The translations under genes were made by a program, and so were the position numbers. This document shows, in pieces, positions 1 through 33,225 of a stretch of DNA of 33,225 bases. Numbering within the stretch: the stretch's first letter is position 1; each line of letters begins with the position of its first letter. The stretch is from a virus, in the IMG/VR virus record IMGVR_UViG_3300047564_003753, positions 1 to 33,225 of that record; one strand, 5' to 3'. The notes below the pieces were generated by a model. The model ran no database searches. It was given only the letters and a program-made list of their open reading frames with translations, and was not told the DNA's origin.

Positions 1-1060
1 CTCCATTTGTACCGTCAAAGTATGATACATATAATTCACCACTATCTGGGAACCCAATAGTAGAATCTACTGTAATTGTTGTTGCACCACTTAAATATGT
101 TCCTATTACTCTTGTCTTAGCATGAACACTAAATGCACCATAAACTGCACCATCCACTATAAGGTCTCTAGAATATCCAGAGTCTATACTTAACTTATAA
201 TATTCCTCTCCAGTTTTAGTAATTATTTTTTCAACATTTGTTACCGGAGCATATGCCTTAGCAAGAGTTGGATACGAATCTTGATTTAAAGTAGAATCTA
301 ATAAATCCAAAGGATTTCCTTCCAATGCCTCAACTACAAAATCATTTGTAACACGATACTGGGCATCCGAAGGTTTAAGTAAATAATCTTTTGGCTTTAT
401 GACACTTACACTTTCTCCATAAAGAGCACCAAATAAGATTTTAAAAGATCTATCAGTTCCTTTTGTTGAATAAAAATCCTTTGCTTGTTTGATAAATGTG
501 GATTCTTTAACTGGCGTATAGATTTCTCTCGATTCAAAACCAGGAAGAAGTTGGTATTTAGATTTTTTAAGAAACTCCTTTAAAAATAGAGAACTTAAAT
601 TTATAATTTTTGACCCAGAAGGGTGATTAGTAGATTCTGATGTTTGAAATACTAGTTCATCTGGACTATTTTGTTTTTCATATGAAGTGACACCACAAAA
701 TCCTCTTATACATCCAGTAAAGGATGTTGATGTAATACCAGTATAAGTGATGATTTCGTCGTCTATTTGTATTAATCCATATGAGGAAGGAAATCCATTC
801 GTCCCCGTAGAAGAATCGACTGTTATTGTCTCATCACTAAAAGTAATAGAATCTTTTAATGTAACACTTTCAATTATATCTGTAAATGAATCTACCTTTA
901 CATATTCTTCAATATTTTGAATTAGATCCGCAGCAGAACCTTGATACTCTTGAGAAATATAATACTGGGATAAAAATTCAGATATTAGAGGATATTCTTC
1001 CTGAACATATTGTGGAAGTTGATTTCTTACAACATTGCTAATTTTTATTTTTTTATCCAT
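1..1060 (-). CDS. Large virion structural protein, probably baseplate-associated (partial, C-terminus outside window)
   Basis: The frame is open from the ATG at 1058-1060 to the window edge, giving 353 residues with no stop. It begins MDKKIKISNVVRNQLPQYVQ and later has LIQIDDEIITYTGITSTSF, an Ig-like or beta-rich pattern common in phage tail proteins. It starts 6 bases after the gp6 stop, so it is probably co-transcribed with gp25 and gp6. In T4-like cyanophages the gene after gp6 is a long baseplate/structural protein in the gp7 position. The gp7 assignment is by position only. No catalytic motif is seen. Confidence 0.8.
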   Translation of the reverse strand, partial: MDKKIKISNVVRNQLPQYVQEEYPLISEFLSQYYISQEYQGSAADLIQNIEEYVKVDSFTDIIESVTLKDSITFSDETITVDSSTGTNGFPSSYGLIQIDDEIITYTGITSTSFTGCIRGFCGVTSYEKQNSPDELVFQTSESTNHPSGSKIINLSSLFLKEFLKKSKYQLLPGFESREIYTPVKESTFIKQAKDFYSTKGTDRSFKILFGALYGESVSVIKPKDYLLKPSDAQYRVTNDFVVEALEGNPLDLLDSTLNQDSYPTLAKAYAPVTNVEKIITKTGEEYYKLSIDSGYSRDLIVDGAVYGAFSVHAKTRVIGTYLSGATTITVDSTIGFPDSGELYVSYFDGTNG

Positions 1061-1066
1061 TTCTTT

Positions 1067-2983
1067 TTAGAGTCGTACTAAGTTTCCGTTTGTGTAACTT
1101 GAAGATACTATGAAGTTTGAAGCAGAGGGATCTAATCCAGAAGAAACCTCATCAATCACCATTTCAAATAAACTGTTACTACTATCTAGTTGTAAATACA
1201 AGTCCTGAAGTCCAATCACATCATTTGATTTTGGCGTTGCTGAGATTTGAATTACAGATTGTCCGTTTATAATTTTTTCTGTAGATGTTATATTAATCGG
1301 ATTTATATTAATTATTCCTTGTTCATAATCAATTGTTCCAACATTTCTTCTCACTATAGTTGGTATAGTTGAAGTTGAGCTTGGTAGAGTGAATAAAAAT
1401 ATAGATCCTGTTGTTTGATTTGAACCAGGAATATCTGATATATAAACCTGTTCCGTTATTCCAGAAATTTTAAATGCAGATGATCTTATATTATATCCAC
1501 TTTGATTATTAATGTTAAATCTATTACCAAACCCTATTGAATAAGTTGCAAATGCATTTAATACTACTCTTACATCTCTTCTTATTGAAATTCTGGTAAT
1601 ATTTGAAGTGATTGAACGATGACTTTCGTCTATTATTTTTAAGAATTTGCTATATTTAAATCTGGCACCATATTTATTAAGTTCTGTAGAATCTGCATAT
1701 CTTTCCACATTATTTTGTATTTGAGTCAAAACATCATTTGGATTTGATGAAAGATTTGTATTATAATAAACTTTGGAATCAACTTCAATATTGAGGTATT
1801 TTAAATCTAATATTTCTGGAACAATTCCAGCAACTGCATATGATTTTAATTTTGATTTAATATTTTCTTTTGTTATATTAGGTAAAAAGTCACCTGTTCT
1901 TGGTTTGATACTAATGAATACTTTTCCATATTGTGGAGGAACTAATTCTTCACCACCAAATACGGAAATAGATTCAGTCTCTGGGTATATAACATTTTTA
2001 ACCAAGGATTCATAGTCATTAGATGTTATTGCCCTGTTTTGTGATGAATATATTCTGGGTGCATATTTTCTAATTGATTCAACACTTTCAATTTCTTCTC
2101 CTCCGGAAGAAATTAATCCAGTAGATAATAAAGATATTCCTGAAGTTACAATAACTGGTGCATTGGTTGAAATATAGTTTAATATTCCAGCAAAAGAAAA
2201 TTGGGATATTCCATTTGCTGAACTTCCATTTGAAACAATATAGGAAGCAGTAATTTCATCTCCATCATTAAGTGCTGCTCCGAAAACTCCATCACCAAAG
2301 ATTAATTCATATCTCTCATCTTCTACTTCCTGCAGAAAGAAAACTCTAGAATCTTTTGATACATCAAAAATATTATTATGCAAATAATATTTTGTTTTTA
2401 TATCGCTACTTGTTACTTCTACCGAAAGAAGACTTGTGTCAATTCCGGAGTTTGGTAATATAAACTTTTGATTTGGATTATTTGAATTATATGTAAATTT
2501 AGATGTTACCAGAGAACCTTCATATATTTCAATGTCATTAAAAGTCGCAATATTATTGAAGACGGGTTTGGTTATATCCTCTAATATTGAAAAAACAAAT
2601 GATTGATTTCCAAAGGTTCTTGTTGTTGATGCAACAACTCCTTTTTTGAGAGTTAAAGATGATACGTTTGCTTCCCCAGTAAGATCTACAAAAAAACTAA
2701 CCGTTGCTCTAGATGCTTTCCTTGATCTTGGGATGTATCCAATATTTCTTGCGAGAGAAACTACATTTTCTCTTAAAGTTGCACTATCAATGAAGACCTC
2801 ATTTGCAACCATATTTGCATTATAAGATGTAATGTACGTATTGTACGCCAAGACATCTAGAATCGTAGATAGATTGGATCCCTCAAAATCATAGTCTGTA
2901 AAATTAGAATTTGATCTTAAGTATGCTTTAAGGGTTGTCTTAATCTGATCAAAATCCAGATTAGAAAAGTTTGTGAGGGACAT
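1067..2983 (-). CDS. 6: Baseplate wedge protein gp6
   Basis: The 638-residue protein is close in size to T4 gp6 (660). Recognisable gp6 signatures are the N-terminal DYDFEGSNLSTILDVLAYNT region (about residues 30-50), the block ANEVFIDSATLRENVVSLAR that follows, YELIFGDGVFG (about 225-236) and the J-domain-like stretch SNDYESLVKNVIYPETESI (about 320-340). The protein forms the wedge ring of the contractile-tail baseplate. Its ATG abuts the gp25 stop, so the two are probably translationally coupled. No promoter of its own is visible. Confidence 0.96.
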   Translation of the reverse strand: MSLTNFSNLDFDQIKTTLKAYLRSNSNFTDYDFEGSNLSTILDVLAYNTYITSYNANMVANEVFIDSATLRENVVSLARNIGYIPRSRKASRATVSFFVDLTGEANVSSLTLKKGVVASTTRTFGNQSFVFSILEDITKPVFNNIATFNDIEIYEGSLVTSKFTYNSNNPNQKFILPNSGIDTSLLSVEVTSSDIKTKYYLHNNIFDVSKDSRVFFLQEVEDERYELIFGDGVFGAALNDGDEITASYIVSNGSSANGISQFSFAGILNYISTNAPVIVTSGISLLSTGLISSGGEEIESVESIRKYAPRIYSSQNRAITSNDYESLVKNVIYPETESISVFGGEELVPPQYGKVFISIKPRTGDFLPNITKENIKSKLKSYAVAGIVPEILDLKYLNIEVDSKVYYNTNLSSNPNDVLTQIQNNVERYADSTELNKYGARFKYSKFLKIIDESHRSITSNITRISIRRDVRVVLNAFATYSIGFGNRFNINNQSGYNIRSSAFKISGITEQVYISDIPGSNQTTGSIFLFTLPSSTSTIPTIVRRNVGTIDYEQGIININPINITSTEKIINGQSVIQISATPKSNDVIGLQDLYLQLDSSNSLFEMVIDEVSSGLDPSASNFIVSSSYTNGNLVRL

Positions 2984-3385
2984 TTATCTATTCGGCAACA
3001 GTACGAATTCTAATTGTTGGGGTTGAACATCTGCACCAATAATTCTGTATATAATTGTAATATCAATTCCATTATTGTCATAGTCTGGAGAAGATATAAC
3101 ATCAATTAATTCAACTCTAGGTTCATAGTTGATAATAGAATTTTCTATTTCATCTTTTATCGATGATGCTGTAATTTCATCGATATTATCAAAAAGTAGT
3201 TTTTTTACTCCGGAACCAAAGATATTATCAAAAAATTTTTCGCCTTGCATCGTAAATACAATATTACGAATAGAACGAGCAATTGCGTTTTCATTTTTCA
3301 ATGCAATAATATCAGAATTAAGTGGATTAATCTGAAAAGACATACTTATGTCTTTAAAACTTTTACTTACTCGTTCTATTGGCAT
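2984..3385 (-). CDS. 25: Baseplate wedge protein gp25 (lysozyme-like fold family)
   Basis: The 133 residues match the gp25 family: an N-terminal F.DISMSFQINPLNSDI segment, NENAIARSIRNIVFTMQGEK (about 30-49) and a C-terminal beta hairpin region with IIYRI. gp25 joins gp6 and gp53 in the baseplate wedge. The order gp25-gp6-structural protein is the usual one in T4-like phages. A T4-type late box, ATAAATA, lies at 3408-3414, 23 nt before the ATG, so this is probably the first gene of a late transcript. Confidence 0.95.
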   Translation of the reverse strand: MPIERVSKSFKDISMSFQINPLNSDIIALKNENAIARSIRNIVFTMQGEKFFDNIFGSGVKKLLFDNIDEITASSIKDEIENSIINYEPRVELIDVISSPDYDNNGIDITIIYRIIGADVQPQQLEFVLLPNR

Positions 3386-3407
3386 TTAAAAATAATGACT
3401 TTAGTAT

Positions 3408-3414
3408 TATTTAT
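3408..3414 (-). promoter_or_regulatory. Candidate T4-type late promoter before gp25
   Basis: The minus strand reads GATAAATAAT. It differs by one base from the T4 late -10 element TATAAATA and has no -35 element. It lies 23 nt upstream of the gp25 ATG, a spacing shared by the other late boxes in this window. Confidence 0.65.
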
Positions 3415-3677
3415 CAGGAATTTTGGACATTATATATTGGTTCAGTGCCATAATCCCAATCATCATAGTCATTATCATTTCTAATTTTTGAATGAATATC
3501 ATTTTGATGTTTAAAGTTGTGTTTCTTAATAACTACATCATCATTTTCAACTTCACATAGAATTTTTTTGGATGAAATTTGAAAAATTTCATTATCCCAA
3601 CCATATTCACTTGACAAATATTTTGTTCCCCACTCATTTGTCATAAATTCTTGATTTTTGTCGATTTTTTTAGTCAT
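3414..3677 (-). CDS. Hypothetical protein, 87 aa
   Basis: The protein is not recognised. It is hydrophilic, rich in Asn, Asp and Lys, with a C-terminus of acidic and aromatic residues (NDNDYDDWDYGTEPIYN). The ATG overlaps the stop of the 225-aa gene upstream by 4 bases (ATGA), so coupling is likely. Its stop overlaps the late promoter box of gp25, a compact arrangement that supports a real gene boundary. Confidence 0.65.
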   Translation of the reverse strand: MTKKIDKNQEFMTNEWGTKYLSSEYGWDNEIFQISSKKILCEVENDDVVIKKHNFKHQNDIHSKIRNDNDYDDWDYGTEPIYNVQNS

Positions 3678-4351
3678 TTTTGCTCCTGATTTTTTAGATC
3701 AGAACTTTTTACGGGGTTGCTATCCCGAATTTCTGTAATTTCGTACATAAAATCATCTGAAGTTTCGATTTTACGACGATTTTCGACTGAATATTCGGTT
3801 AAATCAATTTCATATCCTGGATTTTTGGTAATTCTATTCTTTATCCATGCATCATCATACCATAATATCTTATTATTTGGATATGCATAGAAATTTCCAT
3901 TATCCATTTTAAAAAAGTGAGCACATTTGTGTTCTGGAGTCTCACTAAAGTTAGTATTTAATGTTGATTTCGACTCCCACGACCAATCAAGAGTGAATAG
4001 GTAGGTTCCTTCATTCTTTTCTCCTCTATAATTAATTAATTCAGCACGTAATCCTGCTAATCTTGAACGCACTTGAGCATCAATATAAGGAGAAAAACAA
4101 TCCCACCACATACATTCTTCTAATTTGGGAACTGGTGCATCTTGTTTCCAACAAAATGCATGAATTGGCCTTCGAGTCCAATTGACTCCGTTCTCTAAAA
4201 ATGCCTCAAAAAGTGGTACATGTTTCTCTAAGGATGCTACAGAATGTACATCACATAAAGTTACTTCACCATGACCTTTTTTATGATTATAAAGAAATTC
4301 ATTGCGGATATAACAAGTAATCGTTGGAAGATTGTGATTTAAATATGCCAT
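3674..4351 (-). CDS. Conserved phage hypothetical protein, 225 aa
   Basis: The gene encodes 225 residues rich in Trp, His and Tyr, with segments such as TRRPIHAFCWKQD, LEECMWWDCFSPYID and YLFTLDWSWESK. It resembles conserved cyanophage proteins of unknown role found near baseplate genes; this is my recollection of the family only. There is no signal peptide or membrane segment. A strong terminator (4362-4389) lies just upstream of the start, so it probably has its own, unidentified promoter or is read through. Confidence 0.75.
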   Translation of the reverse strand: MAYLNHNLPTITCYIRNEFLYNHKKGHGEVTLCDVHSVASLEKHVPLFEAFLENGVNWTRRPIHAFCWKQDAPVPKLEECMWWDCFSPYIDAQVRSRLAGLRAELINYRGEKNEGTYLFTLDWSWESKSTLNTNFSETPEHKCAHFFKMDNGNFYAYPNNKILWYDDAWIKNRITKNPGYEIDLTEYSVENRRKIETSDDFMYEITEIRDSNPVKSSDLKNQEQK

Positions 4352-4361
4352 ATTAGATAAT

Positions 4362-4389
4362 AAAAAAAGCAGAGATTGTTCTCTGCTTT
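4362..4389 (-). terminator. Rho-independent terminator
   Basis: On the minus strand AAGCAGAGA-ACAA-TCTCTGCTT forms a 9-bp stem with a 4-base loop, followed by a run of T. It lies just after the 43-aa gene and ends the transcript that carries the glycosyltransferase gene. Confidence 0.9.
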
Positions 4390-4396
4390 ATCTATA

Positions 4397-4528
4397 TTAT
4401 TTACCTTGTCCTCTATACTTTTTCTTACGTCCATTACGAGAAGTTGCACTAAGTAATGTACGAGCAGAACGTCCTTGACGTGTTTTCTTAGGTGCTCCGG
4501 ATTCAAAATCTTTTTTATTCATTGCCAT
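4397..4528 (-). CDS. Small very basic protein, 43 aa
   Basis: The protein reads MAMNKKDFESGAPKKTRQG and ends in NGRKKKYRGQGK. More than a quarter of its residues are Lys or Arg, suggesting nucleic-acid binding. The ATG lies 2 bases from the stop of the 50-aa gene upstream, and the terminator at 4362-4389 follows. I recall similar tiny basic proteins next to glycosyltransferase genes in cyanophages; the function is unknown. Confidence 0.75.
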   Translation of the reverse strand: MAMNKKDFESGAPKKTRQGRSARTLLSATSRNGRKKKYRGQGK

Positions 4529-4529
4529 T

Positions 4530-4682
4530 TTAAATTTCCTCCAATTCTATAAGTTCTGGATCAATTAGTTCCCCCGAGAAAAAGGACTCTGAGAGATCTT
4601 GTAGTATCTCACTACAGTCTTCCATAGTGAGGTTTGCATAAATTTTACGCCCTTTATATAAAATATTATAAAGTTTATTCAT
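4530..4682 (-). CDS. Small acidic protein, 50 aa
   Basis: The start MNKLYNILYKGRKIYANLTM is followed by an acidic C-terminus (LIDPELIELEEI). The ATG overlaps the stop of the glycosyltransferase-like gene, which indicates coupling. Similar short proteins (a basic 'NGRKIY' head and an acidic tail) are familiar from cyanophages, without known function. Confidence 0.75.
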   Translation of the reverse strand: MNKLYNILYKGRKIYANLTMEDCSEILQDLSESFFSGELIDPELIELEEI

Positions 4683-5449
4683 CAGATAATACGAGTTTTC
4701 TCATGTCCAACTCTAATACGAGGGTCGCACCAGATTTCAAAACCTGCCTCTTTAGCATCAAGACAGAATGAAACATCTTCACCACACATGTCTTGAACTT
4801 CACCAGACTCAAATTGTTGCATCTTGGGAGCAAACCAAGGGTATTCAAGATTCTCGAAAACTCCTTTCTTAATTAGAACCCAACCAAATCCAGTGTAATC
4901 AACAGTGAATGGTTTTTTCCGTTTTGAGATAGACTCTACGGTTTCATGATTCATAACTCCCCCATTTTTGCGGAAGTCTTCTTCTTCTAACCAATGTGCG
5001 ACAGAAGTTGTGCGACCATCTTCAGTTGCATACCATCCAGCAACCACTTCGCGCTCTTCTCCTTCAGAAGAAAGAGCCAAATCACAGAGTTGCCAGAATT
5101 TGTTAGAATCAAAGACAATATCCGAGTCAATCCAAAGTTGATAATCATATTCAAGTTTTCCGTCCCAAGGAATTTGTTTTGGTCCTCTTAGAACATTTGC
5201 TCCAAGACATTTGCATCGCGCAAAATTAACCATTGACGAATAATCTTGAGAGATCTGAATGCTCATTCCATTCTGTACAATATCAAAACAAAGTTGCACA
5301 AATGCTTTCAGAAAAATATAAGAGCATCCTCGACCAGGCAAACAAAAAACAATAGATTTTCCTCGCATTCTTTGTTTGATATCATCATAATCCCATTCTT
5401 GAGATGCGGGTTTTGGTGCTGCTGCTTTAACAGTAAATCCTTTTGCCAT
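4682..5449 (-). CDS. GT-A fold glycosyltransferase-like protein
   Basis: The protein has 255 residues. YQLWIDSDIVF (about residues 103-113) holds the D-x-D metal-binding motif of GT-A glycosyltransferases. The later block GEDVSFCLDAKEAGFEIWCD (about 222-241) and the terminal VGH match the acceptor-side 'ED..f' and His motifs of family-2-type enzymes. It probably transfers a sugar from a nucleotide-sugar to a virion or host component; the substrate is unknown. It lies next to late structural genes and heads a three-gene unit ending at the terminator at 4362-4389. Confidence 0.85.
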   Translation of the reverse strand: MAKGFTVKAAAPKPASQEWDYDDIKQRMRGKSIVFCLPGRGCSYIFLKAFVQLCFDIVQNGMSIQISQDYSSMVNFARCKCLGANVLRGPKQIPWDGKLEYDYQLWIDSDIVFDSNKFWQLCDLALSSEGEEREVVAGWYATEDGRTTSVAHWLEEEDFRKNGGVMNHETVESISKRKKPFTVDYTGFGWVLIKKGVFENLEYPWFAPKMQQFESGEVQDMCGEDVSFCLDAKEAGFEIWCDPRIRVGHEKTRII

Positions 5450-5498
5450 AAAAAAATAAAACCTTCAGTTCAATTTTAACAGTCTATATATGCAGTTG

Positions 5499-5696
5499 TC
5501 AATGTGAAGAGTTTAAACTCATTTCTTTCTGAAAAATCAATTCTTCATAGGATAAGTCTTCTATAACATAGTCAGTTTTCATAATTCCTACCATATTGTT
5601 AATGGTGCTCCAAGTTGTTTCAAATTCATCCTCTTTGATAGAATGAAATAAACACTTGTCTTTTGCATAGATGTGATATATTTTTTCTGTTTGCAT
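5499..5696 (-). CDS. Conserved small cyanophage-type protein, 65 aa
   Basis: The sequence MQTEKIYHIYAKDKCLFHSI followed by an acidic middle (KEDEFETTW) and DLSYEEL resembles a small family conserved among T4-like cyanophages; this is recalled, not searched. No membrane segment is present. It is separated from the downstream glycosyltransferase gene by about 50 bases. Confidence 0.75.
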   Translation of the reverse strand: MQTEKIYHIYAKDKCLFHSIKEDEFETTWSTINNMVGIMKTDYVIEDLSYEELIFQKEMSLNSSH

Positions 5697-5730
5697 AAAA
5701 AATTTTTTACGAAATTTTTTTATGGTAAAG

Positions 5731-5874
5731 TTAATTTACCATTGCATTATATATCAGACTAATCAAAATACCAAGAGATGTTAATGCAATTCTACTCATT
5801 TGCTTTGGATATCTGATTATCCATCCTGCAAGTATCACTCTCCAAAAATTCCAATATGGCGCTGATTTTTTCAT
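5731..5874 (-). CDS. Small membrane protein, 47 aa
   Basis: The start MKKSAPYWNFWRVILAGWII gives a basic head and a first hydrophobic stretch. A second (IALTSLGILISLIYNAMV) forms the likely membrane helix near the C-terminus. I chose the ATG at 5872-5874 because it overlaps the stop of the 45-aa gene upstream (ATGA). Function unknown; a holin-like or host-membrane role is only a guess. Confidence 0.7.
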   Translation of the reverse strand: MKKSAPYWNFWRVILAGWIIRYPKQMSRIALTSLGILISLIYNAMVN

Positions 5875-6008
5875 CTCTTCTTTCTTTTTGAGGATGCTCT
5901 TTTTTGTGCAGGAGTTCTGAAAATACCAGTCGCGCAATTTTTTTTCTTTTTATGCTTACCTCCGAAGATTCCCCATCCGTGACAATTTGCTTTTCTTTTT
6001 GGTGCCAT
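5871..6008 (-). CDS. Small basic protein with Cys and Gly, 45 aa
   Basis: The reading frame encodes MAPKRKANCHGWGIFGGKHK, then KKKKNC and a C-terminus ending SSKRKKR. About 40 percent of residues are Lys or Arg. Two Cys and two His residues could bind a metal but no known finger pattern fits. The stop overlaps the next ATG. It is the last gene before the gene-poor 6.0-6.5 kb stretch. Confidence 0.65.
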   Translation of the reverse strand: MAPKRKANCHGWGIFGGKHKKKKNCATGIFRTPAQKRASSKRKKR

Positions 6009-6154
6009 TTTTTTCTGGAAAAATTTTTTTTATGAGAGTGATAGATAGGTCGAAAAAGACATACAGTGTAGGTTAGGGTAGTGAGGCGTTTTTATATACG
6101 GGGCAACGCCCGATATAAACAATAACAAATAACATAAAATAACTGCTATAACGA

Positions 6155-6200
6155 ATAAACAACTGACAACGAATAACTAATACTTATTCGTGTTGTTTAT
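6155..6200. repeat. Nested inverted repeat (two-part hairpin)
   Basis: The outer arms ATAAACAAC/GTTGTTTAT enclose inner arms CGAATAA/TTATTCG with a 7-base loop and a small internal asymmetry. Sixteen base pairs form in all. Confidence 0.8.
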
Positions 6201-6242
6201 ACTAACTGCCCTCAAATTACTGTGCTATTCTTATAAAACAAC

Positions 6243-6296
6243 GCAGTTCTTATTACTTATTAACAGCAAAAACCATCACTATTTAATAAGAACTGC
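6243..6296. repeat. Perfect 12-bp inverted repeat
   Basis: GCAGTTCTTATT at 6243-6254 is matched exactly by AATAAGAACTGC at 6285-6296, with a 30-base loop. Confidence 0.85.
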
Positions 6297-6298
6297 CT

Positions 6299-6353
6299 AT
6301 TCTTTATACGAACTGCCGCCAATTAACGACGAATAGTAATAAGTATAAAGAAT
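6299..6353. repeat. Perfect 11-bp inverted repeat
   Basis: ATTCTTTATAC at 6299-6309 pairs exactly with GTATAAAGAAT at 6343-6353. It begins three bases after the preceding 12-bp repeat, so the two hairpins stand back to back. Confidence 0.85.
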
Positions 6354-6403
6354 TAAGTTGTCCAGAAAGATAAAAACAATCAGACAAAGTAATAATAATA
6401 AAC

Positions 6404-6427
6404 GAAACATCTATCAGACGATGTTTC
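6404..6427. repeat. Perfect 8-bp inverted repeat
   Basis: GAAACATC and GATGTTTC are separated by 8 bases. Confidence 0.75.
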
Positions 6428-6442
6428 TTACCCCACGAAAGT

Positions 6443-6475
6443 ATAATACAACGAAGGAAAGTTGCATTGTATTAT
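6443..6475. repeat. Hairpin just after the 55-aa gene
   Basis: ATAATACAA/TTGTATTAT pair perfectly with an additional inner AC/GT. It lies 4 bases past the stop of the 55-aa gene. It could protect that transcript's 3' end, although no T tract follows on the minus strand. Confidence 0.75.
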
Positions 6476-6478
6476 GAA

Positions 6479-6646
6479 TCACCAAGGAGCATTGAGATCT
6501 TCTACATAACTCTTCACTGATTCTTTACTGTCTAACCCGAACAGTTTCTTCCAGTTAATCTGATGAGGATTAAAATCTTCATTCACGTTTAATTCAAGAG
6601 TGATACGATACTTATTCTTTTGTGCCTTGGGAGAAGAAATTGCCAT
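6479..6646 (-). CDS. Isolated small gene, 55 aa
   Basis: The protein MAISSPKAQKNKYRITLELN continues to a C-terminal KKLFGLDSKESVKSYVEDLN and APW. Its coding-like composition and clear start and stop set it apart from the surrounding non-coding DNA. It is the only convincing gene between 6.0 and 7.76 kb. It is unrecognised beyond a faint resemblance to short cyanophage proteins. A TATAAATA box at 7326-7333 could drive a late transcript through the repeats into it. Confidence 0.7.
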   Translation of the reverse strand: MAISSPKAQKNKYRITLELNVNEDFNPHQINWKKLFGLDSKESVKSYVEDLNAPW

Positions 6647-6796
6647 AAGTTAAAGAACCGAAAGAACGAATAAACTCTACTGGTCAATTCTATCAGACCT
6701 TGCAGTGCCCGTCAAGTATCTGCCCCATAACGAACTTGAATTATAAACGAATCTTCTCTTCTTATGATTGCTTTGAGATTCTGATAAGTTCGAATC

Positions 6797-7042
6797 TCTA
6801 TACGAATCTTATCTAATCACGAATGACTTTGTGGTTATAATCTCACAATGGTGTCGCAGTATTATCTTTCTATACGAATCTTATCTAATCACGAATGACT
6901 TTTTGAGTTCTTTATTATCAGTGCTTCTTAAGAATAAGTTTCTATACGAATCTTATCTAATCACGAATGAACTTTTGATTCATTCTTCTCATCAGTGCTT
7001 GTATCTTTATTGCTGATACGCATCTTACCTAATCACGAAACA
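6797..7042. repeat. Four 30-bp repeats with exact 72-bp period
   Basis: Three identical 30-bp units start at 6797, 6869 and 6941; each contains TATACGAATC, then TTATCTAATCACGAATGA. A fourth, diverged unit (GATACGCATC, then TTACCTAATCACGAA) starts at 7013. The step is 72 bp every time. The 42-bp intervals differ, though two share ATCAGTGCTT. On the plus strand the units keep one frame open (LYESYLITND in each), because 72 is a multiple of three, but no good start or ribosome site is present. Confidence 0.9.
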
Positions 7043-7066
7043 ATTATAAGTTGATACTATAAAACC

Positions 7067-7110
7067 TTCCTGGCATCTTTAGAAATTCGCATAGGAATCT
7101 AAAGCAGGAA
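7067..7110. repeat. Nested inverted repeat
   Basis: The outer arms TTCCTG/CAGGAA and inner arms CTTTAGA/TCTAAAG form 13 base pairs with a 4-base bulge and a 14-base loop. Confidence 0.8.
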
Positions 7111-7325
7111 TTCTGTGCTTTTATTCTGTTTTATCGCTTTTTGCCTTTCTAGAGTTGTGACACTCTAACGATTTTATTGCGCCGGAGACCGCGTTCAAAC
7201 TCCCTCTTTTATAAGAATCAAACTTACATACTGTATAAAATCTATTGTCCTTCTGGCAGTTTGTTACCTTTTGACCCCCGTAGGAAAGTTCAAGAGCTGC
7301 TCTATTGAATTTGAATAGATGAATT

Positions 7326-7333
7326 TATTTATA
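7326..7333 (-). promoter_or_regulatory. Exact T4-type late promoter element
   Basis: The minus strand reads TATAAATA, the full T4 late consensus. No gene starts within 600 bases downstream, so a transcript from here would first cross the 72-bp repeats and then reach the 55-aa gene at 6646. Confidence 0.55.
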
Positions 7334-7342
7334 CAAGTTTTT

Positions 7343-7393
7343 GCCTGTTTTTTGCAGTTCTATCATATGCTGATTTAATATCAAAAAACAGGC
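7343..7393. repeat. Perfect 12-bp inverted repeat
   Basis: GCCTGTTTTTTG at 7343-7354 matches CAAAAAACAGGC at 7382-7393 exactly, around a 27-base AT-rich loop. It borders the TATAAATA box. Confidence 0.85.
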
Positions 7394-7526
7394 ACTTCAG
7401 TACTCTGACCCCTAAGTGAGTTTATAAGTGCCTTGGAGGGGCATACAGAAGTGTCTGGTGGTGTTTTATTTTAATGTCTGGGGAGTGCTTATACCTTGTG
7501 CCGGTTTTTGAAGTGTCCTGGGGGTA

Positions 7527-7555
7527 TTGACAAAACAGTGCTGATGTGTTATAAT
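7527..7555 (+). promoter_or_regulatory. Consensus sigma-70 promoter on the plus strand
   Basis: TTGACA at 7527-7532 and TATAAT at 7550-7555 are separated by exactly 17 bp, a perfect housekeeping promoter. It points rightward, against almost every gene in the window, into the 35-bp repeats at 7582. No plus-strand gene follows, so the product is likely a non-coding or primer RNA, or antisense RNA to the small genes at 7762-8479. Confidence 0.85.
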
Positions 7556-7581
7556 GCAGGCCAAGACCGCGACAAGAATCA

Positions 7582-7690
7582 GCATTTATAAGGTATTATA
7601 AACACAAGACCTAGAGGCATTTATAAGGTATTATAAACACAAGACCTAGAGGCATTTATAAGGTATTAAAAATACAAGTGTCTAGAGGCA
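7582..7690. repeat. 35-bp tandem repeats (iteron-like)
   Basis: Copies begin at 7582, 7617 and 7652, followed by a partial one at 7688. Each starts GCATTTATAAGGTATTATAA and ends with a CTAGAG-type word. Each holds the AT-rich palindrome TTTATA..TATAAA. The third copy carries one extra base and several changes. The array begins about 20 bp past the predicted start of the plus-strand transcript. Confidence 0.9.
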
Positions 7691-7761
7691 TTTATCAAAC
7701 AAATGTAAGCAAATACAAACAATTCATTATGATTTTTTAATACATTTAATTAAGTATCACT

Positions 7762-7896
7762 TTACACAAACTCCATCATATAATAATCTATGGTAATCTC
7801 TAATTCCGATGCTTTCCTTTCTAATTCCATTGCATATTCATCAGCATACATTTCATCGTCGTGCTGACAGAAAAGATCCAGTGTAGATTCATTCAT
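7762..7896 (-). CDS. Small acidic protein, 44 aa
   Basis: The protein begins MNESTLDLFCQHDDEMYADE and ends IDYYMMEFV. It is strongly acidic and unrecognised. The ATG overlaps the end of the 53-aa gene upstream by 8 bases. It is the last gene of a five-gene overlapping chain, and beyond it lies the repeat region. Confidence 0.7.
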   Translation of the reverse strand: MNESTLDLFCQHDDEMYADEYAMELERKASELEITIDYYMMEFV

Positions 7897-8050
7897 AAGA
7901 GTTCATTTCAACTTGAGCATCAGTAAAAACATCAACAATCTGATCACAAATCTTTACTTCATCATCAGTGAAATCAGATTCCATCTGTTCAAGACAATAA
8001 AAAAGCAAATCAATTTGCTCTTCATTCAAAGTAATCATTGCTTCTTTCAT
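7889..8050 (-). CDS. Small acidic protein, 53 aa
   Basis: The start MKEAMITLNEEQIDLLFYCL is followed by EQMESDFTDDEVKICDQIVD. The pattern L..EQ..LL.YCLEQ recurs in the 49-aa protein at 15125-15274, so the two may be distant paralogues. The ATG overlaps the preceding stop (ATGA). Internal ATG at codon 5 is an alternative start. Confidence 0.7.
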   Translation of the reverse strand: MKEAMITLNEEQIDLLFYCLEQMESDFTDDEVKICDQIVDVFTDAQVEMNSYE

Positions 8051-8241
8051 TTGTTCAGTTTGATAAGTTCTTTTTGAATAGTCAGTACATCATAAACATC
8101 ATCTACATCAGCAAGATCAACTGGTGCAAATTCAGAAAGATTTACCGTATTATCTTTATAAATGGGAGCATAATACAATTCATTCTCATCAGGATCAAGA
8201 GTATAAACACAACCATGATCTTGTTTTTGAAGAATAATCAT
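8047..8241 (-). CDS. Hypothetical protein, 64 aa
   Basis: The sequence MIILQKQDHGCVYTLDPDEN leads to a C-terminal half rich in Asp and Val (DLADVDDVYDVL). Short beta-like segments are followed by a likely helix. It overlaps both neighbours by 4 bases. Function unknown. Confidence 0.75.
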   Translation of the reverse strand: MIILQKQDHGCVYTLDPDENELYYAPIYKDNTVNLSEFAPVDLADVDDVYDVLTIQKELIKLNK

Positions 8242-8321
8242 TTGAGTGAATTCAGGATAATCAGAAGTTCTTTACCGTTAATTGCTTTTGACAGCAAATT
8301 GATTTTAGTCTTGAGTTTCAT
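8238..8321 (-). CDS. Very small gene, 27 aa
   Basis: The ATG at 8319-8321 overlaps the stop of the 53-aa gene, and the stop overlaps the ATG of the 64-aa gene. The product MKLKTKINLLSKAINGKELL plus a short tail is basic and probably helical. The double ATGA overlap is the main support. It may exist mainly to pass ribosomes along the chain. Confidence 0.55.
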   Translation of the reverse strand: MKLKTKINLLSKAINGKELLIILNSLK

Positions 8322-8479
8322 TTGCGAATCAGAGTTTTTACTTCATCAAAAGACTTACATTGCCCTGCTTTGATTGCATTGACAATGCTAGTCGTAATCA
8401 TACCACACTGATGATTTGCATCACAAATCGCATACACAGGATTGTGAGTATGAATGTCGAAAGTGGTTTTAATCAGCAT
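8318..8479 (-). CDS. Hypothetical protein, 53 aa
   Basis: The protein MLIKTTFDIHTHNPVYAICD continues with ANHQCGMITTSIVNAIKAGQ and ends VKTLIRK. It has three His and three Cys residues but no recognised metal motif. It is the first gene of the overlapping chain running down to 7762. It lies 40 bases after the 57-aa gene and is probably served by the same promoter (8718-8723). Confidence 0.7.
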   Translation of the reverse strand: MLIKTTFDIHTHNPVYAICDANHQCGMITTSIVNAIKAGQCKSFDEVKTLIRK

Positions 8480-8519
8480 TGATTGTTTTTATGTGGGACA
8501 GATGAAAGAGAAGAAAGAA

Positions 8520-8693
8520 CTACACAAGAGAAAGTGCATCTTTCTTTTGCTTGGGATTGGAAACTTGCTTTACCCAGGCAGACTTGCGATTCTTAACAAT
8601 TTGAGAAGGAAGTTTAGTCTTTCCCTGAACCTCATTGATCAGAGAAATGAATTGAAGAAAGAATTGCTTTTCCATCCGTTGAGCAGTGGTCAA
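8520..8693 (-). CDS. Small basic protein, 57 aa (TTG start likely)
   Basis: The promoter -10 at 8718-8723 excludes the longer upstream frame. The TTG at 8691-8693 has AGAGG 8 bases before it, a better ribosome site than the internal ATG at 8675. The core reads MEKQFFLQFISLINEVQGKT and ends NPKQKKDALSLV. The protein is basic and unrecognised. If the ATG is used, the product is 51 aa. Confidence 0.6.
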   Translation of the reverse strand: MTTAQRMEKQFFLQFISLINEVQGKTKLPSQIVKNRKSAWVKQVSNPKQKKDALSLV

Positions 8694-8717
8694 GGTCTCA
8701 TCCTCTGAACTTCGTTC

Positions 8718-8723
8718 ATCATA
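8718..8723 (-). promoter_or_regulatory. Extended -10 promoter for the 8693-7762 gene chain
   Basis: The minus strand reads ATGC-TATGAT, i.e. an extended -10 (TGn) with a near-consensus hexamer. It sits between dam and the 57-aa gene. No good -35 element is seen. Confidence 0.7.
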
Positions 8724-8781
8724 GCATGGGGGCAGGGGGTGCCGTAGTTCGCCATGATACACTTTGGGTTCTTCTACCCAT

Positions 8782-8804
8782 CAGCATCCCTTATCGGTAT
8801 GCTG
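8782..8804 (-). terminator. Stem-loop after dam
   Basis: CAGCAT/ATGCTG with inner CC/GG forms a stem 4 bases past the dam stop. No T tract follows, so it may stabilise the 3' end rather than terminate. Confidence 0.45.
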
Positions 8805-8807
8805 GAC

Positions 8808-9320
8808 TCAAGTGAGAGACTGATAGATTGGTCCATACTTTCCAAAAATAGTTTTGAATCGTTCTAGTCTTTTTCCTAGATATACAATCGCAGATTGAAA
8901 TGGTGCTGCACTCTTTCCTTCACCAAACTTCAATCTGCGATTTACTCCAATCCAAGGATAAGAAGATACTGATTTCCACCAAGCAGTTGATACATCTAAC
9001 TTAATGAGAAGTATCATTTCTTGACTATTTCCAGTTTCATATTGTCTTACTGCATAAGGAATCCATTCTTTACTATTACTGTAAGGATGATTCATAAAAA
9101 CTGTTTTTGCAATCCAATCATGTGATAATCCATTTGTACTTTCAGTAAAAACTTGTTTTGCAGGTACATTTGGATTTTGTTCATCATTGGAGCAAGGGTC
9201 TAAATCTAACTCGCCATCAAAGAAAACAATGACATCTTCAACAAATGATTTTGGTGTATTCCAACAATCAGTTTTGTTTCCTGTTGTTGAGGTTAATGCT
9301 TTAAGTGCTGATGATGTCAT
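8808..9320 (-). CDS. dam: Dam-type DNA adenine N6-methyltransferase
   Basis: The 170 residues match the phage N6-adenine methylase family (Dam, PF05869 type). TDCWNTPKSFVEDVIVFF and ELDLDPCSN (about residues 17-45) are the characteristic N-terminal blocks. VFMNHPYS (about 74-81) is the catalytic (N/D)PPY-type motif; the first Pro is replaced by His, which is unusual. These enzymes typically methylate GATC using S-adenosylmethionine. The ATG overlaps the stop of the MutH-like gene by 4 bases, which ties the two together. A restriction-modification role is an inference from that pairing. Confidence 0.9.
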   Translation of the reverse strand: MTSSALKALTSTTGNKTDCWNTPKSFVEDVIVFFDGELDLDPCSNDEQNPNVPAKQVFTESTNGLSHDWIAKTVFMNHPYSNSKEWIPYAVRQYETGNSQEMILLIKLDVSTAWWKSVSSYPWIGVNRRLKFGEGKSAAPFQSAIVYLGKRLERFKTIFGKYGPIYQSLT

Positions 9321-9910
9321 AGAATTGTTTTTCCAAAATTGGCAAGAAGGTAAAATGCCATACCTTTATTTTTAAGATATACTCCATTATAACATATTGG
9401 AGTATATTGTCCATTGCGATTTTTACTTGCTTTTGTGCGAATTTGTAAAAGTTGATTCGGACCGGTAATTGTATTTAACTCTCGACCTTCGGAATATGCA
9501 AGTTTAATTTGTGAGCAAATATAACCATAATCTTCTGCAAGTAGTTTATAATGTTCCGTATTTGTTTTTGTATTGATAGTTATGTTTCCAACATATTCAT
9601 TCTTGCGAGTGAAACCAACATAAATGGTTCTCTCTAACTTTTTACCTACCTTACTTTCATCAAACTCAACTTTCTGTTCGATAATTTCTTCTAAACAATG
9701 TTTGAGTTGAGTTACTGCGATCGTTTCTCCGATAGTATAAGATTTAATCTCCCCATCAATCAAATCATTAAGTTGCGAACTATTTGCAATTCCAAGAGCA
9801 AGTTCAATTAGTTGTCCTCGCTCACCTTTATTTCTTCCTGGTTTTTGAAATTTAGTAAAATCAAAATCATGAAACTTAGTTTCAACTTGAGAAACGGTGA
9901 GTTTATTCAC
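9317..9910 (-). CDS. MutH/Sau3AI-family GATC endonuclease
   Basis: The 197 residues follow the MutH fold pattern. NKGERGQLIELALG (about 27-40) matches the KG..G.LLE..LG block with the catalytic Glu (E36). DLIDGEIKSY (about 49-58) matches the D...E-x-K active site (E54, K56). LQIRTKAS matches the LQIRPKA motif of MutH. NGVYLKNKGMAFYLLA matches the C-terminal G.YLKK block. MutH nicks and Sau3AI cuts unmethylated or hemimethylated GATC. It is shorter than E. coli MutH (229). The start is a GTG without a clear ribosome site, suggesting low expression. The next gene is dam. Confidence 0.85.
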   Translation of the reverse strand: MNKLTVSQVETKFHDFDFTKFQKPGRNKGERGQLIELALGIANSSQLNDLIDGEIKSYTIGETIAVTQLKHCLEEIIEQKVEFDESKVGKKLERTIYVGFTRKNEYVGNITINTKTNTEHYKLLAEDYGYICSQIKLAYSEGRELNTITGPNQLLQIRTKASKNRNGQYTPICYNGVYLKNKGMAFYLLANFGKTIL

Positions 9911-9920
9911 AATAAAAAAA

Positions 9921-10160
9921 TCAGAGTTGAGATAGTACCCACATCATCGCAGAAACTTCCTGTTTCGTATTCCAACCAGAAACGTCCTCAGTAAGATTAC
10001 CATTGGGACGGAAGATGCCAACCTCATAAGTTTCTTCATCAATTCTACCATATAATCCAGGACCAGCAACTACACTAATCTCCCAACCATTCTCAAACTT
10101 ATACCTTGCAGCAATCGCATTGGGAATGTTGTGCGGTTCAAACTTCAGGAGGTCAAACAT
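9921..10160 (-). CDS. Hypothetical protein, 79 aa
   Basis: I chose the ATG at 10158-10160 (MFDLLKFEPHNIPNAIAARY), which overlaps the stop of the gene upstream. It continues FENGWEISVVAGPGLYGRID and ends KQEVSAMMWVLSQL. The pattern looks like a small alpha/beta protein. It sits directly before the MutH-like gene in the same operon; a helper role there is speculative. Confidence 0.75.
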   Translation of the reverse strand: MFDLLKFEPHNIPNAIAARYKFENGWEISVVAGPGLYGRIDEETYEVGIFRPNGNLTEDVSGWNTKQEVSAMMWVLSQL

Positions 10161-10350
10161 TGTGAGTAATTTGGTAAGAACTGAAAAGTGTAATCGCGTC
10201 AAGAATCTTTAGATGTTCTTGCGTTGGTTCATAATTCTCATCATCATCAAATGGAGAAAAAATAGTCTCCATTTGATTACAAATAAGTTGATGAAGAATC
10301 TTATAATTCTCTTTACTTAATGTAATTTGCATTAAATCTTCAGTCATCAT
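10153..10350 (-). CDS. Hypothetical protein, 65 aa
   Basis: The product reads MMTEDLMQITLSKENYKILH and ends LFSSYQITHNV. The ATG at 10348-10350 is chosen. A TTG at 10360-10362, which overlaps the upstream stop, would add four residues and is equally plausible. The segment ITLSKENYKILHQLI resembles the L...Q..L pattern of the other tiny proteins (7889, 15125). Confidence 0.7.
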   Translation of the reverse strand: MMTEDLMQITLSKENYKILHQLICNQMETIFSPFDDDENYEPTQEHLKILDAITLFSSYQITHNV

Positions 10351-10358
10351 CAAAGAAC

Positions 10359-10937
10359 TCAACCGAACAGTTTAGCACAAACAGGACCAATTCCCATCTG
10401 TACAGAGAGAGGGTCATTCAGAGTGCGACCACAAATAGAGCAAGAACCAGACTCGTGCCCATAAATCTTTGCCAGTTGCAGGAGATTTTCATTGGCGTCT
10501 TCTAGAAGATTTTTAACATCTTCAGAGACATTACCAATCAAATCACCGTTTTGAGTAATTTTACCAACATACTGGTTGTTTTCAAAAACATAGACACAAC
10601 CGATATTTGCACCCTTATTCACAGTGGAAAGAGTAATACCAGGCAGTCGCACTTGAAACTTAGTCTTGCGATTCTTACCTGCATCATACATTTTCTCCAC
10701 CAGGTCAATATATTCACCTTTCTCAACAGGAGTTTGAGAATCAATCACACTTTGAGTTGCAAGATAGTGCATCCAAGCAATTTGCTTTTCAGACACTTTC
10801 TTCTTCTCAACCAAACTCATTGCAAAGTTATTATAGTTCAGTTTATCTTTGATATATGCTTTTGCATCATTCAGAGACTCAAACTTGCTCTCAAAAGCAA
10901 TCTCTTCGCCTTGCTTTTCAACAATGAAAGAAGTCAT
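10359..10937 (-). CDS. Zinc-ribbon protein (DUF6011-like C-terminus), 192 aa
   Basis: The C-terminus CSICGRTLNDPLSVQMGIGP followed by VCAKLFG is a four-Cys zinc-binding motif (C-x2-C ... G-I-G-P-x-C) of the DUF6011 type, seen in many phage and bacterial proteins of unknown role. The N-terminal half has a helical KKVSEKQIAWMHYLATQSVI segment. It is the first gene of the operon that ends with mutH and dam, and is read from the promoter at 11000-11005 through a leader of about 55 bases. Confidence 0.85.
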   Translation of the reverse strand: MTSFIVEKQGEEIAFESKFESLNDAKAYIKDKLNYNNFAMSLVEKKKVSEKQIAWMHYLATQSVIDSQTPVEKGEYIDLVEKMYDAGKNRKTKFQVRLPGITLSTVNKGANIGCVYVFENNQYVGKITQNGDLIGNVSEDVKNLLEDANENLLQLAKIYGHESGSCSICGRTLNDPLSVQMGIGPVCAKLFG

Positions 10938-10948
10938 CTTAATTCAAA

Positions 10949-10999
10949 TAAAGAATGGGTCTTGGGTGGGACGGTGAGACCCGCTCCCTCCACCCTCTT
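10949..10999 (-). promoter_or_regulatory. Conserved transcribed leader before the zinc-ribbon gene
   Basis: After the -10 the minus strand reads TAAGAGGGTGGAGGGAG, almost the same as at the promoters at 12808 and 16143. GGGTCT and AGACCC then form a small hairpin before the ATG. The three shared leaders suggest a common control element. Confidence 0.6.
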
Positions 11000-11005
11000 A
11001 ATCTA
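11000..11005 (-). promoter_or_regulatory. Extended -10 promoter for the zinc-ribbon/mutH/dam operon
   Basis: The minus strand reads TCTGG-TAGATT-AAG. TGG before the hexamer makes it an extended -10. The upstream 16 bases are almost identical to those at the 12808 promoter (CTGGAACTTTTTTC). Confidence 0.7.
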
Positions 11006-11033
11006 CCAGAAAAAAGTTCCAGTGCCCGTTTAG

Positions 11034-11057
11034 TGTGCCACTGCTACAACTGGCACA
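11034..11057. repeat. TGTGCCA/TGGCACA hairpin
   Basis: A 7-bp perfect stem flanks a 10-base loop. It is a member of the dispersed hairpin family found upstream of early promoters, here between the 109-aa gene and the promoter at 11000. Confidence 0.85.
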
Positions 11058-11071
11058 TCGCATCATTGGTC

Positions 11072-11401
11072 TCACACAGTCTGATGAGACAATGCAAACT
11101 TCACAATCTCTGTGCGGTTGTTCTTATATTGCAAAATCAAATCAATGATTGCATCAATATCATCAGGTGTTGGTTCATCTTCACATTCTGCTTTTGCAAT
11201 TTGCGTGAAGATAGATGCAATCTCAAAGTCTGATTCAAACAGCAGATTTCGGTGTTTATCAATCTCAATATAATCTTCCACTGCATCAGCAGACAGTTGC
11301 AATGGAATATCAGGTCCAATCATACCCAAAGTTGCAAGACGTTCGAGGGCACCAACAACCCACATCACTTTGCATTCATCAATCGAAAGTTGTGCGTTCA
11401 T
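11072..11401 (-). CDS. Hypothetical acidic protein, 109 aa
   Basis: The protein begins MNAQLSIDECKVMWVVGALE and has a strongly acidic stretch ECEDEPTPDDIDAIIDLILQ near residue 75-95. It is predicted mainly helical, with no membrane segment, and is not recognised. It follows the GIY-YIG gene by 36 bases and ends just before a family hairpin. It may have been adjacent to the DUF2786 gene before the endonuclease gene inserted. Confidence 0.75.
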   Translation of the reverse strand: MNAQLSIDECKVMWVVGALERLATLGMIGPDIPLQLSADAVEDYIEIDKHRNLLFESDFEIASIFTQIAKAECEDEPTPDDIDAIIDLILQYKNNRTEIVKFALSHQTV

Positions 11402-11437
11402 CGTATTAAGAATAAATGGAGGACAAAAATAAAAAAA

Positions 11438-12046
11438 CTAGATTCCTCTAATTTTTGAAAGAATAGATTCTATTTCATTATCTGTTTTTCCTTGCGATTT
11501 CAAATAACTTTCATATCCGTTTCCAGATTTAATGTGATTTGACAACTCATTTAATTTATCTACATCATCAGAATTAACATAATAGGATCTCCCCATTTTA
11601 ACTCTTTCAATACCAGTAAGATGAATCCAATTACACAGTGTGCTTGCACTTGAGAAACCAAACATAGTTCTAAGATCTTTAGAACTGATTAGGTTTTTAG
11701 TTGAATAAACTTTACTGCAAGTTCTTGGAGTTGTATTTACATTGATACACTTTGAATGATCCTTGAACTTTTTTATGAGAGAAGTTTCACAATAAATCAT
11801 CTCACTTTCGGATGAGAATGTTTTTAGGATCACCTTTTCCCCATCCTCATACCGTTCTTTATCTTTATAAGATCCAATATATTTTGCATCGTTTTCTGGG
11901 ATAGTTTTAGAAATCCTAGATCCGATGTAGAAATTACCATCAAGGAAAAATGTTGCATAAACATAGTAATACTCAACTTGTTTATATTCAGAAGAAATAA
12001 TTTCTGTTTCCTTTAAGATCTCATTTAAGATTTTAATTTGTTCCAT
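11438..12046 (-). CDS. GIY-YIG endonuclease with C-terminal DNA-binding region
   Basis: From the ATG at 12044-12046 the product is 202 aa. YYVYATF and NFYIGSRIS (about residues 27-45) are the GIY and YIG halves. E87 in YCETSLI and N102/N104 in INVNT occupy the metal-ligand Glu and Asn positions. The C-terminal FGFSSASTLCNWIHLTGI looks like a helix-turn-helix recognition segment. The gene is probably a free-standing homing endonuclease. It has six GATC sites in about 600 bp while its neighbours have almost none, which indicates recent arrival. It follows a terminator and has no promoter of its own that I can see. Confidence 0.85.
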   Translation of the reverse strand: MEQIKILNEILKETEIISSEYKQVEYYYVYATFFLDGNFYIGSRISKTIPENDAKYIGSYKDKERYEDGEKVILKTFSSESEMIYCETSLIKKFKDHSKCINVNTTPRTCSKVYSTKNLISSKDLRTMFGFSSASTLCNWIHLTGIERVKMGRSYYVNSDDVDKLNELSNHIKSGNGYESYLKSQGKTDNEIESILSKIRGI

Positions 12047-12060
12047 AGAAAGAATAAAGG

Positions 12061-12089
12061 AAAAGAAAGGGGTGATTAACTCACACCCC
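12061..12089 (-). terminator. Rho-independent terminator after the DUF2786 gene
   Basis: GGGGTG...CACCCC with a 9-base loop is followed by TTTCTTTT on the minus strand. The stem overlaps the stop codon of the DUF2786 gene. Confidence 0.7.
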
Positions 12090-12755
12090 ACAGAGTTGTT
12101 TGGTCACAGAACCAGATGCTTGACGGTTCAAAGAAACACCAGCACCTACGTTTGCGCCAGAATAAGCACCAGCACCGTTTGCACCATTCATCTTCTTAGC
12201 GCGTCCAAATCGCATTGTGGAGAGTTTATTACTCACTGCCTCGGCATCATCATGAACTCGGTTCTCTGCGAGTTTCATTTCCCGCAGACGTTCTGCAACT
12301 TTATCTGCAAATGCCTTGCGGAAGTTAAGTTTGAAAGAACGGGAAACAGAATCGCCGCGCAGAGAGCAAAGGATTTTCTCTGCTTTATGTGCAACTTCTG
12401 CCTCTTTCTCCATCACCTGCACCAGGTAATCATAATAGAGTCGCACTTGGATTTGTTGTGCTTCACTACCAATGATTTGCAGAGACTTGGAATCTCCATT
12501 CTTCAGGTATGCTTTTGCATCATAGAACGTTGCAATCGCATTTGCAAGAGTAGTCAATGCAACATTGATTCTCTTGAAAGAAACAAACTCTTCATCAAGA
12601 ACTTGAGTTTCAGTTGCTTCAGAGATAGTTACACCATACTGCTTGCACAGTTTGTCAATCATTGCCGCAGCAGCAGATGCTTCACCCTCAAAGTCAGTAC
12701 CATTCTGCAGTTTCAGAATGGATTGAATCTTTGCGATAACTTGCGAACGATCCAT
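12081..12755 (-). CDS. DUF2786-type protein, 224 aa
   Basis: The start at 12753-12755 (MDRSQVIAKIQSILKLQNGT) is chosen because the longer frame would run through the promoter. The N-terminal 45 residues, including EGEASAAAAMIDKLCKQYGV, match the DUF2786 domain, whose function is unknown. A long helical middle (about 100-170) and a Gly/Ala-rich tail (NGANGAGAYSGANVGAG) follow. The SRSFKLNFRKAFADKVAERL segment is basic and could bind nucleic acid. Transcription is from 12808 with the conserved leader. Confidence 0.85.
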   Translation of the reverse strand: MDRSQVIAKIQSILKLQNGTDFEGEASAAAAMIDKLCKQYGVTISEATETQVLDEEFVSFKRINVALTTLANAIATFYDAKAYLKNGDSKSLQIIGSEAQQIQVRLYYDYLVQVMEKEAEVAHKAEKILCSLRGDSVSRSFKLNFRKAFADKVAERLREMKLAENRVHDDAEAVSNKLSTMRFGRAKKMNGANGAGAYSGANVGAGVSLNRQASGSVTKQLCGV

Positions 12756-12807
12756 AACAAGAAGTAAAGAATTGGACTCGGATGGGACTGACCCCTTCCA
12801 CCCTCTT

Positions 12808-12813
12808 AATCTA
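12808..12813 (-). promoter_or_regulatory. Extended -10 promoter for the DUF2786 gene
   Basis: TCTGG-TAGATT-AAGAGGG on the minus strand is followed by the leader also seen at 10949-10999 and 16094-16142. The promoter core is nearly identical to that at 11000, so the two operons are probably expressed together. Confidence 0.7.
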
Positions 12814-12841
12814 CCAGAAAAAAGTTCCAGTGCCCGTTTAG

Positions 12842-12865
12842 TGTGCCACCAGTACAAGTGGCACA
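12842..12865. repeat. TGTGCCAC/GTGGCACA hairpin
   Basis: An 8-bp perfect stem with an 8-base loop lies between the stop of the 106-aa gene and the promoter at 12808. Confidence 0.85.
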
Positions 12866-12868
12866 TCA

Positions 12869-13189
12869 TTAGTAAGAATAAAAAGAACTTACATAATCAT
12901 CATATGCTGCCTCTGCGTATCCTTCATTGATTCCATCAAGAATTTCATCGTTAGAAGGAAGTTCTTTATCGACTTGATTCCAATAATAAAGAATAGTCTC
13001 CAATGCAAGTTTGCTATCAAGTTCCCACTCGTAATCATAAGTGGGATAAAGTGGATGTACTGGATTATTTGTATTTTCTGCTTTGACAATTTTTGCCTCA
13101 TCCAAAACATCAAGATAATTAAGAAAATCTTGAGGAAGATTATCCCATTCTGCTTGAGTTTCAGGATAGTTGATGATTTGACGATTCAT
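12869..13189 (-). CDS. Hypothetical acidic protein, 106 aa
   Basis: The protein starts MNRQIINYPETQAEWDNLPQ and is rich in Asp, Glu and Tyr, ending AYDDYVSSFYSY. No domain is recognised. The composition resembles DNA-mimic or adaptor proteins of phages, but nothing specific supports that. The stop is 4 bases from the hairpin of the next promoter module. Confidence 0.75.
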   Translation of the reverse strand: MNRQIINYPETQAEWDNLPQDFLNYLDVLDEAKIVKAENTNNPVHPLYPTYDYEWELDSKLALETILYYWNQVDKELPSNDEILDGINEGYAEAAYDDYVSSFYSY

Positions 13190-13214
13190 AATTTGTAGTG
13201 CCTCGCTTGCTCTT

Positions 13215-13424
13215 TCAGTTTTCAGGTGAAGTCGTGTAATCTATTTTATAGATGCACCAACCAATTTCATCGCTAATCATATCTACAATTTCCTCTTCAT
13301 CATCAACAATCCACTCACTATCAAGAACAGATTGAATCAGTCCTTTTTGATAATTCATATCAGGGGGACAATCACAAACATCATCAGTGAAATCAATTTC
13401 GATTGAATTAACTTTGACTTTCAT
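13215..13424 (-). CDS. Hypothetical acidic protein, 69 aa
   Basis: MKVKVNSIEIDFTDDVCDCP is followed by a helical acidic block (DDEEEIVDMISDEIG) and WCIYKIDYT. Cys residues at about 17 and 19 are close together but no pair completes a finger. Function unknown. A tetranucleotide repeat lies just upstream. Confidence 0.7.
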   Translation of the reverse strand: MKVKVNSIEIDFTDDVCDCPPDMNYQKGLIQSVLDSEWIVDDEEEIVDMISDEIGWCIYKIDYTTSPEN

Positions 13425-13432
13425 TTAAGTTT

Positions 13433-13454
13433 AGTGAGTGAGTGAGTGAGTGAA
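13433..13454. repeat. Tetranucleotide microsatellite (GTGA)n
   Basis: Five tandem GTGA units with partial ends lie between two genes. On the minus strand the repeat (TCAC)n falls in the short spacer before the 69-aa gene, where length changes could alter its ribosome-site spacing. Confidence 0.85.
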
Positions 13455-13455
13455 A

Positions 13456-13641
13456 TTAGGCAGAAATTGAAGAAAGTGGTTTGAAATCATAACCATAATT
13501 TCCTTCGATTGCTTCATAAACAATCACATTTTCTCCTGAGAGTTCCACACTCCAATCAAGTGCAGATTCCGTTGCTTCAAAAACATCATCAAACCATTCT
13601 GCATCTTCAAGAATGAATGTAACAGGACAAGCAATGAACAT
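13456..13641 (-). CDS. Hypothetical protein, 61 aa
   Basis: The ATG at 13639-13641 gives MFIACPVTFILEDAEWFDDV and a C-terminus NVIVYEAIEGNYGYDFKPLS. A TTG nine bases earlier is less likely. The alternation of short strands with an acidic helix suggests a small compact fold. Unrecognised. It directly follows the tRNA-CAU gene. Confidence 0.7.
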   Translation of the reverse strand: MFIACPVTFILEDAEWFDDVFEATESALDWSVELSGENVIVYEAIEGNYGYDFKPLSSISA

Positions 13642-13666
13642 TGAAGTCAAGAATAAAGGAATAGAG

Positions 13667-13738
13667 TAGCAATGGGTGGAATCGAACCACCGACATAGAG
13701 GGTATGAATCTCTTGTTCTACCACTGAACTACATTGCC
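13667..13738 (-). tRNA. tRNA with CAU anticodon (Met or Ile2)
   Basis: The minus strand folds into a full cloverleaf of 72 nt. The acceptor is GGCAATG/CATTGCT (one G-U pair). The D stem is GTTC/GAAC. The anticodon loop TTCATAC has CAT and one A-C mismatch closing the stem. The T arm is GGTGG-TTCGATT-CCACC. CCA is not encoded. A CAU anticodon may be initiator or elongator Met, or Ile if the first base is modified to lysidine; the sequence alone does not settle this. Confidence 0.9.
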
Positions 13739-13743
13739 CCACA

Positions 13744-13766
13744 GAGGGGAGATTATTTCTCCCCTC
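13744..13766 (-). other. Perfect hairpin just before the tRNA-CAU gene
   Basis: GAGGGGAG/CTCCCCTC with a 7-base loop sits between the 66-aa gene and the tRNA 5' end. A comparable hairpin precedes the tRNA-Ala gene. It may separate mRNA from tRNA during processing. Confidence 0.7.
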
Positions 13767-13777
13767 AAAATTAAAAC

Positions 13778-13978
13778 TCAGACTGCAGCAAGGTATGCTT
13801 CAATCTCATCATCATTCTCGGGACAGTCAGCAATACCCAGTTGGTCGCAAACATACTCACGAGTCATCTCAACAACATCTTGAGGAACAATCACATCAAG
13901 AATGTCCAGAATCTGATTACCAGTAGCACCCTTGCGGAGCATACCGAGCATCACATCTTTAGAGAAATCAACAGTCAT
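13778..13978 (-). CDS. Hypothetical protein, 66 aa
   Basis: The ATG at 13976-13978 begins MTVDFSKDVMLGMLRKGATG. The sequence then reads NQILDILDVIVPQDVVEMTR and ends NDDEIEAYLAAV. It is helical and acidic. Similar short proteins are common in T4-like cyanophages, from memory. The longer upstream frame is rejected because it runs through the structured leader and promoter. The probable promoter is at 14042. Confidence 0.8.
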   Translation of the reverse strand: MTVDFSKDVMLGMLRKGATGNQILDILDVIVPQDVVEMTREYVCDQLGIADCPENDDEIEAYLAAV

Positions 13979-14041
13979 TTTAGTTTGATTTAGTTTGACG
14001 TTTGTGGAGTGGGTTGGTTGCCCTTCCCTCACCACCCCTAT

Positions 14042-14047
14042 ACAATA
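14042..14047 (-). promoter_or_regulatory. Extended -10 promoter for the 66-aa gene and tRNA-CAU
   Basis: The minus strand reads CGTGG-TATTGT-ATAG, with TGG as the extended element. The hexamer matches TATAAT at four positions. Confidence 0.5.
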
Positions 14048-14149
14048 CCACGGAACCGACCCAGCAGGGGGTTTAGTGGTCAGTCCCCCAACTGGCACAG
14101 TGCTAGGGTTTGGGCAGAAGGCACCAGGGGCACCTAGACTCATTTGAGT

Positions 14150-14185
14150 CCCAAACGAGAACCCTTGCGGCGCAAGGGGTTTGGG
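14150..14185. repeat. Two-part hairpin
   Basis: The outer arms CCCAAAC/GTTTGGG and inner arms CCCTTGC/GCAAGGG have a 3-base loop and a one-sided 5-base bulge. Fourteen base pairs make this the most stable fold I could find in the window. Confidence 0.85.
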
Positions 14186-14281
14186 AAGCATCAAAAACCC
14201 AAAAACCTGCAATTTGGCGTCACAGGTGCCCTAGGTCATCCGCCGCAGTCTCATCGACGGTCCATCTGAAACTGTTGAGAA

Positions 14282-14467
14282 TCAGGCAGATTCCAGCAGG
14301 TCAGGATAGTATTCTTCCACTTCAGTGATAAGTTCATCATCACTATAGGTAGAAAAGTTCTCTTCCAGTTGGTCTCCAACAATTCGCATCAAATCCTTGG
14401 TGCTCATACCTTCAAGAATACGGTCAATGTATTCTTGAACAAGTTGGTCGCGGTTAATTTCAGACAT
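14282..14467 (-). CDS. Hypothetical acidic protein, 61 aa
   Basis: MSEINRDQLVQEYIDRILEG is followed by MSTKDLMRIVGDQLEENFST and an acidic end EVEEYYPDLLES. It is helical and resembles short conserved cyanophage proteins of unknown role. The ATG lies 3 bases before the preceding stop, so coupling is likely. Confidence 0.8.
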   Translation of the reverse strand: MSEINRDQLVQEYIDRILEGMSTKDLMRIVGDQLEENFSTYSDDELITEVEEYYPDLLESA

Positions 14468-14469
14468 AA

Positions 14470-14883
14470 TCAACGAAAAAGAGGAGCAGAAGGAATTTCA
14501 ACAATTTCGGGTAGTTTAGAATCATCAAACTGATTCATACTATAACATACCCATTCACCATTTCGGAAGAGATAGGAATACTCTTCACTATTCTCTGGAA
14601 GTAGATACTCACAGAGGTCAGCATCAAGACGTGGAGGACAATTATCTCCACGTTGAGAATAGTATTGAGGACCATAAGAACCATCAGCACTATCATCCCA
14701 ACGTGAATCAGTCCAGCAAGAACTCATATCACCACCATCAATCAGTTCTGCAACTTTCTCTCTGGTGTTGTAGTGAGTCTTTAGAATACGACCCAACCAT
14801 TCAGGATAACCATCCCAATGATGATAGACAGAAAGAATACTTCCATTCTTCAGTTCAAGACCAATTCTAGAGCGAGTACTCAT
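14470..14883 (-). CDS. Conserved phage protein, 137 aa
   Basis: The segments MSTRSRIGLELKNGSILSVY, HHWDGYPEWLGRILKTHY and ELIDGGDMSSCWTD resemble a phage protein family of unknown function that I recall from several large phages. The His/Trp/Asp-rich HHWDGYPEWLG block could be an active site, but this is not established. The stop overlaps nothing, while its ATG is overlapped by the upstream 81-aa gene. Confidence 0.8.
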   Translation of the reverse strand: MSTRSRIGLELKNGSILSVYHHWDGYPEWLGRILKTHYNTREKVAELIDGGDMSSCWTDSRWDDSADGSYGPQYYSQRGDNCPPRLDADLCEYLLPENSEEYSYLFRNGEWVCYSMNQFDDSKLPEIVEIPSAPLFR

Positions 14884-15125
14884 TCAAAAGGATTAGCAAG
14901 TTGTGGAATAGTATTGAACTTAACAACATCATAGGGAATAGGGATGTTGTTAAGGTATTCTTCAATCTCAAGATTCATCTCAATTCGATTGAGAAACTTC
15001 TTGGATTGAGTTTCGCCCATAAAAGTAAGAGTTTTCAAATACCACTCTTTAGATACATCACCCATTGGAGTTTTGATGGGGTAAAAATCTACCACCATAT
15101 TTCCATCTTTAGATTGAAGTCGCAT
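14880..15125 (-). CDS. Hypothetical protein, 81 aa
   Basis: The sequence MRLQSKDGNMVVDFYPIKTP continues MGDVSKEWYLKTLTFMGETQ and ends FNTIPQLANPFE. It has a likely beta-alpha pattern. The stop overlaps the ATG of the 137-aa gene, and its ATG overlaps the 49-aa gene, so it sits inside an ATGA chain from ArdA. Confidence 0.75.
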   Translation of the reverse strand: MRLQSKDGNMVVDFYPIKTPMGDVSKEWYLKTLTFMGETQSKKFLNRIEMNLEIEEYLNNIPIPYDVVKFNTIPQLANPFE

Positions 15126-15274
15126 CAGAAGTCGTATTCAAATGATTGGGCAATTTCAATAGAGTGGAGGATAGCATTGTAATCCTCCTTTTCTTTCTCA
15201 TTGAACTCATATGCTTGTTGTTCCAAGCAATAGAGAATCAAATTAACTTGAGTGTCGTTAAGATGAAGTCGCAT
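15125..15274 (-). CDS. Small protein, 49 aa
   Basis: The start MRLHLNDTQVNLILYCLEQQ is followed by AYEFNEKEKEDYNAILHSIE. It shares the L...Q..LI.YCLEQ pattern with the 53-aa protein at 7889-8050. Both ends overlap neighbouring genes (ATGA on each side), which supports it as real. Function unknown. Confidence 0.75.
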   Translation of the reverse strand: MRLHLNDTQVNLILYCLEQQAYEFNEKEKEDYNAILHSIEIAQSFEYDF

Positions 15275-15669
15275 CAGAACTGATTATCAAAAACAAAACC
15301 ATCAACATAGGTGCAATCAAGATTATCGAAAGTTGCCTCCCAATCAATCTCAATGAAACTAGGATAGTCAATAGAATAACAATCCGTCACATAGTTCTCT
15401 GCATAGTGCTCTTTGGACTCCCACACACCGCGATAAGCATCTTCAAAGGATTCGAGATTATCAATCCCAAACTCTTCAATGAAAACATCTACTGCTTCAT
15501 AAGAGTAAGATTCACCAAATTGAACATAGTTTTCATAATGCTCAACAAAGTTGTTCTCACCATATTCAGCAATGAACTCATAAATGTCATCTACGGCATA
15601 GGAATCTCCAACAAGTTCAGAAATCAGTTCTTGAGTTTCAGTTTTCAGTTCCACTTGAGTAGCAGTCAT
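15274..15669 (-). CDS. ardA: ArdA-like antirestriction protein
   Basis: The 131 residues are strongly acidic. The C-terminal half matches ArdA: FEDAYRGVWESKEHYAENY (about 78-96) fits the F.E.Y.G.w.s.e.fa pattern, then FIEIDWEATFDNLD and DGFVFDNQ follow, as in the iDw....l....g.vF ending. ArdA dimers mimic bent B-DNA and block type I restriction enzymes. The protein is shorter than plasmid ArdA (about 165), with the loss at the N-terminus. It is the first gene of its operon, read from 15693, as expected for an early anti-host protein. Confidence 0.8.
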   Translation of the reverse strand: MTATQVELKTETQELISELVGDSYAVDDIYEFIAEYGENNFVEHYENYVQFGESYSYEAVDVFIEEFGIDNLESFEDAYRGVWESKEHYAENYVTDCYSIDYPSFIEIDWEATFDNLDCTYVDGFVFDNQF

Positions 15670-15692
15670 TGCTTAACCTTGATTACTTCGTA

Positions 15693-15698
15693 ATTGTA
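15693..15698 (-). promoter_or_regulatory. Extended -10 promoter with palindromic start site (ardA operon)
   Basis: The minus strand reads GTGC-TACAAT. The adjoining bases form ATTAC-GAA-GTAAT, which overlaps the -10 and the expected start point. The same layout is seen at 17674, 19885 and 27648, so an operator for a phage regulator is likely. Confidence 0.75.
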
Positions 15699-15728
15699 GC
15701 ACCACCAGAGGCGGTTTGGGGAGTGTAG

Positions 15729-15752
15729 TGTGCCACTAGAACAAGTGGCACA
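15729..15752. repeat. TGTGCCACT/AGTGGCACA hairpin
   Basis: A 9-bp perfect stem with a 6-base loop lies between the 109-aa membrane protein gene and the ardA promoter. Confidence 0.9.
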
Positions 15753-15757
15753 CCGCA

Positions 15758-16087
15758 TCAGGCAAGAGCAACCTGAAAGAACAGAGAATCAACCAGGCGA
15801 TTGGTGTTCAGTTTCACCCAACGATAAATCTTGGGAATAGCAATCACAATCGCAGCAACAAAGTCAATTACATTTACAACAAATCGAATGAAATTAACTT
15901 GAGTTGCTTCACCATTATCATCCCACCAAAGTTGAAATGCAGTCCAACCATAGGAAACTGCAGCAACAACAATAGCAGAAACAGTTGCAGCAAACTTGAT
16001 TGTATCAGCACCAAACTGAATGTAATCAAACTGCTTGAGTTTGTTGATAGTATAATCAACAGGGGGGAAAGAATTAGTCAGTTCCAT
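15758..16087 (-). CDS. Membrane protein with two helices, 109 aa
   Basis: Two hydrophobic segments, at about residues 31-53 (KFAATVSAIVVAAVSYGWTA) and 68-86 (RFVVNVIDFVAAIVIAIP), flank an acidic turn (WWDDNGEATQ). The ends are polar and the C-terminus carries KIYRWVKLNTNR. Two-helix topology is compatible with a class II holin, but no lysis gene is adjacent, so the role stays open. It is expressed alone from the promoter at 16143. Confidence 0.75.
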   Translation of the reverse strand: MELTNSFPPVDYTINKLKQFDYIQFGADTIKFAATVSAIVVAAVSYGWTAFQLWWDDNGEATQVNFIRFVVNVIDFVAAIVIAIPKIYRWVKLNTNRLVDSLFFQVALA

Positions 16088-16093
16088 TGTTGT

Positions 16094-16142
16094 AGAGAAT
16101 TGGGAATTGGACTCAGGGGGGACTCACTCCCTCCACCCTCTT
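16094..16142 (-). promoter_or_regulatory. Conserved transcribed leader
   Basis: After the -10, TAAGAGGGTGGAGGGAGTGA and a GAGTCC word repeat the leader seen at 10949 and before the DUF2786 gene. It lies between the promoter and the membrane-protein ATG. Confidence 0.6.
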
Positions 16143-16148
16143 AATATA
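16143..16148 (-). promoter_or_regulatory. Extended -10 promoter for the two-helix membrane protein
   Basis: The minus strand reads GGTGC-TATATT-AAG, an extended -10 with a five-of-six hexamer. Confidence 0.75.
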
Positions 16149-16176
16149 GCACCTTTTGGACCCCGTGCTCTTTTAG

Positions 16177-16200
16177 TGTGCCACTAGAACAAGTGGCACA
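16177..16200. repeat. TGTGCCACT/AGTGGCACA hairpin
   Basis: A 9-bp perfect stem with loop AGAACA, identical to the copy at 15729-15752. It lies 12 bases past the stop of the secreted-protein gene. Confidence 0.9.
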
Positions 16201-16212
16201 TAGGATAAAGAT

Positions 16213-16587
16213 TTAATCCCAAGATACGTTCTGAACAAGAAACCCCGGCATTACTTCAGTCCAAATCCCAAAACCATCGTTCCCCCCAACTTTATAGTCC
16301 CACTTATATTCAAATTTATTGTGACTATCCCAAGTCATATAACCTTTCTGATTATCAAACCTTCCTTTGATGGTAAGACTATGTTTATTCGAGTAAATGT
16401 TTCTTGTGCGTAGTGCTCCACCCCTCTCACGAGTTTCAATTACTACACAAATATCATCATACACCTGATTTCCGACCTCTAGAGCACAAGCAGTTTCATA
16501 TCGGAATGGTTGATATGCTTTTTCCGGTGTAGCAAATGAAGGGAGACTAAACAATGCAGTGGAAACAATGGCAATCAGTTTCTTCAT
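16213..16587 (-). CDS. Secreted or periplasmic protein with signal peptide, 124 aa
   Basis: MKKLIAIVSTALFSLPSFAT has a classic signal peptide (basic start, hydrophobic core, cleavage after the SFA triplet). The mature part contains a Cys pair in ETACALEV...DDICVVIE that could form a disulfide. C-terminal aromatic beta-strand-like segments follow. No family is recognised. An exported phage protein may act at the host envelope, for instance in superinfection exclusion; that is a guess. Confidence 0.8.
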   Translation of the reverse strand: MKKLIAIVSTALFSLPSFATPEKAYQPFRYETACALEVGNQVYDDICVVIETRERGGALRTRNIYSNKHSLTIKGRFDNQKGYMTWDSHNKFEYKWDYKVGGNDGFGIWTEVMPGFLVQNVSWD

Positions 16588-16625
16588 TAAAAAAATTTTT
16601 ACGGTTGGACAGTTGTTAATTTATT

Positions 16626-16702
16626 TCAGAACTGTTGTTCAATCAGTTCTGAAAGTTCATTAAATGTACAACCAGAATCATTTGCTTAACTTCAGGATTC
16701 AT
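16626..16702 (-). pseudogene. Possible frameshifted small gene
   Basis: An ATG at 16700-16702, just after the 61-aa gene, begins MNPEVKQ. The frame then turns unlike coding. The next frame reads NDSGCTFNELSELIEQQF and a stop. A one-base loss around 16680 would join the two into a coding-like protein of about 25 residues. The evidence is thin; the stretch may simply be spacer. Confidence 0.3.
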
Positions 16703-16703
16703 T

Positions 16704-16889
16704 TTAGACTTCAGAGTTGCCATTGACATCATCAAACCAAGTGTCGAGTGAATTAAAGATTTCCGTTACAATAGTATCAGTTATCGAATCAATGTGAGGT
16801 TCTGGATTATGCTTAAATGCACGGTTGTATCCAAACCTTACACCTTCCTCGATTGCCATTTCTAATACGGCATGGAACTTCGGTTTCAT
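16704..16889 (-). CDS. Hypothetical protein, 61 aa
   Basis: MKPKFHAVLEMAIEEGVRFG leads to YNRAFKHNPEPHIDSITDTI and an acidic end. It is a helical protein of a type common in phage early regions and is not recognised. The ATG overlaps the stop of the 69-aa gene by one base. Confidence 0.75.
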   Translation of the reverse strand: MKPKFHAVLEMAIEEGVRFGYNRAFKHNPEPHIDSITDTIVTEIFNSLDTWFDDVNGNSEV

Positions 16890-17098
16890 TAGTTTGCAGC
16901 AAGAACAAGATTAGCAACTCTATCCTCTCCAGGCAATTCTTGCAACTTTTCATAAATGCGTTGAAATTGATTTTGCATACTCAAGTAATAAGAAGCAAGT
17001 TGTGCATCATTTTGATTGTAGTAAGCATCATCTTCATAATACTCAAGTGCTTTCATAATATCAAGCAACTCACCAGAAGTGAAAGAAATAGAAGTCAT
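16889..17098 (-). CDS. Hypothetical helical protein, 69 aa
   Basis: The protein MTSISFTSGELLDIMKALEY continues YEDDAYYNQNDAQLASYYLS and ends EDRVANLVLAAN. Two long helices with Tyr/Asp-rich positions are likely. The start overlaps the preceding stop (ATGA). Function unknown. Confidence 0.75.
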   Translation of the reverse strand: MTSISFTSGELLDIMKALEYYEDDAYYNQNDAQLASYYLSMQNQFQRIYEKLQELPGEDRVANLVLAAN

Positions 17099-17295
17099 TT
17101 GATGTCGAAGATGTCGAACAGTTCTCGTTGAGTTTTAGTGAAGAGTGTATCTTCAGAAGGATACTCATACAGTTCCAACTGAAACTCTTTGTAATGATAA
17201 AGCATATCTCGCAGAGCAAGCAGTTGCTTCTCCGTCAGGATTTCTTCCATCGTCAGAACAGTGTTGAGCATAGTTTCAGTAGTCAGTTCCATCAT
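17095..17295 (-). CDS. Hypothetical helical protein, 66 aa
   Basis: The ATG at 17293-17295 (MMELTTETMLNTVLTMEEIL) lies within the end of the preceding gene. The rest, KEFQLELYEYPSEDTLFTKT, is acidic. It looks related in style to its 69-aa neighbour. No domain is recognised. Confidence 0.7.
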   Translation of the reverse strand: MMELTTETMLNTVLTMEEILTEKQLLALRDMLYHYKEFQLELYEYPSEDTLFTKTQRELFDIFDIK

Positions 17296-17449
17296 TTTCA
17301 CAAAGTTGAATCCAATAAGAATAAGCAGCAAAGATGTTAGGATAATCTTTGCAGGTCTGATAATTCAGATGAACATACCTCACTCGGTTCTCTGGAACTT
17401 GCAAGCAAGGAAGATCAGAATGAATTGGAGTGTAAGTCATTGTTGTCAT
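17276..17449 (-). CDS. Hypothetical protein, 57 aa
   Basis: The product begins MTTMTYTPIHSDLPCLQVPE. Its middle, YVHLNYQTCKDYPNIFAAYS, is Tyr-rich. The ATG overlaps the preceding stop (ATGA), which favours this start over an ATG three codons later. One of the few GATC sites right of 12.76 kb falls here (17413). Function unknown. Confidence 0.7.
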   Translation of the reverse strand: MTTMTYTPIHSDLPCLQVPENRVRYVHLNYQTCKDYPNIFAAYSYWIQLCENDGTDY

Positions 17450-17649
17450 CAAGCAACGTAAAGTGCCTTGGAGTAGGCATCATTCAACTTATCAGCAAGC
17501 AATTCAGATTTCTCTGCACGCTCCAACCAATAATCACGGTTCTGCTCACTATCTTGTGCAAGGTAGCGATACCAAGCAGCAGAGTTATAAGCACAAGTAA
17601 TCAACTCACTGCACTCACCCATTGTGAAACCAGAAATCAGATTAAACAT
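17449..17649 (-). CDS. Hypothetical protein, 66 aa
   Basis: A good ribosome site (GAGGAGC) precedes the ATG by 2-3 bases. MFNLISGFTMGECSELITCA, then YNSAAWYRYLAQDSEQNRDY, gives an amphipathic helical protein with repeated Tyr/Trp. It is the first gene of an operon of five small genes ending at 16704. Confidence 0.75.
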   Translation of the reverse strand: MFNLISGFTMGECSELITCAYNSAAWYRYLAQDSEQNRDYWLERAEKSELLADKLNDAYSKALYVA

Positions 17650-17673
17650 TGCTCCTCAACCGATTACTTTGTA

Positions 17674-17679
17674 ATTGTA
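17674..17679 (-). promoter_or_regulatory. Extended -10 promoter with palindromic start site
   Basis: GGTGC-TACAAT on the minus strand merges with ATTAC-AAA-GTAAT, the same arrangement as at the ardA promoter. Confidence 0.75.
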
Positions 17680-17708
17680 GCACCCCAGAGGGGTCTGTGC
17701 TCATTTAC

Positions 17709-17732
17709 TGTGCCACCCCTACAAGTGGCACA
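17709..17732. repeat. TGTGCCAC/GTGGCACA hairpin
   Basis: An 8-bp perfect stem with an 8-base loop lies between the 54-aa gene and the promoter at 17674. Confidence 0.85.
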
Positions 17733-17746
17733 CAGACACATTGGAC

Positions 17747-17911
17747 TCAACTGAGATTGTTAATGTACTTTCTTAGTAGATGTGTTCCCTTTTCTGGTTC
17801 AAATCTATTCTCAAAGAGTTCCATTAGTTCTAACACAAGGTCAGCATAAACGACTGGAACTCGAATGTGTTTAGTTTCACCTGATTTAGGAAACTTTTTA
17901 GTGAAGGGCAT
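17747..17911 (-). CDS. Small protein, 54 aa (possibly ribbon-helix-helix)
   Basis: MPFTKKFPKSGETKHIRVPV is followed by VYADLVLELMELFENRF and a basic end LLRKYINNLS. A short strand (HIRVPV) then two helices fits a ribbon-helix-helix DNA-binding protein, though this is a pattern guess. It lies just downstream of the helicase gene and could be co-transcribed with it. Confidence 0.65.
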   Translation of the reverse strand: MPFTKKFPKSGETKHIRVPVVYADLVLELMELFENRFEPEKGTHLLRKYINNLS

Positions 17912-17938
17912 TGTATTTTATGTGGGACATATAAAGAT

Positions 17939-19174
17939 TTATCCAGCAAGCACTTCACCTTTGACAAAAACAGTATCAATCACACTTTGGAGTTGCCGAG
18001 CAATCTTATCACCATAGTTGTTATTGACGGGAATAGTGATGGTGCCGAATGGTTTGCGATAAAATGCAAACTCTCCTGCTTTCATCTTACCCTCTTGAAT
18101 TGCCTTTCGGTCATCTTTATGAACTCGAATCACCCGACCAATAGTTTGGCACATCTCAATCAGAGGAAGATTGCGAAGCATAATGCAATGAGTCAGACCG
18201 TGAATACTAATTCCCTCACTCATAATCGAGTAATGAAATACAATGAACTTCTTGTCTGGGTCAGAACCAAACTCATTCATTCTCTGAAAGAAAACCTCAC
18301 GAGAGACTTTCTGTTTGTCAATGTAGGCACCGTGTTTGCTCGTAATATGAAATGTGGTATAACCCATCTCATTGAGTTGTTGCAGCAAATCACTTTCAGA
18401 GAACATTGCCCAAATTACTTTGGTGCTGGGAGCAGCAACAAGAACTTTAGGTGATTCACAATCAGAAATCTCCGACAGAATACCTACAATGTTTTCTGCA
18501 TCCACAAAAGGTGCGTTCTCTTTAGTGCGAATGGTTTGTGCTTCATAAGGCACAACTTTAGGAGGAATGATACTACCTACTTCAATGAGTTCTCTTGCAG
18601 GGATACTGATGATATTATTACCATACACATCAGTATTGTTCATCGACTCCTTGCTGTTATTAAACTTCGGAGTTGCAGTGAAGAAATAAGCATTATCTGC
18701 AACTGCTGAAGTATGAGCAATACCCACAAAGTTAGATGGTTTCACACAGTGGTGTGCTTCATCGAAATACACAACATCAACATTGATGTCTGCATCATTC
18801 ACCCGACTAATCGAATTGTAAGTGGTGAAGATGAATTGATGCTTACCACTTCCGATTGCAGTGTCATTGTATTCTGCAATGTCTGCTGAACGTGTAGAGG
18901 ATTGATGATGAGTTTGTTTAGAACTGTGGCAATGAAGAATAGAAATCTCAAATTCTTTAAGATATTCTTCAAACTCAAATGAAAGTTGTTGAGCAAGAAG
19001 AATCCGAGGTGCAACAATAACAAACGTCATTGGTTCTAGTGCATTTAGAATCCTCTGACGTGCATCTTCCATCATTACAACAGTCTTACCTGCACCAGTT
19101 GGAAGATAACAAGTTCCTCTAATTGCTACCTTCAGCGCATTAAGAGTTCTTTGTTGGTAAGGATAGAATTGCAT
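17939..19174 (-). CDS. uvsW: SF2 DNA/RNA helicase, UvsW-like
   Basis: The 411 residues show all the main superfamily-2 motifs: PTGAGKT (25-31, Walker A), APR (motif Ia, about 55), DEAH (138-141), TAT (166-168) and QTIGRVIR (343-350, motif VI). T4 UvsW (503 aa) unwinds recombination and R-loop intermediates and controls the switch from origin-primed to recombination-driven replication. This protein lacks the N-terminal domain of UvsW, so a different DEAH helicase role is possible. Read from the promoter at 19196. Confidence 0.85.
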   Translation of the reverse strand: MQFYPYQQRTLNALKVAIRGTCYLPTGAGKTVVMMEDARQRILNALEPMTFVIVAPRILLAQQLSFEFEEYLKEFEISILHCHSSKQTHHQSSTRSADIAEYNDTAIGSGKHQFIFTTYNSISRVNDADINVDVVYFDEAHHCVKPSNFVGIAHTSAVADNAYFFTATPKFNNSKESMNNTDVYGNNIISIPARELIEVGSIIPPKVVPYEAQTIRTKENAPFVDAENIVGILSEISDCESPKVLVAAPSTKVIWAMFSESDLLQQLNEMGYTTFHITSKHGAYIDKQKVSREVFFQRMNEFGSDPDKKFIVFHYSIMSEGISIHGLTHCIMLRNLPLIEMCQTIGRVIRVHKDDRKAIQEGKMKAGEFAFYRKPFGTITIPVNNNYGDKIARQLQSVIDTVFVKGEVLAG

Positions 19175-19195
19175 TGGTTTGACTTGTATTCATAC

Positions 19196-19201
19196 AGTAT
19201 A
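19196..19201 (-). promoter_or_regulatory. Extended -10 promoter for the helicase gene
   Basis: The minus strand reads GGTGC-TATACT, followed by GTAT/ATAC, a small inverted repeat around the expected start. A leader of about 20 bases precedes the ATG. Confidence 0.7.
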
Positions 19202-19232
19202 GCACCCCACCCGGACCTGCGGGAGAGGTGCT

Positions 19233-19252
19233 GGACAGTTCAAAAAGTGTCC
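19233..19252. repeat. Diverged hairpin of the promoter-module family
   Basis: On the minus strand GGACACTT-TTTG-AACTGTCC pairs at seven of eight positions. It starts two bases past the stop of the 100-aa gene. Confidence 0.7.
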
Positions 19253-19253
19253 C

Positions 19254-19556
19254 TCAGAATAGGATAGGGTCCAAAGTAGGTTCCTTAAGACTCTTAAAAT
19301 TATCTACACTATTCTTATCATCCTGGACAAAGGTATCATACTCATTATCTGATGTCTTGTCAAGTACATTAAAGATGATGAGATTCATACAAGCATCCTT
19401 TGCATCTTTAAGAGTCTTTGTAACCTCTTGTGGAGTATCTACAACATCAGCAACCATCCACTTACCAGCATTGACTTTACGAATGAATCCAACTGTGTTA
19501 GAATTCTTTTGTACCTCGTAGATACCAGCAGACAGACGGGGGAAGGTGAAAGTCAT
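19254..19556 (-). CDS. Hypothetical protein, 100 aa
   Basis: MTFTFPRLSAGIYEVQKNSN opens a likely beta domain (TVGFIRKVNAGKWMVADV), followed by a helix with KTLKDAKDACMNLIIFNVLD and a polar C-terminus. The pattern looks like a small phage protein that reads a strand-rich fold. No family is recognised. The stop abuts the hairpin of the next module. Confidence 0.75.
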   Translation of the reverse strand: MTFTFPRLSAGIYEVQKNSNTVGFIRKVNAGKWMVADVVDTPQEVTKTLKDAKDACMNLIIFNVLDKTSDNEYDTFVQDDKNSVDNFKSLKEPTLDPILF

Positions 19557-19558
19557 AA

Positions 19559-19720
19559 TCAATAAACAGGTTTGGAAGAGATTTCTTTCCACTCTCGTGG
19601 AAAGATTTCGTTAGCAATCTTATCGTTGAGTTTTACACTGTTGATGGGTTTGATGTTGCTTCTGCGTTGAAACTTCTCGACAGTTCCATCCTTAAACTCA
19701 ATAGTAATGTCGTAAATCAT
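19559..19720 (-). CDS. Hypothetical protein, 53 aa
   Basis: The product MIYDITIEFKDGTVEKFQRR ends IFPREWKEISSKPVY. Three short strands and one helix are likely. It is basic overall and unrecognised. It lies 3 bases upstream of the 100-aa gene start in the same operon. Confidence 0.7.
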   Translation of the reverse strand: MIYDITIEFKDGTVEKFQRRSNIKPINSVKLNDKIANEIFPREWKEISSKPVY

Positions 19721-19722
19721 AA

Positions 19723-19860
19723 TCAGTAGGTTTCTTTTTGATTTAATTGACGTTGAGAATCAGAATCTTCCTTAAATGGTTTATACTCAGGATGAGTATT
19801 TTCCCACTTGATTAGTTCATCAGTCCAAGAGGTATTGGGAAGAAGTGAAACTTCAGTCAT
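19723..19860 (-). CDS. Hypothetical protein, 45 aa
   Basis: MTEVSLLPNTSWTDELIKWE continues NTHPEYKPFKEDSDSQRQLN and QKETY. It is hydrophilic. It is first in the operon read from 19885. The leader is short and the ATG lies about 25 bases past the -10 element. Confidence 0.7.
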   Translation of the reverse strand: MTEVSLLPNTSWTDELIKWENTHPEYKPFKEDSDSQRQLNQKETY

Positions 19861-19884
19861 CTGTTTTCTCTTGATTACTCCGTA

Positions 19885-19890
19885 ATCATA
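19885..19890 (-). promoter_or_regulatory. Extended -10 promoter with perfect GATTAC palindrome
   Basis: The minus strand reads CGTGC-TATGAT-TACGG. The next bases complete GATTAC-GGA-GTAATC, a perfect 6+6 palindrome overlapping the -10. The promoter lies inside the 3' end of the GIY-YIG gene, 3' of its last codons. Confidence 0.75.
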
Positions 19891-20593
19891 GCACGGCAGA
19901 AGGGTCTTTGGGGGGTGTTATGGACGGTTCAGAAATTGGCACTTGGGATACATCTTCTTTTTTAATTGCTATAATATCTTTATATTTTTTAATTTCACCT
20001 TTCAATAAACGTTTTATGCCAGTGTAGTTGTATTTTCCATTATCTCTACACCATTTTCTTATTCCAAAAATAGTAATTTGACTACTATCAGCAAAAGTTA
20101 TTATAAATGAAATTTTGATTGCTTTTATATTCGAATTACTTATTTTTGTTCTTGTTTCTTTATTCATAGTGCATCTATTTTTTGCTGATATACTCATTTT
20201 TTTCCTTGAGTCTTCACTCATAACTTTTCCTCTATGTGCATCTCCTATTTTTTTCTTTGTTATTTCATTATGCTTTCTTTCTTTGCCAATAATACTTAAT
20301 TTTTTTCTAGTATTTACATTAGTGATACATCCACTTTTCCCCTCCCCTCCATTAGTTTTATTCCTCAATATACCAGTTCCTAAATCTTTTCTACCGAAGA
20401 CCGCAATCATATAGATTTCGTGTCTAAATGCTTCTTCTTCGGTTAAGTTTTGCTTGAGAATTATAACTCTTGATTTGTCTTTTGGTGGATTAACTTCCCC
20501 CTTATACTTTCTATGTGCCCTATCACCTTTGCCTTTTCCTATGTAATAGGGTGTTCCATCTTCCCGCAAATATGCGTAAGTATAGTATTGCAT
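19886..20593 (-). CDS. GIY-YIG homing endonuclease with NUMOD3-type repeats
   Basis: The 235-aa protein has YTYAYL and PYYIGKGKGDRAHRK (4-29) as the nuclease core, E59 in FRHEIYMI as metal ligand and N81 in NKTNGGEGKSG. Two or three NUMOD3-type DNA-binding repeats follow (KKKIGDAHRGKVMSEDSRKK, MSISAKNRC). The C-terminal half, with TIFGIRKWCRDNGKYN, looks like an IENR1-type helix module. The final 15 residues (EPSITPPKDPSAVL) are encoded by the neighbouring promoter module. A T4-like late box precedes the start, unlike the surrounding early genes. Confidence 0.9.
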   Translation of the reverse strand: MQYYTYAYLREDGTPYYIGKGKGDRAHRKYKGEVNPPKDKSRVIILKQNLTEEEAFRHEIYMIAVFGRKDLGTGILRNKTNGGEGKSGCITNVNTRKKLSIIGKERKHNEITKKKIGDAHRGKVMSEDSRKKMSISAKNRCTMNKETRTKISNSNIKAIKISFIITFADSSQITIFGIRKWCRDNGKYNYTGIKRLLKGEIKKYKDIIAIKKEDVSQVPISEPSITPPKDPSAVL

Positions 20594-20615
20594 CTGCTTT
20601 AATCGTGGTTATATT

Positions 20616-20623
20616 TATTTATA
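20616..20623 (-). promoter_or_regulatory. T4-type late promoter before the GIY-YIG gene
   Basis: The minus strand contains the exact TATAAATA, 23 nt before the ATG. This matches the spacing seen at gp25. Confidence 0.7.
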
Positions 20624-20625
20624 TA

Positions 20626-20653
20626 AGAAAAGGAGCATTTCTGCTCCTTTTCT
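20626..20653 (-). terminator. Hairpin terminator
   Basis: AGAAAAGGAGCA-GAAA-TGCTCCTTTTCT forms a 12-bp stem with a GAAA tetraloop and ends in a T-containing arm. It separates the 77-aa gene from the endonuclease gene. Confidence 0.85.
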
Positions 20654-20690
20654 GCTTAAACAACCACGATTAAGCATTAGTATTTATAAA

Positions 20691-20924
20691 TTATGGCAAA
20701 ATACAAAAAGACCCACAAAAACGTTTGACCCACTGAAGAGTATCAAAGTATCCTCTGGGTTCAGACATTACCATAGTTGCACCTTTACGAGGATTGTAAG
20801 CAACAGCAACATAACTGTAGTAATCAGGAGAGTGCTCAATCTCTTGAATCCACATTTGATTCACATTACCATCTTGCCAATCCCAACGAGAAGAAGTGTA
20901 ATGGAAAACATCAAGAACCGTCAT
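20691..20924 (-). CDS. Hypothetical protein, 77 aa
   Basis: The ATG at 20922-20924 has AAGGAG 4 bases before it and is chosen over an in-frame ATG near the promoter. MTVLDVFHYTSSRWDWQDGN and SYVAVAYNPRKGATMVMSEP are seen, then WVKRFCGSFCILP. It resembles short cyanobacterial and phage proteins rich in Trp and Tyr. Function unknown. The only gene between promoter 20949 and the terminator at 20626. Confidence 0.75.
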   Translation of the reverse strand: MTVLDVFHYTSSRWDWQDGNVNQMWIQEIEHSPDYYSYVAVAYNPRKGATMVMSEPRGYFDTLQWVKRFCGSFCILP

Positions 20925-20948
20925 GGTCTCCTTTGCTTGTGTTCCCAT

Positions 20949-20954
20949 ATTGTA
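20949..20954 (-). promoter_or_regulatory. -10 promoter element for the 77-aa gene
   Basis: The minus strand reads CTGATGCCC-TACAAT, preceded by GACCCCC. The same upstream block occurs at 21700. TG is 5 bases upstream, so it is not a strict extended -10. Confidence 0.6.
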
Positions 20955-20984
20955 GGGCATCAGGGGGGTCTGTGGGGGGTTTAG

Positions 20985-21008
20985 TGTGCCAGTGCTACAG
21001 GTGGCACA
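20985..21008. repeat. TGTGCCA/TGGCACA hairpin
   Basis: A 7-bp perfect stem with a 10-base loop lies just past the stop of the 56-aa gene. Confidence 0.85.
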
Positions 21009-21179
21009 TCACTTAACTACACCAAGAAACTTAGAGATACGTTGTGCTTGCTTTTTAAGTTCAATTACCTGCTCGTCAGTATAAAAAGAAGCATCTTGTT
21101 TCTCATTGATTGCAAGATTCACAAACTCAACAATATCAGCGCGAAGTTGGCGCATTTCGTCAGTTAGTGCTTTTGCCAT
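21009..21179 (-). CDS. Hypothetical helical protein, 56 aa
   Basis: MAKALTDEMRQLRADIVEFV and NLAINEKQDASFYTDEQVIE indicate two helices; the C-terminus KKQAQRISKFLGVVK is basic. It could be a small DNA-binding or coiled-coil protein. It is not recognised. Confidence 0.75.
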   Translation of the reverse strand: MAKALTDEMRQLRADIVEFVNLAINEKQDASFYTDEQVIELKKQAQRISKFLGVVK

Positions 21180-21214
21180 TAAAATAAATTGATTGTGTTG
21201 AAGGTTTGCTTTCG

Positions 21215-21376
21215 TCAGTCAGTCCATCTTATTAACGCCGGTTCATCATCAGAATACTCAAGAATTGATTCTCCTGCATCGTGATTCAGTTGTTCGTAGA
21301 TACTTTCATAAATCCAATCGCAAGCGGGTTGGTCATCCTCAACAAGGAGTTTAATGGTGATAGTTACTTCTTTCAT
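21215..21376 (-). CDS. Hypothetical acidic protein, 53 aa
   Basis: MKEVTITIKLLVEDDQPACD has a beta strand followed by an acidic loop, then WIYESIYEQLNHDAGESILE. It resembles other small phage proteins with a beta-alpha start. Function unknown. Confidence 0.75.
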   Translation of the reverse strand: MKEVTITIKLLVEDDQPACDWIYESIYEQLNHDAGESILEYSDDEPALIRWTD

Positions 21377-21378
21377 TA

Positions 21379-21552
21379 TCAAAAAGAAATGTAAGGGTGC
21401 TCAGGGTCAAGGACATCTACAGTTTCATCCGTAAAATGAAAACTATTCATTGAATAAAACTCATCATTGGCAATATCATAAATTGACACATCAGACTTCA
21501 ACTGCTCCAGAGTCAGAGTTTGAAGAATCTCCAACAGGTTTTGATAGGTCAT
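21379..21552 (-). CDS. Hypothetical protein, 57 aa
   Basis: The ATG at 21550-21552 overlaps the preceding stop (ATGA). MTYQNLLEILQTLTLEQLKS and DVSIYDIANDEFYSMNSFHF fit a helical head and a strand-rich tail ending HPYISF. Similar proteins with an L..L..L head and a 'DEFY' strand occur in phages, from memory only. Confidence 0.75.
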   Translation of the reverse strand: MTYQNLLEILQTLTLEQLKSDVSIYDIANDEFYSMNSFHFTDETVDVLDPEHPYISF

Positions 21553-21677
21553 CAGATTACTTTGAGTTTGCGTTTGATGTGTTGAAGTGCTTGTTTTCTT
21601 GCTTTGAGTTTCCCCTTGCAAGAACCTTTTGCAGTCTTATCTTTTCCTGAATTGTGTTGCCAATTTGGAGTGGTCAT
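21552..21677 (-). CDS. Small basic protein, 41 aa
   Basis: MTTPNWQHNSGKDKTAKGSC is followed by KGKLKARKQALQHIKRKLKV. Over a third of the residues are Lys or Arg, so it may bind nucleic acid. The promoter -10 at 21700 is 23 bases upstream of the ATG. It is first in a four-gene operon. Confidence 0.7.
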   Translation of the reverse strand: MTTPNWQHNSGKDKTAKGSCKGKLKARKQALQHIKRKLKVI

Positions 21678-21697
21678 TCCCTTGATTTCTCATAGGA

Positions 21698-21853
21698 CTA
21701 TGATAGGGCATCAGAGGGGTCTGTGGGGGTCTCAGGGGACGGTTCCCCAAGTGTCCCCCCACCATCCTCTTCTTGGCGTTTTAGTAGTGCTTCATTTGCC
21801 GCTTCTCGTTGAGCAGCAATTTCCAACATTTCATCTAATGTTAAGTCTTTCAT
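21698..21853 (-). CDS. Small protein with promoter-encoded tail, 51 aa
   Basis: MKDLTLDEMLEIAAQREAAN leads to a coiled-coil-like EALLKRQEED. The Pro-rich tail GEPSPETPTDPSDALS then covers the hairpin and -10 of the next promoter. A nearly identical tail pattern (EPS.TP.DPS.AL) ends the GIY-YIG protein at 19886. The tail probably arose by reading into a promoter module. Confidence 0.7.
   Translation of the reverse strand: MKDLTLDEMLEIAAQREAANEALLKRQEEDGGGTLGEPSPETPTDPSDALS
21700..21705 (-). promoter_or_regulatory. -10 promoter element overlapping a gene end
   Basis: GATGCCC-TATCAT lies within the last codons of the 51-aa gene. The upstream GACCCCTCT block matches that at 20949 and 17674. Confidence 0.55.
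21737..21756. repeat. Diverged hairpin of the promoter-module family
   Basis: The minus strand reads GGACACTT-GGGG-AACCGTCC, pairing at six of eight positions, inside the coding end of the 51-aa gene. Confidence 0.6.
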
Positions 21854-21861
21854 TGTTTTAG

Positions 21862-22110
21862 TCAGTAATCACTACTATCTATTAAAATCCAGTCCAAATC
21901 AAGACTTTCAAGAAACTGAATAAGTTCATCTTCATCGTCGGGAAGAATCTCATCTTCATCCAACTCAAATGATGCCTCACAAATAGCAGGTCCATATTCA
22001 GCAGGGTCATAAAGAGTCTGAGAATACATCAAAATAGAATCCTCAATTACTGCTGAAACTTTTACAACTCCAGATTCAGAAAAAATGCTTTCGATTTGTT
22101 TGATTGTCAT
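21862..22110 (-). CDS. Hypothetical acidic protein, 82 aa
   Basis: MTIKQIESIFSESGVVKVSA is followed by an acidic C-terminus DEDEILPDDEDELIQFLESL. The high net negative charge would suit a DNA mimic, but there is no family match. An upstream GTG overlapping the preceding stop is an alternative start (two residues longer). Confidence 0.75.
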   Translation of the reverse strand: MTIKQIESIFSESGVVKVSAVIEDSILMYSQTLYDPAEYGPAICEASFELDEDEILPDDEDELIQFLESLDLDWILIDSSDY

Positions 22111-22112
22111 AA

Positions 22113-22883
22113 TCACAGTTGAATTTCAAAGTTTGGATTAAAACCTGTATCTTGTCCTGGATACCCACCAGGATTACAAATCACTCTACACTGTTCGATA
22201 CCATAATCAAAGTGGTTGTGGGTATGCCCGTGTGCCCAGTATTTGATTTGTGGATGATTTACAATAATATCATCAAGATTACTACAATAAGCACCATTTG
22301 CATTATTCTTAAATTGTGCAGCGACCGATTGATAACTCGGTGCGTGATGACTGATTACAAATACATTGTCATTCAGTGTTTGTAGTTGCTTGAGAAGATA
22401 CTTCTTACTTTCTTTATGAAATGCAAGAGTATCCGATGGATTCATTTTCCGATACTTCGGAGTGATACGAATAACTTTATAGTCATTCATACACTGTGCT
22501 GCTTCCATCATCTCCAGAGCATTTTCATTACGAAAATCAGTCCAAAGTGTAAAACCTACGAAATTCCAGTTGTTGATAGTTATTGTATCATTATCAAGCA
22601 GATGGAAATTATGAGGAAGATACTCCTTTAGTTTCTTTTTGGTTCCCTCATAATTGTATCCATACGGTTCATGATTTCCCATCACATACAGAACTTTATC
22701 ATAGTTCTTACTGCAATCATTCAAGAACCTATCATAGACTGCGTGGATATATCCATCAGTCTTGAAATGCTTTGCACAAAGAATGTCCCCAGCAAGAATG
22801 AGGACATCACCTTCACCGACAGTAAAGACTTGATTTGCACTGAAATGCTCCAGGTGTAAATCACTAAGAACTTTGAGTTTCAT
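22113..22883 (-). CDS. Calcineurin-like metallophosphoesterase, 256 aa
   Basis: Motifs in order are SDLHLEH (7-13, D8 and H10), AGDI (31-34, D33), GNHE (69-72), ISHHAPS (about 170) and AHGHTHNH (about 215). These are the five metal-binding blocks of the calcineurin-like fold, which holds two metal ions. Substrates may be nucleotides, cyclic nucleotides or phosphoproteins. The start at 22881-22883 is chosen because the longer frame would run into the tRNA-Arg gene, which begins 16 bases upstream. Similar enzymes occur in many T4-like phages. Confidence 0.9.
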   Translation of the reverse strand: MKLKVLSDLHLEHFSANQVFTVGEGDVLILAGDILCAKHFKTDGYIHAVYDRFLNDCSKNYDKVLYVMGNHEPYGYNYEGTKKKLKEYLPHNFHLLDNDTITINNWNFVGFTLWTDFRNENALEMMEAAQCMNDYKVIRITPKYRKMNPSDTLAFHKESKKYLLKQLQTLNDNVFVISHHAPSYQSVAAQFKNNANGAYCSNLDDIIVNHPQIKYWAHGHTHNHFDYGIEQCRVICNPGGYPGQDTGFNPNFEIQL

Positions 22884-22898
22884 AATAATGAAGTAAAA

Positions 22899-22972
22899 CA
22901 GGCACGGAGGGACTCGAACCCCCGACAAACCGATTAGAAGTCGGATACTCTATCCATCTGAGTTACGTGCCC
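22899..22972 (-). tRNA. tRNA-Arg(UCU)
   Basis: The 74-nt cloverleaf has acceptor GGGCACG/CGTGCCT, anticodon loop CTTCTAA with TCT, and T arm GGGGG-TTCGAGT-CCCTC (one mismatch). UCU-type tRNA-Arg is a common phage tRNA. CCA is not encoded. Confidence 0.95.
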
Positions 22973-23059
22973 ATAAGAGACCCTCCTGTTTGTGCATTGT
23001 TAAGAGGCATGGAGGGGGTGGGACTTACTTAAAGTTTGGACTTTTAATGCCCGTAGAAA

Positions 23060-23311
23060 TTAACCGTTAAGGACTTGAGATTCAGAATCCTCTGGGTCAA
23101 GTTTATTTAGCACATACTGAATCGGTTTCATTTCTTCCTTGAGGTCATTCTCAAGTTCCTTGAAAGTTTCAACCAGTGCCTCAAAGAGTTCAGAACCAGT
23201 CAAATCTTCGTAATCATAATCATCAAAGATGTTTTCGCGGAAATACTCTGTGAGTTGCTCTTTCAGGGATTCAACCATTTGTCGGGAAGCAGATTTGTTA
23301 CGACGTGCCAT
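23060..23311 (-). CDS. Hypothetical charged helical protein, 83 aa
   Basis: MARRNKSASRQMVESLKEQL starts basic, then becomes acidic and helical with TEYFRENIFDDYDYEDLTGS and VETFKELENDLKEEMKP. A coiled coil is likely around residues 50-65. It lies between the tRNA-Arg and tRNA-Ala genes. Function unknown. Confidence 0.8.
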   Translation of the reverse strand: MARRNKSASRQMVESLKEQLTEYFRENIFDDYDYEDLTGSELFEALVETFKELENDLKEEMKPIQYVLNKLDPEDSESQVLNG

Positions 23312-23347
23312 AATAAAGTTAAAGTAAAGGAATCAAAACAAGAATAA

Positions 23348-23572
23348 TCAGAGAGTGCTTACAACACCTTCAGAATCAGTAAGAGACACATAACCGTCAT
23401 CTTCAGAATCCACAGGTTCAGTATGATTCTCAAGAACAGCGGAGTCATAATTATCCAGTGCTTCGATAATATCAGCACCAGTTTCTGCATTAGTCAGATT
23501 CACAATCAGTTGAGCACCAGCAGGGTTGGTATCAACGATTTCAGCAGCAAGAGCAATCAGTTTGTCAGACAT
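23348..23572 (-). CDS. Hypothetical protein, 74 aa
   Basis: MSDKLIALAAEIVDTNPAGA begins the protein. The middle LIVNLTNAETGADIIEALDN and acidic DSEDDGYVSLTDSEG are typical of short phage proteins. The longer frame upstream runs through the tRNA-Ala gene and is rejected. The ATG lies about 40 bases past that tRNA. Confidence 0.8.
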   Translation of the reverse strand: MSDKLIALAAEIVDTNPAGAQLIVNLTNAETGADIIEALDNYDSAVLENHTEPVDSEDDGYVSLTDSEGVVSTL

Positions 23573-23613
23573 ATACAAATAGTAATGGACTATTTGGGAA
23601 TTATTATTCCCAA

Positions 23614-23685
23614 TGGAGTGTAAGGAAATCGAATCCTTATTGCTGGAATGCAAATCCAGAGTAATAACCGTTATACGAACACCCC
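23614..23685 (-). tRNA. tRNA-Ala(UGC)
   Basis: The 72-nt fold has acceptor GGGGTGT/ACACTCC (one G-U pair), anticodon stem CTGGA/TCCAG with loop TTTGCAT (TGC), and T arm AAGGA-TTCGATT-TCCTT. CCA is not encoded. A hairpin with a 10-bp stem lies 14 bases upstream. Confidence 0.9.
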
Positions 23686-23699
23686 AGAACAGTTTATAT

Positions 23700-23727
23700 T
23701 TAGAGACCGAACTGTAGCGGTCTCTAA
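23700..23727 (-). other. Perfect 10-bp hairpin before tRNA-Ala
   Basis: TTAGAGACCG/CGGTCTCTAA enclose an 8-base loop. It sits between the 47-aa gene stop and the tRNA 5' end. The following bases are ATATAAA rather than a T run, so RNA processing or weak termination are both possible. Confidence 0.8.
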
Positions 23728-23728
23728 G

Positions 23729-23872
23729 TCAAGCAGATAGGGAGTATTCTAGTTCCTCATCTTGAACTTCATAGTCCCCAATAAATTCTACATAATCTTC
23801 AAGGTCAATACCAAGATATTTAAGAGCAAAGTCTTCATAATCATCTATTGGGTTTTGATTTTTGAACACCAT
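23729..23872 (-). CDS. Small acidic protein, 47 aa
   Basis: A strong ribosome site (AAGGAGG) precedes the ATG. MVFKNQNPIDDYEDFALKYL and GIDLEDYVEFIGDYEVQDEE are highly acidic. The protein is not recognised. It is the first product of the promoter at 23899 and shares its transcript with tRNA-Ala. Confidence 0.75.
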   Translation of the reverse strand: MVFKNQNPIDDYEDFALKYLGIDLEDYVEFIGDYEVQDEELEYSLSA

Positions 23873-23898
23873 TGGAACCTCCTTGACTTGATGAATAC

Positions 23899-23904
23899 AT
23901 CATA
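23899..23904 (-). promoter_or_regulatory. Extended -10 promoter
   Basis: The minus strand reads CGTGC-TATGAT-GTATTCATC; the extended TGn motif and a five-of-six hexamer are present, and GATG/CATC form a small inverted repeat past the -10. Confidence 0.75.
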
Positions 23905-23934
23905 GCACGATGACCGTGCCTTGTAAAGTGTTAT

Positions 23935-23957
23935 GTGCCACTAGAAGAAGTGGCACA
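23935..23957. repeat. TGTGCCACT/AGTGGCACA hairpin
   Basis: A 9-bp perfect stem encloses a 5-6 base purine loop, about 18 bases past the 87-aa gene stop. Confidence 0.9.
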
Positions 23958-23975
23958 GTGATATTAGTTATACAC

Positions 23976-24239
23976 TCACCATTGCCCTCTTTGAACAAGA
24001 ATTTTGCGAATTTCGGTGTAAATAAACTGTTTCAGTTTAGAATCATCAGTTGCATCAAATGCTTTGTATAGACGATTCAAATAATCATCTTGTTTAATGC
24101 ATTTAACTACTTTAACATTGGTATTGCCAAGTTCTTTAAGAGAAGAACCTGCCTTTCTTCGTGGTTGTGAAATGTTACCCGAAGTCCTGAACTTTGGTTT
24201 TATTTTTGATAGATTGGAAGTCGCAAAATCAACAGTCAT
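23976..24239 (-). CDS. Hypothetical basic protein, 87 aa
   Basis: MTVDFATSNLSKIKPKFRTS begins a Lys/Arg-rich region (ISQPRRKAGSSLKELGNTNV), followed by helices LNRLYKAFDATDDSKLKQFI and IRKILVQRGQW. A nucleic-acid-binding role is plausible. A GTG three codons upstream overlaps the preceding stop and is an alternative start. Confidence 0.75.
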   Translation of the reverse strand: MTVDFATSNLSKIKPKFRTSGNISQPRRKAGSSLKELGNTNVKVVKCIKQDDYLNRLYKAFDATDDSKLKQFIYTEIRKILVQRGQW

Positions 24240-24244
24240 TGAAC

Positions 24245-24388
24245 TCACTTGAAAGAAACATTGACGCTAACTACTTTTGCAGTAGGATTTTTTACTTGAG
24301 CAGTTTCCCGTGCATCTTTTGGAGAATTAGCATAAACTTCATCCTTAAAGACCTTACCACCAACGTAAAGTTCAACCAAATACTTCAT
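24245..24388 (-). CDS. Hypothetical protein, 47 aa
   Basis: The ATG at 24386-24388 starts MKYLVELYVGGKVFKDEVYA, and the C-terminus KNPTAKVVSVNVSFK is strand-like. A beta-alpha-beta mini-fold is likely. An earlier in-frame ATG would overlap the upstream gene and has no ribosome site. Confidence 0.75.
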   Translation of the reverse strand: MKYLVELYVGGKVFKDEVYANSPKDARETAQVKNPTAKVVSVNVSFK

Positions 24389-24413
24389 AAAGGTGGGTTT
24401 GTTTTGTATGAGG

Positions 24414-24599
24414 TTATTGAAAACGGGAAGCAAACTTAATTGCGTCTTGTTCTTTCTTGTATTCTTTGAATACTATATTTTGCCAATAAGAATCACCTCT
24501 CAAGGTGTTTTCTTTGAATTCATCAACCTGAACAATAAAAGTTCCGTCTGAACTGTTTCTAATTCGAACTTTAATGTCACCAATTTTTGGGAGTTCCAT
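24414..24599 (-). CDS. Hypothetical protein, 61 aa
   Basis: MELPKIGDIKVRIRNSSDGT, then FIVQVDEFKENTLRGDSYWQ, shows alternating beta strands; the C-terminus KEQDAIKFASRFQ is helical. Looks like a small compact domain. First gene after the promoter at 24622. Confidence 0.75.
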   Translation of the reverse strand: MELPKIGDIKVRIRNSSDGTFIVQVDEFKENTLRGDSYWQNIVFKEYKKEQDAIKFASRFQ

Positions 24600-24621
24600 C
24601 GGTTTGGTTGCTTATGAGAGT

Positions 24622-24650
24622 ATCATACCAGGAAACCGGGGGTGGGTCAA
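24622..24650 (-). promoter_or_regulatory. Sigma-70 promoter with -35 and extended -10
   Basis: TTGACC (24645-24650) and TATGAT (24622-24627) are separated by 17 bp. TGG precedes the -10. It is the best complete promoter on the minus strand and shows that the early class uses the host housekeeping sigma factor. Confidence 0.85.
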
Positions 24651-24669
24651 GTGCCCGTGTGCCAGTCCG

Positions 24670-24858
24670 TCAAGTGTCCGCTTTAGCGCGACCCTTTGAG
24701 ACCAATCCATTCGCATAAAAGTATTTTACCCTTTCGCGTCTTGCTTGAAGAAGCATTTCATACTCTTCTTTCTGTGCTTCGGTCATACTAAAATTTTGTC
24801 GTCTCCAAGTTTGTTGAAGTTCTTGAAGATGCGGGAGAACATTAACAGTATCAGTCAT
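24670..24858 (-). CDS. Hypothetical helical protein, 62 aa
   Basis: MTDTVNVLPHLQELQQTWRR starts a Gln/Arg-rich helical region with EEYEMLLQARRERVKYFYAN. The C-terminus is GLVSKGRAKADT. The ATG overlaps the end of the upstream gene by 8 bases. Function unknown. Confidence 0.75.
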   Translation of the reverse strand: MTDTVNVLPHLQELQQTWRRQNFSMTEAQKEEYEMLLQARRERVKYFYANGLVSKGRAKADT

Positions 24859-25024
24859 TGATTTCAGAAGTTTCAGTGTTTGCTTGAGTCTTTACACGAA
24901 CATTGTAAGGGCTATTGAAGAACCTGCGGAAAGCAGTGCTAACAATAATAAACGCTGAAATAACACCAACAAAACCAAGGATGGTTGTAGCATCACCAGT
25001 AAAATTGTACGTGTCGGGAGTCAT
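24851..25024 (-). CDS. Small single-helix membrane protein, 57 aa
   Basis: MTPDTYNFTGDATTILGFVG is followed by a hydrophobic stretch VISAFIIVSTAF at about residues 21-32, then positively charged RRFF. One membrane helix with an outside N-terminus is likely. The C-terminus TQANTETSEIND is polar. Role unknown. Confidence 0.75.
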   Translation of the reverse strand: MTPDTYNFTGDATTILGFVGVISAFIIVSTAFRRFFNSPYNVRVKTQANTETSEIND

Positions 25025-25058
25025 AAATTAAAAATGAAAATTGAAATAAAACTAAAAA

Positions 25059-25196
25059 TCAGTACTCGTAATTACTTTTTAGAAAGGAGTTGAAAACCCT
25101 ATCTTCATCATCCTCTTCAAAGAAATTATCAAAAGATGCTTCTGTAAAATCAAATCCAGAGATTTCTTCAATCTGAAAATCATCGAAGTCGTCCAT
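25059..25196 (-). CDS. Small acidic protein, 45 aa
   Basis: MDDFDDFQIEEISGFDFTEA and SFDNFFEEDDEDRVFNSFLK give a very acidic, Phe-rich protein. A short aromatic-acidic pattern like this can bind partner proteins. First gene after the weak -10 at 25223. Confidence 0.7.
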   Translation of the reverse strand: MDDFDDFQIEEISGFDFTEASFDNFFEEDDEDRVFNSFLKSNYEY

Positions 25197-25222
25197 TTGA
25201 CCTTTTCCAATCGAACTTAAGT

Positions 25223-25228
25223 ATCCTA
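25223..25228 (-). promoter_or_regulatory. Possible -10 promoter element
   Basis: The minus strand reads TGTAGGATACT between the 67-aa gene and the 45-aa gene. TG directly precedes TAGGAT. GGACGGTT-GAGG-AACCGGCAC further upstream is a diverged family hairpin, which supports a promoter module here. Confidence 0.4.
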
Positions 25229-25269
25229 CACCAGATTGGGCGGCGAGGCAAGGGGGTTGTGCCGGTTCC

Positions 25270-25473
25270 TCAACCGTCCATCAGTTCTCTTTTAAGTTCT
25301 TGTTTAAGTTGTTCTCTCTCTTGTCTTTTTCTCATTTGAGATTGACGTGCTTGTGCTTGTGCCTTTGCTCTTTCTTTGAAACGCTGCATCTGGTCTAATT
25401 GTCTTTGGCGCAGTTGTTTTTTTCTTTGCTCCAGTCTATTTACATCTTCATTAAATTGAGTAAAGGTCTTCAT
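25270..25473 (-). CDS. Highly basic coiled-coil protein with capsid-targeting-like start, 67 aa
   Basis: MKTFTQFNEDVNRLEQRKKQ begins like the T4 internal-protein leader MKTYQEFIAEA. The rest (LRQRQLDQMQRFKERAKAQA and RKRQEREQLKQELKREL) is a long charged helix with Gln/Arg heptads. The likely gp21-type cleavage site is less clear here (F-N-E). It has a late ATAAATA box 19 nt before the ATG. Probably packaged in the capsid or bound to DNA, by inference from leader, charge and timing. Confidence 0.75.
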   Translation of the reverse strand: MKTFTQFNEDVNRLEQRKKQLRQRQLDQMQRFKERAKAQAQARQSQMRKRQEREQLKQELKRELMDG

Positions 25474-25491
25474 TGCTAAACACTTTTTGAT

Positions 25492-25498
25492 TATTTAT
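25492..25498 (-). promoter_or_regulatory. Candidate late promoter
   Basis: The minus strand has AATAAATAATC, an ATAAATA core 19 nt before the ATG at 25473. Confidence 0.55.
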
Positions 25499-25518
25499 TT
25501 TGTAAAAGTGCTTTGCAT

Positions 25519-25542
25519 AAAAAAAAGACCCCCGTAGGGGTC
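25519..25542 (-). terminator. Rho-independent terminator
   Basis: GACCCC-TACG-GGGGTC with a run of eight T on the minus strand ends the 175-aa gene transcript. Confidence 0.95.
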
Positions 25543-25566
25543 AAATATAAAGTTTTGGAAGTGCCT

Positions 25567-26094
25567 TCAATCTTTAAGAATACTCTCCACCCACTCTTCA
25601 CTCATATTTGATGCAATGACTTCTGCACTTTTAAGATTATTTGTATATCCCTTATTTACAAGATGATAGAGGATGAAATCAAACTCTTCTTTATTGAGTG
25701 CTGCTGCTCTTTTTGCTGCTTTATTTCCTCTACCTTGTTCGGGAGCACTTCCTGCAGTATGTGTAGCACCATACTTACTATAACCAGCTTTCAAATAACG
25801 ATTATGTGCTTCTCTTGATTTATCTGCAACTTTTTTGGTATATATGGAACCACCATATCTCTCTTCATCTCTTTCTGCTCTTGCACGACTACGATTGAGA
25901 ATTTGTCTCTTTGCAGAAGTATCAGATTTTTCTGGTCCAACATTATATTTCTGACGTAGAACTTCACCTCTACTCATTGGTTTTGGTGCTTCTGCTGCTT
26001 TCTTTTTTCTACCAAGAAATCTCTTCAATGAAGAACGAATACCTTCATCAATAGTATGAACTTCTTGATATGATTGAGTGTCTCTAGAATCCAT
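25567..26094 (-). CDS. Basic late protein with conserved C-terminal motif, 175 aa
   Basis: I chose the ATG at 26092-26094 (MDSRDTQSYQEVHTIDEGIR), 24 nt past an exact TATAAATA. Residues 25-130 are rich in Lys, Arg and Ala (RFLGRKKKAAEAPKPMSRGE, RGNKAAKRAAALN). The last 40 residues (FDFILYHLVNKGYTNNLKSA, then MSEEWVESIL) match the C-terminus of the 52-aa protein at 27705 (VEHLISEGYA..MSETW..FIL). Such 'hLl.eGya...A..i...MSe.W...Il' tails recur in cyanophage proteins. It is probably a virion or DNA-associated protein. Confidence 0.8.
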   Translation of the reverse strand: MDSRDTQSYQEVHTIDEGIRSSLKRFLGRKKKAAEAPKPMSRGEVLRQKYNVGPEKSDTSAKRQILNRSRARAERDEERYGGSIYTKKVADKSREAHNRYLKAGYSKYGATHTAGSAPEQGRGNKAAKRAAALNKEEFDFILYHLVNKGYTNNLKSAEVIASNMSEEWVESILKD

Positions 26095-26117
26095 TTGTTT
26101 TTTAAGCACTATGAGAA

Positions 26118-26125
26118 TATTTATA
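26118..26125 (-). promoter_or_regulatory. T4-type late promoter (exact TATAAATA)
   Basis: The minus strand contains TATAAATA 24 nt before the start of the 175-aa gene. Confidence 0.75.
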
Positions 26126-26126
26126 T

Positions 26127-26369
26127 TTACTCATATTCAAATTGTTTATTCATATACCTTGGATATTCAATACTACACTTAATATCTTTAGTTTCTGCTG
26201 GGATTATATGAGTTTTTACTGCATTAAAAATAATAAAGATGTTAGTGATGAAAATAGAAAGAAACATAAGAGTGCGTATAATTGCTACTTTATCCGCCTC
26301 TTTATCGCATTCACTTGCCTTTTCTCCTAAAGAAAGTGCCCAGAGTTTCCAGAGATTACTCCTCTTCAT
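26127..26369 (-). CDS. Membrane protein, 80 aa
   Basis: After a charged N-terminal part (MKRSNLWKLWALSLGEKASE, then CDKEADKVAIIRT) there is a clear hydrophobic helix LMFLSIFITNIFIIFNAV (about 35-52). The C-terminus is polar, with a Cys. One membrane span is predicted. No family is recognised. Its ATG overlaps the preceding gene end by 14 bases. Confidence 0.75.
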   Translation of the reverse strand: MKRSNLWKLWALSLGEKASECDKEADKVAIIRTLMFLSIFITNIFIIFNAVKTHIIPAETKDIKCSIEYPRYMNKQFEYE

Positions 26370-26601
26370 AGATTGATTTGCGAGACTTAACGTAGTTTAA
26401 TTCACTCCATTGATTCTTATAACAAATTACAAGTAATCTATTATTTGCGTGAAATGGAGCATCTAAAAGATTTATATTATCTTTAGGTTTAACTTTAGTC
26501 TCAATAGTTAGATATTCGGAATCTTTATAATAAACCCATCCTTTGATATGGGGTTTCCAAATCACAAAATCATTAACTTTAGGTTCATACTTGAGGGTCA
26601 T
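26356..26601 (-). CDS. Hypothetical protein, 81 aa
   Basis: MTLKYEPKVNDFVIWKPHIK and GWVYYKDSEYLTIETKVKPK show a strand-rich fold with many aromatic residues; KNQWSELNYVKSRKSIYEEE ends it. It resembles small phage proteins of the 'DFVIWK' type. The ATG overlaps the stop of the coiled-coil gene upstream. Confidence 0.8.
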   Translation of the reverse strand: MTLKYEPKVNDFVIWKPHIKGWVYYKDSEYLTIETKVKPKDNINLLDAPFHANNRLLVICYKNQWSELNYVKSRKSIYEEE

Positions 26602-26765
26602 ACTTCATATTCCTTTTCAACACACAAAAGAGAAATTAGTGTTTTGAGTTTGGCAATTTCTTCTTCTTGGTCTTTGATTTTATCTTGAAGGCGACTGATT
26701 TGTGCTTGATATTGATTTTTCAAATCAAACAGCATTTTGTTTGTATGTGCAACGTGATGAGTCAT
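26598..26765 (-). CDS. Small coiled-coil protein, 55 aa
   Basis: The segment LFDLKNQYQAQISRLQDKIK and DQEEEIAKLKTLISLL carries regular heptads and would form a coiled coil. The first residues MTHHVAHTNK are His-rich. Ends with CVEKEYEV. Overlaps the gene after it by 4 bases. Confidence 0.75.
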   Translation of the reverse strand: MTHHVAHTNKMLFDLKNQYQAQISRLQDKIKDQEEEIAKLKTLISLLCVEKEYEV

Positions 26766-26767
26766 AA

Positions 26768-27007
26768 TCAGGTCGTAAAACTTTCAATAACAGTGGATTC
26801 TACATCTTCGGCAAGAGCATAAGTTCTTGAATTAACTACTTTTTCCCGAAGATTTACATAAAACTCTTCATTGAATCCGTCATCATAATCTTTAATCAAA
26901 TCAAAACATTCATCATCATCTTCTGCAATCACGTTCCAAACTCCACCATATTCTGAACGTGGAAAAGTTACGAAGTGATCTACGATATAAAGAAATTTTT
27001 GTGCCAT
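26768..27007 (-). CDS. Hypothetical protein, 79 aa
   Basis: MAQKFLYIVDHFVTFPRSEY and GGVWNVIAEDDDECFDLIKD look like a beta-alpha domain; the rest is acidic. It contains one of the two GATC sites right of 12.76 kb (26977). Similar small proteins ('yIVDhfv.fP.seYGG.w') are common in cyanophages, from memory. Confidence 0.8.
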   Translation of the reverse strand: MAQKFLYIVDHFVTFPRSEYGGVWNVIAEDDDECFDLIKDYDDGFNEEFYVNLREKVVNSRTYALAEDVESTVIESFTT

Positions 27008-27056
27008 TAACCTCGTTTGCTTAACAAAAATAGTATAAAGTGTATCTGATAAAAAG

Positions 27057-27215
27057 TCAATTGATTTTATCGGATGGTGGTTTCTGAAGATTCTCTATCG
27101 TTTGATTGTGATAGTGTGAATCATAAAGTTTCTCATCACGTTGGATGAGAAAGACATTCCATCCAATCATAGCAAGAAAACCTAATGCAAATACTGTGAG
27201 ATACTTACGTTTCAT
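27057..27215 (-). CDS. Small membrane-anchored protein, 52 aa
   Basis: MKRKYLTVFALGFLAMIGWN has a basic start and a hydrophobic core of about 15 residues, then VFLIQRDEKLYDSHYHNQTI. It is a signal anchor or uncleaved signal peptide. The stop codon of the upstream gene overlaps the start by 11 bases. Confidence 0.75.
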   Translation of the reverse strand: MKRKYLTVFALGFLAMIGWNVFLIQRDEKLYDSHYHNQTIENLQKPPSDKIN

Positions 27216-27390
27216 TTAAGTCCAAAGGTAGTTTTGCTTGACTCTTACCCTTTTTATGGTCAGCAATAAATTTTCTTGCAGAATCTTCAGTTCTACAAAC
27301 TTTAAGTTGCTGACCTTTATGAAGAATCATCAACTGTTTTCCAAAGGGGATTGCTGCATAATCCCCTTTACCAATTATAAATCCCTCCAT
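27205..27390 (-). CDS. Hypothetical basic protein, 61 aa
   Basis: MEGFIIGKGDYAAIPFGKQL continues MILHKGQQLKVCRTEDSARK. The pattern of strands followed by a basic helix (FIADHKKGKSQAKLPLDL) is typical of a small beta-alpha domain. A TTG three bases upstream is an alternative start. Function unknown. Confidence 0.75.
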   Translation of the reverse strand: MEGFIIGKGDYAAIPFGKQLMILHKGQQLKVCRTEDSARKFIADHKKGKSQAKLPLDLNET

Positions 27391-27623
27391 CAAATTGCAA
27401 TCAAAGTACCATCTTTGCGGGATGATGCAATGAACTTTCCAAGACTTTCTTTTGCACTCACCACTTCATTTACTTTAGTCTCAAATTCACTCACATCATC
27501 ACACTCAAAAACATAAAAGTTGTCGGGTTTGTAAGTGAAAGCAATTCCAACCTCATTATTCTCATCATCCAGAGAAATTTTAGAAACTGCGCTGGAATCA
27601 GCAAACTCAAGAAGTTTAGTCAT
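27390..27623 (-). CDS. Hypothetical protein, 77 aa
   Basis: MTKLLEFADSSAVSKISLDD and NEVGIAFTYKPDNFYVFECD match the KTPR/'KTSC'-like beta pattern of small proteins, with acidic and strand segments. The C-terminus SLGKFIASSRKDGTLIAI is strand-like. The longer frame upstream includes the promoter and is rejected. First gene of the 27648 operon. Confidence 0.75.
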   Translation of the reverse strand: MTKLLEFADSSAVSKISLDDENNEVGIAFTYKPDNFYVFECDDVSEFETKVNEVVSAKESLGKFIASSRKDGTLIAI

Positions 27624-27647
27624 CACAACTCTTTTGATTACTACGTC

Positions 27648-27653
27648 ATCATA
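27648..27653 (-). promoter_or_regulatory. Extended -10 promoter with palindromic start site
   Basis: TTGTGC-TATGAT-GACGTAGTAATC on the minus strand: an extended -10 directly after a terminator, with the ATTAC-type palindrome slightly changed (GATTAC/GTCATC). Confidence 0.75.
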
Positions 27654-27657
27654 GCAC

Positions 27658-27680
27658 AAAAAAAGACCCCTTGTGGGGTC
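27658..27680 (-). terminator. Rho-independent terminator
   Basis: GACCCC-ACAA-GGGGTC followed by seven T ends the operon of CTS-like proteins; the next promoter starts within its T tract. Confidence 0.95.
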
Positions 27681-27684
27681 GGGT

Positions 27685-27704
27685 GGTCAGTTCCAGAAGT
27701 GTCC
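27685..27704. repeat. Diverged hairpin of the promoter-module family
   Basis: The minus strand reads GGACACTT-CTGG-AACTGACC, pairing at six of eight positions, right after the 52-aa gene. Confidence 0.65.
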
Positions 27705-27863
27705 TCAAGCATTAAGAATAAAATTATACCAAGTTTCACTCATACCTTCAATAATCTTATCTGCAGATTCTTTATCCTCTGCATAACCTTCTGAGATTAA
27801 ATGCTCTACAACACTCTCGTAGGTCTTATAAGTTTCCTGCAATTCTCTTGGTGTCGGTTTCAT
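27705..27863 (-). CDS. Small protein with the conserved C-terminal motif, 52 aa
   Basis: MKPTPRELQETYKTYESVVE, then HLISEGYAEDKESADKIIEG and MSETWYNFILNA. It is essentially the C-terminal module found on the 175-aa protein at 25567, standing alone. The ribosome site GGAGGAGG is strong, and the ATG overlaps the stop of the basic protein upstream. It may dimerise with, or compete with, proteins carrying the same tail. Confidence 0.8.
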   Translation of the reverse strand: MKPTPRELQETYKTYESVVEHLISEGYAEDKESADKIIEGMSETWYNFILNA

Positions 27864-28318
27864 CTTTGTCCTCCTCCAGTTGAACGTGCTCGTTGTGCTC
27901 TCTTCAATGCAACCTTTTGTGCTGGTGATGGACCAGCACTAAATGGTCTAGTTCTTTCGCCTTCTGGGGTTTTTTCCATTTTTTGCTTTTCTAGTTTTCC
28001 AACACCTCTCAATCTACCAGGTGCTGCTGCTCCAGAACCCCCACCACCTTGTGCGTGTCTAGCAGCACCAGGCATACGAGTAGCATATGGTTGTGTTTCT
28101 TTATCAATCATCCCTTGCTTCATTCTACCAGTTGCTGCTCTGGGTGTTAATGATTTTCTTGTTGATTTCTTAACTTCTAGTCCGCCTTCAGGTTTTTTCA
28201 CAACTCTACCTGAAGTTGTGGTTACGTGGAGAGGAGTTTTCGTTTCTCCTTTAACTTTATCTTCCTTACGCATCTCAACGAGATATGCTTCTTCCAGAAA
28301 CTTTTTGAAAGTTTTCAT
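27860..28318 (-). CDS. Basic protein with capsid-targeting-like leader, 152 aa
   Basis: MKTFKKFLEEAYLVEMRKED closely parallels the T4 internal-protein leader MKTYQEFIAEA; L-E-E before Ala fits the gp21 protease rule (I/L-x-E). The body is Lys/Arg/Gly-rich (RMPGAARHAQGGGGSGAAAP, ALKRAQRARSTGGGQR) and has no globular pattern. Such proteins are familiar in cyanophages, with unknown role. An ATAAATA box lies 21-25 nt before the ATG. A capsid-internal, DNA-bound protein is the best guess. Confidence 0.8.
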   Translation of the reverse strand: MKTFKKFLEEAYLVEMRKEDKVKGETKTPLHVTTTSGRVVKKPEGGLEVKKSTRKSLTPRAATGRMKQGMIDKETQPYATRMPGAARHAQGGGGSGAAAPGRLRGVGKLEKQKMEKTPEGERTRPFSAGPSPAQKVALKRAQRARSTGGGQR

Positions 28319-28338
28319 TTACTTACAGGATTTTCTTT

Positions 28339-28349
28339 TATTTATTTAT
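28339..28349 (-). promoter_or_regulatory. Candidate late promoter (two overlapping ATAAATA)
   Basis: The minus strand has AATAAATAAATAAAA. Either ATAAATA core lies 21-25 nt before the basic-protein ATG. Confidence 0.55.
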
Positions 28350-28363
28350 TCCCTTTTCTTTTC

Positions 28364-29194
28364 TCAATCTTCACCTCTTCTAGTTTTTCTTCTTGCTTTA
28401 TTCACAAGAGTAGTAAAAGCCCTCATAGGAGTAATGACATTGCCAATATCTTCTAGTTTTTTGCGATTACCTCTTTCAAATGCGTGAAACTTGCCGTGAT
28501 GAAATCCTGGTTGTTGTGGTTTAAACTTTGAGACTGGACCTTTGTTTGCAACAACTAGGTTTTTGGGGTCATTGCCGTGATACTTCTTCTCTTGTGATTG
28601 CTTTTTCTTATGTCTCAACACATCACCAGGAGACATATCCTTCATTTCTTTTCCAGAAGTTTCTAGTTCAGTTGCGTGATGAAGTTCTGCTCCACGTTCT
28701 CTTGCTAATCTACGTTTACGTTCAACTTTTGCTTTTTCTCTTGGTGTTAGTTGCCCTGTTGCTTGTTTAATTCTTTTTTCTCTTCTTTCCTTCTCATTTT
28801 CTCTCGCTTGAACTGAAGCAAGTCCATACTTGGGTGCTTCTTTAGTTCCTCTATTTTTAATGAAGGTTCCATCTGGGAGTTTTCCTCCGTGATGCTTCAT
28901 TAACTCATCTTTAGATGAGAAATGTCTTCCTTCACGAATTATTGTTGATTCTTCTACAAATTCTTTAAAAGTCTTTCTCTTACGATTACGTGCTGGTTCT
29001 GATACTCTTGCACTATCTAAATTTCTATTTGCTTCCTTTCTCTTTCTCATCAGTTCTCCCATTAGAGGAAGACTTGGTGCTGCTTCTTTACCAGACTTAA
29101 TTAATGATTGTGGTGATTGTGCTGCATTTGCTGCGAATGATAGTGCTAAAACAGCATTTGCAGCAGCATCTCTTTTTCTTCCTTCAGAAAGCAT
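28364..29194 (-). CDS. Large basic protein with internal leader motif and HNH-like end, 276 aa
   Basis: The first 70 residues (MLSEGRKRDAAANAVLALSF...) form one module. KTFKEFVEESTII at about 74-86 is a second leader-like motif inside the chain, so the gene may be a fusion. The remaining part is very basic. ELHHATELE (about 170-178), NDPKNLVVANKG (about 208-219) and FHHGKFHAF (about 231-239) fit the spacing of an HNH nuclease core, but the match is weak and unproven. Late box 25 nt upstream. Possibly an injected or packaged nuclease-like protein. Confidence 0.75.
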   Translation of the reverse strand: MLSEGRKRDAAANAVLALSFAANAAQSPQSLIKSGKEAAPSLPLMGELMRKRKEANRNLDSARVSEPARNRKRKTFKEFVEESTIIREGRHFSSKDELMKHHGGKLPDGTFIKNRGTKEAPKYGLASVQARENEKERREKRIKQATGQLTPREKAKVERKRRLARERGAELHHATELETSGKEMKDMSPGDVLRHKKKQSQEKKYHGNDPKNLVVANKGPVSKFKPQQPGFHHGKFHAFERGNRKKLEDIGNVITPMRAFTTLVNKARRKTRRGED

Positions 29195-29218
29195 TTTTTA
29201 ATACAAAAACCCTCTGAT

Positions 29219-29225
29219 TATTTAT
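29219..29225 (-). promoter_or_regulatory. Candidate late promoter
   Basis: TAATAAATAATC on the minus strand includes ATAAATA, 25 nt before the ATG of the 276-aa gene, and overlaps the stop of the secreted-protein gene. Confidence 0.55.
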
Positions 29226-29227
29226 TA

Positions 29228-29620
29228 TCAATAACAAGTAGCATTTGCTGCTCCAGTTCCAAGAACAGCACCTAGAGGAATAGACCAACTCCAAGAACTC
29301 TTCTTAGATACTGCAGCAGCAATTCCTCCACCTAAAAGACCACCTAAAGTTGTTCTTGCAGGAGAACAATAACCTCTTCGATAGTTTGAAACTGGTTGAG
29401 AAACTCCTACATTAGGACGATAATATGTTCCCGTTCCACACTGAACATTATATCGTTGAGTATTTACGTTTCCTTGAATATAATTCCCATATTGGTCATA
29501 ATAACCAGGAACATAGTTCTCCTGATAATTTGTACAAACCGAATAAATGTTGGTTTGTTGAGAAAATACTGGAAGAGGAATTGAAATTAGACTGATGAGT
29601 AAAATTGATTTAATGTTCAT
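29228..29620 (-). CDS. Secreted protein with glycine-zipper-like end, 130 aa
   Basis: MNIKSILLISLISIPLPVFS is a signal peptide with cleavage after VFS. The mature part is Tyr/Asn-rich (NYVPGYYDQYGNYIQGNVNT) and the end TTLGGLLGGGIAAAVSKKSS with LGAVLGTGAANA resembles a glycine zipper. Four Cys could form two disulfides. Like other exported phage proteins it may alter the host envelope; the exact role is unknown. Confidence 0.8.
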   Translation of the reverse strand: MNIKSILLISLISIPLPVFSQQTNIYSVCTNYQENYVPGYYDQYGNYIQGNVNTQRYNVQCGTGTYYRPNVGVSQPVSNYRRGYCSPARTTLGGLLGGGIAAAVSKKSSWSWSIPLGAVLGTGAANATCY

Positions 29621-29626
29621 GACGAT

Positions 29627-29797
29627 TTAAGTATGGCTTCCAACATAAGACAATGACCTAACGAACAATTCGGTAAATCTTTCTTGTTTCTCTGGATGAA
29701 CTGATGCAAGATTGTCGTTTATTGCTTTACGAAGAGCATTAAGTTCTTCATATTCATCATCAGTAAGTTTTTGATATTTTCTTGCAGAATAGGTCAT
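29627..29797 (-). CDS. Conserved small protein, 56 aa
   Basis: The ATG at 29795-29797 is preceded by GGGAGCAAGG, a fair ribosome site. MTYSARKYQKLTDDEYEELN then ALRKAINDNLASVHPEKQER is a pattern I recall from cyanobacteria and their phages. It is helical. Function unknown. The upst -10 may be TAGGAT near 29822, preceded by TGT. Confidence 0.8.
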   Translation of the reverse strand: MTYSARKYQKLTDDEYEELNALRKAINDNLASVHPEKQERFTELFVRSLSYVGSHT

Positions 29798-29889
29798 AAC
29801 CTTGCTCCCGTGTTTATGTTCAAATCCTAACACTATTTAAGAAAGATGGTAGGTTTCTTAATATTCTCTTTGGGATTGAGCAACACTTC

Positions 29890-30108
29890 TTAACTAAAGA
29901 AAGAACCAAAAGAACCACTACTTCCGGGTTTGCGATTCTCTATCATATCCATAAGTTCTTCAATTTTCTTACATTGTTCCATATCAAGAAGAAGTTGTGA
30001 TAGTTGCTTTACCACCAAAGGTTTTTCTGATGTAGATGCAACCCGAATAGCAGCACGAAGATGACTCTCCGCTTCCAGAATATGGTCTAATGTTTGCTTA
30101 CTTAACAT
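29890..30108 (-). CDS. Hypothetical helical protein, 72 aa
   Basis: MLSKQTLDHILEAESHLRAA and IRVASTSEKPLVVKQLSQLL form a helix bundle; the tail RKPGSSGSFGSFFS is Ser/Gly-rich. Its ATG overlaps the end of the 183-aa gene by 11 bases. It is helical with no membrane segment. Confidence 0.8.
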   Translation of the reverse strand: MLSKQTLDHILEAESHLRAAIRVASTSEKPLVVKQLSQLLLDMEQCKKIEELMDMIENRKPGSSGSFGSFFS

Positions 30109-30649
30109 TTTTTACTTTCCTCAATTCAAAACTACCATCACCACGGTCAATCCAGGTGACAAAATCATTTTCACCAATACCCGATGCTTCCATCAAGTCA
30201 TCAGGAAACTGAATATAATACTCTCCACTTACCCCATCTACCTCAACAGGCAGTTGCCACTTTACAACTTTATCTTTCTTTTCCGCAGCATCGCACATTG
30301 CGTTCAACACTTCTTCAGGGTATTGGGAATGTTCTTCGGGATAATAATTTTCTTCCCAGAAATCGTTCCACGCTTTTTGATACTTGGGAGACTTATCATC
30401 TTTATCGCATACAAGATTTTCTTTTTTCTCAACATACTCATCGTATGCTGGAATATGCCCCTTTCCATTACCATTCAGAAGAGCAAGAAGTTCATAGCAT
30501 CGTTCTGTGTGATTTTTGTAGCAGTGGTAATTATCTGCTACTGCGTCCCTAATCACATCATAAATTTCTTGTGGTGATGCTTCACTGCTATTGATTGCGT
30601 CCTCAATCCACTTCTCAAGATTTGAGAGAGAATACTTTTTGTAGTCCAT
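30098..30649 (-). CDS. Conserved cyanophage-type protein, 183 aa
   Basis: The ATG at 30647-30649 gives MDYKKYSLSNLEKWIEDAIN. The N-terminal block ASPQEIYDVIRDAVADNYHC and RCYELLALLNGNG are familiar from T4-like cyanophages. The C-terminus (YYIQFPDDLMEASGIGENDF, VTWIDRGDGSFELRK) is a small AbrB/SpoVT-like beta domain, which would bind DNA or mediate dimers. Role unknown. Confidence 0.85.
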   Translation of the reverse strand: MDYKKYSLSNLEKWIEDAINSSEASPQEIYDVIRDAVADNYHCYKNHTERCYELLALLNGNGKGHIPAYDEYVEKKENLVCDKDDKSPKYQKAWNDFWEENYYPEEHSQYPEEVLNAMCDAAEKKDKVVKWQLPVEVDGVSGEYYIQFPDDLMEASGIGENDFVTWIDRGDGSFELRKVKNVK

Positions 30650-30651
30650 AA

Positions 30652-30903
30652 TCAAAACCAAGAGCCTTTAAGTGATTTGTGAGATTGTTTCATTGCCTTA
30701 TAAAGTTTTTTAATTTCTAAATAGGCATCTTCAGCAGTCATCTTACCACCGATTGCCATATTTGTCAAGTAAGAGACGTGATGAGAAAAGTTATTAATAT
30801 TATTGACTAATGCAATGTCCAAAAAACTTACATCAGCATCTGGATTGATTGATGGAGTTGGACACAAAAACTCTTCTTTAGATTGTCTTTTTGGAGTTGT
30901 CAT
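30652..30903 (-). CDS. Hypothetical protein, 83 aa
   Basis: MTTPKRQSKEEFLCPTPSIN, then PDADVSFLDIALVNNINNFS and MAIGGKMTAEDAYLEIKKLY. A mixed alpha/beta pattern with a helical basic end (AMKQSHKSLKGSWF). It is 2 bases upstream of the 183-aa gene and overlaps the preceding stop (ATGA), so it is coupled to both. Confidence 0.8.
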   Translation of the reverse strand: MTTPKRQSKEEFLCPTPSINPDADVSFLDIALVNNINNFSHHVSYLTNMAIGGKMTAEDAYLEIKKLYKAMKQSHKSLKGSWF

Positions 30904-31118
30904 TTTGTAAATTTTTCAATAGTAATAATGTCTATTCGGGCATCAACTGCATGAATTTGATTTGATAATTCATAAAGACAGTTTGATGTTTCAATATTTT
31001 CTTCTTCAAGTTTAGAAATGCGTTTTTCCATTTCTACAATTTTAGCATATAAATCAGTATCTTCACTGTTGTGTTTTTGTGAAGGTGCAATAAACCACTT
31101 GATAAACTTGCGAATCAT
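30900..31118 (-). CDS. Small coiled-coil protein, 72 aa
   Basis: MIRKFIKWFIAPSQKHNSED starts with an amphipathic hydrophobic helix (possibly membrane-bound), then YAKIVEMEKRISKLEEENIE and YELSNQIHAVDARIDIITIE give leucine/isoleucine heptads. Likely a membrane-tethered coiled coil. Confidence 0.75.
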   Translation of the reverse strand: MIRKFIKWFIAPSQKHNSEDTDLYAKIVEMEKRISKLEEENIETSNCLYELSNQIHAVDARIDIITIEKFTK

Positions 31119-31267
31119 TATATCAATCCAACAGATTTTAAGTACCTACGATATGCTAAAAATCTTCCTAGAGAAGGTTCTCCGGGAAGATTAAGTTGAT
31201 GATGAATCTCACAATAACAAATCCAATCGTGCCAGGGAGTAGATTCATCAAGAACGTGATAGTTCAT
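31118..31267 (-). CDS. Hypothetical protein, 49 aa
   Basis: MNYHVLDESTPWHDWICYCE continues IHHQLNLPGEPSLGRFLAYR and RYLKSVGLI. Two Cys with adjacent His (CYCEIHH) could bind a metal. The gene overlaps its neighbours at both ends by one to four bases. Confidence 0.75.
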   Translation of the reverse strand: MNYHVLDESTPWHDWICYCEIHHQLNLPGEPSLGRFLAYRRYLKSVGLI

Positions 31268-31398
31268 ACTTCTGTAGATTTAAGTTCAACTTTAGATTCA
31301 TTTTGTGCGTGCAGTGCTTTCACCGCTTCAACAACTTCAGGAGTCTCATCCCAAGACCAACTATTGCCGTTTTTATCAATAAAAGTTCTAATAGTCAT
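31264..31398 (-). CDS. Hypothetical protein, 44 aa
   Basis: MTIRTFIDKNGNSWSWDETP has strands, and EVVEAVKALHAQNESKVELK is a helix. It is of the 'tFiDknGn.W.Wdetp' type seen in short cyanophage proteins, from memory. Stop overlaps the next ATG. Confidence 0.75.
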   Translation of the reverse strand: MTIRTFIDKNGNSWSWDETPEVVEAVKALHAQNESKVELKSTEV

Positions 31399-31625
31399 AG
31401 TTTGTAATTGTCCTTTGTAGAGTAAGATTTTATATTAGCATCATTCCAACCTTCTTGCAACATTTTCAAATACCAACGAGTGCTACGAACAGACTCGTCT
31501 TCAGTCAGTGAGGTGATAATACCTTTACCGTCAGGATAATGAGATTGCCAAGTACCCCAACGTTTTTGTTCAACATAAAAGGCATTATCATCATACCATT
31601 TCTTTTCAATAAAGTCAAGATTCAT
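31395..31625 (-). CDS. Hypothetical protein, 76 aa
   Basis: MNLDFIEKKWYDDNAFYVEQ, then KRWGTWQSHYPDGKGIITSL. The C-terminus WNDANIKSYSTKDNYKL is polar. The Trp-rich strand region suggests a compact beta fold. Overlaps the preceding and following genes by 4 bases. Confidence 0.8.
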   Translation of the reverse strand: MNLDFIEKKWYDDNAFYVEQKRWGTWQSHYPDGKGIITSLTEDESVRSTRWYLKMLQEGWNDANIKSYSTKDNYKL

Positions 31626-31951
31626 TTCTTTTGTTTTGAATTGCGAGTAAGGTGTGAAGTGGAATCCAACTTTCTGGTTCGTTTTGAAACTGTACCAGAA
31701 CTTCCGTCACTTTTTGGTTTAGGTTTTTGCTCCACGTCTCTCTTGTGTTTTTTACTAGGCTTAACGGGTTCTCCATCGCGGTAATCAATTTTAATGTCTT
31801 TCTTATCTAGTTTATATCTTTCTAGGTATTTGTCAAGGTGTTCTTGACACTCAAACCAACAGACCGTAATGTTTTTCTTTTCACCAAACTCAAGTCTAAA
31901 TCCAAACTTTTCATATGGAAAGATTTCAGCGTTGTCCTGTGATGTTTTCAT
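31622..31951 (-). CDS. Protein with ordered head and basic disordered tail, 109 aa
   Basis: MKTSQDNAEIFPYEKFGFRL, EFGEKKNITVCWFECQEHLD and KYLERYKLDKKDIKIDYRDG make up a folded alpha/beta head of about 65 residues. The tail (KPSKKHKRDVEQKPKPKSDG and onwards) is Lys/Arg/Pro-rich and probably disordered, suited to nucleic-acid or membrane contacts. An ATG two codons upstream would be TTG; the ATG is chosen. Confidence 0.8.
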   Translation of the reverse strand: MKTSQDNAEIFPYEKFGFRLEFGEKKNITVCWFECQEHLDKYLERYKLDKKDIKIDYRDGEPVKPSKKHKRDVEQKPKPKSDGSSGTVSKRTRKLDSTSHLTRNSKQKK

Positions 31952-32312
31952 AATCAATAAGTTTTCCTAGTTTGAAGTGCAATTTTAGTCGCGGATAATA
32001 TTCCCACTGCCCATTCCAAGTCGCAGGATAAACCTCAACATAATCAGTTACATAATATGGTTCCACTTTACCGTGTTTTCCTGTTGGAATCCATTCAAAG
32101 TTTAGGAATAACCTTTTAGGGTCATAACGTTCATCATCTTCCTCAATGGTTTCAAAGGTATGAGTTTCTTTATGAGTTATTTCATACAAGCATCCATCAG
32201 GAGAAATCCAATAACGACACATTGCACAAGCAAGACCTTTGGTTTGCATATCTACATTTGTAAAATGCTCTCCCAAGTCATAGGAAGAACGAATTTCATC
32301 ATAAAGTCCCAT
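31926..32312 (-). CDS. Conserved cyanophage-type protein, 128 aa
   Basis: MGLYDEIRSSYDLGEHFTNV, then CRYWISPDGCLYEITH and DYVEVYPATWNGQWEYYPRL. I recall this 'MGLYDEI.SSYdLGe.ftnv' head from T4-like cyanophages, without known function. It holds Cys residues at about 30 and 33 (ACAMC) that could bind a metal. The stop overlaps the gene after it by 26 bases, so translation of the two is likely coupled. Confidence 0.85.
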   Translation of the reverse strand: MGLYDEIRSSYDLGEHFTNVDMQTKGLACAMCRYWISPDGCLYEITHKETHTFETIEEDDERYDPKRLFLNFEWIPTGKHGKVEPYYVTDYVEVYPATWNGQWEYYPRLKLHFKLGKLIDYENITGQR

Positions 32313-32324
32313 TTTACATTTTCC

Positions 32325-32498
32325 TCATAAGTAATGTGGTTTTTCTGTATCAAACTGGTAGAACTTAACGTCTTTCATATCTAGACACATACGTACAGTT
32401 TCGTGCTCTCTGTATTCTCTATCTGTTCCTTTATATATGGTTCTTCTTTGATAAGCACACTTCCAGATGTCATAGAAGATTTTAGATTTTTCATTCAT
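32325..32498 (-). CDS. Hypothetical basic protein, 57 aa
   Basis: MNEKSKIFYDIWKCAYQRRT and IYKGTDREYREHETVRMCLD, then FYQFDTEKPHYL. Arg/Lys/Tyr-rich. The start lies inside the end of the 75-aa gene upstream (8-base overlap). Function unknown. Confidence 0.75.
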   Translation of the reverse strand: MNEKSKIFYDIWKCAYQRRTIYKGTDREYREHETVRMCLDMKDVKFYQFDTEKPHYL

Positions 32499-32718
32499 CA
32501 TTCCAGGGTGGTTTTTTATACATAATTTCTTTTAATCTTTCCACTACTTTTGGGTCTGGTGGTTCGTTAATTCTTCTTACTAATTCATCATATGCTTCTT
32601 TAGAAACATAAACCTTTTGTGGTTTCATACCAAGATGTTTGAGGCATTTTCTTTCGTATTGCCAATCCTTGTACTTATACCATAAAGACAATAGAATATT
32701 TCTCATTTCTTCTTCCAA
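32491..32718 (-). CDS. Hypothetical protein, 75 aa
   Basis: MEEEMRNILLSLWYKYKDWQ and KPQKVYVSKEAYDELVRRIN, PPDPKVVERLKEIMYKKPPW. The middle section (VYVSKEAYDELVRRINEPPD) resembles the antitoxin-like fold of some RHH/DUF1778-type proteins, but that is a weak pattern match. Overlaps the preceding gene by 16 bases. Confidence 0.75.
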   Translation of the reverse strand: MEEEMRNILLSLWYKYKDWQYERKCLKHLGMKPQKVYVSKEAYDELVRRINEPPDPKVVERLKEIMYKKPPWNDE

Positions 32719-33002
32719 GAATACTCATACATATGCATCCATCCATCATTCAACTCCGCCCACATCGCATAAGGAAGTTTATAAGAATACTTCATATCTC
32801 TCATCCAATAAGACCACGCCTCCCAAGCATTTGCTATATTTTGAAATCCCCAGATAAAGTGTCTCCACTTCTCATTATCATACACCCAATCGTTGTTAGT
32901 ATCAAAAATATTAAACTTAAAATGAGGTTCAAAGACACCATCATAACAGTAACTATTATACTGCTTACGAGTCCAGTTCTTGTATCGGTCAAGAAGATTC
33001 AT
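32703..33002 (-). CDS. Trp/Tyr-rich protein, 99 aa
   Basis: MNLLDRYKNWTRKQYNSYCY and FGQNIANAWEAWSYW-like segments (WGFQNIANAWEAWSYWMRD) hold many Trp, Tyr and Asn residues. The C-terminus (MWAELNDGWMHMYEYSWKKK) is aromatic and basic. No family is recognised. It is the first gene read from the promoter at 33026. Confidence 0.75.
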   Translation of the reverse strand: MNLLDRYKNWTRKQYNSYCYDGVFEPHFKFNIFDTNNDWVYDNEKWRHFIWGFQNIANAWEAWSYWMRDMKYSYKLPYAMWAELNDGWMHMYEYSWKKK

Positions 33003-33025
33003 AAGATGGTTGAATTCATAAAAGT

Positions 33026-33031
33026 ATTATA
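33026..33031 (-). promoter_or_regulatory. Extended -10 promoter (consensus hexamer)
   Basis: The minus strand reads CCTGC-TATAAT-ACTT, with the full TATAAT and TGC. It heads the long operon of overlapping small genes down to about 30 kb. Confidence 0.8.
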
Positions 33032-33080
33032 GCAGGTTTTTGAGGATTATGGTGGGGTCTTGTGCCAGTTTAAGAAGTGG

Positions 33081-33225
33081 TTAGATGCCGAACCTTGAGC
33101 GATTTGCGTTGAAGTTTTGTTGGATTTCTGCTGCTGTGAGTGCTCTGTTGTAGATTTGTACTTGTGCTATTCTTGTATTTGTGGGAACAAAATAAGCAAT
33201 ATTTGATGTACATCCTACATAAAAT
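33081..33225 (-). CDS. C-terminus of a LamG-domain protein (partial)
   Basis: The frame is open from the window edge to TAA at 33081-33083. The last residues IAQVQIYNRALTAAEIQQNF and NANRSRFGI are the classic end of a LamG/concanavalin-like domain ('iyNraLtaaEi..nf'). Such domains occur on phage tail-fibre and decoration proteins that bind carbohydrates. The start is outside the window. Confidence 0.85.
   Translation of the reverse strand, partial: FYVGCTSNIAYFVPTNTRIAQVQIYNRALTAAEIQQNFNANRSRFGI

Follow-up and report, generated by a model that had tools for sequence, protein, structure and literature searches.

A candidate GATC restriction-modification module with exchangeable nucleases and methylases in T4-like cyanophages

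MutH, the γ-proteobacterial, m6A-sensitive repair endonuclease for GATC, is a weak monomeric nickase that depends on MutL, and the monomeric enzymes BcnI and MvaI (PF15515), whose known recognition sites are not GATC, nick the strands one after another. The type II GATC enzyme Sau3AI carries another MutH-like domain besides its catalytic one, and cytosine methylation prevents its action (PMC4390886). Virus-encoded GATC systems are also known, namely CviAI of a chlorovirus and mel_015/mel_016 of a marseillevirus (PMC7253447). As in the phage module described here, where the nuclease specificity is predicted, a viral GATC adenine methylase adjoins a GATC nuclease in these systems and their occurrence is patchy; they belong to giant viruses of eukaryotes, whereas the phage module is carried by lytic T4-like cyanophages and has interchangeable nucleases and methylases. 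T4 Dam and the orphan Dams of phages are members of the same families as the methylases of the module (PF02086 and PF05869), but the cyanophage Dams are consistently found with a nuclease. A search of the open-licence literature returned no description of the pair, of the exchange of its parts or of a GATC scar in cyanophages. The methylase neighbours of the nuclease are already annotated in GenBank, where one record names the nuclease gene MutH.

The stretch of DNA analysed here (the window) is a 33-kb fragment (33,225 nt) of a T4-like cyanophage, with gp6 and baseplate genes at 1–3 kb and gp25 at 2984–3385. Two overlapping open reading frames that had been singled out in a sequence-only reading are both present: the gene for a 197-aa MutH/Sau3AI-fold nuclease with a GTG start (9317–9910, minus strand; phrog_15364) and the gene for a 170-aa Dam-type adenine methylase with an ATG start (8808–9320, minus strand; PF05869). 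Their 4-nt overlap, ATGA (9317–9320, minus strand), contains the stop codon of the nuclease and the start codon of the methylase, and likely couples the translation of the two. An identical overlap between the nuclease and a PF05869 Dam occurs in L018, L020, L023, L024, L034, L064 and others. The suggestion that the GTG start and the weak ribosome-binding site tune expression low is not supported by comparison with relatives: the closest use ATG, several related starts have no obvious Shine-Dalgarno sequence, and because related starts vary in this way the features say little. A promoter and terminator scan of the window from 8.5 to 11 kb gave no excess over shuffled sequences.

Other genes in the window include one for a 192-aa protein (10359–10937, minus strand) with a C-terminal DUF6011 zinc-ribbon-like domain (GSCSICGRTLNDPLSVQMGIGPVCAKLFG), which lies near the module both here and in L002. 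A 217-aa protein (11438–12091, minus strand) has weak GIY-YIG/homing-endonuclease similarity (phrog_314, E = 1e-6), and a 235-aa protein (19886–20593, minus strand) with a sub-threshold NUMOD3 motif is possibly another homing endonuclease. Three tRNA genes, for Met (13666–13738), Arg (22898–22973) and Ala (23613–23686), are all on the minus strand.

The 197-aa protein has no Pfam match and is assigned at 279 bits to phrog_15364, a family of 'unknown function' that we found in at least 153 viral contigs. The blocks that had suggested MutH/Sau3AI (KG..GQL.E, D...GE-I-K, LQIRTKA and FYL) align end to end with E. coli MutH, and we do not attribute them to chance because of the number of contigs, the invariance of residues in 32 members and a dN/dS of 0.05–0.19. 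A comparison of the family with E. coli MutH by hhalign aligned columns 25–194 with 45–219 (probability 93.7, P = 1.8e-7). Read from this alignment, K48-G49, E56, D70, E77, K79, K116, R184, K186 and Y212 of MutH correspond to K28-G29, E36, D49, E54, K56, K91, R158, K160 and Y187 of the nuclease. E36, D49, E54, K56, K91, R158, K160 and K182 are invariant across 32 diverse family members, as are K28-G29 and Y187. The catalytic E, D...ExK set of the MutH/Sau3AI superfamily is therein represented by E36 (codon at 9803–9805, minus strand; aligned with MutH E56), D49 (9764–9766, minus strand; aligned with the catalytic D70) and E54-I-K56 (9743–9751, minus strand; aligned with the catalytic E77-x-K79). 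An active site of E36/E54/K56, as proposed earlier, is invariant and MutH-aligned but incomplete, as D49 also belongs to it. The tyrosine Y178 of the proposed 'G.YLK' block gives way to Y187 (9350–9352, minus strand), which is the residue that aligns with MutH Tyr212, tied to adenine-methylation sensing (PMC3848065).

Family profiles and fold comparison placed the protein at different distances from MutH. The Pfam model PF02976 (MutH) found no match in the nuclease members scanned or in 11 whole phage records, and in this respect the expected profile assignment failed, whereas the NCBIfam MutH models matched the nuclease end to end (E = 9e-10), in agreement with hhalign. These matches fall short of the MutH equivalog cut-offs (30 bits against 230 for TIGR02248, 38 bits against 243 for NF003458). 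It was profile-profile and fold comparison that revealed the relationship where PF02976 failed. An AF2 model built from the 32-member alignment (pLDDT 89, pTM 0.84) has the predicted MutH/Sau3AI fold; Foldseek ranks MutH structures at the top (E = 3e-7) with Sau3AI next, and VIA-align gives Z = 14.8 for MutH (182 aa, 2.9 Å), 12.9 for the Sau3AI N-domain, 10.7 for Sau3AI-C and 7.3–7.4 for MvaI/BcnI, the next family. The model thus assigns the 197-aa protein to MutH/Sau3AI by fold and not by family threshold. With 38 bits against an equivalog cut-off of 243 and about 23% identity, the protein is best regarded as a MutH homologue and not a MutH orthologue.

The likeness to MutH extends over the whole-protein fold, the order of the catalytic and the GATC/methyl-sensing residues and the single domain; the phage module comes without MutL or MutS, and a lytic phage encodes the nuclease next to a methylase of its own. 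With Sau3AI the nuclease shares the fold of the N-terminal catalytic domain and the role of a methylase partner, but it is a single 197-aa domain (family consensus about 195 columns) from which the second MutH-like domain of Sau3AI is absent. As Sau3AI is blocked by cytosine methylation, an adenine methylase as partner fits the MutH-like methyl-sensing side and not Sau3AI proper. The MutH-matched residues, including the Tyr212 equivalent, make an m6A-sensitive GATC nuclease the natural prediction.

We also considered an MvaI/BcnI identity and rejected it, since the best family member scored 23.3 bits (E = 7.6e-5) against the PF15515 cut-off of 25 and the fold match is much weaker than that to MutH (Z = 7.4 against 14.8). 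Weak matches below the cut-off occur in 27 of the 32 family members; the window protein has none. The related fold (Z about 7.3) offers a model for sequential nicking by one domain: by analogy with BcnI/MvaI, one MutH domain may nick first one strand and then the other, or the enzyme may only nick. Two further candidates were discarded. A scan of GTDB contigs for a bacterial origin of the nuclease gave one match, a short MAG contig (L120) with no linked methylase that is probably a binned phage contig, and an apparent nuclease remnant with stops in phage Syn19 (E = 2.9e-5) is antisense to a structural gene and was judged to be chance.

The methylase matches PF05869 at 67.3 bits (cut-off 28.1), which bears out its earlier reading as a Dam, and belongs to phrog_111 (DNA methyltransferase). 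Its motif IV (residues 77–81; 9078–9092, minus strand) reads NHPYS where (D/N)PPY is canonical, and the motif distinguishes the window clade from T4 and orphan Dams. The sequence-only reading was right about the motif: NHPYS is invariant in 20 relatives and, as judged from the alignment, is a fixed signature of this PF05869 Dam clade, not a defect of the window copy. A second, unrelated Dam partner of the nuclease is of the D12 class (PF02086), with TIGR00571 above cut-off.

A search of whole records revealed a D12 or PF05869 adenine methylase in 29 of 30 nuclease-bearing records, including 8/8 isolate genomes and 5/5 contigs longer than 200 kb; the sole record with neither is a 44-kb fragment. 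In about 25 loci the D12-class Dam is near the nuclease, on either its upstream or its downstream side. None of the 30 records combines a strong Dam-type D12 (about 200 bits) with PF05869, and the best nuclease tree requires at least three changes of methylase partner (bootstrap range 3–3; the starred branches alone force only one). In S-8S29 (L010, 2110–3588) the D12 Dam and the nuclease share a single open frame of 493 codons, and the former spacer between them has no stop codons; this is a putative fusion, with sequencing error possible. A 166-aa CxxCxxCC protein downstream in S-IOM18-type loci was not counted as a module member, since it does not belong to the module in other phages. In six freshwater loci (L003, L005, L006, L134, L139, L152), either nuclease is close to one and the same conserved gene (about 300 aa; MKNTHLEHPEDSILTGDLSVLDWFVNPGHLSVKIDGAPAIVWG..., by eye resembling an RNA ligase), and some of these contigs have a D12 Dam elsewhere. 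We take this gene to mark another insertion site that the two nucleases share in freshwater phages.

S-RIM50, S-RIM12, ACG-2014b and ACG-2014g carry a D12-Dam and no MutH-like gene. Between their Dam and helicase genes lies one for a 144-aa protein that matches PF20472 (PDDEXK_11) above cut-off (E = 1e-10 to 1e-11; phrog_6124). The model of this second nuclease has a PD-(D/E)XK fold (pLDDT 88), and its best PDB matches include the type II restriction enzymes BstEII, PspGI and BglII (Z = 7.9–9.6). Profile comparison of the PF20472 nuclease with the MutH-like family detected no relationship (probability 0.4). Between S-RIM8 and S-RIM50 the nuclease has been cleanly replaced: their DNA is 95.5% identical in the Dam segment and 97.2% identical in the helicase segment, and the intervening nuclease is unrelated. 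Relatives of PF20472 are also coupled to a window-type PF05869 Dam (L097, L102, L104, L105, L108), and therefore all four combinations of methylase and nuclease (4/4) exist. Two short T7-like marine contigs (L113, 96–521; L114, 2634–3065) couple a close relative of the window Dam to yet another nuclease, a distant PD-(D/E)XK-like protein (EPDAITDKYVLEFKYQ), and show no GATC depletion (O/E 0.94–1.02).

GenBank Synechococcus and 'Cyanophage' records include 64 with a D12-Dam, of which 25 have the MutH-like nuclease and 39 the PF20472 nuclease, none both and none neither. At least 434 records of this kind carry gp6, so the Dam is not simply universal. By these counts (64 = 25 + 39; 29/30), methylase and nuclease genes are linked and co-inherited, as in type II restriction-modification.

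The exchange of nucleases bears on two other explanations of the pair. A MutH-like nickase could serve strand discrimination in mismatch repair, acting with host MutL and MutS at hemimethylated phage GATC sites; the homology to MutH with its methyl-sensing tyrosine kept, the GenBank record that says MutH, and the universal presence of MutS and MutL in cyanobacteria, where MutH is absent (PMC4390886), would agree with such a role. However, the same locus elsewhere holds an unrelated PD-(D/E)XK nuclease for which MutL binding is not expected, and mismatch repair needs GATC sites, yet purging has left 2 of them in 20 kb of the window. The exchange for an unrelated nuclease and the ongoing loss of GATC make MutH-type mismatch repair very unlikely, and the MutL-free repair or nicking step raised in the sequence-only reading fares no better against a restriction-type nuclease at the same locus and purged GATC. 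Alternatively, the pair could be a selfish, addiction-like cassette in which a phage that lost the methylase would have its DNA attacked by the nuclease and any effect on the host is incidental. Cassette exchange, coupling by overlap or fusion, and the self-damage indicated by GATC depletion are all in keeping with this, but purifying selection on the nucleases is strong, they are replaced instead of simply lost, and we saw no intact D12-Dam phages without a nuclease; we regard such a cassette as quite unlikely.

To quantify GATC depletion we used a second-order Markov expectation on samples of 33–50 kb from 13 carriers of either nuclease and 7 non-carriers. With controls of our own choosing and related phages that are not independent, observed/expected (O/E) ratios were 0.19–0.76 (median 0.29) in carriers and 0.78–0.96 (median 0.87) in non-carriers, ranges that are disjoint; collapsed to lineages (8 versus 7), the exact two-sided p is about 3e-4. 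GATC is the sole carrier-specific depletion among the 16 four-base palindromes, and GTAC shifts mildly in the opposite direction. Depletion is weak in three carriers (S-CAM7, 0.72; G018, 0.76; S-RIM12, 0.61). Across 80 metagenomic loci chosen by gp6 alone, GATC O/E is centred near 0.77, and the four that lie on known nuclease contigs are all among the lowest 12. The whole window has 32 GATC sites against 146 expected. Its right 20 kb (12801–33225) is purged, with 2 sites against 88 expected, whereas the left 12.8 kb, which carries structural genes, is half-depleted (30 against 59); this unevenness suggests a mosaic whose left part was more recently acquired or is subject to different constraints. 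Many marine T4-like cyanophages (L163–L165, L168–L170) have hardly any CCGG (O/E 0–0.03), whether or not they carry the module, as if other restriction pressure acts on them.

Three phages with the same recorded host strain, WH7803, differ in GATC O/E: S-PM2, which has no module, is at 0.96, and the module carriers S-RIM8 and S-IOM18 are at 0.21 and 0.37, so the recorded host does not explain the depletion. This difference weighs against the view that Dam only shields the phage from a host GATC enzyme, with hosts selecting for GATC loss and the nuclease serving independently in recombination or repair. Dam-like genes are widespread in phages and GATC is avoided by 46/46 phages of hosts with GATC enzymes (PMC6286503), as that view would have it, but predicted cyanobacterial GATC restriction enzymes turned up only in groups A and B and not in picocyanobacteria (PMC4390886), and it leaves unexplained why D12-Dam always has exactly one of two unrelated nucleases. 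We therefore consider anti-restriction as the only function unlikely. Every D12-Dam isolate also has a nuclease, so the GATC scar is not formally assignable to the nuclease rather than the methylase. The PF05869 loci with no adjacent nuclease (L099–L101, L106, L107, L109–L112) were dropped as 'orphan Dam' controls, being partial genomes on contigs of 4–36 kb; they are GATC-poor as well.

The MutH-matched residues, the Dam families and the GATC depletion agree with GATC as the candidate shared site. We consider it quite probable that nuclease and methylase form a compact, phage-encoded, GATC-specific restriction-modification module, and some ocean and lake cyanobacterial viruses appear to carry a GATC mark-and-cut pair of their own. 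The computational support for this lies in fold and residues, gene pairing, exchange of nucleases and methylases, and GATC depletion that tracks the module. Counting against it are the MutH scores below cut-off, the weak MvaI/BcnI matches, the noncanonical motif IV of the Dam, the chance that a single-domain enzyme may only nick, and GATC depletion that is weak in three carriers and absent from L113 and L114. The restriction-modification or self/non-self role offered in the sequence-only reading is thereby well supported, with the mutual exclusivity of the two nucleases as a further argument. The module is probably active, because its parts are swapped for unrelated ones and GATC is purged from carrier genomes.

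What follows on cleavage, on GATC as the site of both enzymes, on protection by methylation and on the in vivo target is our inference. The Dam-type methylase would place N6-methyl-adenine on the phage's own GATC sites, and the single-domain MutH/Sau3AI-fold nuclease would nick or cut GATC lacking this mark. Within an infected picocyanobacterium the host chromosome would be the obvious unprotected target, its destruction providing nucleotides and host shut-off, and rival phage DNA without the GATC mark would be attacked as well. Newly replicated phage DNA would be briefly unmarked, and for this reason carriers would bear a cost and their GATC sites would gradually disappear.

Picocyanobacteria do not have the GATC methylase dmtA (PMC4390886), so the marine Synechococcus chromosome would be unmarked, which makes host DNA breakdown our first choice of target and rival phages the second. 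Judged from sequence, the nuclease most likely cuts unmethylated host (and rival) DNA. The marseillevirus precedent, by analogy, speaks against host breakdown, as host DNA is not degraded during infection despite the GATC pair (PMC7253447), and the unavoided GATC of same-host non-carriers speaks against strong phage warfare. If, as proposed for marseilleviruses, the pair mainly destroys the DNA of co- or superinfecting phages that lack the GATC mark and leaves the host chromosome largely or wholly untouched, then the intact marseillevirus host DNA and the unmethylated, susceptible DNA of a related virus without the pair (PMC7253447) would be matched, and the patchy distribution and module exchange among cyanophages would fit an arms race. 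Non-carriers on the same host should then avoid GATC, yet S-PM2 (WH7803; O/E 0.96) and syn9 (0.95) do not, and we hold this competitive role to be possible but doubtful. Our fullest reading of the host-directed module is that T4-like cyanophages of several genera wield a GATC weapon of interchangeable parts, with either of two Dams and either of two nucleases chosen by specificity and not by ancestry, which destroys the unmethylated picocyanobacterial chromosome and leaves a GATC scar. We put this forward tentatively, at somewhat below an even chance.

The module yields a predicted function for two phage families of 'unknown function' (phrog_15364 and phrog_6124) and a predicted GATC specificity for an uncharacterised nuclease family (the PF20472 branch), and is testable on the existing isolates S-RIM8, S-RIM50 and S-IOM18. 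It also presents a viral genome that its own restriction system seems to have scarred. For phages without the modified cytosine of T4, a GATC mark-and-cut module would offer a simple account of how cyanophages of one class, abundant in marine and fresh waters, break down the host chromosome and distinguish their own DNA from that of the host.
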